From Gallionellaceae bacterium (lineage in GTDB: Bacteria > Pseudomonadota > Gammaproteobacteria > Burkholderiales > Gallionellaceae), in the NCBI GenBank assembly GCA_009773615.1, contig WSYA01000011.1, forward strand, positions 1 through 45,128: DNA of 45,128 nt, written 5' to 3'. Below the pieces are notes generated by a model. The model was not told the origin of the DNA, searched no databases, and saw nothing but the letters and a program-made list of their open reading frames with translations. The translations under genes and the position numbers were made by a program. Below are positions 1 to 45,128 of this stretch, one piece after another. Position 1 is the stretch's first letter; each line of letters starts with the position of its first letter.

Positions 1-97
1 GTTCCATGTTCGTGATCGCATCCTTCAGTAACGTTTCTCTGCACTATTTCGATGACTTGCCAGATCATTTATTTCGGGTGATTTTTAGAGGTGCCCT
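1..97. mobile_element. Probable terminal end of an insertion sequence (IS5-like end)
   Basis: The GGDEF reading frame on the minus strand runs normally to the conserved ASIGVAIH segment and then changes abruptly at about position 97. From there outward the minus strand reads AGGGCACCTCTAAAAA, which resembles terminal inverted repeats of IS5-family elements. No transposase frame can be recognised in the 97 bases available. The element would continue left beyond the window. The family assignment rests on memory of the end sequence and is tentative; the break in the host gene is directly visible. Confidence 0.45.
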
Positions 98-487
98 ATG
101 GATTGCGACGCCGATGCTCGCGGTGGGGCGCAAGGTCAGATTGCCAATGGTAAGCGGCTCTTCAACCGTTCTTGCCAACTCGCCGGCAAGCTGCTGCGCC
201 TGAGCCAGATCGCATTTCGGCACGAGGAATACGAATTCGTCACCGCCCATGCGGCAGAGTACCGCGCGACCGCTTACCCGGTTGCGGAAGCGCAGCGCGA
301 ATTTTTGGATGATCTCGTCTCCCGCCAGATGACCAAACGAATCATTGATCTTTTTAAAACGGTCGAGGTCGAGCCAGATGACGGCGAACGGCTGGCGGCT
401 ATCCGTTGCGTCGGCGGTGAGCATCACCGCTTCGTGCAGGCAGCCTAATCGATCCAAAAAGCCGGTGAGAGAGTCTATATTGTTCAT
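65..487 (-). pseudogene. Truncated diguanylate cyclase (GGDEF domain), interrupted by an IS end
   Basis: A GGDEF domain starts almost at residue 1 (DSLTGFLDRL). It includes the metal and substrate segment DLDRFKKINDSFGHLAGD and the signature GGDEF at residues 81-85. The usual RxxD inhibitory site is not present nine residues before the signature. No sensory domain precedes it. After ASIGVAIH the frame enters foreign sequence, gains about ten unrelated residues and stops, so the last helix of the GGDEF fold (normally ending in an ADxALYxAK-type motif) and any downstream EAL domain are lost. An intact version would make cyclic di-GMP from GTP; this remnant is probably inactive. The GGDEF identity is firm, and the disruption is inferred from the missing C-terminus. 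Confidence 0.75.
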
Positions 488-696
488 GTCGCACGACTAT
501 GAGCGCTAACTGCACGGGGCACACATAATAAACCCAAAGGGAGTTTTATGCAGCGCGACTGGCACCGAAATTCCCTGCTCCGCCCTTTTCGCAACAGCCC
601 CAAACACATAATAGCACCGACAAATTTTGGCTGTGCGGGGGCTGTTTTCTTGCGGCAAATATACCGTTGTTGCACATGCCCTGTTCATCGCTCAGC

Positions 697-1671
697 TCAA
701 AGCGGCAAACCTGCCGCGTCGAACATTCCTTCGAACAGGATAGAACTCAGATAGCGTTCGCCCGAATCAGGCAGAATCACAACGATGGTTTTACCCGCGT
801 TCTCCGCCTTGTGCGCCAGACGCACCGCCACTGCCACGGCTGCACCGCTGGAAATACCGGAGATGATGCCCTCCTCGCGCGCCAGACGGCGCGCATACAA
901 CACCGCATCTTCGTTTGTCACCTGTTCGATATCGTCTACCAGCGACAAGTCGAGTGCGCCGGGCACAAAGCCCGCACCAATACCCTGGATTTTGTGAGGT
1001 GCGGGCTTGAGCTCCTGCCCCGCGCGCTTTTGCGTGAGAATCGGGCTGGCGGAAGGCTCTACTGCCACCGACTTGATCGCTTTGCCTTTGGTCTTTTTAA
1101 TGAAGCGCGATACGCCTGTGATGGTGCCGCCCGTACCCACACCGGACACGAAGATATCGATCTTGCCGTCGGTGTCGTTCCAAATCTCGGGGCCGGTAGT
1201 GGCTTCGTGGATGGCCGGATTCGCGGGGTTCTCGAACTGTTGCGGCAACACGTATTTTTTATCCGAAGCTGCGATCTCCTTGGCTTTCGCCACCGCACCG
1301 CTCATGCCTTTCGCGCCTTCGGTCAGCACCAGCTTCGCGCCGTAGGCGATCAGCAACTTGCGACGCTCGACGCTCATGGTCTCGGGCATGGTCAGCGTGA
1401 GTGGAATGCCGCGCGCCGCCGCCACAAAGGCCAGCGCAATCCCGGTATTGCCGCTGGTGGGCTCCACCAGCTCTTTGCCCGCCCCGAGCAGACCGCGTTT
1501 TTCGGCATCGTCGATCAACGCCACGCCGATCCTGTCTTTCACCGAATACGCCGGATTGCGCCCTTCGATTTTGGCGAGGATGATGGCTTTCGCCCCGTCA
1601 CCTATGCGGTTCAATCTGACGAGCGGCGTGTGTCCGACGGACAGCGAGTTATCTGCAAACTGGTTCGACAT
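697..1671 (-). CDS. cysK: Cysteine synthase A (O-acetylserine sulfhydrylase)
   Basis: This 324-residue PLP enzyme converts O-acetylserine and sulfide to cysteine in the cytoplasm. The PLP lysine lies in AYSVKDRIG (Lys45). The substrate loop TSGNTG is at residues 72-77 and the phosphate-binding loop GTGGTITG lies in the middle of the chain. The C-terminus [14 protein letters not shown] is typical of the family. The open frame extends 76 codons further upstream, but the ATG at 1671 is preceded by GGAG at a good distance and begins the family-like sequence [10 protein letters not shown], so that start was chosen. It is transcribed divergently from the glutathione S-transferase gene across about 205 bp. 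CysM is the main alternative, but length and motifs favour CysK. Confidence 0.93.
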
Positions 1672-1876
1672 GTTTTCTCCTTCAAGTAGATTCGCGATAG
1701 CGTCAATAGCAGGCCCTGCGAGATACACTGTAGCCAATATCAGCTTGGCCGCAAAAGAATATCGGGCTCTGTATTTATAGCGATTGATTATAAGCGGATC
1801 TTTGCTTGAAAAAAAATTTGTGCCCGCACAGGCCGGGCGAGATAATTCAGCTACGACCACACCACAGGAAAACGCC

Positions 1877-2482
1877 ATGAAACTGCTCGGCTCAAGCACC
1901 AGCCCTTACGCGCGCAAAGTGCGCCTCGTTTTGCTGGAGAAAAACATTCCGCACGAATACGTAATTGATCCGCCTAGTGACCCGGGCAGCTTGGTGTTGC
2001 GCGTCAATCCGCTGGGACGTATTCCGGCGCTGATTCTCGACGACGGTTTTTGCGTATTTGATTCGCCGGTGATCACCGACTATGCCGACACGCTGAACGA
2101 CGCACCCATCTTGATTCCGCGCAACGACCCCGCCGCGCGGCTGCGCGTCAAACGCTGGGAAGCATTGGCCGACGGCATCATGGATTCTGCCGTGGTGGTG
2201 CGCACTGAAAGCATCCGTCCGCCGGAAAAACAGCAAGCCACCACTCTTGAATTGCACAACACCGCTATCACCAAAGCACTGGAATATGCGTCGCAATTGC
2301 TGGGAGCGCACAGCTGGTGCGAAGGCGAGAGCATCACGCTGGCCGACCTCGCACTGCTGAGCGCGCTGCTCTATCTCGATCTGCGCCAAGCCGAACGCAA
2401 CTGGCGCGGCACGCATCCGACTCTGGCGCTGTGGTTTAAACAGATTAGCGCGCGACCCAGCGTGCAAGCCACACTGGCTTAG
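1877..2482 (+). CDS. Glutathione S-transferase family protein (YibF-like)
   Basis: The 201-residue protein begins with a thioredoxin-fold N-terminal domain: [20 protein letters not shown], then [14 protein letters not shown], then the glutathione-contact motif [11 protein letters not shown]. An all-helical C-terminal domain contains [16 protein letters not shown], the conserved N-capping region of GST domains. Length and opening residues resemble E. coli YibF. The ATG at 1877 is preferred over a frame start at 1784 because it starts exactly at the first beta strand and has AGGA upstream. The family conjugates or reduces electrophiles with glutathione; the substrate cannot be read from sequence. 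Confidence 0.88.
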
Positions 2483-2494
2483 TCCGCAATATTT

Positions 2495-2821
2495 ATGGCA
2501 CGCCGCAAGCATTACCATGTCTATGTAATCGAACTATCGAAAGACGTTTTGCACGAAGGGAAATTCAAGAAATGCAATCCGGGCTACATCACCGGCAAGC
2601 CCTGTGTGTATGTTGGCATGACCGGACTCGACCCCGACGTGCGCTTCGACAAACACAAAGCCGGCATCCAATCCAATCGCTACGTCAAAGATTACGGACT
2701 GCGCTTATTGCCCGACCTATACGAGGCATTCAATCCGATGTCCTATGACGAGGCATGCACCATGGAAGTCGAGATGGGAATCGATTTGCGCGGGGCAGGG
2801 TTTGGTGTGTGGCAGGCGTAA
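2495..2821 (+). CDS. Small GIY-YIG-like protein, function unknown
   Basis: This 108-residue protein lies 12 bp after the GST gene and is probably co-transcribed with it. The segments HYHVYVIEL and VYVGMTGLDPDVRFDKHKAG have the spacing of the two halves of a GIY-YIG nuclease core, followed by a conserved Arg and His. The later DEACTMEVEMGIDLRGAGFGVW supplies an acidic residue and a C-terminal strand. The insertion between the two halves (HEGKFKKCNPGYITGKPC) is longer than in minimal GIY-YIG proteins. A start a few codons further in is unlikely, because the first strand begins at residue 6. The fold match is from motif pattern only; catalytic activity is not established. Confidence 0.6.
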   Translation: MARRKHYHVYVIELSKDVLHEGKFKKCNPGYITGKPCVYVGMTGLDPDVRFDKHKAGIQSNRYVKDYGLRLLPDLYEAFNPMSYDEACTMEVEMGIDLRGAGFGVWQA

Positions 2822-2944
2822 ATAACCAATTCTTTTTCGATTACGTATCAAATTTTTAATATGCCGGTCACGGCGGGGGAAAAATAATTGCAGCGTCAAA
2901 TCCCCGCCGTATAATGGCGCGTCGAAAATTTCAGGATATGTAGA

Positions 2945-4243
2945 GTGTTTGATTTCTGGCAGCGCGCTTTGTTTTTTCCCTTTCTGGTGCTGGTGGGTTC
3001 TCTTTTGTTATGGGGAATTTTTGACGCGTTGTCTGCCGCTTTGTTCTTCGGAACCGCAATTTTGTTGCGCCTGATCGCACAGCTGCGCCAACTCGCCGCA
3101 CTGGAATATTGGTCGATGTCTTCCGAGACGAGTAGCGTGCCGGATGCCTCGGGATTATGGGAAGAGGTATTTACTCGCCTCAACAAAATGATGCGCAAAC
3201 AGCGCGAGGCGCGCGAGAAACATGCAGCCGCATTGCAGCAAATCGAGCAGGCGACATCCGCGTTGCCCGAGGGCGTGGCGATTCTTGACGATGCCGACCA
3301 CATCGAATGGTGCAACCCGCTGGCGGAGCTTCACTTCGGTTTGGATGCCGCGCGCGACGTGGGACAGCAGATCACTTATCTCGCGCGGCAGCCGGAATTC
3401 GTGCAATACCTGTCGATGGCGAACTACACCGAACCCCTGATTTTGCGCGGAACGCGCCAGGACGATCTGGTGCTCTCCATCAAGGTCGTGCCTTACGGTG
3501 TCAACAAAAAATTATTGATCAGTCGCGACATCACGCATCTCGAACGCATCGAGACCATGCGCCGCGATTTCGTGGCGAACGTATCGCACGAATTGCGCAC
3601 GCCGCTGACCGTGGTAAACGGCTTTGTCGAAACGTTGCAGGACATGCCGAATCTGGACAACGATATGTCGCGCCGCGCCCTGCTGCTGATGAGCGAGCAG
3701 ACAAAGCGCATGGAAGGCCTGGTGGATGACCTGCTGACACTCTCGCGTCTGGAAAACTCGCTCAATACACTGGTGGAAGAAACGGTGGACGTGCCGGCAC
3801 TGTTGCAAACTTTGCATCTTGAAGGGCAGTCGTTGAGCGCGGGAAAACATGTGCTGAAACTGGAGATGGATTGTGCCGCGAAGTTGCAGGGCAATACCGG
3901 CGAGTTGCGCAGCGCGTTCGGCAATCTGGTATCCAATGCGGTGCGCTACACGCCGCAAGGTGGCGACATCGTGATGCACTGGCATAAGCTGGAAGACGGG
4001 CAAACAGCGTTCAGCGTAAGCGATAGCGGCATCGGCATCGCGCCCGAACACATCCCGCGTTTGACGGAACGTTTTTATCGCGTGGATCGTAGCCGCTCGC
4101 GCGAGACGGGAGGCACGGGGCTGGGACTGGCTATCGTCAAACACATCGCCAGCCGCCATCAGGCGCATCTGAATGTGGTCAGCGAAGAAGGCAAGGGCAG
4201 CACGTTCAGCATCGTGTTTCCGGCCAAACGGGTTTTGCTTTGA
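2945..4243 (+). CDS. phoR: Phosphate regulon sensor histidine kinase PhoR
   Basis: The 432-residue membrane kinase has two adjacent transmembrane helices (about residues 8-44), a short linker and a PAS domain (about 95-195, with LPEGVAILDDADHIEWCNP). A HisKA dimerisation helix follows, with phospho-accepting His215 in NVSHELRTPL. The HATPase domain carries the N box NLVSNAVRYTP, the G1 box SDSGIGIAP and the G2 box GGTGLGLAIVKHI. This is the PhoR arrangement with no large periplasmic domain. It would phosphorylate PhoB under phosphate limitation. The start is GTG with AGGA upstream. No phoB lies next to it in this window, which is unusual because phoBR is normally one operon, so the physiological signal is inferred. 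Confidence 0.82.
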   Translation: MFDFWQRALFFPFLVLVGSLLLWGIFDALSAALFFGTAILLRLIAQLRQLAALEYWSMSSETSSVPDASGLWEEVFTRLNKMMRKQREAREKHAAALQQIEQATSALPEGVAILDDADHIEWCNPLAELHFGLDAARDVGQQITYLARQPEFVQYLSMANYTEPLILRGTRQDDLVLSIKVVPYGVNKKLLISRDITHLERIETMRRDFVANVSHELRTPLTVVNGFVETLQDMPNLDNDMSRRALLLMSEQTKRMEGLVDDLLTLSRLENSLNTLVEETVDVPALLQTLHLEGQSLSAGKHVLKLEMDCAAKLQGNTGELRSAFGNLVSNAVRYTPQGGDIVMHWHKLEDGQTAFSVSDSGIGIAPEHIPRLTERFYRVDRSRSRETGGTGLGLAIVKHIASRHQAHLNVVSEEGKGSTFSIVFPAKRVLL

Positions 4244-4288
4244 TCATCACCCGATAGCTGCCGGTGGCGAACTCACACTGTGTGGACT

Positions 4289-4404
4289 GAGCCGTCGGTC
4301 AAAGAGATTGTGTTGAAGTCAGCTCCGCAGGCCAAAGCAGACTTTAGTAACGAGCGCCGAAACGTCCGCTAAGCATAGCTAAGACGACCTCAGTTCGAGT
4401 CCAG
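4289..4404 (+). repeat. Left copy of about 116-bp inverted repeat bounding the restriction island
   Basis: Bases 4289-4325 are a perfect 37-bp inverse match to 12453-12489. Similarity continues inward to about 4404 (matching 12375 on the other side), with identical blocks such as GCATAGCTAAG and CCTCAGTT separated by substitutions. The copy lies 45 bp after the phoR stop and about 145 bp before hsdM. The two copies face each other around the whole operon. I do not recognise the repeat family. Confidence 0.75.
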
Positions 4405-4428
4405 GGCGGCGAGCCAATCCGCTACGCA

Positions 4429-4488
4429 TAATGGCACCAATATAAATGGTGCCGTTATCTTTTGGAGAACGGTTAAGCGCCTCTCCAA
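4429..4488 (+). promoter_or_regulatory. Two palindromes upstream of hsdM, possible operator and promoter region
   Basis: Two dyads lie in the AT-rich leader of hsdM. The first pairs 4429-4439 with 4447-4457 (core GGCACCA-N7-TGGTGCC, one mismatch in eleven). The second pairs 4462-4468 with 4482-4488 (TTGGAGA-N13-TCTCCAA). Just downstream, TACAAT at 4494-4499 and TATAAA at 4499-4504 could serve as a -10 element, but no good -35 box is at the right distance. Regulatory function is inferred from symmetry and position only. Confidence 0.4.
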
Positions 4489-4550
4489 GGAAGTACAATA
4501 TAAAATGAAGCTTACCCGCTTGTAATAACCCATCAAACAGGAATAACAGA

Positions 4551-6101
4551 ATGACAAGTAGTCAGCAACGCGCCGCACTGCAACGCCAAATCTGGCAGAT
4601 TGCCAATGATGTACGAGGCGCAGTGGATGGCTGGGATTTTAAGCAGTACGTACTCGGCACTCTGTTCTATCGCTTTATCAGTGAAAACTTTGCCAGTTAC
4701 ATCGAAGGCGGTGACGACAGCATCAACTATGCGGCGCTTGCCGATAAGGTCATCACCCCGGAAATCAAAGACGATGCCATTAAAACCAAGGGCTACTTCA
4801 TCTATCCCAGCCAGTTGTTTGCCACCATCGTCGCCAGCGCCAACACCAACGAAAGCCTGAATACCGACTTGGCCGCCATCTTTGCCGCCATCGAAAGCTC
4901 AGCCAACGGCTACCCGTCTGAGCGTGACATCAAAGGCCTGTTTGCCGATTTTGATACCACCAGCAACCGCCTTGGCAATACGGTGAAGGATAAAAACATC
5001 CGCTTGGCCGCCGTGCTCAAAGGCGTGGCCGGGTTGGAATTTGGAGACTTTGAAGGCAACCACATCGACCTGTTTGGCGATGCCTACGAGTTTCTCATCT
5101 CAAACTATGCCGCCAATGCCGGCAAATCCGGTGGCGAGTTTTTTACCCCGCAGCACGTGTCCAAGCTAATTGCGCAGCTCGCCATGCACAAGCAAACCAG
5201 CGTCAACAAGATTTATGACCCCGCCTGTGGCTCTGGCTCGCTGCTGCTGCAAGCCAAAAAACACTTTGACGCCCACATTATTGAAGACGGTTTTTGGGGT
5301 CAGGAGCTCAACCACACCACCTACAACCTGGCGCGGATGAACATGTTCTTACACAACATCAACTACGACAAGTTCAACATTCAGCTGGGTGATACGCTGC
5401 GAAACCCGCATTTTGGTGATGACAAACCCTTTGATGCCATTGTCTCCAACCCGCCTTACTCGGTGAAATGGATAGGCGCAGACGACCCCACCCTGATCAA
5501 CGATGACCGCTTTGCCCCGGCGGGTGTGTTAGCACCCAAATCCAAAGCCGACTTTGCCTTCGTGCTGCATGCCTTGAGTTATCTCTCCAGCAAAGGCCGC
5601 GCCGCCATTGTCTGCTTCCCCGGCATTTTTTACCGTGGCGGTGCCGAGCAAAAAATCCGCCAATATCTGGTGGATAACAACTACGTTGAAACCGTGATCT
5701 CGTTAGCGCCCAACCTGTTCTTTGGCACCACCATCGCCGTGAATATTCTGGTGCTCTCCAAACACAAAACCGACACCACCACCCAGTTTATTAATGCCGC
5801 CGGCCTGTTTAAAAAAGAAACCAATAACAACGTGCTCACCGAAAAGCATATCGAACAAATCATGCAAGTGTTCGATAGCAAAGCGGATGTTGAGCACTTT
5901 GCCAAATCGTTGCTTTCTGATGCCATCGCTGCCAACGACTACAACCTCTCGGTCATCAGCTATGTAGAAGTCAAAGACAACCGCGAAGTGGTGGATATTT
6001 CCGAGCTGAATGCCGAGCTGAAAACCACTGTCGCCAAGATCGACAAGCTGCGGGCGGATATAGATGCCATCGTCGCCGAGATTGAAGGCGAGGAGGCTTA
6101 A
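4551..6101 (+). CDS. hsdM: Type I restriction-modification system methyltransferase subunit HsdM
   Basis: This 516-residue N6-adenine methyltransferase subunit modifies the recognition sequence together with HsdS and forms the restriction complex with HsdR. The N-terminal helical domain includes [20 protein letters not shown]. The AdoMet-binding motif [12 protein letters not shown] starts near residue 223, and catalytic motif IV, NPPYS, lies near residue 300. The end is a coiled-coil-like tail ([20 protein letters not shown]). Length is close to HsdM of the EcoR124I (IC) class. It is the first gene of the island operon, 3 bp before the rhuM remnant. No frameshift is visible, so it is probably active. 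Confidence 0.95.
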
Positions 6102-6104
6102 GGC

Positions 6105-6332
6105 ATGAGCGATGTCATTATTTACACCACCGAAGACGGTACGACCGTAATTGATTTACGCCTGGAAAACGGTACGGTTTGCTTATCTCAATTAGAAATT
6201 GCCGAGCTTTTTCAAACCACCAAGCAAAATATCAGCAAGCACATTCAGGCTATTTTTGACGACCAGGAGCTGGACGAAAAAGCAACTGTCAACCAACAGT
6301 TGACCGTTCAAAAAGAAGGAGCAAGCGCATGA
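6105..6332 (+). pseudogene. Truncated RhuM-family N-terminal fragment
   Basis: The 75-residue product matches the start of RhuM-family proteins: a short beta region (VIIYTTEDGTTVIDLRLENG) followed by a helix-turn-helix-like stretch CLSQLEIAELFQTTKQNIS and KHIQAIFDDQELDEKATV. Full-length members continue with an NLDxIISVGYR-type segment and are several times longer. Here the frame ends at KEGASA. Its stop overlaps the ATG of fic by 4 bp (ATGA), so fic is probably translationally coupled to it. It may be a remnant or a small DNA-binding protein that still works; the family match is clear and the function is unknown. Confidence 0.65.
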
Positions 6333-6934
6333 TTCTGGCAAACAAACTCAACATCACCGATCAAATCGAACTCGCCCGTGCTGAAGAAAAAATCAGCAAG
6401 CAAAAGGCCAAACAACTTTTTGATTCTGGCGATATTTCCAAAGTCGAGGTTGGCAGCTTCGCCGGACTTGCTTTTATTCATGCCTATTTGTTTGAAGATA
6501 TATATGACTTTGCCGGAAAAATTCGCGACGTAAATATCGCCAAAGGCACAACTGCTTTTGCGCGGGTGATGTATCTTGAAACATCGCTAAAACATATCGA
6601 CGCCATGCAACAAAGCACGTTTGATGAAATCATCGAAAAATATGTCGAGATGAATGTTGCACATCCGTTCCGCGAAGGCAATGGCCGTGCCACCCGCATT
6701 TGGCTGGATCTGATGTTGAAAAAAGAAATTCAACAGGTGGTGGATTGGAACCGGGTCGATAAAGAGGACTATCTATCTGCCATGCAACGCAGTGTGGCGA
6801 AAGACCTTGAAATCAAAGCCCTGCTCAAACAAGCCCTCACCGACCAGATTGATGACCGCGCCCTGTTTATGAAGGGCATTGATGTCAGCTATTACTACGA
6901 AGGCTATAGCGAATTCAAGACTGAGGAGCTGTAG
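6329..6934 (+). CDS. fic: Fic/DOC family protein, probable protein adenylyltransferase
   Basis: The 201-residue protein carries an intact Fic core motif, HPFREGNGR, at residues 112-120, with the catalytic His, the metal-binding acidic residue and the phosphate-binding Asn and Arg. Upstream, FEDIYDFAGKIRDVNIAKG is the typical target-docking flap region. Fic enzymes usually transfer AMP from ATP to hydroxyl groups of target proteins. I see no clear (S/T)xxxE(G/N) inhibitory helix, so self-inhibition or a separate antitoxin cannot be confirmed. It lies between hsdM and hsdS, overlaps the rhuM fragment by 4 bp and ends 2 bp before hsdS. Its role in the restriction operon is not known. Confidence 0.88.
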   Translation: MILANKLNITDQIELARAEEKISKQKAKQLFDSGDISKVEVGSFAGLAFIHAYLFEDIYDFAGKIRDVNIAKGTTAFARVMYLETSLKHIDAMQQSTFDEIIEKYVEMNVAHPFREGNGRATRIWLDLMLKKEIQQVVDWNRVDKEDYLSAMQRSVAKDLEIKALLKQALTDQIDDRALFMKGIDVSYYYEGYSEFKTEEL

Positions 6935-6936
6935 GC

Positions 6937-8142
6937 ATGAGCAGCATGAATTTCATGGAAAAGCTGCTGGATGGGGTTGAGGTGCAATGGAAGGTGTTGG
7001 GGGATGTGGTTGGCCTTCAACGCGGGAAAAGACTTGTTAAAAGCCAATTAGAGGTAACTGGCAATTATGCTGTCTATCAAAATTGCATGACTCCCCTTGG
7101 CTACTATCATGAAAGCAATGTCAAATCTGACACTGCTTTTATTATCAGCGCAGGAGCAGCAGGTGAAATTGGATATAGTAATGTTGATTTTTGGGCGGCA
7201 GATGATGTTTATTTTTTCCTAACATCAGATGGCATCGATAGCAAATTTCTGTACCACTTCCTATTAACTCGACAAAATGAAATTTCATCTCAAGTTCGTA
7301 GGGCAAGCATTCCTCGCTTATCGAAATCAGTAGTTGAAAAACTCAAAATCCCCATCCCATGCCCAGAAAACCCAATAAAATCGCTTGAGATCCAAGCCGA
7401 AATCGTCCGCATTCTGGATGCATTCACCGAGCTGACCGCCGAGCTGACCGCCGAGCTGACCGCACGCAAAAAACAATACAACTACTATCGCGACGAGTTG
7501 TTGAGTTTTGAAGAAGGGGTAGTAGGGTGGAAGACGTTGCCAGAAATGGCACTTGATTTTGGCCGTGGCAAATCTAAGCATCGCCCTAGAAATGACGAAA
7601 AGCTGTATGGCGGCGATATACCCTTTATACAAACAGGTGATATTAGAAGCGCACCGCACATCATCACTCAATACAGTCAAACATACAGCGAGCTTGGCTT
7701 AAAGCAAAGCAAGTTATGGCCCAAGGGAACGCTGTGCATCACAATTGCAGCAAATATTGCGGAAACATCCATATTAGGCTTTGATGCGTGCTTCCCTGAC
7801 AGTATCATTGGCTTTGTTGCCGACCCTAATAAAACCAGCTCTGGATATGTTGAATACCTTCTTCAATCAACTAAAGCCAAGATAGAAGAAAAAGGGAAAG
7901 AGAAAAGCAGTGCGCAAAGCAATATCAACCTTGGTACTTTTGAACAATTAAAACTGCCCTTTCCATCCCTCGCAGAGCAAGCCCGCATAGTCGCTATCCT
8001 GGATAAATTCGACGCCCTAACCAACTCCATCAGTGTAGGCTTGCCGCGCGAAATTGCATTGCGCCAAAAGCAATACGAGCATTACCGCGATTTGCTGTTG
8101 AGCTTCCCCAAGTTTGAAGCCCCCACGCCCACCGCCGCGTAA
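6937..8142 (+). CDS. hsdS: Type I restriction-modification specificity subunit HsdS
   Basis: The 401-residue protein has two target recognition domains, about residues 15-155 and 195-345, each followed by a conserved helical spacer (LEIQAEIVRILDAFTEL and LAEQARIVAILDKFDALT). Each spacer leads into a similar KQYxxYRDxLLSF stretch. The DNA target is bipartite and cannot be predicted by eye. The central spacer contains the tetrapeptide repeat ELTA three times, encoded by a 12-bp tandem repeat, as in EcoR124I and EcoDXXI. Together with the subunit sizes this places the system near the IC class. The frame is intact. Confidence 0.93.
   Translation: MSSMNFMEKLLDGVEVQWKVLGDVVGLQRGKRLVKSQLEVTGNYAVYQNCMTPLGYYHESNVKSDTAFIISAGAAGEIGYSNVDFWAADDVYFFLTSDGIDSKFLYHFLLTRQNEISSQVRRASIPRLSKSVVEKLKIPIPCPENPIKSLEIQAEIVRILDAFTELTAELTAELTARKKQYNYYRDELLSFEEGVVGWKTLPEMALDFGRGKSKHRPRNDEKLYGGDIPFIQTGDIRSAPHIITQYSQTYSELGLKQSKLWPKGTLCITIAANIAETSILGFDACFPDSIIGFVADPNKTSSGYVEYLLQSTKAKIEEKGKEKSSAQSNINLGTFEQLKLPFPSLAEQARIVAILDKFDALTNSISVGLPREIALRQKQYEHYRDLLLSFPKFEAPTPTAA
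7429..7464 (+). repeat. 12-bp tandem repeat in the hsdS spacer, three units
   Basis: Three consecutive units of GAGCTGACCGCC occur (the last ends in A), encoding ELTA three times between the two recognition domains. In the EcoR124I/EcoDXXI pair, gain or loss of one such unit changes the non-specific spacer of the recognised sequence by one base pair. Twelve-base units keep the frame when copy number changes. Confidence 0.9.
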
Positions 8143-8154
8143 GGAAAAAAGCCC

Positions 8155-8421
8155 ATGTCCAAGCACAATCTCACGCTGCAAGACCAGACCACGGAATTCC
8201 TGCGCTACACCGCGCCCAATGGCTCAATCAAAGTGGAGGTGCTGCTCAGTAATGAAAGCATCTGGCTGACGCAGGAGCGCATGGCGGAGCTGTTTGGCGT
8301 ACAGCGTCCGGCCATCACCAAGCACCTGAAGAACATTTTTGAAAGCAATGAGCTGCAAGAAGCAGTGGTGTATTCCATTTTGGAACATACCACTGCTAAG
8401 GGGAATCGCCATGCAGACTGA
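8155..8421 (+). pseudogene. Second truncated RhuM-family N-terminal fragment
   Basis: This 88-residue product is distinct from the first fragment but of the same family: APNGSIKVEVLLSNESIWLT, then QERMAELFGVQRPAITKHLK, then NIFESNELQEAVVYSILEHT. Complete members continue well beyond this point. Here the frame ends after [10 protein letters not shown], at nearly the same place in the domain as the fragment at 6105-6332. Its last 11 bp overlap the start of the Bro-N gene, whose ribosome binding site (AAGGGGA) lies inside this frame. It follows hsdS by 12 bp. Whether it is still a working DNA-binding peptide is unknown. Confidence 0.65.
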
Positions 8422-9250
8422 GACAAAACTCCAGTTGTTTGAGTCGGTGCATATCCGCAGCCACTGGGATGCCGAACAGGAAGAGTGGTTTTTTTCTATC
8501 GTTGATGTGGTAGCTGCGCTCACGGACAGTGCGAACCCCACGGATTATTTGAAAAAACTGCGCAAGCGGGACGAACAATTAGGTGAGTACCTGGGGACAA
8601 ATTGTCCCCAGGTAGCCATGCCGTCCGCTTCTGGAAAATCAAGAAAAACGCTGGCTGCGACCACCCGGCAGTTGTTTCGCATCATTCAGTCTATTCCTTC
8701 CAAGAAAGCTGAACCCTTCAAGCTATGGCTGGCCGAGGTTGCCAACCAGCGTTTGGACCAATTGCAAGACCCGGAATTATCCATCGAGCAAGCCATGCTG
8801 GACTACAAGCGCTTGGGTTATTCGGATAGCTGGATTAACCAACGCTTAAAAAGCATCGAGATTCGCAAGGAATTGACTGACGAATGGAAAAAGCACGGCT
8901 TGCAAGAGGGTGCGGAATTCGCCTTCTTAACCGATGTGATTTACAAAACCTGGGCAGAAAAATCTGCAAAAGAATACAAGCAACACAAAGGGCTGAAAAA
9001 AGAAAACTTGCGCGACAACATGACCAATAAAGAGTTGGTGATGAATATGCTGGCAGAGTTGTCCACCAAGGAAATTTCAGAAGTCGTCAACCCGCAGTCG
9101 TTTGCAGAACACGAGGATGTGGCAAAGCGTGGTGGCGGTGTGGCGAAAGAAGCCAGGCTGAAATTGGAAGCAGAAACAGGGAAGAAGGTTGTCACCTCGC
9201 AAAACGCCAGGCAATTGCAGTTATCAAACAAAGGCAAAATGAATGATTAA
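8411..9250 (+). CDS. Bro-N domain protein, phage antirepressor-like
   Basis: The 279-residue protein begins [20 protein letters not shown], then [20 protein letters not shown], the pattern of a Bro-N (antirepressor-type) domain. A conserved C-terminal part follows, with [17 protein letters not shown] and [18 protein letters not shown]. Proteins of this type occur in phages and in accessory islands; most have no known target. The ATG at 8411 is chosen over 8339 because it has a strong AAGGGGA site and starts at the conserved domain. It overlaps the rhuM fragment upstream and hsdR downstream by 8 bp, so it is very probably translated with them. A regulatory role on the restriction genes is a guess. 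Confidence 0.75.
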
Positions 9251-12200
9251 CTACACCACGCCCATCGCCGAAACAAAAAACTTCATCGTTCTGGATAAAT
9301 ACACCAAGGAATGGCAGGTCAATGAAAGCTACCAAAGTGAATACGATTTGGAGCGGGAGTTTATTCAGGATTTGCAGAATCAGGGCTATGAATATGTGCC
9401 CGATTTAAACACGCCCGAGAAGCTGCTGGCGAATGTGCGTGTAGCTTTGCAGGCGCTGAATAACACGCAATTTTCCGACGGTGAGTGGCTGCGATTTGTG
9501 GAGACTTGGCTGGATAAGCCCAGCGATAGTATTGTCGATAAAACCCGCAAGATTCACGATGACTATATCCATGATTTTGTGTTTGACGATGGCCGCATCA
9601 AGAATATTTACCTGTTAGACAAAAAGAACATCGCCCGCAACAAAGTGCAAGTCATCAAGCAGTTTGAGCAAACGGGTTCGCACGCCAATCGTTACGATGT
9701 GACGATTTTGGTGAATGGTTTGCCGGTGGTGCAGGTGGAGTTGAAAAAACGCGGCGTGGCAATTCGTGAAGCTTTTAACCAAGTGCATCGCTACAGCAAA
9801 GAGAGCTTTAATGGCGAGCATTCGCTGTACAAGTATTTGCAGCTGTTTGTGATTTCCAACGGCACGGATTGCCGTTATTTTGCCAACACCACGCAGCGCA
9901 ACAAAAACAGCTTCGACTTCACCATGAATTGGGCGAAATCGGATAACGGCCTGATTAAAGATTTAAAAGACTTTACCGCCACTTTCTTCCAGAAAAACAC
10001 CTTGCTCAATGTGCTGCTGCATTATTCGGTGTTTGATGTGAGTGATACCTTGTTGGTGATGCGCCCCTATCAGATTGCCGCCACCGAGCGCATTTTGTGG
10101 AAAATCAAAAGCGCCTATCAAGCCAAAAACTGGAGCCATCTTGAGGGCGGTGGCTTTATCTGGCACACCACAGGCTCGGGCAAGACCCTAACCAGTTTTA
10201 AAGCGGCGCGGTTGGCGACTGATCTGGAATTTGTCGACAAGGTGTTTTTTGTGGTGGATCGTAAAGATCTGGATTATCAGACCATGAAGGAGTACCAGCG
10301 TTTTTCGCCAGACAGTGTCAATGGCTCTGACAGCACCGCCGGGCTTAAGCGCAATCTGGATAAGGACGACAACAAGATTATTGTCACCACCATCCAGAAG
10401 CTCAACAACCTGATGAAAGGCGAAGGCGACCTGCCGATTTACAACAAGCAAGTGGTGTTTATTTTTGATGAATGTCACCGCAGCCAGTTTGGCGAAGCTC
10501 AAAAAAACCTGAAGAAAAAATTTAAACAGTTTTATCAGTTTGGTTTTACCGGCACACCGATCTTTCCGCAGAACGCCCTCGGTGCAGAGACGACCGCTAG
10601 CGTGTTTGGCCGCGAGCTGCATTCGTACGTGATCACCGATGCCATTCGTGATGAAAAAGTATTGAAGTTCAAGGTGGACTACAACGATGTGCGTCCTCAG
10701 TTCAAGGCCATTGAAACCGAGCATGACGAGAAAAAACTCAACGCGGCAGAAAACAAGCAAGCCTTGTTGCACCCCGACCGCATTCGTGAAATTTCGCAGT
10801 ACATCTTGAATAACTTCCGGCAAAAAACCCATCGCCTGCAAGCCGGTGCCAAAGGCTTCAACGCGATGTTCGCAGTGAGTAGTGTGGATGCCGCGAAGCT
10901 GTATTACGAGTCTTTGAAGAAATTACAAGAAGGCAGCGATAAACCGCTGAAAGTCGCCACCATCTTCTCGTTTGCGGCCAATGAAGAACAGGATGCAGTA
11001 GGCGATATTCAGGACGAGGGCTTTGATGTTTCAGCTATGAATAGCAGCGCAAAAGAATTTTTAAGCGCGGCCATCGCTGACTACAACGCGCTGTTTAAAA
11101 CCAATTACGGCGTGGATGGCAATGGCTTTCAGAACTATTACCGTGATCTTTCCCTGCGCGTTAAAAGCAAAGAAATCGACTTGCTGATTGTGGTCGGCAT
11201 GTTTCTGACCGGTTTTGATGCGCCCACGCTGAACACTTTGTTTGTTGATAAAAATCTGCGCTACCACGGCTTGATGCAAGCCTATTCGCGTACCAACCGT
11301 ATTTACGATGCCACTAAGACTTTTGGCAATATCGTTACCTTCCGCGATTTGGAACAAGCCACGATTGATGCCATCACGCTGTTTGGCGATACAAACACCA
11401 AGAACGTGGTGCTGGAGAAGAGCTACAGGGAATACATGGATGGCTTTACCGATGTGATCACTGGTGAGGCGCGGCGTGGCTTTGTGGAAGTGGTGAGGGA
11501 GTTGCAGCAGCGCTTTCCTGATCCCTCTGCCATTGAAAAAGAGTCCGACAAAAAGGCTTTTGCGAAACTGTTTGGCGAATATTTGCGCGTTGAGAATGTG
11601 CTGCAAAACTACGACGAGTTCGCCAGCCTGAAGGCTTTGCAAAGCGTTGACATGAGTGATCCGCAGGCGGTTGAGGCGTTTAAGGCGCAGCATTATTTAA
11701 ACGATGATGACTTGGCAACGTTGCAAGCAATCCAGATGCTCTCTGAACGAAAAGTTCAGGATTACCGTTCAACCTACAACGATGTTCGCGACTGGTTGCG
11801 TCGGGAAAAATCTTCCAATGCAAAAGATAAATCCACCATTGATTGGGATGACGTGGTGTTTGAGGTTGATCTGCTTAAGTCACAAGAGATCAACTTGGAC
11901 TACATTCTGGAACTCATTTTTGAAAACAATATAAAGGTTAAAGATAAAGCGACATTGGTTGAAGACGTACGCCGAGTGATTCGCGCGAGTCTTGGCAATC
12001 GCGCCAAAGAAAGCTTGCTGGTTGATTTTATAAATCAATCCGACCTAGACCAGCTTGGCGATAAGGCCAGTGTTATTGATGCCTTCTTCACCTTTGCTCA
12101 AGAGGAACAACAGCGTGAGGCGCAAGAGCTAATTAGTAGCGAAAGCCTGAATGCAGAGGCGGCTAAGCGTTACATCACCACCTCGCTAAAGCGGGAATTT

Positions 12201-12344
12201 GCCAGTGACAATGGCACTGAGCTCAATGCCATTCTGCCTAAAATGAGCCCGCTTAATCCGCAATACCTGACCAAAAAACAAAGCGTGTTCCAGAAAATCG
12301 CTGCTTTTGTTGAGAAGTTTAAAGGTGTGGGTGGACAGGTTTAA
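9243..12344 (+). CDS. hsdR: Type I restriction enzyme endonuclease/translocase subunit HsdR
   Basis: The 1033-residue motor and nuclease subunit cleaves unmethylated DNA after ATP-driven translocation. An N-terminal nuclease domain has the PD-(D/E)xK-type core strand [10 protein letters not shown] near residue 165. The SF2 helicase part has Walker A TTGSGKT near residue 310, the DECH box ([12 protein letters not shown]) near 408 and FTGTP just after it. [20 protein letters not shown] and [11 protein letters not shown] represent motifs V and VI. The C-terminal helical part docks on HsdM and HsdS. Length is close to EcoR124I HsdR. It is the last gene of the island operon and looks intact. Confidence 0.95.
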
Positions 12345-12374
12345 TCTAAGTAGTTCAGGGAAAGGCGAGTTGAT

Positions 12375-12489
12375 CTGGACACAAACTGAGGTCTCCTTAG
12401 CTATGCGTAGCGGACATGGCGGTGCTCATTGCTGAAGTCGGCTATGGCCGATGAGCTGACTTCAACACAATCTCTTTGACCGACGGCTC
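12375..12489 (-). repeat. Right copy of about 116-bp inverted repeat bounding the restriction island
   Basis: Read on the minus strand this copy matches 4289-4404. The outer 37 bp (12453-12489) are identical and the rest is diverged but clearly alignable. It begins 30 bp after the hsdR stop. The remaining sequence up to 12583 shows no gene; it separates the island from the convergent gene at 12584-14206. Confidence 0.75.
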
Positions 12490-12583
12490 TGCCCACTTCA
12501 GAGACCGTCGAGCTCACGAACTACCTGCCATAAACCGGTCACTGGAGCTGCTGCAACACACGCAAGCTGGCTATTCTGTTTGG

Positions 12584-14206
12584 CTACGCTGGCGTGAAGC
12601 TCACGCGTTCGTAGTCCGCGCCTTTGTCCACACTGAATCCCATTTTGACCGTCTGATTTCCATCGTCGAGATGAGCGATATCGACGAGCCGCTCCGGGCG
12701 GAAAAAGTCGCGCGGCACGATAAGGCTGGCCGGTGTCTTGAGCGCCGGAACCTCGGGCAACAGCAATGCGGCTACCGCCTTGTCGGACAGGGTCGTGCCA
12801 AGTCCTTTGCCCTTGATGGCGATGGCTTGCGCCATACCGGGAAAGTACTGGATGCCCATGCGCAACTGCCCGCTGCGGGTGACAACGACCCAAGTCACTT
12901 TTCCGAGCATGAAGGCATTGGCATCGCTCGGTTTCACCGCGACGATCTGATGCGTACCGACGCGCTCGCCCTGGTTGCCCTCACGCAATACTCTTGCCCC
13001 CAGCAGGCTTTCGTTTTCGATATGCCAACTTTCCAGCGCAAAGCCGAGTTGCACGATGTCATGGCGGTTCGTGTCGGACAACACCCGCCCGAATGCGGCG
13101 ATCTGTTTGCGCGCCATGCTGTCCGAGGTGGTGTCTTTGCCCGGCTGCCTGAACGGCTTGTGGGCGATGTGCGCGTAGATGCCTTCGATGTTGAAACACA
13201 GGTTTGCCGACTGCGCGATGATATGGCGCTCGGCGTGGCGGTCATTGCTCGCTTCGCAGCAATAATGATGCAACCTGCCGAGAAATTCAGCGCAATCTGT
13301 GCTGTTACACTCGCTGCCCAGCTCGAGCTGTAGCGGCGATTGTCCTTGCTGCAGCAAGATGGTTTTCACGCGCAATAATTTGCTCAGCTGCACCATGGCC
13401 AAATAACGCATGCTGGCGGACGGGGTGATGTGCTCGACTGGCTGCAAGCCCTGCGCGCTGGCGAGATCGACGGCCAACGGCGGAGCGTCGTCTTTACTGC
13501 TACTGTAACGGCGCTCAACGGTAAAAACATCTCCCCACAAGCAAAACCAACGATCGAGCAACAGCAATTGTCCGCGCGTAAGTTCGGCAGGGTGCGCATG
13601 GCAGGCAAGCAGAATCTTGGCATAAACCATCTGGCACGAGCCCGGATGTCCGGCTGAATGCAGCTCATCGCTCACCTTGATCTGGTGGAAGCCCTGCTCC
13701 TCGGCGAACGCAAACAAGGCGTGCAGTTGATGCCACAGCTTGCCGTCGAACTCATAGCCGCTGCGCAAGTGTTCGAATATTTGCAAGCCGCTGTAGCGCA
13801 AGCAGCGCTGGGTCAGCAGCGCAGCGGATTCCGCAAGCTGCTTATCTCCGGCCGCATAAGCCTGTAGGCAACGCAGATAGCCGGTCACCAAGCTTTGCCA
13901 CAAACCGACGATGGAAACGAAGATGGTCAGCTCATCGTCGCTGAGTGGCAGTTTTTTCGAGATGAGTTTCTTGGCGTAGTCGCCCTGCACCAGCACCACG
14001 GTCTCGCGCAGCAACTCCAGAATATGCAAACGTTCCAGACCGCGCATCGGATAACGGTTGAATTCGTCGAGTTGCACGCGCAACACACCATGCGCCTGAT
14101 GCAGATTGGTGAGTTGCAACTGGTGCAGCCATTCCTCACAGCTTGCCTTATCTTTAAAGGCGGGGCGCGCGAGGTCGTCGGTGGGTTCGAGAGGCAGGTC
14201 GAGCAT
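12584..14206 (-). CDS. Conserved protein with possible C-terminal PilZ-like domain
   Basis: The 540-residue soluble protein has a long helical N-terminal part (for example VQLDEFNRYPMRGLERLHIL, then ELLRETVVLVQGDYAKKL) with no transmembrane segment or signal peptide. Near residues 410-480 the pattern RVGTHQIVAVKPSDANAF, then LGKVTWVVVTRSGQLRMGIQ, resembles the small beta barrel of PilZ-type cyclic di-GMP receptors. The RxxxR and (D/N)xSxxG binding motifs are not clearly seen, so nucleotide binding is doubtful. It starts 2 bp after the stop of the large FAD oxidoreductase gene, so the two form an operon. I do not know its function. Confidence 0.65.
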   Translation of the reverse strand: MLDLPLEPTDDLARPAFKDKASCEEWLHQLQLTNLHQAHGVLRVQLDEFNRYPMRGLERLHILELLRETVVLVQGDYAKKLISKKLPLSDDELTIFVSIVGLWQSLVTGYLRCLQAYAAGDKQLAESAALLTQRCLRYSGLQIFEHLRSGYEFDGKLWHQLHALFAFAEEQGFHQIKVSDELHSAGHPGSCQMVYAKILLACHAHPAELTRGQLLLLDRWFCLWGDVFTVERRYSSSKDDAPPLAVDLASAQGLQPVEHITPSASMRYLAMVQLSKLLRVKTILLQQGQSPLQLELGSECNSTDCAEFLGRLHHYCCEASNDRHAERHIIAQSANLCFNIEGIYAHIAHKPFRQPGKDTTSDSMARKQIAAFGRVLSDTNRHDIVQLGFALESWHIENESLLGARVLREGNQGERVGTHQIVAVKPSDANAFMLGKVTWVVVTRSGQLRMGIQYFPGMAQAIAIKGKGLGTTLSDKAVAALLLPEVPALKTPASLIVPRDFFRPERLVDIAHLDDGNQTVKMGFSVDKGADYERVSFTPA

Positions 14207-14208
14207 AT

Positions 14209-17200
14209 TTAAAGTAAAACGCGTTCGATGCCGCCATTATTGGCTTTTTGCACGTAGTCAGCCAACCAGTTTTCGCCGAGCAAATGCTGCGCCATTTCCA
14301 CCACGATGTAATCCGTGGTCGTGCCGGCATCATCGGCATAGCGCGACAGCCCCTGTTGGCACGCCGGACAGGAGGTGAGGATTTTAACTTCTCCGGCAAA
14401 GCCGTCAGCACGCAAGGCATCGGCCCCCCTGCGCATCTCCTCTTCCTTGCGGAAGCGCACTTGCGTGGCGATAGCCGGATTGCTCAACGCCCAAGTGCCA
14501 GACTCGCCGCAGCAGCGGTCGTTGAGCTTGACTTCGCTGTTCATGAGCTGGTTCACCACCTGCAAAGACTGGTATGTCTTCATCGGCGTGTGGCATGGCT
14601 CGTGATACATGTAGCGTTTGCCCGTTGGATTTTCCAGCTTCACGCCTTTCTCCAGCAGATACTCGTGAATATCGAGCAGACGACAGCCGGGAAATATTTT
14701 GTCGAACTGGTACTTCAACAACTGATCCATGCAGGTGCCGCACGACACCACCACGGTTTTAATGTCGAGATAATTGAGCGTATTGGCGACACGGTGGAAC
14801 AGCACGCGATTGTCGGTGGTGATCTGGCTCCCAATGTCCTCACGTCCGCTCGCTGTCTGCGGATAGCCGCAACAGATATAGCCCGGCGGCAGCACAGTGA
14901 TTGCACCGGTCTCGTACAGCATCGCCTGCGTCGCCAGCCCCACTTGCCCGAACAAGCGCTCCGAGCCGCAACCCGGGAAGTAGAACACCGCCTCGGAATC
15001 TTCATTCGCCTTGCGCGGGTCGCGGATGATCGGGACGATAGTAGCGTCTTCGATGTCCAGCAGCGCGCGCGAGGTCTTCTTCGGCAAGTTTCCCGGCATC
15101 GGCTTGTTGAAAAAATGGATGACCTGCGATTTGAGCGGCGCACCGCCCACGGTGGAGGGTGGATGCGCGACCTGTTTGCGGAACAGCCCCAGATACTTGC
15201 TCACCTGATAGCCGAGGCGCTGTGCCTTGTAGCTCCACTCGATCATCACTTTGCGCATCAGCTTGATGGTGACCGGATTGGACGCGTTCAGATACAGCAT
15301 GGATGCATACGATACCGGGCTGAACTTCTTCTTGCCCTGCAAGCGCAGAAAATTGCGCATGGCGACGGTCACATCGCCGAAGTCGATGTTCACCGGGCAC
15401 GGATTTTCACAGCGGTGGCACACCGTACAATGGTCGGCCACGTCGTTGAATTCGTCGAAGTGCGCGATAGATATGCCGCGCCGCGTCTGCTCCTCATACA
15501 AAAACGCCTCGATCAACAACGAAGTAGCAAGTATCTTGTTGCGTGGTGAATACAGCAGATTGGCGCGCGGCACATGGGTGGTGCACACAGGCTTGCACTT
15601 GCCGCAACGCAGACAGTCTTTGATCGAGTCGGCGATTTTGCCGAGCTCGCTTTTTTCCAGAATCAAACTTTCCAATTCCATCAAGTTGAAGCTCGGTGTA
15701 TAAGCGCGCTCAAGGTTACCGCCCGCCAGCAGCTTGCCTCGGTTAAAGCGGTTTTCGGGATCAACCTTGCGTTTGTACGCCGCGAATTCGGCGATTTCGG
15801 CGCTTTCCAGAAAATCGAATTTGGTGATGCCGATGCCGTGCTCACCGGAGATCACGCCACCCAGATCTTTCGCCAGCTGCATGATGCGGTCCACCGCGTC
15901 GTAGGCTTGTTGCAGCATCTGGTAATCGTCCGAGTTCACCGGAATATTGGTATGCACGTTGCCGTCGCCCGCGTGCATGTGCAGCGCCACAAACACGCGG
16001 CTCTTCAACACCGCCTGATGCAGCGCGGTGCAGCGTTCGAGAATAGGCTGGTAAGTGCTGCCGCTGAACATGTGACGCAACGGTTCGCGCACTTCGCGCT
16101 TCCATGAGGCGCGCAGCAGGTGGCGCTGCACGGCATCGAATACAGTTTCCCCCCTGATACCCTCACCTACAGGGAGTGGAGATAGCCATGACGCTCCCTT
16201 CAGCAAATTCTCATTTCCATTTGGAGACGAAGGTGGGAATGGATAATCTGTCACTGGTTTATCTAGGTTCTCCAAAATCCATTGCCAGCGCGCGCGCACT
16301 TCCGCCAACAGTTCGCGTGCTTGCTCAGGGCGGTTTCCCAGCAGTTCGGCGCTGCCCAGTTGCGCGTCGTCCTGATAGTAAAGCGGCAGTTCGCCCGCGA
16401 AGAATTCATCCAGAGCGCCCAACAATTTAATTTTGTTGTGTAACGACAGCTCGATGTTGATACGCTCCACGCCGTCGCAATAGTCGCCCATGCGCGGCAA
16501 CGGAATCACCACGTCTTCGTTGATCTTGAATGCGTTGGTATGCTTGGCGATGGCGGCGGTGCGCGCGCGGTCCAGCCAGAATTTTTTGCGCGCTTCGGCA
16601 GACACCGCGATGAATCCTTCGCCGCTGCGAAGATTGGCGAGGCGCACAATCTCCGAGGCGGCTTGTGCTGCGGCATTCTCGTCGTCGCTCACCACATCGG
16701 CCACCAGCACCATCTTCGGACGTGTGCCGCGTTTTGATTTGGTGGCGTACCCCACCGCTTTCAGATAGCGTTCATCCAGATGCTCCAGCCCGGCGAGATA
16801 AGTCTGCGCAGCGGGCGCGCCGTGATTTTTGAACAGGTCGGTGATTTCGACGATGGCGGGCACGGCTTCGCGTACCTGGCCGAAAAATTCCAGGCACACG
16901 GTACGCGTGAATTTATGTTCGCGATGCAGGATGAAACGCGCCGAGGTGATGACCCCGTCGCAACCCTCTTTCTGAATACCTGGCAAACCAGACAGGAATT
17001 TGTCGGTAACGTCTTTGCCCAATCCGGTTTTGCGAAATTTTCCGCCGGGGATGTTGAGTATCTCCGGCTCGCCGCGCGGCGTTTTGCCGTCGGCCTCGAA
17101 ACGGCTGATGCGGAATCGCGCCATTTCAATGTCGTGGATCTTGCCGAGGTTGTGATCCAGACGTTCGATATCCATCCACAGGCCGTCCGGCGTGACCATT

Positions 17201-18126
17201 TTCCACGAGGCCAGATTGTCCAGCGCCGTGCCCCACATCACGGCTTTTTTACCGCCCGCGTTCATCGACACGTTGCCGCCGATGCACGAAGCGTCGGCTG
17301 AAGTAGGGTCGACCGCGAACACCAGCTTGTTGGCTTCCGCCGCTTCCATCACGCGCCGAGTCACCACACCCGCGCCGCAATGGATGGTGGCATAGGACTG
17401 ATCGAGTCCCGGCAGCGTGAGCACTTCCACCGCAGAGAGCGCATCCAGTTTTTCGGTGTTGATAACGGCGGCACGCTTATCCAGCGGCACCGCGCCGCCG
17501 GTATAGCCGGTGCCGCCGCCGCGAGGAATCAGGGTCAGACCGAGCTCGATACAGGCGCGCACCAACGGCGCAACTTCTTCTTCCGTATCGGGATGCAGCA
17601 CCACGAACGGATATTCCACACGCCAGTCGGTGGCATCGGTGACATGCGAGACGCGCGCCAAACCGTCGAACTGTATGTTGTCGCGCCGCGTGTAGCGCGA
17701 CAGCACGCGCAAGGTACGACGGCGCAATTGCAGCGTGGATTCAAATTCGGCCTCGAATTCGTTGATGGCTGCGTGCGTCAATTCGAGCAGACGTTTGACG
17801 GGCAGATTATCCTGACGGCGCTCCTCGATGGCATTGAGGCGGTGGCGCAACGCGCCGACCAGCGCGGCGCGGCGCGTGTTGTTGCCGAGCAGATCGTCCT
17901 GCAAATACGGGTTGCGATTGATGACCCAGATGTCGCCAAGCACCTCGTACAACATGCGTGCTGAGCGTCCGGTGCGGCGTTCGTCGCGCAAAGTGTTGAT
18001 GATGTCCCACGCCTCGCTGCCGAGAATGCGAATGACGATCTCGCGGTCGGAAAACGAGGTGTAGTTATAGGGGATTTCGCGCAAACGGGCGGTCATTGGT
18101 CGGCTTTCATTCAATAAAGCGTGCAT
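14209..18126 (-). CDS. DUF3683-type FAD-linked oxidoreductase with 4Fe-4S and CCG domains
   Basis: The 1305-residue fusion has an N-terminal DUF3683-type segment (about 11-130, [20 protein letters not shown]). A PCMH FAD-binding domain follows with [11 protein letters not shown] at 201-211, then an FAD-oxidase C-terminal domain with [15 protein letters not shown] two-cluster ferredoxin part has [11 protein letters not shown] near 837 and [12 protein letters not shown] near 900. Two CCG/heterodisulfide-type domains follow ([37 protein letters not shown]). It resembles GlcD plus GlcF in one chain and probably oxidises a 2-hydroxyacid such as D-lactate or glycolate; the substrate is inferred. 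Residues about 630-658 look like an in-frame repeat insertion. The internal Met11 is an equally plausible start. Confidence 0.88.
16147..16240 (-). repeat. Repeat-like in-frame insertion inside the FAD oxidoreductase gene
   Basis: The translated stretch [18 protein letters not shown], then [12 protein letters not shown], interrupts the FAD-oxidase C-terminal region between DKPVTDYP and [10 protein letters not shown]. The SPLPxGEG type of peptide is the usual translation of abundant CCCTCACC/GGGAG-rich intergenic repeats in proteobacterial genomes. It is low in complexity and unlike its neighbours in composition. The limits are approximate, and no second copy of the same length exists in the window; a related hairpin lies at 31340-31361. 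Confidence 0.5.
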
Positions 18127-18191
18127 TTTACTGCAATGCGCCGCATTGCTCGACCCTCACTGAAACAAGGTCGAAATGATAAGCTGTGAAC

Positions 18192-18737
18192 ATGAAGCAA
18201 ATAGACACAAAACCCTCCCTGCGCCTGTTCTTTGCGTTGTGGCCAAAAGAGGCAACACGCACTGCGCTAGCCTCATGGCAACCTAGGCTACGCGAGCAGT
18301 GCAGAGGCAAGGAGATGCACGCGGATACGCTACATAGCACATTGGTGTTTCTAGGCGAGGTCGACGCTCATAGACTGGAAGCACTGCAACTTGCGGCACA
18401 GGAAGTGATGGGTAGCGCATTCGAGATTGAGTTCGATGTTGCGCGCTATTGGGGACACAACCATATCGTCTATGCCGCACCGCAGACAGTGCCGATTGAA
18501 CTGACTGAGTTGGTACGCACGTTGGAACAACACTTGCACAAACATCATTTCCATTTCGAGCCGCGCGAATTTAAACCGCATGTCACCCTGCTGCGCCATA
18601 CCCAATGGAGCGATGCTCCGCTGCCGCAGATGAACACAGTACGCTGGCCAGTACGCGAGTTCGTGCTGGTGCAATCGCTAAGTGACGAACAAGGGGCGCG
18701 TTACGAAGTGCTGGCGCGCTTCGGGTTGCGCGATTAA
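18192..18737 (+). CDS. thpR: RNA 2',3'-cyclic phosphodiesterase (LigT/2H family)
   Basis: This 181-residue 2H phosphoesterase has two catalytic HxTx motifs, HSTLVFLGE and HVTLLRH, the second after FEPREFKPH. The N-terminal LRLFFALWPKE is typical of the family. The enzyme hydrolyses 2',3'-cyclic phosphate RNA ends to 2'-phosphates and can ligate tRNA halves in vitro in E. coli. A GTG two codons upstream (18186) is an alternative start; the ribosome binding site is weak in both cases. It is divergent from the FAD oxidoreductase and convergent with the sulfatase gene, whose stop overlaps its end by 4 bp. Confidence 0.88.
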   Translation: MKQIDTKPSLRLFFALWPKEATRTALASWQPRLREQCRGKEMHADTLHSTLVFLGEVDAHRLEALQLAAQEVMGSAFEIEFDVARYWGHNHIVYAAPQTVPIELTELVRTLEQHLHKHHFHFEPREFKPHVTLLRHTQWSDAPLPQMNTVRWPVREFVLVQSLSDEQGARYEVLARFGLRD

Positions 18738-20683
18738 TTGCCCGGCGGAAGAATGCGATTGCCGACCTGAAGCTGGCTGGTGGTCTGATAGGTGGCGAGG
18801 AGATTTTGCTCCAGGCTATCCGCTTCGTTCGGCTTCAAGCCTGTCGAGTTACCGACACGGCGCGTGAGGTCGTGCGACACCCAGCCGCGCGGCGTGATCC
18901 AATCGAGAACGTCGCCGCGCACGGAGAGTGCTGCGCGTGCCTCTTTGCGCGTGTCATCCAGCAACGAGCGCCCCAGACCGGCATAGGCAGTTACCCACCC
19001 CCCCGCATCGATCAGCGTGGGCAAAATATCGAACTGGCTACCTACACGGTCGTCGATGCCGCTGCTGATTCCCGGCCCGACAATCAGCAGCGGGACGTGA
19101 AATAAATTGGGCACATACTCAACGTGCTCGACGAATTCATCCGCGTGGTCTGCGGTGATGACGAAGATCGTGTTGTCGTAATACCCGGTTTTTTTGGCCG
19201 CCTCAATGAATTGTCCCAGCGCCCAATCCGCGTAAAGCAGCGAATTCAAAAATGCCTCGCGGTCGGAAGTGCCGGTGTATTTGTGCCAGCGTTCATCGGG
19301 GATGAGCCACGGCACATGCGTACCTGAAGTGAAGATGAAACCCAAAAAAGGTTTATGCGCTGCGGCGAACAGTCGGTGCGCTTCCTGAAAGGTGTTGTGA
19401 TCCCATGTCCCCCAAGTCGATGCCTTTTTTTGCCGCTCGTGTAGATTGGGCAGATCCTGCGCGCCGCGATAAGTCGAGAAACCGGCGCGAGCCGCGATCG
19501 CATCGAAACGCAGCGAACCGCGATCGCTGCTCTGCAAAAATAAAGTCTCGTAGCCCTGAGTGCGCGCCAATTCGCCCATGAAGCTTTGCCGGTTCTGTTC
19601 TAGCCCTTCGCCCAGAAAAGGCATGCTGGGGAAAGTCGGTTGACTCGCGAGTATCGCTTCGGCACCTTGGATCGAACGCTGTCCATTCGCATAAAACTTG
19701 GTGTACAGACGCCCCTGTTTTGCCAGCGCATCGAAATTGGGCGTTACACCGAGAGGCGGCAAGCCCGCTTGCTGGCGCATGGCGTCGATGTGCAGCGCTC
19801 CCCAGCTTTCCAGCATTAACACCACCACGTTGGGTTTTGATTTGACCGCTGCGGCATGTGCGGGCTGTAGAAGCGGATAGTCTTTATTTGAAAAAATGGA
19901 ATGGTCGCCCGCGAGTTGCTGCCGGGTGAGCGCCGTCGCCTGCTCTTGCGGCATGAAAGTTTTGAGCGGGGGCGGCGCTTCGGTCAAAGCGCGCGACATC
20001 GCAAACGCGCCATTCAAGGCAAGGTAGCCTTGTGCGAGCGAGTCGGAGAAAAAAGCTTCGCCCACGCTGATCGGCTTGCCGGAAAATCCGCCGCGCCCTA
20101 CTACCAACATAAAAACAAAGGCGACCGGCAAGATCGCCAAGCGTAGCCACGGGCGCGCAGGACGAGCAGGAATCGGGGCGAGAATGCCGCGCCAGAGCCA
20201 TGCGCCAAACAGCGTCCCGCCGACGAACAGCAGCAACGAACCGAGATACTGGCTGAATGCGATGCTCACCATCGAATCCATGTCCGCCGCCAGCGTATTG
20301 ATCTCGGAGCCGACATGGCGGTGGACATAACCGAAGTAAACGGCATCGACTACCAGCATAAAAACGAAGGCCAGCAGGGCAACATAAACATACCACCCCC
20401 ACAGGCGCTGCCAAAATACATGATGGCTCCAACGGAACGGCAGCAACATCAATAACAAGGGAATGCCGATCACCAGCACCGCCATGGAGAAGTCGAAACG
20501 CAAACCAACCAGAAACGAAGCGAGCACTTGCGTTGCCGTCAAGCCGCTAAAATCGTCGTGATATCCCAGATACAGCGCCAGACGCACCAAGGTCGCAGGC
20601 AGCAGAAAAAGCAGGAACAGAATGAATACACGCCCATAAGGATGGGCTCGCAGGGTGGAAAAGATTAGTTTCATGGCGCGCAT
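18734..20683 (-). CDS. LtaS/MdoB-like membrane sulfatase (phosphoglycerol transferase-type)
   Basis: The 649-residue inner-membrane protein has about five N-terminal transmembrane helices (residues 18-190) and a periplasmic alkaline-phosphatase-fold domain. Metal-site motifs are NVVVLMLESWG, NGQRSIQGAEAILASQP, TSGTHVPW and FVITADHADEF. In LtaS the nucleophile is a Thr in the position occupied here by Ser of RSIQG, so a serine nucleophile is likely. The family transfers phosphoglycerol or phosphoethanolamine groups to envelope glycans or lipids; the acceptor is unknown. MRAMKL could also start at Met4 (20674). The upstream region is shared with divergent rpmE. Confidence 0.83.
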   Translation of the reverse strand: MRAMKLIFSTLRAHPYGRVFILFLLFLLPATLVRLALYLGYHDDFSGLTATQVLASFLVGLRFDFSMAVLVIGIPLLLMLLPFRWSHHVFWQRLWGWYVYVALLAFVFMLVVDAVYFGYVHRHVGSEINTLAADMDSMVSIAFSQYLGSLLLFVGGTLFGAWLWRGILAPIPARPARPWLRLAILPVAFVFMLVVGRGGFSGKPISVGEAFFSDSLAQGYLALNGAFAMSRALTEAPPPLKTFMPQEQATALTRQQLAGDHSIFSNKDYPLLQPAHAAAVKSKPNVVVLMLESWGALHIDAMRQQAGLPPLGVTPNFDALAKQGRLYTKFYANGQRSIQGAEAILASQPTFPSMPFLGEGLEQNRQSFMGELARTQGYETLFLQSSDRGSLRFDAIAARAGFSTYRGAQDLPNLHERQKKASTWGTWDHNTFQEAHRLFAAAHKPFLGFIFTSGTHVPWLIPDERWHKYTGTSDREAFLNSLLYADWALGQFIEAAKKTGYYDNTIFVITADHADEFVEHVEYVPNLFHVPLLIVGPGISSGIDDRVGSQFDILPTLIDAGGWVTAYAGLGRSLLDDTRKEARAALSVRGDVLDWITPRGWVSHDLTRRVGNSTGLKPNEADSLEQNLLATYQTTSQLQVGNRILPPGN

Positions 20684-20720
20684 TTTAACGCATCGTTTAA
20701 TCCTATAAACAGCAATTGCA

Positions 20721-20900
20721 TCTGCAGATTACACAGATTCACGCAGATTTCGGATTATTTTAGAGACACTTGCGCATGACTGGCTCCCCGTGCAAATAAT
20801 GATCAACCTTACACCTTACTCATTGTTTAATAATGCGAAATCTGCACAATCTGCGGGCAGCTGTTTTTTCAGTCCCGTTTGCCAGCCTTAAACAGGACTG
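20721..20900. repeat. CAGATT-type intergenic repeat and hairpins between the sulfatase gene and rpmE
   Basis: The 327-bp gap 20684-21010 holds no gene. It contains an ATTACACAGATTCACGCAG-type repeat at its left edge and an inverted pair, 20743-20760 against 20828-20845 (GCAGATTTCGgATTATT with one central mismatch). A second hairpin, 20870-20880 with 20890-20900 (CAGTCCcGTTT/AAACaGGACTG), follows. Neither ends in a T-tract, so they are not obvious terminators. The promoters of the two divergent genes must also lie here, but I could not define them. Confidence 0.6.
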
Positions 20901-21010
20901 ACAACCCGGAAATTATCGAATAGGTTGCGCGGCAATTATCTTTCAGGGATAATCCGCGCCCTCATGTGTGCGTACTCCCTTGCCGCACCGATTATTGACG
21001 AAAGAAAAAA

Positions 21011-21229
21011 ATGAAAGCCGACATCCATCCAGCATATAACGAAGTTGCAGTGACATGCAGCTGCGGTAACAAATTCAATACTCGCTCGACTCTGGCGAAG
21101 CCTTTGCACATCGAAGTTTGCTCCGAGTGCCATCCGTTCTACACCGGCACACAGAAGATTGTGGACACGGCAGGTCGTGTTGAGAAGTTCCGTCAGAAAT
21201 ACAACAAGGGCGCTACAGCTGCAGCTTAA
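21011..21229 (+). CDS. rpmE: 50S ribosomal protein L31
   Basis: The 72-residue protein has the characteristic MKADIHPAY start and the VTCSCGNKF and [10 protein letters not shown] signatures. Cys16, Cys18, Cys37 and Cys40 form the zinc-binding set, so this is the zinc-containing (C+) form of L31, which sits at the subunit interface of the large ribosomal subunit. Its size is normal. A purine-rich GAAAGA site precedes the ATG. It stands alone, ending in a good terminator. Confidence 0.97.
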
Positions 21230-21254
21230 AGCTCCCCTCGTTACGAACAGCATC

Positions 21255-21279
21255 AAAGGCAGCGTTGGCTGCCTTTTTT
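21255..21279 (+). terminator. Rho-independent terminator of rpmE
   Basis: The stem AAAGGCAGC with GCTGCCTTT around a short loop runs directly into a run of T residues 26 bp after the rpmE stop. Confidence 0.88.
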
Positions 21280-21354
21280 GTTGCCACTTGTTCGGAGCAG
21301 GGCTCGTCCCTACATTATTTCCGGCACCAATGAACTATCCGGCATAATTACGGC

Positions 21355-22995
21355 ATGTTCCCCTACCCCTACCAAAAAGATCAGCTCATCACCCCGACCA
21401 AGGCTTTATTCATGGGGATGCTGTGCGCGGTCTGGTTGCTAACAGGGCTGATCGGGCACGACCCGTGGAAGCCGGACGAGGCTTACAGTTTCGGCCTGGT
21501 CTATCACATCCTGCAAAGCGGCGACTGGCTGGTGCCCACGCTGGCGGGAGACGTGTTTCTGGAGAAGCCGCCGCTGTTCTACTGGACTGCCGCGATCTTC
21601 GCCAAGCTGTGCGCCACATTCCTGCCGCTGCATGACGGAGCGCGTTTAGCGAGCGGCTTTTACATGACGCTCACCCTGCTCTTCACCGGAGCTGCCGGTC
21701 GCGAACTGTTCGGCAAGAGCGCGGGCTGGGCCGCCGCCATCATCCTCATCGGCTCTCTCGGCTTGCTGGTACGCGCGCATTTGCTTGTGACCGATCTGGC
21801 GCTGATCACCGGATGCGCCATGATGATCTACGGCTACGCCCTGAGCACGCGCCGCAACCTGCTCGCGGGACTCATACTCGGCACAGGCGTCGGTATCGGC
21901 TTCATGTCCAAAGGCTTTATCGAACCGGTATTTTTCGTGTTCATCAGCGCCGCACTATTGTTCTTCCCTGCATGGAGAACGCGCCCCTTCTACATCACCT
22001 TGGGCATCGCGCTATTGAGCGCGTTGCCGTGGCTGACCATCTGGCCGACCCTGCTGTATCTGCGCTCGCCGCAGCTGTTCGCCGAATGGGCGTGGCAACT
22101 CAATATCGGACGCTGGGTAACCCATGCGCGCGGCGGCGATTATTCCGAAACTTTTTATTATTTAACCCTACTGCCGTGGTTTGCATGGCCCGCTTTTCCC
22201 TTGGCGGTTTGGGCGATATGGGAAGCGCGCAAAAAATTAGCGCAAGCAATTGAGTTCCAATTGCTGCTGGTGACTTTCGGCGTGATGCTGGTTGCGCTGA
22301 GCCTTGCACCAAAGATCAACGATCTCAGCGCACTGCCTATGCTGCTGCCGCTCACGCTGCTCGCCACGACCGCACTTTTTACATTGCGGCGCGGCGCGGC
22401 AAATGCGCTGGACTGGTTCAGCATCATGACCTTTGCGCTGCTCGCCATCCTGCTCTGGTGGGGATGGACAGGCCTGCTGGTCGACAGCCCGGCCTACATC
22501 ACGCAACAGTTGAAAAACTATCGCCCCGGATTTCAGCCGATCTTGCAAGCAAACCAATTCTGGATCGCCGTCTTCGTCACCGTGCTATGGATGGTGCTCG
22601 TCTGGCGCGTCGGCCGCTCCATCCGGCGCTCGGTCGTCAATTGGGCTGCGGGCGCAACACTGCTGTGGATACTCGCCGTGACGCTGTGGATGCCCTGGCT
22701 GGACAGCAGCAAGAGTTATCGCGTCATGGTGGCAAGCATGAAGAAAACGCTACCCGCGAATTACAACTGCGTCTCCGGCGGACAGATCGGCGAAGCGCAA
22801 CGCGCAATGCTGCAATACTTCGGCGATATTACCGTCAGAGAACAACCCAGACCGGAGTGCGACCTGGTGCTGGTGCAGGGAACAGGTACCACCCCGCACA
22901 GCGAAGACCCGAAGCTCTGGAATACAATCTGGGAAGGTGGTCGCCCGGGGGACAAGGGTGAGCATTATTGGTTGTATCAGAGGGTGGGGAAGTAG
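21355..22995 (+). CDS. ArnT/PMT-like membrane glycosyltransferase (GT83-type)
   Basis: The 546-residue polytopic protein has about eleven hydrophobic helices. After the first helix comes GHDPWKPDEAYSF, the acidic periplasmic loop motif of GT-C glycosyltransferases, then GDWLVPTLAGDVFLEKPPLF, the typical ArnT-like sequence. The C-terminal part is a small soluble domain (PANYNCVSGGQIGEAQRAML). Such enzymes move a sugar from an undecaprenyl carrier to lipid A or another envelope acceptor; donor and acceptor are unknown, and no arn genes are nearby. The start is the ATG at 21355; the site upstream is poor. Confidence 0.82.
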   Translation: MFPYPYQKDQLITPTKALFMGMLCAVWLLTGLIGHDPWKPDEAYSFGLVYHILQSGDWLVPTLAGDVFLEKPPLFYWTAAIFAKLCATFLPLHDGARLASGFYMTLTLLFTGAAGRELFGKSAGWAAAIILIGSLGLLVRAHLLVTDLALITGCAMMIYGYALSTRRNLLAGLILGTGVGIGFMSKGFIEPVFFVFISAALLFFPAWRTRPFYITLGIALLSALPWLTIWPTLLYLRSPQLFAEWAWQLNIGRWVTHARGGDYSETFYYLTLLPWFAWPAFPLAVWAIWEARKKLAQAIEFQLLLVTFGVMLVALSLAPKINDLSALPMLLPLTLLATTALFTLRRGAANALDWFSIMTFALLAILLWWGWTGLLVDSPAYITQQLKNYRPGFQPILQANQFWIAVFVTVLWMVLVWRVGRSIRRSVVNWAAGATLLWILAVTLWMPWLDSSKSYRVMVASMKKTLPANYNCVSGGQIGEAQRAMLQYFGDITVREQPRPECDLVLVQGTGTTPHSEDPKLWNTIWEGGRPGDKGEHYWLYQRVGK

Positions 22996-23062
22996 GTTTA
23001 TCTAAAGCCGTTCGCCCTGAGCTTGTCGAAGGGTGAGAATTCTAAATACTTAGAATCAACAT

Positions 23063-23270
23063 CGTCGGGGGTAGCCCGACAGCTAGTCACTTTTTCTTGC
23101 TTCGCCAAAAGAAGGTAACCCAAGAAAAGGCGACCCCGGTTTGCCGCCCCTTTGGGGTTCCCTCGATAATTCGCAAACAAGCAGGGCTGCGGAACTCGCG
23201 CTACGCGCTCAAACAGTCCTCGCCTAAATCTCCGCTTGTTTGCGAATTATCGAGGCGGCGCACAGGGGAG
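23063..23270 (+). repeat. Structured repeat element, copy A
   Basis: Reading inward it contains a small hairpin GTCGGGGGTAGCCCGAC, a degenerate second hairpin ending CCAAAAGAAGGTAA, a GC-rich link, and a 22-bp perfect stem (23161-23182 with 23234-23255). The stem encloses the conserved loop GCTGCGGAACTCGCGCT, and the element ends GGCGGCGCACAGGGGA. The first 75 bp are nearly identical to the outer end of copy B in inverse orientation. Confidence 0.85.
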
Positions 23271-23292
23271 GGAAATTCAAAAACGGTTTTGT

Positions 23293-23319
23293 GTGGGCGT
23301 AACGCCCACTCTCTTTTTT
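23293..23319 (+). terminator. Possible terminator between the two repeat elements
   Basis: GTGGGCG and CGCCCAC pair around TAA and are followed by TCTCTTTTTT. It is about 300 bp after the glycosyltransferase gene and could end its transcript. A second GC-rich stem, 23325-23331 with 23341-23347, follows without a T-tract. Confidence 0.45.
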
Positions 23320-23423
23320 GTTGAGCGGGCGAGCGCAAAGCGCCCGCCTGCAAGGCCAGAGGCCTAATGTTTTTGGGGTTGGATTTGGACTTTAAATTTT
23401 GACTTTAGGGTTTCGCTTCTCTA

Positions 23424-23629
23424 TCCCCTGTGCGCCGCCGAGTAGCGGAAAACGGTCAGGGGTAGTCGGCGAGGACTGTCTGAGCGCGAAGCGCGAGTTC
23501 CGCAGCCGCCTGACCGTTTGAGCAACGCAGGGAACCGCGCAGCGGCGGCGCACCGGGGTCGCCTTTTCTTCGGTTACCTTCTTTTGGCGAAGCAAAAGAA
23601 GGTAACTAGCTGTCGGGCTACCCCCGACG
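23424..23629 (-). repeat. Structured repeat element, copy B (inverted)
   Basis: Read on the minus strand it has the same order as copy A: the GTCGGG/CCCGAC hairpin, a perfect hairpin TTACCTTCTTTTG/CAAAAGAAGGTAA, the GC-rich link, a stem whose arms (23509-23519 with 23450-23460, AAACGGTCAGG on the plus strand) differ in sequence from copy A, the conserved GCTGCGGAACTCGCGCT loop, and the end GGCGGCGCACAGGGGA. Stem position is kept while stem sequence is not. Confidence 0.85.
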
Positions 23630-23676
23630 GTTTTGCTTTGAATCCATACGACGCAATGCCCGTTGGTTATTGCGCC

Positions 23677-24081
23677 CTACGCTTGCTCAAAGGTGTATGT
23701 GAAGGAAACCTGAGCAGGCTCACCATGACCAGCCACATAGCTACCACTGCCACGAAGATTCACTAGATCACCAGTTCCCGAGCCAGGAATAATCGACCAC
23801 GAACTGCGTGCCTTCCCTTCCGAAAAACCTCCCGCGTGTTGAAGGACAAATGTTCCAGTCTTTCCATCTACCGTACCGGAAATTCGCTCTAATCCGACAA
23901 AGGTGGCTGTGCCATGAACGGTGTAGGACATGAGATATTCGATGGTGCTGGTGCCTTCAATGGCTCCAGAATAGGACTGCGTGACCTTTGCGTTACTGAG
24001 CTTTGCACTACCCTCAATTTCTTGATACGTTTTTTCATCCCAACCAGTAATCTGAAACGTGCATTTGGTATCTGTTGCCAT
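23677..24081 (-). CDS. DUF3224 domain-containing protein
   Basis: The 134-residue protein matches the DUF3224 pattern: SYSGAIEGTSTIEYLMSY, then the core strands TATFVGLERISGTVDGKTGT and FVLQHAGGF, then a terminal GSGSYVAGHGEPAQVSFTY stretch. It is a small beta-barrel-like protein with no signal peptide; no function is known. A strong GGAGG lies before the ATG. It is 30 bp downstream of aroC on the same strand, so they may be co-transcribed. The stop codon lies at the edge of an intergenic palindrome, so the last residues may be shaped by the repeat. Confidence 0.85.
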   Translation of the reverse strand: MATDTKCTFQITGWDEKTYQEIEGSAKLSNAKVTQSYSGAIEGTSTIEYLMSYTVHGTATFVGLERISGTVDGKTGTFVLQHAGGFSEGKARSSWSIIPGSGTGDLVNLRGSGSYVAGHGEPAQVSFTYTFEQA

Positions 24082-24111
24082 TGGTAATCCTCCGATGTAA
24101 AAATTAAATTT

Positions 24112-25206
24112 CTAACGAATCTTGGGTGTCTCGCAAACCACATCCCCACACTGCCCCCGATGCCGTAACGCATGGTCAATCAACACCAACGCCACCATCG
24201 CCTCCGCAATCGGTGTCGCACGGATGCCGACGCAGGGGTCGTGCCGACCTTCGGTAGAAACCTTCACCGCCTCCCCCGCTTTGTTGATGGAGTTGCGTTC
24301 GATGCGGATGCTCGAAGTCGGCTTGATGGCGTAGTGCGCGACGATGTCTTGCCCGGTAGAGATGCCGCCTAAGATGCCGCCCGCGTTGTTGGACAGAAAG
24401 CCATTCGGCGTGAGTTCGTCGCCGTGTTCGCTGCCTTTTTGGGTGACGCAATCGAAACCCGCGCCGATCTCGACGCCCTTCACCGCGTTGATGCCCATCA
24501 GCGCGTGGGCGATGTCGGCATCTAATCTATCGAACACCGGCTCGCCCCAACCTACGGGCACGTTGTGCGCGACTACGGCGAGTTTCGCGCCGATGGAGTC
24601 GCCGGATTTGCGCAGGTTGTCCATGTAGTCTTCCAACTGGCCGATGTAGCTCGCGTCGGCCACGAAGAAGCTGTTGCCGTCTTCGTGCAGGTCGCCCCAG
24701 TTTTTGAATGGAATCTCGATCTCGCCGAGTTGCGCGAGATAGCCGCGCACTTCCACGCCGTATCTTTCGCCCAACCATTTCTTGGCGATGGCGCCTGCGG
24801 CCACGCGGCCTGCTGTCTCACGCGCCGAAGCTCTGCCGCCGCCGCGATAATCGCGGATGCCGTATTTTTGCCAGTAGGTGTAATCGGCGTGGCCGGGGCG
24901 GAAGGTGTCGGCGATGTCGCCGTAGTCTTTGCTGCGCTGGTCTTCGTTGCGGATCAGCAGGGCGATGGGCGTGCCGGTGGTCTTGCCTTCGAATACGCCG
25001 GAGAGGATTTCCACGCTGTCGGACTCGCGGCGCTGGGTGACATGGCGCGAGGTGCCGGGTTTGCGGCGGTCGAGATCATGCTGGATGTATTCTGCACTCA
25101 GCTCCATTCCCGGAGGGCAACCGTCGACGATGCAGCCGATGGCCGCACCGTGCGATTCGCCGAAAGAAGTGACCGTAAAAAGTGTGCCGAATGTGTTTCC
25201 AGACAT
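24112..25206 (-). CDS. aroC: Chorismate synthase
   Basis: The 364-residue enzyme catalyses the last step of the shikimate pathway, EPSP to chorismate, using reduced FMN. Signatures are [19 protein letters not shown] near the N-terminus, [20 protein letters not shown] with the following RASARET, and the C-terminal [15 protein letters not shown]. The ATG at 25206 starts [10 protein letters not shown], the normal family start; the longer frame to 25260 adds unrelated residues. The ribosome binding site is weak (GCGAGA). The length is usual. Confidence 0.96.
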
Positions 25207-25330
25207 GATGTTATCTCGCAAAAAGAGTGCGCGGAGTTTAACATAGCGACGCTTCTGCAAGCCCTGTCTATTGATAGTAACGCCCCCTCTTCCGCGCCGA
25301 ATATACTCATATTCAAACCGATTTTCCCGC

Positions 25331-25402
25331 GTAGGAGCTAACTTGCTAGCGAAAATTTCCTTGAAATCGACCGCTATCTTTCGCTAGCAAGCTAGCTCCT
25401 AC
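25331..25402. repeat. Long inverted repeat between aroC and flhA
   Basis: The 375-bp gap 25207-25581 holds no gene. GTAGGAGCTA with CTTGCTAGCGAAA (left arm) is mirrored by TTTCGCTAGCAAG with CTAGCTCCTAC (right arm), giving stems of about 23 bp around a 24-bp loop. It resembles the dispersed TAGGAGCTAGCTTGCTAG-type palindromes seen in many proteobacteria. It may insulate flhA from aroC transcription. The remaining 180 bp before flhA must hold the flagellar promoter, but I found no match to sigma-28 or sigma-54 consensus. Confidence 0.7.
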
Positions 25403-25581
25403 ACAACCCTGACTGACCCGTTCCGAACCCATGCGCCCACTATCTTCACGCGGCAAATAGCCCATAAACCCCCCTCTATTCCCCCGCTGGTTTTCTGCCG
25501 AAGTTCCGATAATAGGCATCACAAAAGGACTCATTCGAGCGTGGTTCGAATAGAGCGGACACCAAGGGAAGGAAGCAGCAA

Positions 25582-27663
25582 ATGAATTTCTTACGCTTAC
25601 TGCTGGATACATTCAAGCGCTTCGGCATGCGCAGCATGGCGGGCCCTGTGCTGATCGTGATGATCTTGGCGATGATGGTGCTGCCGCTTCCTCCTTTCAT
25701 TCTTGACATTTTGTTCACTTTCAATATCGCGCTGGCGATCATGGTGCTGCTGGTCAGCATGAACACGCTGAAGCCGCTCGATTTCGCCTCTTTCCCCACG
25801 GTGCTGTTGATCTCCACGCTGTTGCGCTTGTCGCTCAATGTAGCTTCCACCCGCGTGGTGCTGTTGGAGGGACATAACGGGCCGGATGCCGCAGGCAAGG
25901 TGATCGAATCGTTCGGCCATTTCTTGGTCGGTGGCAATTACGCTGTGGGTATCGTGGTGTTCCTGATCCTTGTGGTCATCAACTTCATGGTTATCACCAA
26001 GGGTGCTGGACGTATCGCTGAAGTGGGCGCGCGTTTCACCTTGGATGCGATGCCCGGTAAACAAATGGCGATTGATGCCGATTTGAACGCGGGTTTGATT
26101 GGCGAAGATGAAGCACGCCGCCGCCGTGCCGAAGTGGCACAGGAAGCGGACTTCTACGGAGCGATGGACGGTGCGAGTAAATTCGTGCGCGGCGATGCGG
26201 TTGCCGGCATCATCATTCTGGCAATCAACCTGATCGGCGGTTTCGTGGTCGGCGTGTTGCAGCACAATCTGGACATGGCCGAAGCCGCCAAGACCTATAC
26301 CCTGCTGGCTATCGGCGACGGTCTGGTCGCCCAAATTCCAGCACTGGTGATCTCCACCGCTGCCGGTCTGGTAGTGAGCCGTGTGACCAGCAACGAGAAC
26401 ATCGGCCAGCAACTGGTTAAGCAACTGTTCACCAGCCCGCAAGTGCTGCTGTTGACTGCGGGCATCATCGGCATGATGGGCCTGATTCCCGGCATGCCGC
26501 ATTTCGCTTTTCTGCTGCTCGCCGGCCTGATGGGCTGGTTCGCTTTCTACAAATTGCAAACCGCCAAGAAGATTGCCGAGCAACCCGTTATCGAACCAGT
26601 CGTTGCGCCGTCCAATGAAGCGCCCGAAGCCAGCTGGGAAGATGTGGCGCAGGTCGATGTGTTGGGTTTGGAAGTCGGCTATCGCATCATCTCTCTGGTG
26701 GACAAAGCGCAAGACGGCGATCTGTTGCGCCGCATCAAAGGCATCCGCAAGAAATTCACACAGGAGATGGGATTTTTGCCACCGCCTGTGCATATCCGCG
26801 ACAACCTTGATCTGCGTCCTAATGCCTATCGCATCACGCTGAAAGGTGCTGAGATCGGCGTCGGCGAGGCTTATACCAATATGTTTCTGGCGATCAATCC
26901 GGGCAGCGCGAACGGCGTATTGCCGGGCATGCAAACGACCGATCCCGCATTCGGCTTGCCCGCAACCTGGATCGATGCCGAGATGCGCGAGAACGCGCAA
27001 GCGATGGGCTTTACCGTGGTCGATGCCGGAACCGTGGTGGCTACCCATATGAGCCATCTCATCCATACCCATGCCGCCGAATTGCTGGGCCGTCAGGAGT
27101 TGCAACAGTTGCTCGACCATATCGCCAAGATCGCGCCTAAGCTCACCGAAGACCTCGTACCGAAGTTGCTGCCGCTGTCGACCGTGCAAAAAGTCATGCA
27201 GAACCTGCTGGACGAAGGCATGCATATCCGCGATATGCGCACCATTCTGGAGACTATGGTGGAGCATGCTCCCCGCACTCAGGATGCAGTGGTGTTGACC
27301 GGCTTGGTACGCGTCGCACTCGGCCCCGCCATCGTGCAGCAGTTCTATCCGTCGGCGCAGGAATTGCAGGTCATCGGCATGGACAAGGAATTGGAGTACG
27401 TGTTGTCGCAAGCACTACAGGCGGGCGGCGGTTCGGCTATCGAGCCGGGTCTGGCCACCACGCTGCTGCGCGAAGCGCGCAACGCGGCGCAAACGCAAGA
27501 GCAAATGGGCTTGCCCACCGTGTTGCTGGTGCCGGGACAGATACGCGATCTGCTGGCGCGCTTCCTGAAGCGTTCGCTGCCGCAACTCAAAGTTATTTCG
27601 CATGAAGAAGTTCCGGGATTCAAAACAGTACGGGTCACATCTTTAGTAGGGGGTAGAGCATGA
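25582..27663 (+). CDS. flhA: Flagellar biosynthesis protein FlhA (export gate)
   Basis: The 693-residue FHIPEP-family protein has about eight N-terminal transmembrane helices. The conserved cytoplasmic loop reads DADLNAGLIGEDEARRRRAE, then DFYGAMDGASKFVRGDAVAG. A large C-terminal cytoplasmic domain from about residue 345 docks chaperone-substrate complexes. It forms the nonameric export gate with FliPQR and FlhB. The GGAAGGA site before the ATG is strong. flhB, usually just upstream in related genomes, is not present here. The stop overlaps flhF by 4 bp. Confidence 0.97.
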   Translation: MNFLRLLLDTFKRFGMRSMAGPVLIVMILAMMVLPLPPFILDILFTFNIALAIMVLLVSMNTLKPLDFASFPTVLLISTLLRLSLNVASTRVVLLEGHNGPDAAGKVIESFGHFLVGGNYAVGIVVFLILVVINFMVITKGAGRIAEVGARFTLDAMPGKQMAIDADLNAGLIGEDEARRRRAEVAQEADFYGAMDGASKFVRGDAVAGIIILAINLIGGFVVGVLQHNLDMAEAAKTYTLLAIGDGLVAQIPALVISTAAGLVVSRVTSNENIGQQLVKQLFTSPQVLLLTAGIIGMMGLIPGMPHFAFLLLAGLMGWFAFYKLQTAKKIAEQPVIEPVVAPSNEAPEASWEDVAQVDVLGLEVGYRIISLVDKAQDGDLLRRIKGIRKKFTQEMGFLPPPVHIRDNLDLRPNAYRITLKGAEIGVGEAYTNMFLAINPGSANGVLPGMQTTDPAFGLPATWIDAEMRENAQAMGFTVVDAGTVVATHMSHLIHTHAAELLGRQELQQLLDHIAKIAPKLTEDLVPKLLPLSTVQKVMQNLLDEGMHIRDMRTILETMVEHAPRTQDAVVLTGLVRVALGPAIVQQFYPSAQELQVIGMDKELEYVLSQALQAGGGSAIEPGLATTLLREARNAAQTQEQMGLPTVLLVPGQIRDLLARFLKRSLPQLKVISHEEVPGFKTVRVTSLVGGRA

Positions 27664-28937
27664 ACGCTAGAAAATTTATCGCAGTGAATTCGCGCGAAGC
27701 ATTTAAATTGGTGCGTATCGAACTGGGGGACGACGCAGTCATTCTGTCCAACCGCAAGGTGGCGGACGGCGTCGAGATCGTGGCGATGTGCAGTTCGGAG
27801 CTGTCGCGCTTGAGCGAGACACGCATGAACGAGACCAAAGTGAGCGCACCCGCTGCGGCTCCGGCAGCAGCGCCAACGCTGAATAAACAGGCTTTGAATC
27901 AGGCTAACGCGCTCGGGGCGAAAGTGCTGGATACCAATATCAAGCGCGAAGCTGCGGTTGCTACTAGAGAAGATGCACCGGCTGCTCCATCCGCAGAGCA
28001 AGCGGGCATGCTGAGCGAGATCAAAACCATGCACAACATGCTGAAAGAACAAATGGCGTGCATGGCGTGGGGTGATATGCAGCAGCGCGACCCCAAGCGT
28101 AGCACCTTAATGCGCGACATGATCAATGTCGGCTTCAGCCCGGTTTTGTCCAAACAGTTGCTCGACAAGATGCCCGCCAACGGCGACATCTCCTGGGTAC
28201 ACAACATTTTAAAACACAACATTCGCATCGCTTCGCCGCAGGAAGATATCGTCGCACGCGGCGGCGTCTATGCGCTGGTCGGCCCGACCGGAGTGGGCAA
28301 GACTACCACCACAGCCAAATTGGCGGCACGCGCCGTGGTGCGCTACGGTGCTGATAAGGTCGCACTCATCACCACCGACAGCTATCGTATCGGCGCACAC
28401 GAGCAACTCAAGATATATGGCAAGATCCTCGGCGTGACGGTGCATGCGGTGCGCGACACCGAAGACTTGAAAATGACCTTGTCGGGATTGAAGCACAAAC
28501 ATCTGGTACTGATCGACACGATGGGCGTAAGCCAGCGCGACTGCCGCGTAGCCGAGCAAGCGGAGATGTTCGATGCCGCATGCGTGAAACGCTTGTTGCT
28601 GTTGAACGCGACCAGCGCAGGCGGCACGCTGGACGACGTAGTGAACATGTATCGCGGCACAGGTTTGATCGGCTGTATCCCGACCAAGCTGGACGAGGCC
28701 GTGACGCTGGGCACCGTGCTGGATGTGGTGATACGCCACAAGCTGACCATGCACTACATCACCAGCGGACAGCGCGTCCCCGAAGATATGCATGAAGTAA
28801 ATCTGGAATATCTGTTGCACCGCACATTCAAAGTGAGCGCCAAGCCTACGGCGTTCGCGGTGCAAGAGTTGGAATTCCCTGCATTTATGGCTGGCGCGGG
28901 CGCAGCACCTATGTCGCGAGCCGAATATGCGTCATGA
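27660..28937 (+). CDS. flhF: Flagellar biosynthesis SRP-type GTPase FlhF
   Basis: The 425-residue protein has a short basic B region, an Ala-rich linker (AAAPAAAPTLNKQ) and an N-domain. Its SRP-type G domain has Walker A GPTGVGKTTTTAKLAAR near residue 207, TDSYRIGAHEQLKIYG, and DTMGVSQRD in place of the more common DTAG. FlhF dimerises with GTP and sets the site, often polar, and number of flagella together with FlhG. It is translationally coupled to flhA, and its end overlaps flhG by 11 bp. Confidence 0.95.
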   Translation: MNARKFIAVNSREAFKLVRIELGDDAVILSNRKVADGVEIVAMCSSELSRLSETRMNETKVSAPAAAPAAAPTLNKQALNQANALGAKVLDTNIKREAAVATREDAPAAPSAEQAGMLSEIKTMHNMLKEQMACMAWGDMQQRDPKRSTLMRDMINVGFSPVLSKQLLDKMPANGDISWVHNILKHNIRIASPQEDIVARGGVYALVGPTGVGKTTTTAKLAARAVVRYGADKVALITTDSYRIGAHEQLKIYGKILGVTVHAVRDTEDLKMTLSGLKHKHLVLIDTMGVSQRDCRVAEQAEMFDAACVKRLLLLNATSAGGTLDDVVNMYRGTGLIGCIPTKLDEAVTLGTVLDVVIRHKLTMHYITSGQRVPEDMHEVNLEYLLHRTFKVSAKPTAFAVQELEFPAFMAGAGAAPMSRAEYAS

Positions 28938-29823
28938 CTCTATAAATGACCAAGCCGAGGGGCTGCGCCGCTTACTGGCGCGTTCCGCCGCGCGCGTAGT
29001 CGCTGTAGTAGGCGCACGCAACGGTCTGGGCGCGACCAGCGTAGTGGTGAATCTGGCCGCCGCATGGTCGTGGGCCGGCAAAGACGTGCTCATTCTGGAC
29101 GAGCATCTGTCCACCAACAATGTGGCCAATACGCTGGCGCTCAAGCCGCGTTACGATCTGCTGAACGTGATACGCGGCGACAAGACACTGCGCGAAGTTA
29201 TGTTGCGCAACAGCGACGGCATACTGGTGTTGCCCGTTGCGCGTGCCATGCAGGCGCTGCCCAAACTGAACGAAGCCGAACGCGACAAGTTGCTGGACGC
29301 ATTGACTCAAGCCGCCAGAGACATGGACGTTGTGCTGGTCGATGCCGCAGCGCGCGAGGGACATTCCGTCTGCGCCAACCTCTCCGGCAACGAGCCTCTG
29401 ATGCTGGTGCTGAATGGCACTGCAAGCGGGATTACCGAAAGCTACGCCATGCTCAAACAAATGGCGCTGCATAACGGTCGCCAGACATTCGATATCGTGG
29501 TCAACAAAGTCGGCAACGAACGCGAAGCCCGTGCGATTTTCGACAATATGGCACAATTAGCGCTGCGCAATTTACAAGTACGGCTGGAATATATGGGATA
29601 TATTCCGACTGATGAAAAGCTCAATCGTGCGACACAATTATGCCGTCCGGTTGTCGAGGCCTTCCCGAGCGCGCAAGCAGCCATCGCGTTCGGTGAAGTG
29701 GCGGGCAATTTGATACGTACAAAAAGAGTTGCCGACGAAGAGGTGAGCAGTCTGACCCGGGTCATGCAACGATTAATCAGACAGGCGCGGCCCATGAATA
29801 ATGTGGTGGCTGCTATTACATGA
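28927..29823 (+). CDS. flhG: MinD-like ATPase FlhG (flagellar number regulator), atypical P-loop
   Basis: The 298-residue ParA/MinD-type protein starts with DQAEGLRRLL (residues 8-17), the motif that activates the FlhF GTPase. The deviant Walker A box, normally KGGxGKT, reads RNGLGAT at residues 31-37, so both the signature and the phosphate-binding lysines are missing. The switch II region reads VLVDAAAREG, not DxPAG. The C-terminal amphipathic part (LTRVMQRLIRQARPMNNVV) could bind the membrane. Gene position between flhF and fliA makes the identity secure; ATP hydrolysis is doubtful. The stop overlaps fliA by 4 bp. Confidence 0.92.
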   Translation: MRHDSINDQAEGLRRLLARSAARVVAVVGARNGLGATSVVVNLAAAWSWAGKDVLILDEHLSTNNVANTLALKPRYDLLNVIRGDKTLREVMLRNSDGILVLPVARAMQALPKLNEAERDKLLDALTQAARDMDVVLVDAAAREGHSVCANLSGNEPLMLVLNGTASGITESYAMLKQMALHNGRQTFDIVVNKVGNEREARAIFDNMAQLALRNLQVRLEYMGYIPTDEKLNRATQLCRPVVEAFPSAQAAIAFGEVAGNLIRTKRVADEEVSSLTRVMQRLIRQARPMNNVVAAIT

Positions 29824-30551
29824 GAAGTGCTATTACCGCTATGTATACGGCTAACGGACTCAGCGACAAGGAACAATGCCTGAAGGAATATGCGCCTTTG
29901 GTGAAGCGCATCGCGCACCATATGATGGTGAGATTGCCGAGCAGCGTGGAAGTGGACGACATCATTCAGGCTGGCATGATGGGTCTGCTGGATGCGGCAA
30001 GCCGCTACGATGAATTGCGCGGCGCGCAGTTCGAGACCTATGCCGGACAACGCATTCGCGGTGCGATGCTGGACGAATTGCGCGGCGCGGATTGGCTACC
30101 CCGAAGCCTGCGCCGCGACATGCGCCGCATTGAGGCGGCGATCCATCGCCTGCAGCAGATGCTCGGGCACCCGCCCGCCGAGTCTGAAATTGCGAAAGAG
30201 TTGGGTGTGTCGCTGCCGGAGTATCAGCAGATGTTGTTGGAAGCACGCGGCGCGCAGCTGATCTATTACGAAGATTTTCATAGCGACGGCGACGAGGATT
30301 TCTTCGACCGTCACAACTTCGACGACAATGAGAACCCGTTGGCATTATTGCAAGATGACCGTTTCCGCACAGCCCTGATCAAGGCGATCGACGGATTACC
30401 CGAACGCGAGCGCCTGATGATGGCGCTTCACTACGAGCAGGATTTAAATTTGCGTGAGATCGGAGAAGTCATGGGTGTGAGCGAGTCTCGTGTATGTCAG
30501 TTGCACAGCCAAGCGGTTGCGCGGCTGCGCAGTTCGTTGAAAGGCCATTGA
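29820..30551 (+). CDS. fliA: RNA polymerase sigma factor for flagellar genes (sigma-28)
   Basis: The 243-residue sigma factor has region 2 (VDDIIQAGMMGLLDAASRYD, QFETYAGQRIRGAMLDELR), region 3 (DWLPRSLRRDMRRIEAAIHR) and region 4 (LPERERLMMALHYEQDLNL, VSESRVCQLHSQAVARLR). It directs late flagellar transcription and is held by FlgM until the hook is complete. The ATG at 29820 overlaps the flhG stop; Met8 (29841, MYTANG) resembles the start of other FliA proteins and may be the true one. Matching promoters are seen before flgM and flgK. Confidence 0.96.
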   Translation: MRSAITAMYTANGLSDKEQCLKEYAPLVKRIAHHMMVRLPSSVEVDDIIQAGMMGLLDAASRYDELRGAQFETYAGQRIRGAMLDELRGADWLPRSLRRDMRRIEAAIHRLQQMLGHPPAESEIAKELGVSLPEYQQMLLEARGAQLIYYEDFHSDGDEDFFDRHNFDDNENPLALLQDDRFRTALIKAIDGLPERERLMMALHYEQDLNLREIGEVMGVSESRVCQLHSQAVARLRSSLKGH

Positions 30552-31291
30552 TGGACAAGCTCAGCCTGTTCGGTCTGCTGATCGCGCTTACCGGCATTCT
30601 CGGCGGACAATTGCTCGAAGGCGGCTCGGTCTCGGTTTTGCTGCAAAGCGCGGCGTTCTTTATCGTATTCGGCGGCACGCTCGGTGCAGTCATGTTGCAA
30701 AATCCATGGAAAATATTCCTCGCCGGACTCCAGATGGGGAAATGGGCATTTGTCACGCCGAAAATCGATTTGCAGAGTCTCGCCTATCAGCTGACGGCAT
30801 GGGGGAGCCTGGCACGCAAAGAAGGCCTGCTGATGCTGGAAGGCCAAGTCAAAACCATCAACGACCCGTTCGTCGCCAAAGGCTTGCAGCTGCTGGTGGA
30901 TGGAAACAGCGCCGAAAAAATACGCGAGGTGCTGGAAGTCGATGTGCACATTTATGAGGAGGCGCGCTGGCAGGGTGCGCGCGTATGGGAATCCGCTGCG
31001 GGGTACTCACCGACCATAGGCATTTTGGGCGCTGTGCTCGGCCTGATCCACGTCATGCAAAGCTTGGGGGATCCGGCGAAATTGGGCGCGGGCATCGCTG
31101 TTGCATTCATTGCCACGATCTACGGGGTGGGGTTTGCCAATCTGGTATTTTTGCCTATCGCAGGCAAGTTGAAGATGATCATCATGCAGCAGCTGGTCAT
31201 GCGTGAGATGGTGATCGACGGTCTGGTGATGATCGCCAACGCGGAGAATCCGCGCTTCATCGAAAACAAGCTTAAGGGTTACATCGCTTGA
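30551..31291 (+). CDS. motC: Flagellar motor stator protein MotC (MotA family)
   Basis: The 246-residue protein has four transmembrane helices: two near the start (SLFGLLIALTGILGGQLL, AAFFIVFGGTLGAVML) and two near the end (PTIGILGAVLGLIHVMQSL, IAVAFIATIYGVGFANLVFL). A cytoplasmic loop between the pairs carries the residues that contact FliG. With MotD it forms the ion channel that drives rotation. The start overlaps the fliA stop by one base. The flhF-flhG-fliA-motCD arrangement recalls Pseudomonas, where chemotaxis genes lie between fliA and motC; none are here. Confidence 0.92.
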   Translation: MDKLSLFGLLIALTGILGGQLLEGGSVSVLLQSAAFFIVFGGTLGAVMLQNPWKIFLAGLQMGKWAFVTPKIDLQSLAYQLTAWGSLARKEGLLMLEGQVKTINDPFVAKGLQLLVDGNSAEKIREVLEVDVHIYEEARWQGARVWESAAGYSPTIGILGAVLGLIHVMQSLGDPAKLGAGIAVAFIATIYGVGFANLVFLPIAGKLKMIIMQQLVMREMVIDGLVMIANAENPRFIENKLKGYIA

Positions 31292-31320
31292 CGGACATGA
31301 TGAGAATGAATTTGTTATGT

Positions 31321-31379
31321 CCATTTCCCTCTCCTCAATCCTCTCCCGCAAGCGGGCGAGGAAGCGAGCAAATCGCTTC
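31321..31379 (+). repeat. Repeat with two hairpins between motC and motD
   Basis: CCTCTCCCGCAAGCGGGCGAGG (31340-31361) is a near-palindromic hairpin of the CTCTCCCGC type common in dispersed repeats. It is followed by GAAGCGA/TCGCTTC (31361-31367 with 31373-31379). The element fills most of the 105-bp gap and ends 17 bp before the motD start, where no Shine-Dalgarno site is visible. Confidence 0.65.
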
Positions 31380-31396
31380 GCGAATTTAAATTTACC

Positions 31397-32218
31397 GTGA
31401 CGTTGCGCCGAAAAAGAGTCGATCGCGACAATCACGAGCGCTGGCTAATCTCCTACGCCGACTTCATCACGCTGCTGTTCGCTTTCTTTGTGGTGATGTA
31501 CGCCATCTCTTCCGTAAACGAAGGCAAGTACAAAGTATTGGGCTTGTCACTGGGCAGTGCCTTCGGCGCTGCCGTAGCCAAGCCAAGCGAATCCAGAACG
31601 ATACGTTTGACCGAGGAAGAAATCTATTTAAAATCCATCATTGATCGTCGTGATGCCAGATTGGCAGAGCAACAGCGCAGACAAAACGAACGCATGCAGA
31701 CGCTCGTCAACACGCTCAATCAGGTGATGGAGAAATTTGTAAAAAATGGACAGGTAAATGTTTCGCGCACCAATCGCGGCGTCGTGCTGGACATCAATGC
31801 CAGCGCCCTGTTCGCCCCCGGCGGAGCCGCCTTGTCAAATGCGGCGCAGATAACACTAACGGATGTGGCAAAAGTCATGGTGGACGGTGAGCAATCCATC
31901 GAAGTGGAAGGCCATACTGATAATCTTCCTATCAGCACCTCTGTCTATCCTTCCAATTGGGAATTATCTTCGGCGCGCGCAAGCAGTGTGGTGCGGCTGT
32001 TCATCGATCAGGGCATCACAGCCAAACGCCTTACTGCAGTCGGCTCGGCCGACAACCATCCGGTGCTGGGCAACGACACCCCCGAAGGGCGCTCGCGCAA
32101 CCGGCGCGTGACCATCACCGTACTGACACCAGAGCTGGAGCGCGGCACATCCCCTCAGCAAGCAAATGCAGAGTTGGCTAGAAGTGGTGCAGCCCCGACC
32201 CCTGAAGCGCTTCCCTAG
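31397..32218 (+). CDS. motD: Flagellar motor stator protein MotD (MotB family)
   Basis: The 273-residue protein has one N-terminal transmembrane helix, WLISYADFITLLFAFFVVMY, with the proton-accepting Asp22, a periplasmic linker, and an OmpA-like peptidoglycan-binding domain (VEGHTDNLPIS, NWELSSARASSVVRLF, EGRSRNRRVTITV). It anchors the stator to the cell wall. The start is GTG at 31397 and no ribosome binding site precedes it. Conservation of NHERWLISYADF shows that the true start cannot be far away. Low expression, or translation helped by upstream structure, is possible. Confidence 0.92.
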   Translation: MTLRRKRVDRDNHERWLISYADFITLLFAFFVVMYAISSVNEGKYKVLGLSLGSAFGAAVAKPSESRTIRLTEEEIYLKSIIDRRDARLAEQQRRQNERMQTLVNTLNQVMEKFVKNGQVNVSRTNRGVVLDINASALFAPGGAALSNAAQITLTDVAKVMVDGEQSIEVEGHTDNLPISTSVYPSNWELSSARASSVVRLFIDQGITAKRLTAVGSADNHPVLGNDTPEGRSRNRRVTITVLTPELERGTSPQQANAELARSGAAPTPEALP

Positions 32219-32323
32219 CCCTACCTCACGGCATTAAGTCAACGCCGGGTAATTTTTTCCTGGGTGAATGATGTGGCTCGGGGTATTTAGCCCGGAATAG
32301 AATCGCAGATACACAATGGCCAG

Positions 32324-32803
32324 CTAGCCGCTACCGAGGGCGCGCCCTGTGGTGGGAATACTGGGCTGCCCATCCCGTCCGTATAGCCCGGCCGCGCTTT
32401 TTGCGGCGCCCAATAGCGTTGTCAACGCCTGTTGATTGCTGCGCAATTTGAGCTGGATAACTTCACCATTGGTTTGATTGAGCTGGTGCGCTTGCACTGC
32501 CAATTCACGAATGTCATCCCAAATTGGGCGGCAGGAAGGCGCATGTTTCAATATCCAGGCAGCGGTATCCAGATCGGGGGAGGTCGAACTTATATAGCGT
32601 CGCCGTGCGTTGGCCATTTCGGTCAGTTTTAGCGCAGACAATGTCTTCGCCTCTGCCAGAGCCTGAAGCTGCTCTACGCTTTGGTTGAGTAACGTTTGTT
32701 GTTCTTTTTCGAGCAAGACGACAAAAGCGCGCAAAGCCGCGCGTTCTTCATTCAACCGGGAAGAGAAATCCGCCGTTTGGGAAGCGGGAATACTATTGAT
32801 CAA
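32324..32803 (-). CDS. flgN: Flagellar export chaperone FlgN
   Basis: The 159-residue, mostly helical protein begins ADFSSRLNEERAALRAFVVL and continues LEKEQQTLLNQSVEQLQALA, the usual FlgN coiled-coil, with a C-terminal region ILKHAPSCRPIWDDIRELAV. FlgN holds the hook-filament junction proteins FlgK and FlgL, both encoded in this window, for export. The start is a TTG overlapping the flgM stop by 4 bp (TTGA), so translation is coupled. It converges with motD; the 105-bp gap between them has only a weak CGGG-type stem. Confidence 0.85.
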   Translation of the reverse strand: MINSIPASQTADFSSRLNEERAALRAFVVLLEKEQQTLLNQSVEQLQALAEAKTLSALKLTEMANARRRYISSTSPDLDTAAWILKHAPSCRPIWDDIRELAVQAHQLNQTNGEVIQLKLRSNQQALTTLLGAAKSAAGLYGRDGQPSIPTTGRALGSG

Positions 32804-33135
32804 CTTTGGCTCGCGCTATTCATTTCTCTCGTGTCACTCGCGCTAATCATATCTTCCACGTTATTGATCAGGCCGTCGGCAATCGCTTCCGAGTTTATTT
32901 TGAAACGCCCCTCGCTGATGGCTTGCTTAATTTCCGCCACCTTTTTCGCATCGACTACAGGTGCGTTGGCAATATTCACTTCCATGCTGCGCATTTGGTT
33001 GCTCGCAGAACCCAGTGTCACGCTTACGCCATCCGGTGTAGCCTGGCTATCTGCTGTTTTAGGCGTGGCAACACGTGCACTCGACTCATTTAGCGATGAA
33101 AGCGGCAAGGAGTTGTTGCTTTTTTCGATTTTCAT
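32800..33135 (-). CDS. flgM: Anti-sigma-28 factor FlgM
   Basis: The 111-residue protein has a disordered polar N-terminal half and the conserved C-terminal sigma-binding helices VDAKKVAEIKQAISEGRFK, then INSEAIADGLINNVEDMI. It binds FliA and is secreted once the hook is finished. AAAGGTGA lies before the ATG. A strong sigma-28 promoter precedes it, giving the classic feedback loop. Confidence 0.92.
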   Translation of the reverse strand: MKIEKSNNSLPLSSLNESSARVATPKTADSQATPDGVSVTLGSASNQMRSMEVNIANAPVVDAKKVAEIKQAISEGRFKINSEAIADGLINNVEDMISASDTREMNSASQS

Positions 33136-33170
33136 TTAATTCACCTTTATAACTGTCTCGGTCATACTCT

Positions 33171-33197
33171 TCATCGGCAACAAATTCAGAAACTTTA
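33171..33197 (-). promoter_or_regulatory. Sigma-28 promoter of flgM-flgN
   Basis: On the minus strand TAAA (33194-33197), a 15-base spacer, and GCCGATGA (33171-33178) match the sigma-28 consensus TAAA-N15-GCCGATAA with one difference. The -10 box ends about 35 bp before the flgM start. Confidence 0.85.
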
Positions 33198-33270
33198 GGG
33201 CATAACAGCAAATATTTCACAAAAAACCAACTTGTACAATAACGTATTGTTATCCCAGAGTAAATACTTT

Positions 33271-33957
33271 CTAGCGGCGCACTTCCACCGCTCCGCGCCC
33301 CCTCGCGACACCACTAATAACCTGTCCGGAAGGCACTTTCACCTGCACAGCCTGACCTTCGGCGGCATTGTTAATCGCCTGCCCCTCAGTGCGCAACTGT
33401 ATGCCGCGTCCTTCGAAGATGAGCTGCACCGTTTGCCCCTGTGTTACCGCGTAAGGCAGACGAAGCATATCTTGCTTTAACGGCTGCCCGGCCCCGATGC
33501 TGAATTTGAGTATCTTGCCGAGCGCCAGGGATTCATCGGTGATTAACCCAATCTGGTTAAGATCGCCCGTTTGAATATTGAAATCGCCCGCGCCCAGAGT
33601 TTGCCCTTGCTGTAGCGGCTTGCTCGAAACGAGCATGTTTATCGTGACCGTAATAGTGGACGGGATAAACACTGACCAGCCGTTCTTTTCATTGCAGCGC
33701 ACGCCGATACTAGTTTTCCCGAACATTTGTGCGCCGGTCGGCAAGAATGCTTCAAGCGTAGAACAAGCAGGAAAAACGCTACGGGGGTCGAGTTCATCTA
33801 CCTTCACGGTAACTTTGCCCGGCATGGACTGCGTCTTCAGCTGGACAAACTCCATGACTGTCTTGCGTATCTCGGCGTGACTCTGCTTGCCGTCCGGCCA
33901 TGCAACTGGCGCGTAGAAAGACAAAAGACAGATCAATGCAACGAGATATTTTTTCAT
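33271..33957 (-). CDS. flgA: Flagellar basal body P-ring formation protein FlgA
   Basis: The 228-residue periplasmic chaperone has a signal peptide (MKKYLVALICLLSFYAPVAW) and a C-terminal SAF domain with VVSSKPLQQG-like sequence (NMLVSSKPLQQGQTLGAGDF), GAGQPLKQDMLRLPYAVTQG and VQVKVPSGQVISGVARGRG. It assists assembly of FlgI into the P ring. It is divergent from flgB across 139 bp and is separated from flgM by 135 bp containing the flgM promoter, so flgM can also be read from the flgA promoter. Confidence 0.92.
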   Translation of the reverse strand: MKKYLVALICLLSFYAPVAWPDGKQSHAEIRKTVMEFVQLKTQSMPGKVTVKVDELDPRSVFPACSTLEAFLPTGAQMFGKTSIGVRCNEKNGWSVFIPSTITVTINMLVSSKPLQQGQTLGAGDFNIQTGDLNQIGLITDESLALGKILKFSIGAGQPLKQDMLRLPYAVTQGQTVQLIFEGRGIQLRTEGQAINNAAEGQAVQVKVPSGQVISGVARGRGAVEVRR

Positions 33958-34096
33958 GGTGGCATTGTCGCTCCATAGCCTGCCTGCCTAACAAGGGAAA
34001 TAACGCGCTTTTCTACCTCTAATCGAATGATGCACAGATACAAACTGTATTTATTATGCACGACATGGAAGCAATCAGAATTAGGGAGGGTGTGAA

Positions 34097-34501
34097 ATGA
34101 CCAGCAGAATCGATAGCATGTTCCAATTTCATCAGGCAGCGCTGAATTTGCGCGCAGCCCGTCAGGAATTAATCGCGTCGAACATTGCCAATGCGGACAC
34201 CCCCAACTACAAAGCAAAGGATATTGATTTTGCCAGCGCCCTGCAAGGCGCAATGTCGGGAAACGGAACGAAATTACAAATGGCCGGCACTTCGAATGCT
34301 CATTTGAACGGTGCTAGCGGCGATACCGTCATGGGTGCTCCAATCCAATATCGCAACGCGCTACAACCCAGCGCTGACGGCAACACGGTAGATATGGATG
34401 TGGAACGGGCGCAGTTCGCTGACAATGCGTTGCGTTATGAGGCCAGCGTGAAGTTTGTAAGCGACCAAGCCAAAGACGTATTGGCGGCTTTACAAGGATA
34501 A
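34097..34501 (+). CDS. flgB: Flagellar basal body rod protein FlgB
   Basis: The 134-residue proximal rod protein begins with the rod/hook family motif [20 protein letters not shown], then YKAKDIDF, and ends with the helical stretch [26 protein letters not shown] is a strong ribosome binding site. It is first in the flgBCDEFGHIJKL run, 5 bp before flgC. The upstream 139 bp contain a small ATACA-AAC-TGTAT dyad, but no clear sigma-54 or sigma-28 site. Confidence 0.95.
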
Positions 34502-34506
34502 TTATC

Positions 34507-34911
34507 ATGTCATTATTTAACATATTCAACATCTCGGGCTCGGCAATGACCGCGCAGTCGCAGCGGCTCAATGTGGTGGCCAGCAATCTGGCCAACGCCG
34601 AGAGCACCACTGGGCCGGACGGGAAGCCATATCACGCGAAGCAAGTCGTGTTCAGCACTACTTCTTTTGCCGGACAGCCGGGCGAAGGCGTCAAAGTTTC
34701 AGCGGTAGTGGAAGATAGTGCGCCTATGAAAATGGTGTACGACCCAAAACACCCCATGGCTGACGACAAGGGTTATGTCACGCTACCCAATGTGAATCCG
34801 GTAGACGAGATGGTGAATATGATCTCGGCCTCTCGCTCTTATCAAAATAACGTGGATGTAATGAATACGTCCAAGGCGCTGTTGCTCAAAACGCTCACCA
34901 TCGGTCAATAA
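34507..34911 (+). CDS. flgC: Flagellar basal body rod protein FlgC
   Basis: The 134-residue rod protein carries the N-terminal [20 protein letters not shown], then [18 protein letters not shown], and the C-terminal [20 protein letters not shown], followed by [14 protein letters not shown]. Both termini form the coiled-coil that packs in the rod. It follows flgB by 5 bp and precedes flgD by 11 bp. Confidence 0.96.
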
Positions 34912-34922
34912 GGAGAATAGTC

Positions 34923-35672
34923 ATGGTCAATTCCGTTCAAGGTTCTAACCCGCTAGCGGCAACGCAAACCCCTGCCCCAAGCGCGAACAAACCAGCGGCG
35001 ACACCCAACGCCAGCCCCGCCCCAAACGCGAACAAGACCGCTGCGGCAACTGCGGCTTCCGTCAGCGATGCCGCAGGCTCAAGCGCCAATTCACAGGATC
35101 GGTTCCTGAAGCTGCTGGTGACGCAAATGAAAAATCAGGATCCGCTGAATCCGATGGATAACGCGCAAGTGACTTCACAAATGGCACAGCTGAGCACCGT
35201 GAGCGGCATCGACAAAGTCAATTCGACCCTGAAGGCTTTGAGCGACAGCATGTCGGCCGGACAGGCCATGTCGGCCACCAGCATGATCGGGCGCGGCGCA
35301 TTGGTTCCCGGCTCGACGATGGATCTGAGTGAGGGAAGAGCTGTCGCCGGCCTGGATTTGGCTCAGGGCGCAGACTCTGTCCAGGTGCTCATCAAAGATG
35401 GCGCGAACAACGTGGTTAAAACGCTGCAACTCGGCGCTCAGAAGCCCGGCGTGGTGCCACTGGCGTGGGACGGACTCAACGATGCAGGCGAAGCGTCGCC
35501 TGATGGCTCCTATAAGATTTCTGCCGAATTTGTTGCCGCAGGCAAAGCAGCTCCCGCAACCACCCTGTCTTTTGGCATGGTAGCAGGCGTCGCACCGGGA
35601 GCCGGCACGACCAAATTGGATGTGGGCAAATTGGGCGCATTTAATCTATCGGACGTTAAACAAGTTTTGTAA
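34923..35672 (+). CDS. flgD: Flagellar hook cap protein FlgD
   Basis: The 249-residue hook-assembly scaffold has a low-complexity Ala/Pro/Asn region in the first 55 residues (with two PNASPAPNANK-like units). The conserved cap segment follows: DRFLKLLVTQMKNQDPLNPM, then DNAQVTSQMAQLSTVSGID. C-terminal FlgD Tudor/Ig-like strands include VPLAWDGLNDAGEASPDGSY. It caps the growing hook and is removed on completion. GGAG precedes the ATG. Confidence 0.95.
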   Translation: MVNSVQGSNPLAATQTPAPSANKPAATPNASPAPNANKTAAATAASVSDAAGSSANSQDRFLKLLVTQMKNQDPLNPMDNAQVTSQMAQLSTVSGIDKVNSTLKALSDSMSAGQAMSATSMIGRGALVPGSTMDLSEGRAVAGLDLAQGADSVQVLIKDGANNVVKTLQLGAQKPGVVPLAWDGLNDAGEASPDGSYKISAEFVAAGKAAPATTLSFGMVAGVAPGAGTTKLDVGKLGAFNLSDVKQVL

Positions 35673-35731
35673 ATCGGACAATCCACAGCCCCGTGCGGGA
35701 GTGGCGTTCACGTTAACCAAAGGAGAACATC

Positions 35732-37078
35732 ATGGGCTTTCAACAAGGACTAAGCGGACTCAATGCAGCGGCCAAGAATCTGGACGTTATCGGCAACAAC
35801 GTCGCCAATGCGAATACCGTAGGTTTCAAAGGCTCGCAAGCCCAGTTTGCCGATGTCTATGCCAGCTCTGTCGGCGGCTCGGCCGGAACATCCGCAGGTA
35901 TCGGAACAAAACTGGCCACGATCGCACAGCAGTTCTCGCAAGGCAATATTACTTCGAGCAACAATTCGCTGGACACCGCGATCAGCGGGCAGGGTTTCTT
36001 TCAGCTGGGAACTACAACCAGTACCGCACCGCAATACTACACGCGCAACGGCCAGTTTCAGACGGACAGCAATGGTTACATCGTGACCAGCGAGGGCATG
36101 AGATTATTCGGGGTGGATCATACCGGCGTGCCGGGACCGCTGCAAATTCCTACGGCACAGATTCCCGCACGCGCGACAGGCACATCCGACCATCCCAATA
36201 TCGTAGCTGGCCTCAATGTGGATGCACGTGGAAAAGTCACCGCCGAGGCTGCCGATCAAGGCCCGGGGGCCACAGTTCCTCCCGGCCCGGCCGGATCGTT
36301 CAGATTCAATCAAACTGACCCGACAACGTACAATAACTCAACCTCCACCACCATCTACGACAGCTTGGGCAACCCTCACGTCGCCACGCTGTATTTCCAA
36401 AAATCCAATCCAGTCGTAGGCACCAACCCATGGAATGTCTTTCTGACGATCGACAATGAGTTGCAGCCCCCTCAAGCCGTCCCGACTGTTCCGCCAAGCG
36501 CAGTTCCATTGGGCACCGGCTTACCGTTTGACACGACGGGGAAATTGCCTCCGGGCACCCTGTTGACGATGGCAGCAGCTTACTTGCCGCCTCTTTCCTC
36601 GCCTGCCGGCGGTGGCATTGCGGCGGCGGCTGATCCGATGACGCTGACATTCGATTTCTCCGCTAGTACACAATATGGTTCAGCGTTCGGTGTAAGTTCG
36701 ATGGTGCAGGACGGCTATACCACCGGCATGCCGAGTGGCTTTAACATCAGCCCGGATGGCACAATTCTGGGGCGCTATACCAATGGTCAATCGCAAAAAC
36801 TAGGCCAGGTCACCATCGCCAACTTTTCCAATCCGCAAGGCTTGCAACCTCTCGGAAACAACCGTTGGGCACCTACATCTACTGCTGGCACACCATTACC
36901 GGGCACACCGGGAACGGCCAGCTTGGGCGTGTTGCAGTCCGGTGCAGTGGAAGATGCCAACGTGGATTTGACAGGTGAACTGGTGAGCATGATCGTGGCA
37001 CAGCGTGTTTATCAGGCAAATGCGCAGTCGATCAAGACACAGGATGCCGTACTGCAAACCATTACGAATCTGCGTTAA
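35732..37078 (+). CDS. flgE: Flagellar hook protein FlgE
   Basis: The 448-residue hook subunit has the N-terminal D0 segment MGFQQGLSGLNAAAKNLDVI, then GNNVANANTVGFKGSQAQF, and the C-terminal VDLTGELVSMIVAQRVYQAN, then AQSIKTQDAVLQTITNL. The middle carries proline-rich loops (PPQAVPTVPPSAVPLGTG, PPLSSPAGGG) typical of variable surface domains. AAAGGAGA lies before the ATG. Confidence 0.95.
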   Translation: MGFQQGLSGLNAAAKNLDVIGNNVANANTVGFKGSQAQFADVYASSVGGSAGTSAGIGTKLATIAQQFSQGNITSSNNSLDTAISGQGFFQLGTTTSTAPQYYTRNGQFQTDSNGYIVTSEGMRLFGVDHTGVPGPLQIPTAQIPARATGTSDHPNIVAGLNVDARGKVTAEAADQGPGATVPPGPAGSFRFNQTDPTTYNNSTSTTIYDSLGNPHVATLYFQKSNPVVGTNPWNVFLTIDNELQPPQAVPTVPPSAVPLGTGLPFDTTGKLPPGTLLTMAAAYLPPLSSPAGGGIAAAADPMTLTFDFSASTQYGSAFGVSSMVQDGYTTGMPSGFNISPDGTILGRYTNGQSQKLGQVTIANFSNPQGLQPLGNNRWAPTSTAGTPLPGTPGTASLGVLQSGAVEDANVDLTGELVSMIVAQRVYQANAQSIKTQDAVLQTITNLR

Positions 37079-37103
37079 TCGTTGCTGAACTAAGGGGGAT
37101 GTT

Positions 37104-37847
37104 ATGGACAGGCTAATCTACACCGCAATGACGGGTGCTTCACACATACTGCAGCAGCAAGCTGCGGTATCTGAGAACCTAGCCAACAATAACACCCCGG
37201 GATTCCGGGCGGCGATCAACACCTTCCGCGCGGTTCCGTTGGTCGGAGAAGGCTTGCCGACGCGGGTGTTCGTGGTGGATTCAACAGCGGGGGCGAATTT
37301 CACCCCGGGCTCGGTAGAGCCTACCGGTCGCGACTTGGACATCGCCATCGATGGCAAGGGCTGGATCGCGGTGCAAGGCCTTGATGGCAAAGAGGCCTAC
37401 ACGCGCAACGGCAGCTTTCAGGTCACCACCAACGGCATCCTGCAAACGCGCAGCGGCATGAATGTATTGGGCAACAACGGCCCGATCACCTTGCCGCCGA
37501 ACACCGAAGTGACGATTGCCAAAGACGGCACCATCTCGACGGTACCCACCGGAATCAAGCCCGCAGAGGTAGGCACCGTGGGACGCATCAAACTGACCAA
37601 CCCGCCTGAAGATCAAATGGTGCGAGGCGAAGACGGCATGTTCCGCACACGCGATGGCAACGCGGCGGATGCGGACGGCAAGGTCACGGTGATCGTGGGC
37701 AATCTGGAAAGCAGCAACGTCAATGCGGTGGAAGCGATGGTGAGCATGATCACGCTAGCGCGCCAATTCGACACCCAGATGAAAATGCTGCAAACCGCCG
37801 ATAACAATGCCAAATCGGCCAGTTCATTGCTCAATCTCAATGCTTGA
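37104..37847 (+). CDS. flgF: Flagellar basal body rod protein FlgF
   Basis: The 247-residue rod protein begins MDRLIYTAMTGASHILQQQA with SENLANNNTPGFRAAINTFR and ends SNVNAVEAMVSMITLARQFD, then QMKMLQTADNNAKSASSL. The MDRLIYTAMTGA start distinguishes FlgF from FlgG. AAGGGGG precedes the ATG. It follows flgE by 25 bp but is separated from flgG by an unusual 381-bp gap. Confidence 0.95.
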   Translation: MDRLIYTAMTGASHILQQQAAVSENLANNNTPGFRAAINTFRAVPLVGEGLPTRVFVVDSTAGANFTPGSVEPTGRDLDIAIDGKGWIAVQGLDGKEAYTRNGSFQVTTNGILQTRSGMNVLGNNGPITLPPNTEVTIAKDGTISTVPTGIKPAEVGTVGRIKLTNPPEDQMVRGEDGMFRTRDGNAADADGKVTVIVGNLESSNVNAVEAMVSMITLARQFDTQMKMLQTADNNAKSASSLLNLNA

Positions 37848-37860
37848 TGGATATTTAATT

Positions 37861-38045
37861 CACTAACAACGATTAGCCACAGATGAACACGGACTTACCT
37901 CGAAGAGGTTCTTGTGCCCTTGGGTACACAGATAAAAACAGCTTGAATCAGGCCATTTCAGCAACATTTTGACGAGGCCGCCTCTCATCTGTATGTATCT
38001 GTATGTATCTGTGTGCATCTGTGTGCATCCGTGAAAATCCGTGGC
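37861..38045. repeat. Intergenic repeat with 10-bp tandem units in the flgF-flgG gap
   Basis: The 381-bp gap 37848-38228 has no gene. It holds a common proteobacterial repeat of the GCCACAGATGAACACGGA / ATCCGTGAAAATCCGTGGC type; the two ends lie at about 37874 and 38045. Inside are about six 10-bp units (37986-38045) of form YATCTGTRTG, degenerating to the right. A 111-codon minus-strand frame over it is a translation of the repeat. The last 180 bp before flgG are AT-rich, with a CTGTA/TACAG dyad near 38190 and no recognised promoter. Confidence 0.7.
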
Positions 38046-38228
38046 AAATTTTTCTGTTACTTTGCTTACCGCCACATCCATCCTCTCCCCTCTGAGCGCG
38101 AATAAGCCCATTTTTCTGCCTCTCATCATCCGTTTGTTTTCTCCCATTTTGAGTAGCATAGGCTCAAGTGCAATTGTTTTATGCCTGTAGATTTTCATAC
38201 AGTGCAGACAAAATGAAGGAGTACCGAG

Positions 38229-39011
38229 ATGATTCGTTCCTTATGGATTTCCAAGACCGGGCTTGATGCCCAGCAAACGCAGATGGATGTGGTTGCCAAT
38301 AATCTGGCCAACGTGAGCACCAACGGCTTCAAGCGCTCACGCGCGGTGTTCGAGGATCTGCTGTATCAGAACATTCGCCAGCCCGGCGCGCAATCTTCGC
38401 AGCAAACCCAGATCCCATCGGGGTTGCAGATCGGCACGGGCGTGCGTCCGGTGGCGGCGGAGCGCATTCATACCCAAGGCAATCTGGCTCAGACAGGAAA
38501 CAAGCTGGATGTAGCAATCCAAGGTAGCGGATTTTTCCCCGTGTTGATGCCCGATGGCACCACGGGCTATACCCGAGACGGTTCTTTTCAAACCGATGGA
38601 CAAGGCCAATTGGTCACCTCCAGCGGCTACGTGGTGCAGCCCGCCATGACCATTCCGGCAAACGCAAGCAGTGTGACGATAGCCCAAGACGGCGTGGTAT
38701 CCGTCACCCAGCCGGGAAGCGTTGCCCCCGTGCAGATCGGCCAGATGCAGTTGGCATCTTTTATTAACCCCACCGGTCTACAAAGCAACGGACAGAACCT
38801 GTATCTGGAGACATCCTCTTCCGGGGCACCCAGCACCGCTGCGCCGGGAACCAACGGCACAGGCACGCTGGGACAGGGTTTCGTGGAAACATCCAACGTG
38901 AATGTGGTGGAAGAATTGGTGAATATGATTCAGACGCAGCGCGCTTATGAGATCAACTCCAAAGCGATCACAACGTCGGATCAGATGTTGCAGAAATTGT
39001 CCCAGATATAA
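38229..39011 (+). CDS. flgG: Flagellar distal rod protein FlgG
   Basis: The 260-residue rod protein shows the canonical start [20 protein letters not shown], then [20 protein letters not shown] and [13 protein letters not shown]. The end reads [20 protein letters not shown], then [20 protein letters not shown]. Length is the normal 260 residues. GAAGGAG lies before the ATG. The gap before it means flgG and the genes after it may have their own promoter. Confidence 0.97.
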
Positions 39012-39038
39012 CCAGAATTTCAGTTGAGGAGAAATGCC

Positions 39039-39668
39039 ATGCGTAAATTAACCACTTGGGGACTATTGGGAATGATGTTGATCCTGATCGGCTGCACGCC
39101 CATCAGAACCAAGACACCGCTGGCGGCATGCCCTCTTGCGCAGAAGTCGGCCTCTTTTAACAACGGAACCATCTTTAAAGCAGACGCGATTCGCCCCTTG
39201 TTTGAGGATCGCCACGCGCGCAATGTGGGCGACGAGTTGACCATCATTATCGGCGAAGCGGCCACCCCCACACAGAAATCCAGCGCGAACGCGACCAAGC
39301 CGGGTGCCGTGAATGCGACTTTGCCCAGCAACAGCAAAGATATTAAATCCAGCGAATCGGGCGAGAGCGGCGCTTTCTCCGGCTCAATCATCGCGACCGT
39401 AGCGGTAGTTTTAGACAATGGTAAATTGTTGGTGTGCGGCGATAAGTTGGTAAAATACGCCAACGCGGATTTGAATTTTGAATATATTCGAATTTCTGGC
39501 GTCATCAACCCGAATGCTATCTTGCCAAACAACACGGTGCTGTCTAGCGCCATTGCGGATGTACAGATCGAATACAGAAATGCGGACAACATCAATGCAC
39601 CCCGCGCAGCACAGACCTTTATCAGTCGCCTGAGCCGCTTCTTCATGCCGAAACAACTGTATTTCTAG
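39039..39668 (+). CDS. flgH: Flagellar L-ring lipoprotein FlgH
   Basis: The 209-residue outer-membrane lipoprotein has a signal sequence ending in the lipobox LILIGC with Cys19. The L-ring core follows: ADAIRPLFEDRHARNVGDEL, then TIIIGEAATPTQKSSANATK, and near the end YIRISGVINPNAILPNNTVL. The ATG at 39039 follows TTGAGGAGAAATGCC; the TTG inside that site is not the start. It starts 27 bp after flgG. The C-terminal residues FFMPKQLYF are slightly longer than usual. Confidence 0.93.
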   Translation: MRKLTTWGLLGMMLILIGCTPIRTKTPLAACPLAQKSASFNNGTIFKADAIRPLFEDRHARNVGDELTIIIGEAATPTQKSSANATKPGAVNATLPSNSKDIKSSESGESGAFSGSIIATVAVVLDNGKLLVCGDKLVKYANADLNFEYIRISGVINPNAILPNNTVLSSAIADVQIEYRNADNINAPRAAQTFISRLSRFFMPKQLYF

Positions 39669-39680
39669 AAAGGTGACATC

Positions 39681-40742
39681 ATGAAAACGCTATCGAAGTG
39701 GATATTGACCGGGTTGATGCTATTGCTGTCCCTGGACGCATCGGCCGAGCGCATCAAAGATCTGGCAAGCATTCTGGGGGTGCGCGAGAACCAACTACTC
39801 GGCTATGGTCTGGTGGTCGGCTTGGACGGCACAGGAGATCAAACTCCTTTTACGATAAACAGCACACTCACCATGATGTCGCAAATGGGCGTCACACTGC
39901 CGCCCGGCACCAATATACAAATAAAGAACGTGGCTGCGGTAACGGTCACCGCCTCGCTGCCCGCCTTCGCGCGTCCCGGTCAGACTATTGACATCACCGT
40001 TTCTTCGTTCGGCAGCGCCAAAAGTTTGCGCGGCGGCACCCTGTTGATGACACCGCTTAAAGGTGCCGACGGACAGGTGTATGCCATGGGTCAAGGGAGT
40101 CTGCTGATCGCCTCGGCAGGCGAATCAAAAACGGCCGTTAACCATCTGATCGTCGGACGCATCCCCGGCGGAGCAACAGTGGAACGCTTGGTACCGACGG
40201 CAGTAGGTCAGGGAGACTTCGTCTATCTAGAGCTAAATACGGGCGACTTCACCACGGCTTCGCGCTTGGCCGATGCGGTCAATCGGGAAATTTCGCCGGA
40301 TAACGAGATCGCAATTGCACTGGATGGGCGCACGATACAGATCAAAGCCCCGGTGGGGGGAGCGCGCGTAGCATTCATATCGCGCATCGAAAATTTGCAA
40401 GTCAATGCGGCGCAGGCGGCCGCAAGAGTTATCATTAACGCGCGCACCGGCTCGGTAGTAATGAACCAGTCGGTCATGCTGGACGACTGTGCGGTGGCGC
40501 ACGGCAACTTAACCGTGGTGGTCAATGCCGAAATCGGAGCGACTCAGGCCAATGATGCCACCAAGGCGAACCCAGATAATAAAACCGGCAAAGCCAGCCT
40601 GTTGCATCTGAAACGCGGCATAGCATTGGGCGATGTGGTCAGCGCACTGAATTCCATCGGCGCGACTCCCCAAGATATGCTGGCCATTTTGCAGGCGATG
40701 AAATCGGCGGGAGCATTGCGCGCCGAACTTGAAATTATTTGA
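39681..40742 (+). CDS. flgI: Flagellar P-ring protein FlgI
   Basis: The 353-residue periplasmic ring protein has a signal peptide ending LSLDASA. It continues ERIKDLASILGVRENQLLGY, then GLVVGLDGTGDQTPFT, and ends LNSIGATPQDMLAILQAMKS, then AGALRAELEII. All are family hallmarks. It assembles around the rod with help from FlgA. It follows flgH by 12 bp. Confidence 0.96.
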   Translation: MKTLSKWILTGLMLLLSLDASAERIKDLASILGVRENQLLGYGLVVGLDGTGDQTPFTINSTLTMMSQMGVTLPPGTNIQIKNVAAVTVTASLPAFARPGQTIDITVSSFGSAKSLRGGTLLMTPLKGADGQVYAMGQGSLLIASAGESKTAVNHLIVGRIPGGATVERLVPTAVGQGDFVYLELNTGDFTTASRLADAVNREISPDNEIAIALDGRTIQIKAPVGGARVAFISRIENLQVNAAQAAARVIINARTGSVVMNQSVMLDDCAVAHGNLTVVVNAEIGATQANDATKANPDNKTGKASLLHLKRGIALGDVVSALNSIGATPQDMLAILQAMKSAGALRAELEII

Positions 40743-40757
40743 TCGGAAATTTGAATC

Positions 40758-41606
40758 ATGAGCATCTCCGCCAACGACGCAGGTAATTTAGCCCTAGGTA
40801 CACAAAGCCTAGAAAAATTGCGTCTGCAGGCCAAGCAGTCGCCGGATCAGGCGCTCAAAGGGGCAGCACAACAGTTCGAACAGGTATTCCTGAACATGAT
40901 GTTGAAGAGCATGCGTGAAGCGACTCCGCAGGAAGGCATGTTCGATAATGAACAAACCAAAATGTTCACCGGGATGCTGGACCAGCAATTGGCGCAAAGC
41001 ATGTCGTCCGGACAAGGCGTGGGATTGGCCGCCGTCATGGTGCGCCAGCTCCAGCATTCATCTATGGCAGGCGTTGATCCCAAAGCGGATGCGGTCGCTC
41101 CTTCTCCCGCATTGAAGAACGCCATTCCTTCCGCTTATAACGAAAACTTCCAGCAAGATTTTGTCAAAAAACTCATGCCGCATGCCGAGAAAGCCAGCAG
41201 CGCGACAGGCATTCCCGCCCATCTGATGGTGGGACAGGCTGCGCTGGAAAGCGGCTGGGGACGGCGCGAGATCAAAATGCCAGACGGCACAAATAGCCAC
41301 AACCTGTTCGGCATCAAAGCCGGTGCAAGCTGGAACGGGAAAGTGGCCGAGGTGATGACGACCGAATACCACAACGGCGTGGCGAACAAACAAGTGGAAA
41401 AATTCCGTGCTTACGACTCTTATGCTGACGCGTTTAAAGATTATGCAGGTACGTTGAGTAGCAATCCGCGCTACGCCGAGGTGTTGAAACAGGGCGACAA
41501 CGCACAAGGATTTGCGACTGCGTTACAGAAGGCAGGCTATGCGACAGACCCGCATTATGCGGACAAATTGAACAAAGTGATAAATAGTGTCAACACGTTA
41601 GCTTAG
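40758..41606 (+). CDS. flgJ: Peptidoglycan hydrolase and rod cap protein FlgJ
   Basis: The 282-residue two-domain protein has an N-terminal rod-cap part (LRLQAKQSPDQALKGAAQQF, then EQVFLNMMLKSMREATPQEG) and a C-terminal GH73-type glucosaminidase domain (HLMVGQAALESGWGRREI, then DGTNSHNLFGIKAGASWNG) with the catalytic Glu in ALESGWG. It opens the cell wall for the rod. It ends 85 bp before flgK. Confidence 0.95.
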   Translation: MSISANDAGNLALGTQSLEKLRLQAKQSPDQALKGAAQQFEQVFLNMMLKSMREATPQEGMFDNEQTKMFTGMLDQQLAQSMSSGQGVGLAAVMVRQLQHSSMAGVDPKADAVAPSPALKNAIPSAYNENFQQDFVKKLMPHAEKASSATGIPAHLMVGQAALESGWGRREIKMPDGTNSHNLFGIKAGASWNGKVAEVMTTEYHNGVANKQVEKFRAYDSYADAFKDYAGTLSSNPRYAEVLKQGDNAQGFATALQKAGYATDPHYADKLNKVINSVNTLA

Positions 41607-41622
41607 CAATTAACGAGTTGAT

Positions 41623-41649
41623 TAAAGTATCGGCGAATACTGCCGATAG
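41623..41649 (+). promoter_or_regulatory. Sigma-28 promoter of flgK-flgL
   Basis: TAAA (41623-41626), a 15-base spacer and GCCGATAG (41642-41649) match TAAA-N15-GCCGATAA with one change. The -10 box ends 42 bp before the flgK ATG, in the only sizeable gap of the right half of the operon. Confidence 0.87.
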
Positions 41650-41691
41650 CTGGCGAGAGAAGCTTCCGAGTGGGGCAGTAGGAGAAGGATC

Positions 41692-43659
41692 ATGGGTGTT
41701 AGCGGAGTAATGGGAATCAGTGTAAGCGCCTTGGGCGCTGCACAGGTGGGCCTACAGACCACCGGGCACAATATCGCCAACGCGAATACACCGGGATATT
41801 CCAAGCAGGAAGTCGTGACAGGTACTCGCCAAGCACAATATAGCGGCGCGGGCTATCTTGGTCAGGGCGTCAATGTGGAAACCGTCAAGCGGGCCTACAG
41901 CGAATTCCTTAACGGTCAGGTGCTGTCCGAACAAAGTCAGGCCGCGATGCTGAATACACACCACGCGCAGATCCAGCAAATCGATAACGTCATCGCCGAT
42001 GCCAATGCGGGTATATCTCCTGCGATCCAGGATTTTTTCACCGCTGCAAACAATGTGTCGGCATCGCCGGAATCGCAACCCGCCCGGCAGGCGATGCTGA
42101 ACAGCGCAGGCGCTTTAACATCGCGCTTCCAATCGCTGAGCCAGCGTTTCACCGACGTCAATAACTCCGTCAGCAGCCAGATATCAAACAGCATTGGCCA
42201 AGTGAACAGCTACTCGCAACAGATCGCGTCCCTGAATCGAAACATCGTGATGCAAACCGCCGCCAGCGGCCAGCCTCCCAACGACTTGCTCGATCAGCGC
42301 GACACACTCGTCTCGCAGTTGAACGCGGAAGTCAAGGCATCCGTCGTAAGACAAAGCGACGGCTCTTACAACGTGTTCATCGGCAACGGTCAGTCGCTGG
42401 TCGTCGGCGCAACGGCTTTCTCGCTGGGGGTTGCGCAATCGCCTTCTGATCCGTCGAAACAGGACATCGTTTACAACAACATGAACGGCACGCAAACCAC
42501 GCTGCAACAAAGCAGTTTGCAGGGCGGCAATTTGGGCGGCTTTCTGGCCTTCCGCGATACGACGCTGGCTACTGCGCAAAATGCTTTGGGGCGCGTTGCG
42601 ATGGGCATCGCCGGCACGTTGAACCACCAGCACCAACTGGGACAAGATCTGAACGGTGCATTGGGCGAGAATTTCTTTGTACCGCCGACACCCGCCGTGT
42701 ATTCAAACACCACCAACAAAGGGAGCGGAGTAATTACAGCCGATGTCAACAATCCCGAAGATTTTGCCGCCCTGACAGGCAGTGACTACTCGCTCAAATT
42801 TGATGGCGGCACAAGCTACACCCTGACCCGCCTGTCAGACAACACGCAAACCGTTTTTGCCAATGGTTTACCCGAGACCGCCGTGGATGGATTGACGCTG
42901 ATCTCGAGTCCTGGCGCTGTGCCGGGAGACACCTATCTGATACGCCCCACTGTCAACGGCGCGCGCGACATTGCGGTCAGCGTCACGGATCCAAGCAAAA
43001 TTGCTGCGGGAATGCCGATGCGCACCAATGCGCCCCTAAGCAATCGGGGCACAGGCAAAGTTGCAGCCGGCACTGTAGACGCGATACCGACCATGCCCGA
43101 TCCCGCACATCCGGCAACTGACCAGCGCTTGCAAAATCCGGTCACCATCACGTTTACCAGCGCAACAACTTTTGATGTTGTCGATGAGAAGACGGGATCA
43201 AAAATTGCCACTAATGTTTCTTATGCGGATGGCAACGACATCAGCTTCAACGGATGGACAACGCAGATATCTGGCGTCCCTGCTGCCGGAGACACATTTG
43301 CGGTTGGACCGAATACCAATGCCACGGCGGATGGTCGAAATATATTTTTGATGGCCAATATGCAAACCCAGAACACGCTGGGAGCGCCGAGCGGCGGGGC
43401 ACCGACAACGACGTTTCAAGGCGCATATGCGCAATGGGTGAGCGATGTCGGCAACAAGACCCGCGAACTGCAAGTAACCAGCACAGCCCAGACCAGCATG
43501 GCTGAACAATCTGTGGCCACGCAGCAAGCCGTCTCGGGAGTCAATCTGGATGAAGAAGCAGCGAATCTGATGCGTTATCAACGCGCTTATCAAGCTGCGG
43601 GGAAAGCCATGCAGATATCCAACACACTGTTCGATACCGTTTTAGAGTTAGGAAGGTAG
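41692..43659 (+). CDS. flgK: Hook-filament junction protein FlgK (HAP1)
   Basis: The 655-residue secreted protein begins ISVSALGAAQVGLQTTGHNI, then ANANTPGYSKQEVVTGTRQ, and ends SGVNLDEEAANLMRYQRAYQ, then AAGKAMQISNTLFDTVLEL. The central part is variable. It is the first junction protein between hook and filament and a FlgN client. GGAGAAGGA precedes the ATG. A dedicated sigma-28 promoter lies upstream. Confidence 0.95.
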   Translation: MGVSGVMGISVSALGAAQVGLQTTGHNIANANTPGYSKQEVVTGTRQAQYSGAGYLGQGVNVETVKRAYSEFLNGQVLSEQSQAAMLNTHHAQIQQIDNVIADANAGISPAIQDFFTAANNVSASPESQPARQAMLNSAGALTSRFQSLSQRFTDVNNSVSSQISNSIGQVNSYSQQIASLNRNIVMQTAASGQPPNDLLDQRDTLVSQLNAEVKASVVRQSDGSYNVFIGNGQSLVVGATAFSLGVAQSPSDPSKQDIVYNNMNGTQTTLQQSSLQGGNLGGFLAFRDTTLATAQNALGRVAMGIAGTLNHQHQLGQDLNGALGENFFVPPTPAVYSNTTNKGSGVITADVNNPEDFAALTGSDYSLKFDGGTSYTLTRLSDNTQTVFANGLPETAVDGLTLISSPGAVPGDTYLIRPTVNGARDIAVSVTDPSKIAAGMPMRTNAPLSNRGTGKVAAGTVDAIPTMPDPAHPATDQRLQNPVTITFTSATTFDVVDEKTGSKIATNVSYADGNDISFNGWTTQISGVPAAGDTFAVGPNTNATADGRNIFLMANMQTQNTLGAPSGGAPTTTFQGAYAQWVSDVGNKTRELQVTSTAQTSMAEQSVATQQAVSGVNLDEEAANLMRYQRAYQAAGKAMQISNTLFDTVLELGR

Positions 43660-43666
43660 GTGCGCC

Positions 43667-44896
43667 ATGCGTGTTAGTTCGGGTAGCGTTTTCGACACCA
43701 ACGTAGCGATGCTCAACCAGCAACAGTCAACGCTGTTGCATACCAACCAGCAAGTCGCATCCGGCCGACGCATGCTCACGCCGGCAGATGACCCCTCCGC
43801 CTCCGCCAATGCCTTGCAAGTTTCGCAAGCGGAAGGCACGAACGCCCAATTTACAACCAACCGCAATGCGGTAAAGAGCTCCACAGGAATGGCCGAAGCC
43901 GTTTTGCAAAGTGTCAGCACGTTGCTCACCGATGCGAAAACGATGGCCGTGCAAGCGGGCAACGGAACACTTTCGCCTGCCGACAGACAATCCGTCGCAG
44001 GAGAACTGCAAGGCCGCCTTGATCAATTGATCGCCTTGGCGAACAGCACTGACGGCACGGGAAATTACTTATTCTCCGGCTTCCAGGGAAAAACTATCCC
44101 GTTCGTCAATACCTCGCTGGGTGTGCAATACATGGCTGACGACGGCCAGCGCATGATACAGGTGAGCAGTTCCAGACAAATGGCGGCCAGCGACTCCGGT
44201 GCCGATATTTTTATGCGCGTGAAAAATGGCAATGGAATTTTCGTGACAGAAGCTTCCGCAAGCAATACCGGCGCAGCTTCCATCGGCCAAGGATCTGTCA
44301 CCAATGCCACGCAGCTCACGGGCAGCAGTTATGAGCTGACCTTTACCGGCCCGACCACTTATACGGTAACCGAGACCACCCAAAACGGCGAGGTGTTGCC
44401 CCCCGTGCCCGTGGCGCCGGAAGCGCCTTATGAGTACGTCAGCGGCGAAGCATTTACTCTCCCCGGAATGCAGCTTTCAATCATAGGCACGCCTGATCCT
44501 GGTGACACGTTCACCGTATCCCCCAGCACGAATGAGGGGCTATTCAAAACCCTGTCGGATTTAATCGCGGCTTTGAACACGACCAATCCGGCAGGAACTG
44601 CTGCCACGGGTGCACAATTGTCCAGCAGCCTCAGCAAGGCGATGAGCGGCCTAGATCGTGGACTCGACAACGTATTGACAGCAAGAGCCTCGCTGGGTGC
44701 GCGCTTGAACGAATTGGACTCCCTGCAAGCGACAGGCGAAGATCTGGGCTTGCAATACAAACAAACCTTGTCCACCTTGCAAGACCTCGACTACAACAAA
44801 GCTATCAGCGATTTGAACCGGCAGACCACCAGCCTGACGGCAGCGCAAAAATCATTTAAGCAGATCGCCGAATTGTCGATGTTTAATTACATGTAG
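43667..44896 (+). CDS. flgL: Hook-filament junction protein FlgL (HAP3)
   Basis: The 409-residue flagellin-like protein starts MRVSSGSVFDTNVAMLNQQQ, then VASGRRMLTPADDPSASANA, and ends with the flagellin-type C-terminal helix ARASLGARLNELDSLQATGE, then DYNKAISDLNRQTTSLTAAQ. It sits 7 bp after flgK and is co-transcribed with it. The middle domain contains Val/Pro-rich strands (VLPPVPVAPEAPYEYVSG). Confidence 0.95.
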   Translation: MRVSSGSVFDTNVAMLNQQQSTLLHTNQQVASGRRMLTPADDPSASANALQVSQAEGTNAQFTTNRNAVKSSTGMAEAVLQSVSTLLTDAKTMAVQAGNGTLSPADRQSVAGELQGRLDQLIALANSTDGTGNYLFSGFQGKTIPFVNTSLGVQYMADDGQRMIQVSSSRQMAASDSGADIFMRVKNGNGIFVTEASASNTGAASIGQGSVTNATQLTGSSYELTFTGPTTYTVTETTQNGEVLPPVPVAPEAPYEYVSGEAFTLPGMQLSIIGTPDPGDTFTVSPSTNEGLFKTLSDLIAALNTTNPAGTAATGAQLSSSLSKAMSGLDRGLDNVLTARASLGARLNELDSLQATGEDLGLQYKQTLSTLQDLDYNKAISDLNRQTTSLTAAQKSFKQIAELSMFNYM

Positions 44897-45128
44897 CCAA
44901 TCCCGCACGGCAAATTTCAATAACGGGGATGCATATCCGCATGTCCGCTCAAAAGTAGCGCCACTTGCGTTCATTCCCCAATGCCGGCAATCGCTAGTCG
45001 GCACAAAAACATGTTGACGCTAATCATTTTTTGTGAGCTAAGTGACATTTCGTGGAGGTTTAATCCTGTCTATCCCTTATGCCTATTGTGTGAAACGTGA
45101 AAGTTAGACAGGGTGGTAGTCTAATCAG
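44897..45128. other. Gene-free tail after flgL
   Basis: No gene is visible in the last 232 bases. A weak stem, TGCCG with CGGCA near 44980-45003, could end the flgKL transcript. At the very end CCTGTCTA is mirrored by TAGACAGG (about 45066-45117), and TTAGAC pairs with GTCTAA across nine bases. Possible start of a further repeat, operator or mobile element; not identified. Confidence 0.4.

Follow-up and report, generated by a model that had tools for sequence, protein, structure and literature searches.

Several described systems resemble the units reported here. Like them, mobile insertion cassettes (MICs), such as the qnrD and qnrS2 MICs and the TnXax1-related cassettes of Xanthomonas, hold a passenger gene between inverted ends, contain no internal transposase, and are presumed to move in trans. 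Integron gene cassettes share with them a mostly single-gene cargo, with many orphan and defence genes, and folded sites (attC) in which sequence changes and pairing is kept. The pdif modules of Acinetobacter likewise comprise discrete genes between inverted sites, here for XerCD, with no dedicated recombinase (PMC11705084). At neisserial minimal mobile elements, the gene at one intergenic site also differs between strains, and REP sequences and BIMEs, associated with RAYT transposases, are palindromic intergenic repeats that likewise occur as inverted pairs (PMC2817692).

The window, the whole 45,128-nucleotide stretch analysed, comes from a Gallionellaceae draft genome (2.37 Mb, 103 contigs) and contains one such unit between arnT and aroC. 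Unlike MICs, units of this kind have multihairpin ends of about 200 to 250 bp, a promoter-like motif on the 5′ side, and, when gene-less, a core that is conserved; no target duplication of fixed length was found in 74 units, and no parent insertion sequence with the same ends was found among the fetched units. Integron cassettes differ in having one attC site rather than two inverted ends and in being arrayed rather than scattered. No integron integrase was found in any unit, and one closed genome (G046) encodes only two tyrosine recombinases, as many as XerC plus XerD would account for. In contrast to pdif modules, which lie on plasmids and have dif-like sites of 28 bp (PMC11705084), the units were found on chromosomes, and H1, judged by eye, does not seem dif-like. 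Neisserial minimal mobile elements are bounded by conserved genes, whereas these units are bounded by a mobile repeat pair. REP sequences are high-copy palindromes of about 20 to 40 bp; here, 10 to 17 end matches of about 200 bp each were found per closed genome, and units are low copy, 567 bp or longer, gene carrying, and present in genomes without a Y1 transposase. The cassette family appears not to have been described before. Rfam gave no match above the gathering score (only L20_leader, at 26.8 bits versus the 58.7 needed), and the view of the earlier note that no named family exists holds for Rfam and the openly licensed literature; a description may exist in subscription journals or ISfinder.

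The earlier note had described two halves with common ends and a common loop and with differing arms, and a repeat search reproduced its coordinates and lengths. The arms of half A pair perfectly over 22 bp (23161-23182/23234-23255) and those of half B over 11 bp (23450-23460/23509-23519), and a 40-nt loop is present in both halves (23185-23224/23468-23507, 95%). The second hairpin of B (23573-23586/23593-23606) is a perfect 14 bp, and its A counterpart (23086-23099/23106-23119) is decayed, as had been claimed. The proposed 567-bp palindrome (23063-23629) was borne out, with an outer inverted repeat of 110 nt (23054-23163/23529-23638) that is 87% complementary. The unit exceeds this interval by about 12 to 14 bp per side, since conservation over 143 ends begins at about position -14 from GTCGGG and the alignment of two related units, L041 and L068, begins 12 bp outside it. 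The description of two head-to-head hairpin elements was correct as to the inverted structure and not as to separate elements: the halves form the two ends, left and right, of a single unit whose intervening cargo slot had been missed. The features are as follows.

23049 to 23063, + strand: left outer tail, TTCAAAACCAACACC-like, here ...AGAATCAACATC (start of conservation in 143 ends; L041/L068 boundary)
23064 to 23080, + strand: H1 left, terminal hairpin GTCGGG-GGTAG-CCCGAC (near-invariant in 143 ends; persists as a collapsed 25-bp scar elsewhere)
23086 to 23119, + strand: H2 left, second hairpin, decayed in the window copy (sequence)
23134 to 23268, + strand: left branched stem, with P0 base, H3 (23147-23157), P1 arms, and apical loop
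23161 to 23182, + strand: P1 left arm, type A, pairing with 23234-23255 (22 bp, perfect; covaries across ends)
23185 to 23224, + strand: conserved apical loop, left end
23234 to 23255, + strand: P1 left arm, 3′ side
23269 to 23424, + strand: cargo slot, occupied here by the gene-less core, which contains two inner hairpins (21 further gene-less units have homologous cores)
23293 to 23319, + strand: inner hairpin 1, GTGGGCG-TAA-CGCCCAC, then TCTCTTTTTT, terminator-like (sequence; position kept among gene-less cores)
23324 to 23348, + strand: inner hairpin 2, GCGGGC...GCCCGC (sequence; gene-less core comparison)
23425 to 23558, - strand: right branched stem, with P0 (23425-23440/23543-23558), P1 arms, apical loop (23468-23507), and H3
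23450 to 23460, - strand: P1 right arm, type B, pairing with 23509-23519
23509 to 23519, - strand: P1 right arm, other side
23573 to 23606, - strand: H2 right, perfect 14-bp hairpin
23612 to 23628, - strand: H1 right, terminal hairpin (sequence; 143-end conservation)
23629 to 23643, - strand: right outer tail, GGTTTTGCTTTGAA (sequence; 143-end conservation)

From the outside in, each end consists of an A-rich tail (TTCAAAACCAACACC), H1 (GTCGGG/CCCGAC), H2, and the branched stem, in which the base P0 and the small hairpin H3 accompany variable P1 arms around the conserved apical loop. P1 arms are of type A (window left end) or type B (window right end), and either type occurs on either side of the cargo. 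Other repeats in the window include a separate REP-like 24-bp inverted repeat (25331-25354/25379-25402, 96%) upstream of an flhA-like gene and a 44-bp inverted repeat (4282-4325 versus 12453-12496, 95% complementary) with 8.1 kb between its copies.

Both halves recur in the same genome at C4:62941-63160 and 64451-64679, where a 379-aa gene lies within the 1.3 kb that separates them. A 121-bp end model was searched over all fetched DNA, and neighbouring pairs under 4 kb were counted; 133 of 141 pairs pointed inward, 8 pointed in the same direction, and none pointed outward. After deduplication, 74 units remained, with a bimodal size distribution of 36 gene-less (384 to 754 bp) and 38 loaded (988 to 3,603 bp) units. 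Among 24 gene-less cores examined, 22 were homologous, representing one 130- to 140-bp sequence with two hairpins that lay one way in 11 units and the other way in 11. The window core belongs to this type, with a longer tail, and since 22 of 24 have this core, the window copy represents an established form within the family rather than a random deletion. At four places, units have seemingly collapsed to about 25 bp (e.g., CACCGTCGGGGGTAGCCCGACGGTG); we infer that these scars reflect near-precise loss via recombination or slippage at H1, which they fit. Many loci are from metagenome bins, where contigs often end inside these repeats. Near polA, toxin-antitoxin-like pairs (HigBA-like by eye) adjoin or separate ends (L137:6328-7592 and L164:4864-6504); the two ends in L137 point the same way, and cassettes may sometimes chain.

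The cargo lies between two inner hairpins, one per side, inside a CGGCGCACAGGGG boundary. In 26 of 42 units, a motif resembling ATAGTCAAAACAATTCGACTCCGGTACATT comes after the inner hairpin that lies 5′ of the gene, as against 1 of 42 with the motif on the 3′ side, and inner hairpins of the type GGGCAC..GTGCCC, followed by T-rich DNA, predominate on the 3′ side (27 versus 5). The ATAGTCAAAACAATTCGACTCCGGTACATT-like motif is promoter-like by position only. With this motif before the gene and a terminator-like hairpin after it, a unit could bring its gene to an intergenic location as an expression cassette complete in itself. Exclusivity of the motif to units was considered and rejected, as it has a few occurrences outside units too. 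The form TCAAA-ACAATTCGACTCCGGTAC(A/C)TT was seen near other ORFs without ends (G050:C1:132663, 1205358, and 1562982; L309; L310), and the motif is also present in G066, a genome without ends; a wider promoter or regulator site may lie behind it.

Loaded units, such as those of related iron oxidisers, carry mostly one ORF and sometimes two, and the cargo proteins are almost all mutually unrelated. One 3.6-kb unit contains several metabolic genes (L269:1605-5229); its inward ends enclose alcohol dehydrogenase-like, short-chain dehydrogenase-like, and HxlR-type regulator-like genes (by eye), and it is either a large multigene unit or two adjacent remnants. In a Pfam scan of 40 cargo proteins, about one-third had a convincing domain, mostly of defence or toxin type, and about two-thirds had no known domain. 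The domains were HNH, Mrr, AbiJ_NTD4, HEPN_RiboL-PSP, DUF4145 (two), DUF4062, DUF2971, DUF2441, RES, KilA-N, AAA_15/21, and BRCT. The L133 cargo is a full-length antiphage protein of the GapS1 family (441.6 bits versus a curated cutoff of 320). PADLOC identified PDC-S32 in L053 (4e-101), a type IV restriction match in L013, a BstA-like protein in L091, and a weak restriction enzyme match in L173. Judged from these similarities, the cargo is often a likely phage defence gene, and our impression is one of enrichment for defence genes. Two inward ends 1 to 2 kb apart mark a cassette and can serve as a search key, offering a route to new candidate defence genes.

Cargo differs at shared sites. Between arnT and aroC, the unit is gene-less in the window and in two relatives (L246 and L268) and carries an AbiJ-like gene in another (L053). 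At mutY-ubiX, units are present at L226 and L233, a collapsed scar in G077, and no unit at L286 to L288, and the units of G050 and G056 carry different cargo there. Whole units also move: over exactly the length of the unit, L041 (beside polA) and L068 (beside sucB), from different genera, are 92% identical in DNA, and their flanks show no identity. This is the only clear case of one unit at two unrelated sites; L117/L160, considered as a second, was rejected since the left flanks are homologous. In simple ORF-based calls, which are noisy, the neighbours of the 44 units for which they were clear were convergent in 17, codirectional in 22, and divergent in 5. The earlier note had proposed looking for target duplications at element sites; none of fixed length was found, and no offset or length was enriched in the 74 units. 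No precise target can be read at the window locus, because the arnT-aroC gap of relatives holds other palindromes. In G002, G004, G006, and G007, this gap is just 85 to 190 bp, and in the window a 134-aa gene (DUF3224-like by eye; 23677-24081, - strand) lies between the unit and aroC. Insertion into preexisting palindromes was also considered; L121, L107, L111, and L292 were striking, but inverted similarity between a unit's own flanks was overall not above permutations. Other palindromic repeat families (TTCGACAAGCTCAGG; GGATGGGY...GATACCCATC; GGCGCAATAACCAACGGGCATTGCGCC; CCCTCTCCC...GGGAGAGGG) crowd the intergenic regions that bear units and sometimes form matching inverted halves around a unit.

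Folding of the window unit goes far beyond chance. As single-stranded DNA, half A folds at -55.7 versus -34.1 for shuffles (standard deviation, 3.3; z = -6.6), and the 567 nt folded as RNA give a z score of -23. By all three covariation tests, the arms change together. Across 17 type A ends, two-sided changes were found in 10 of 24 pairs, and the covariation score was 0.259 versus 0.075 (standard deviation, 0.013), with 0 of 500 shuffles reaching 0.259; slid controls of the covariation count gave 0.03 to 0.09. For type A and type B separately, arms matched their own partners better than in any of 5,000 permutations, and over whole ends, at least two Watson-Crick types were present in 24/60, 23/56, and 18/36 pairs.

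The earlier note had read changed but complementary arms as the mark of selection for structure. The complementary change stands; selection as its cause is not secured, since G-U cells are scarce (5 of 408) and many changes are clustered whole-pair transversions, which template switching yields too. Replication template switching can make and maintain hairpins and also produces whole-pair transversions (PMC8794818). That one arm is rewritten from the other in this way, with no selection on the paired structure, is a serious candidate for the covariation, put at somewhat below even odds; the scarce G-U cells and clustered transversions make us lean toward it over selection; against it, each of the three end classes has retained its pairing, as have several hairpins, and the loops are conserved. 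Counts of G-U versus A-C cells indicated no clear RNA strand, the strand test not being decisive. With their many natural versions of a single fold, in DNA or RNA, the ends offer a testbed for selection versus template switching.

Of the 120 family genomes, 57 carried ends, compared with 1 of 368 other genomes drawn from the class; named end-bearing relatives among the matches listed were Sideroxydans, Gallionella, Sideroxyarcus, Ferriphaselus, Methylotenera, Novimethylophilus, and a few Undibacterium. None were found on plasmids, phages, or viral contigs (including IMG/VR), and no transposase or recombinase was found within the 74 units. A resident REP-type or Y1 transposase, as suggested in the earlier note, was not borne out: G056 and G046, both closed and each bearing about 10 ends, are without Y1_Tnp (PF01797), and genomes rich in Y1_Tnp carry no ends. 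Resident IS110 (PF02371) was rejected as a candidate: of eight genomes with ends that were tested, seven lacked it, it was not found in G056 or G046, and all four closed end-free genomes had it. An IS1595 transposase beside an end (L071/L265) was rejected as a truncated end adjoining an unrelated gene. An XerC/D-like tyrosine recombinase gene lies about 0.1 to 2.5 kb from an end or unit at L272 (G046), L230 (G050), and L256 (G039); this proximity, noted in three of the genomes inspected, may mark a common hot spot or be coincidental.

We read the feature, with a probability of roughly 0.7, as a family of non-autonomous, single-gene mobile cassettes with structured ends in the Gallionellaceae and relatives. 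Each would be one mobile unit with two inverted ends and a slot bounded by inner hairpins, which nearly touch in the gene-less form seen in the window; in the loaded form, the slot usually holds one gene, often with the promoter-like motif before it and the terminator-like hairpin after it. Movement of whole units would depend on an enzyme supplied in trans and working at the folded ends, and cargo would also be swapped via homologous recombination between the conserved ends. In favour of this reading are the inward pairing of ends, the bimodal unit sizes, the mostly single and mutually unrelated cargo genes, the differing cargo at shared sites, the polarity around the cargo, the homologous gene-less cores, the defence-like cargo, the covarying structured ends, and the moved unit. 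Counting against this reading are the patchy range, the lack of a transposase or recombinase in the units, the lack of a fixed duplication, the single moved-unit case, the lack of a vehicle among plasmid, phage, and viral records, and the motif outside units. In a rival reading, units never transpose; the ends would be old intergenic repeats, and DNA taken up by the cell would replace only the cargo through homologous recombination, in the style of neisserial minimal mobile elements. Differing cargo at shared sites, mixed end types inside one unit, the missing target duplications, and the missing Y1 or IS110 enzyme in several genomes all agree with this, and ends 75 to 95% identical over 200 bp supply the homology; we nevertheless regard it as unlikely, given the numerous scattered sites per genome and one whole unit with unrelated flanks in different genera (L041/L068).

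Slightly less likely still, a known DDE insertion sequence could supply the transposase, the unit being its mobile insertion cassette or MITE. Inverted ends, gene-less and passenger forms, and no transposase of their own are the pattern of such elements (e.g., PMC3913671), but normal terminal repeats are much shorter and less folded than these ends, and the 74 units contained neither a fixed duplication nor a transposase. A primarily regulatory role, in which the gene-less unit would serve between genes as a bidirectional terminator or a structured RNA, is improbable: diverse cargo and the moved unit are left unexplained and the G-U versus A-C counts favour no RNA strand, even though the inner hairpins are terminator-like, the gene-less core is conserved, relatives have a small terminator hairpin at glmM-pstB where G050 has a unit, and the divergent (promoter) setting is the rarest (5 of 44). 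Least probable by far is a REP/BIME-type element with a resident Y1 (RAYT) transposase as its mover, or a REP-inserting IS110 element. H1 is REP-like and units lie among other palindromic repeats, but copy number is low, Y1_Tnp is missing from G056 and G046, and IS110 is missing from seven of eight end-bearing genomes and present in all four closed end-free ones; past or outside Y1 or IS110 enzymes are possible movers.

As for the mobile-cassette reading, we tentatively suggest that it may represent a new class of gene-cassette mobility, in which host machinery (e.g., XerCD or RecA-dependent exchange) rather than a dedicated transposase would recognise folded, probably single-stranded ends. 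The genes shuttled between genomes, one at a time and in many cases serving phage defence, would travel as ready-made expression units, with the conserved gene-less form as a reserve. If the mobile-cassette reading holds, the cassettes would be an unreported route for the chromosomes of environmental Betaproteobacteria to gain and swap single genes, including defence genes, and such a route would need no plasmids, phages, integrons, or visible transposase.
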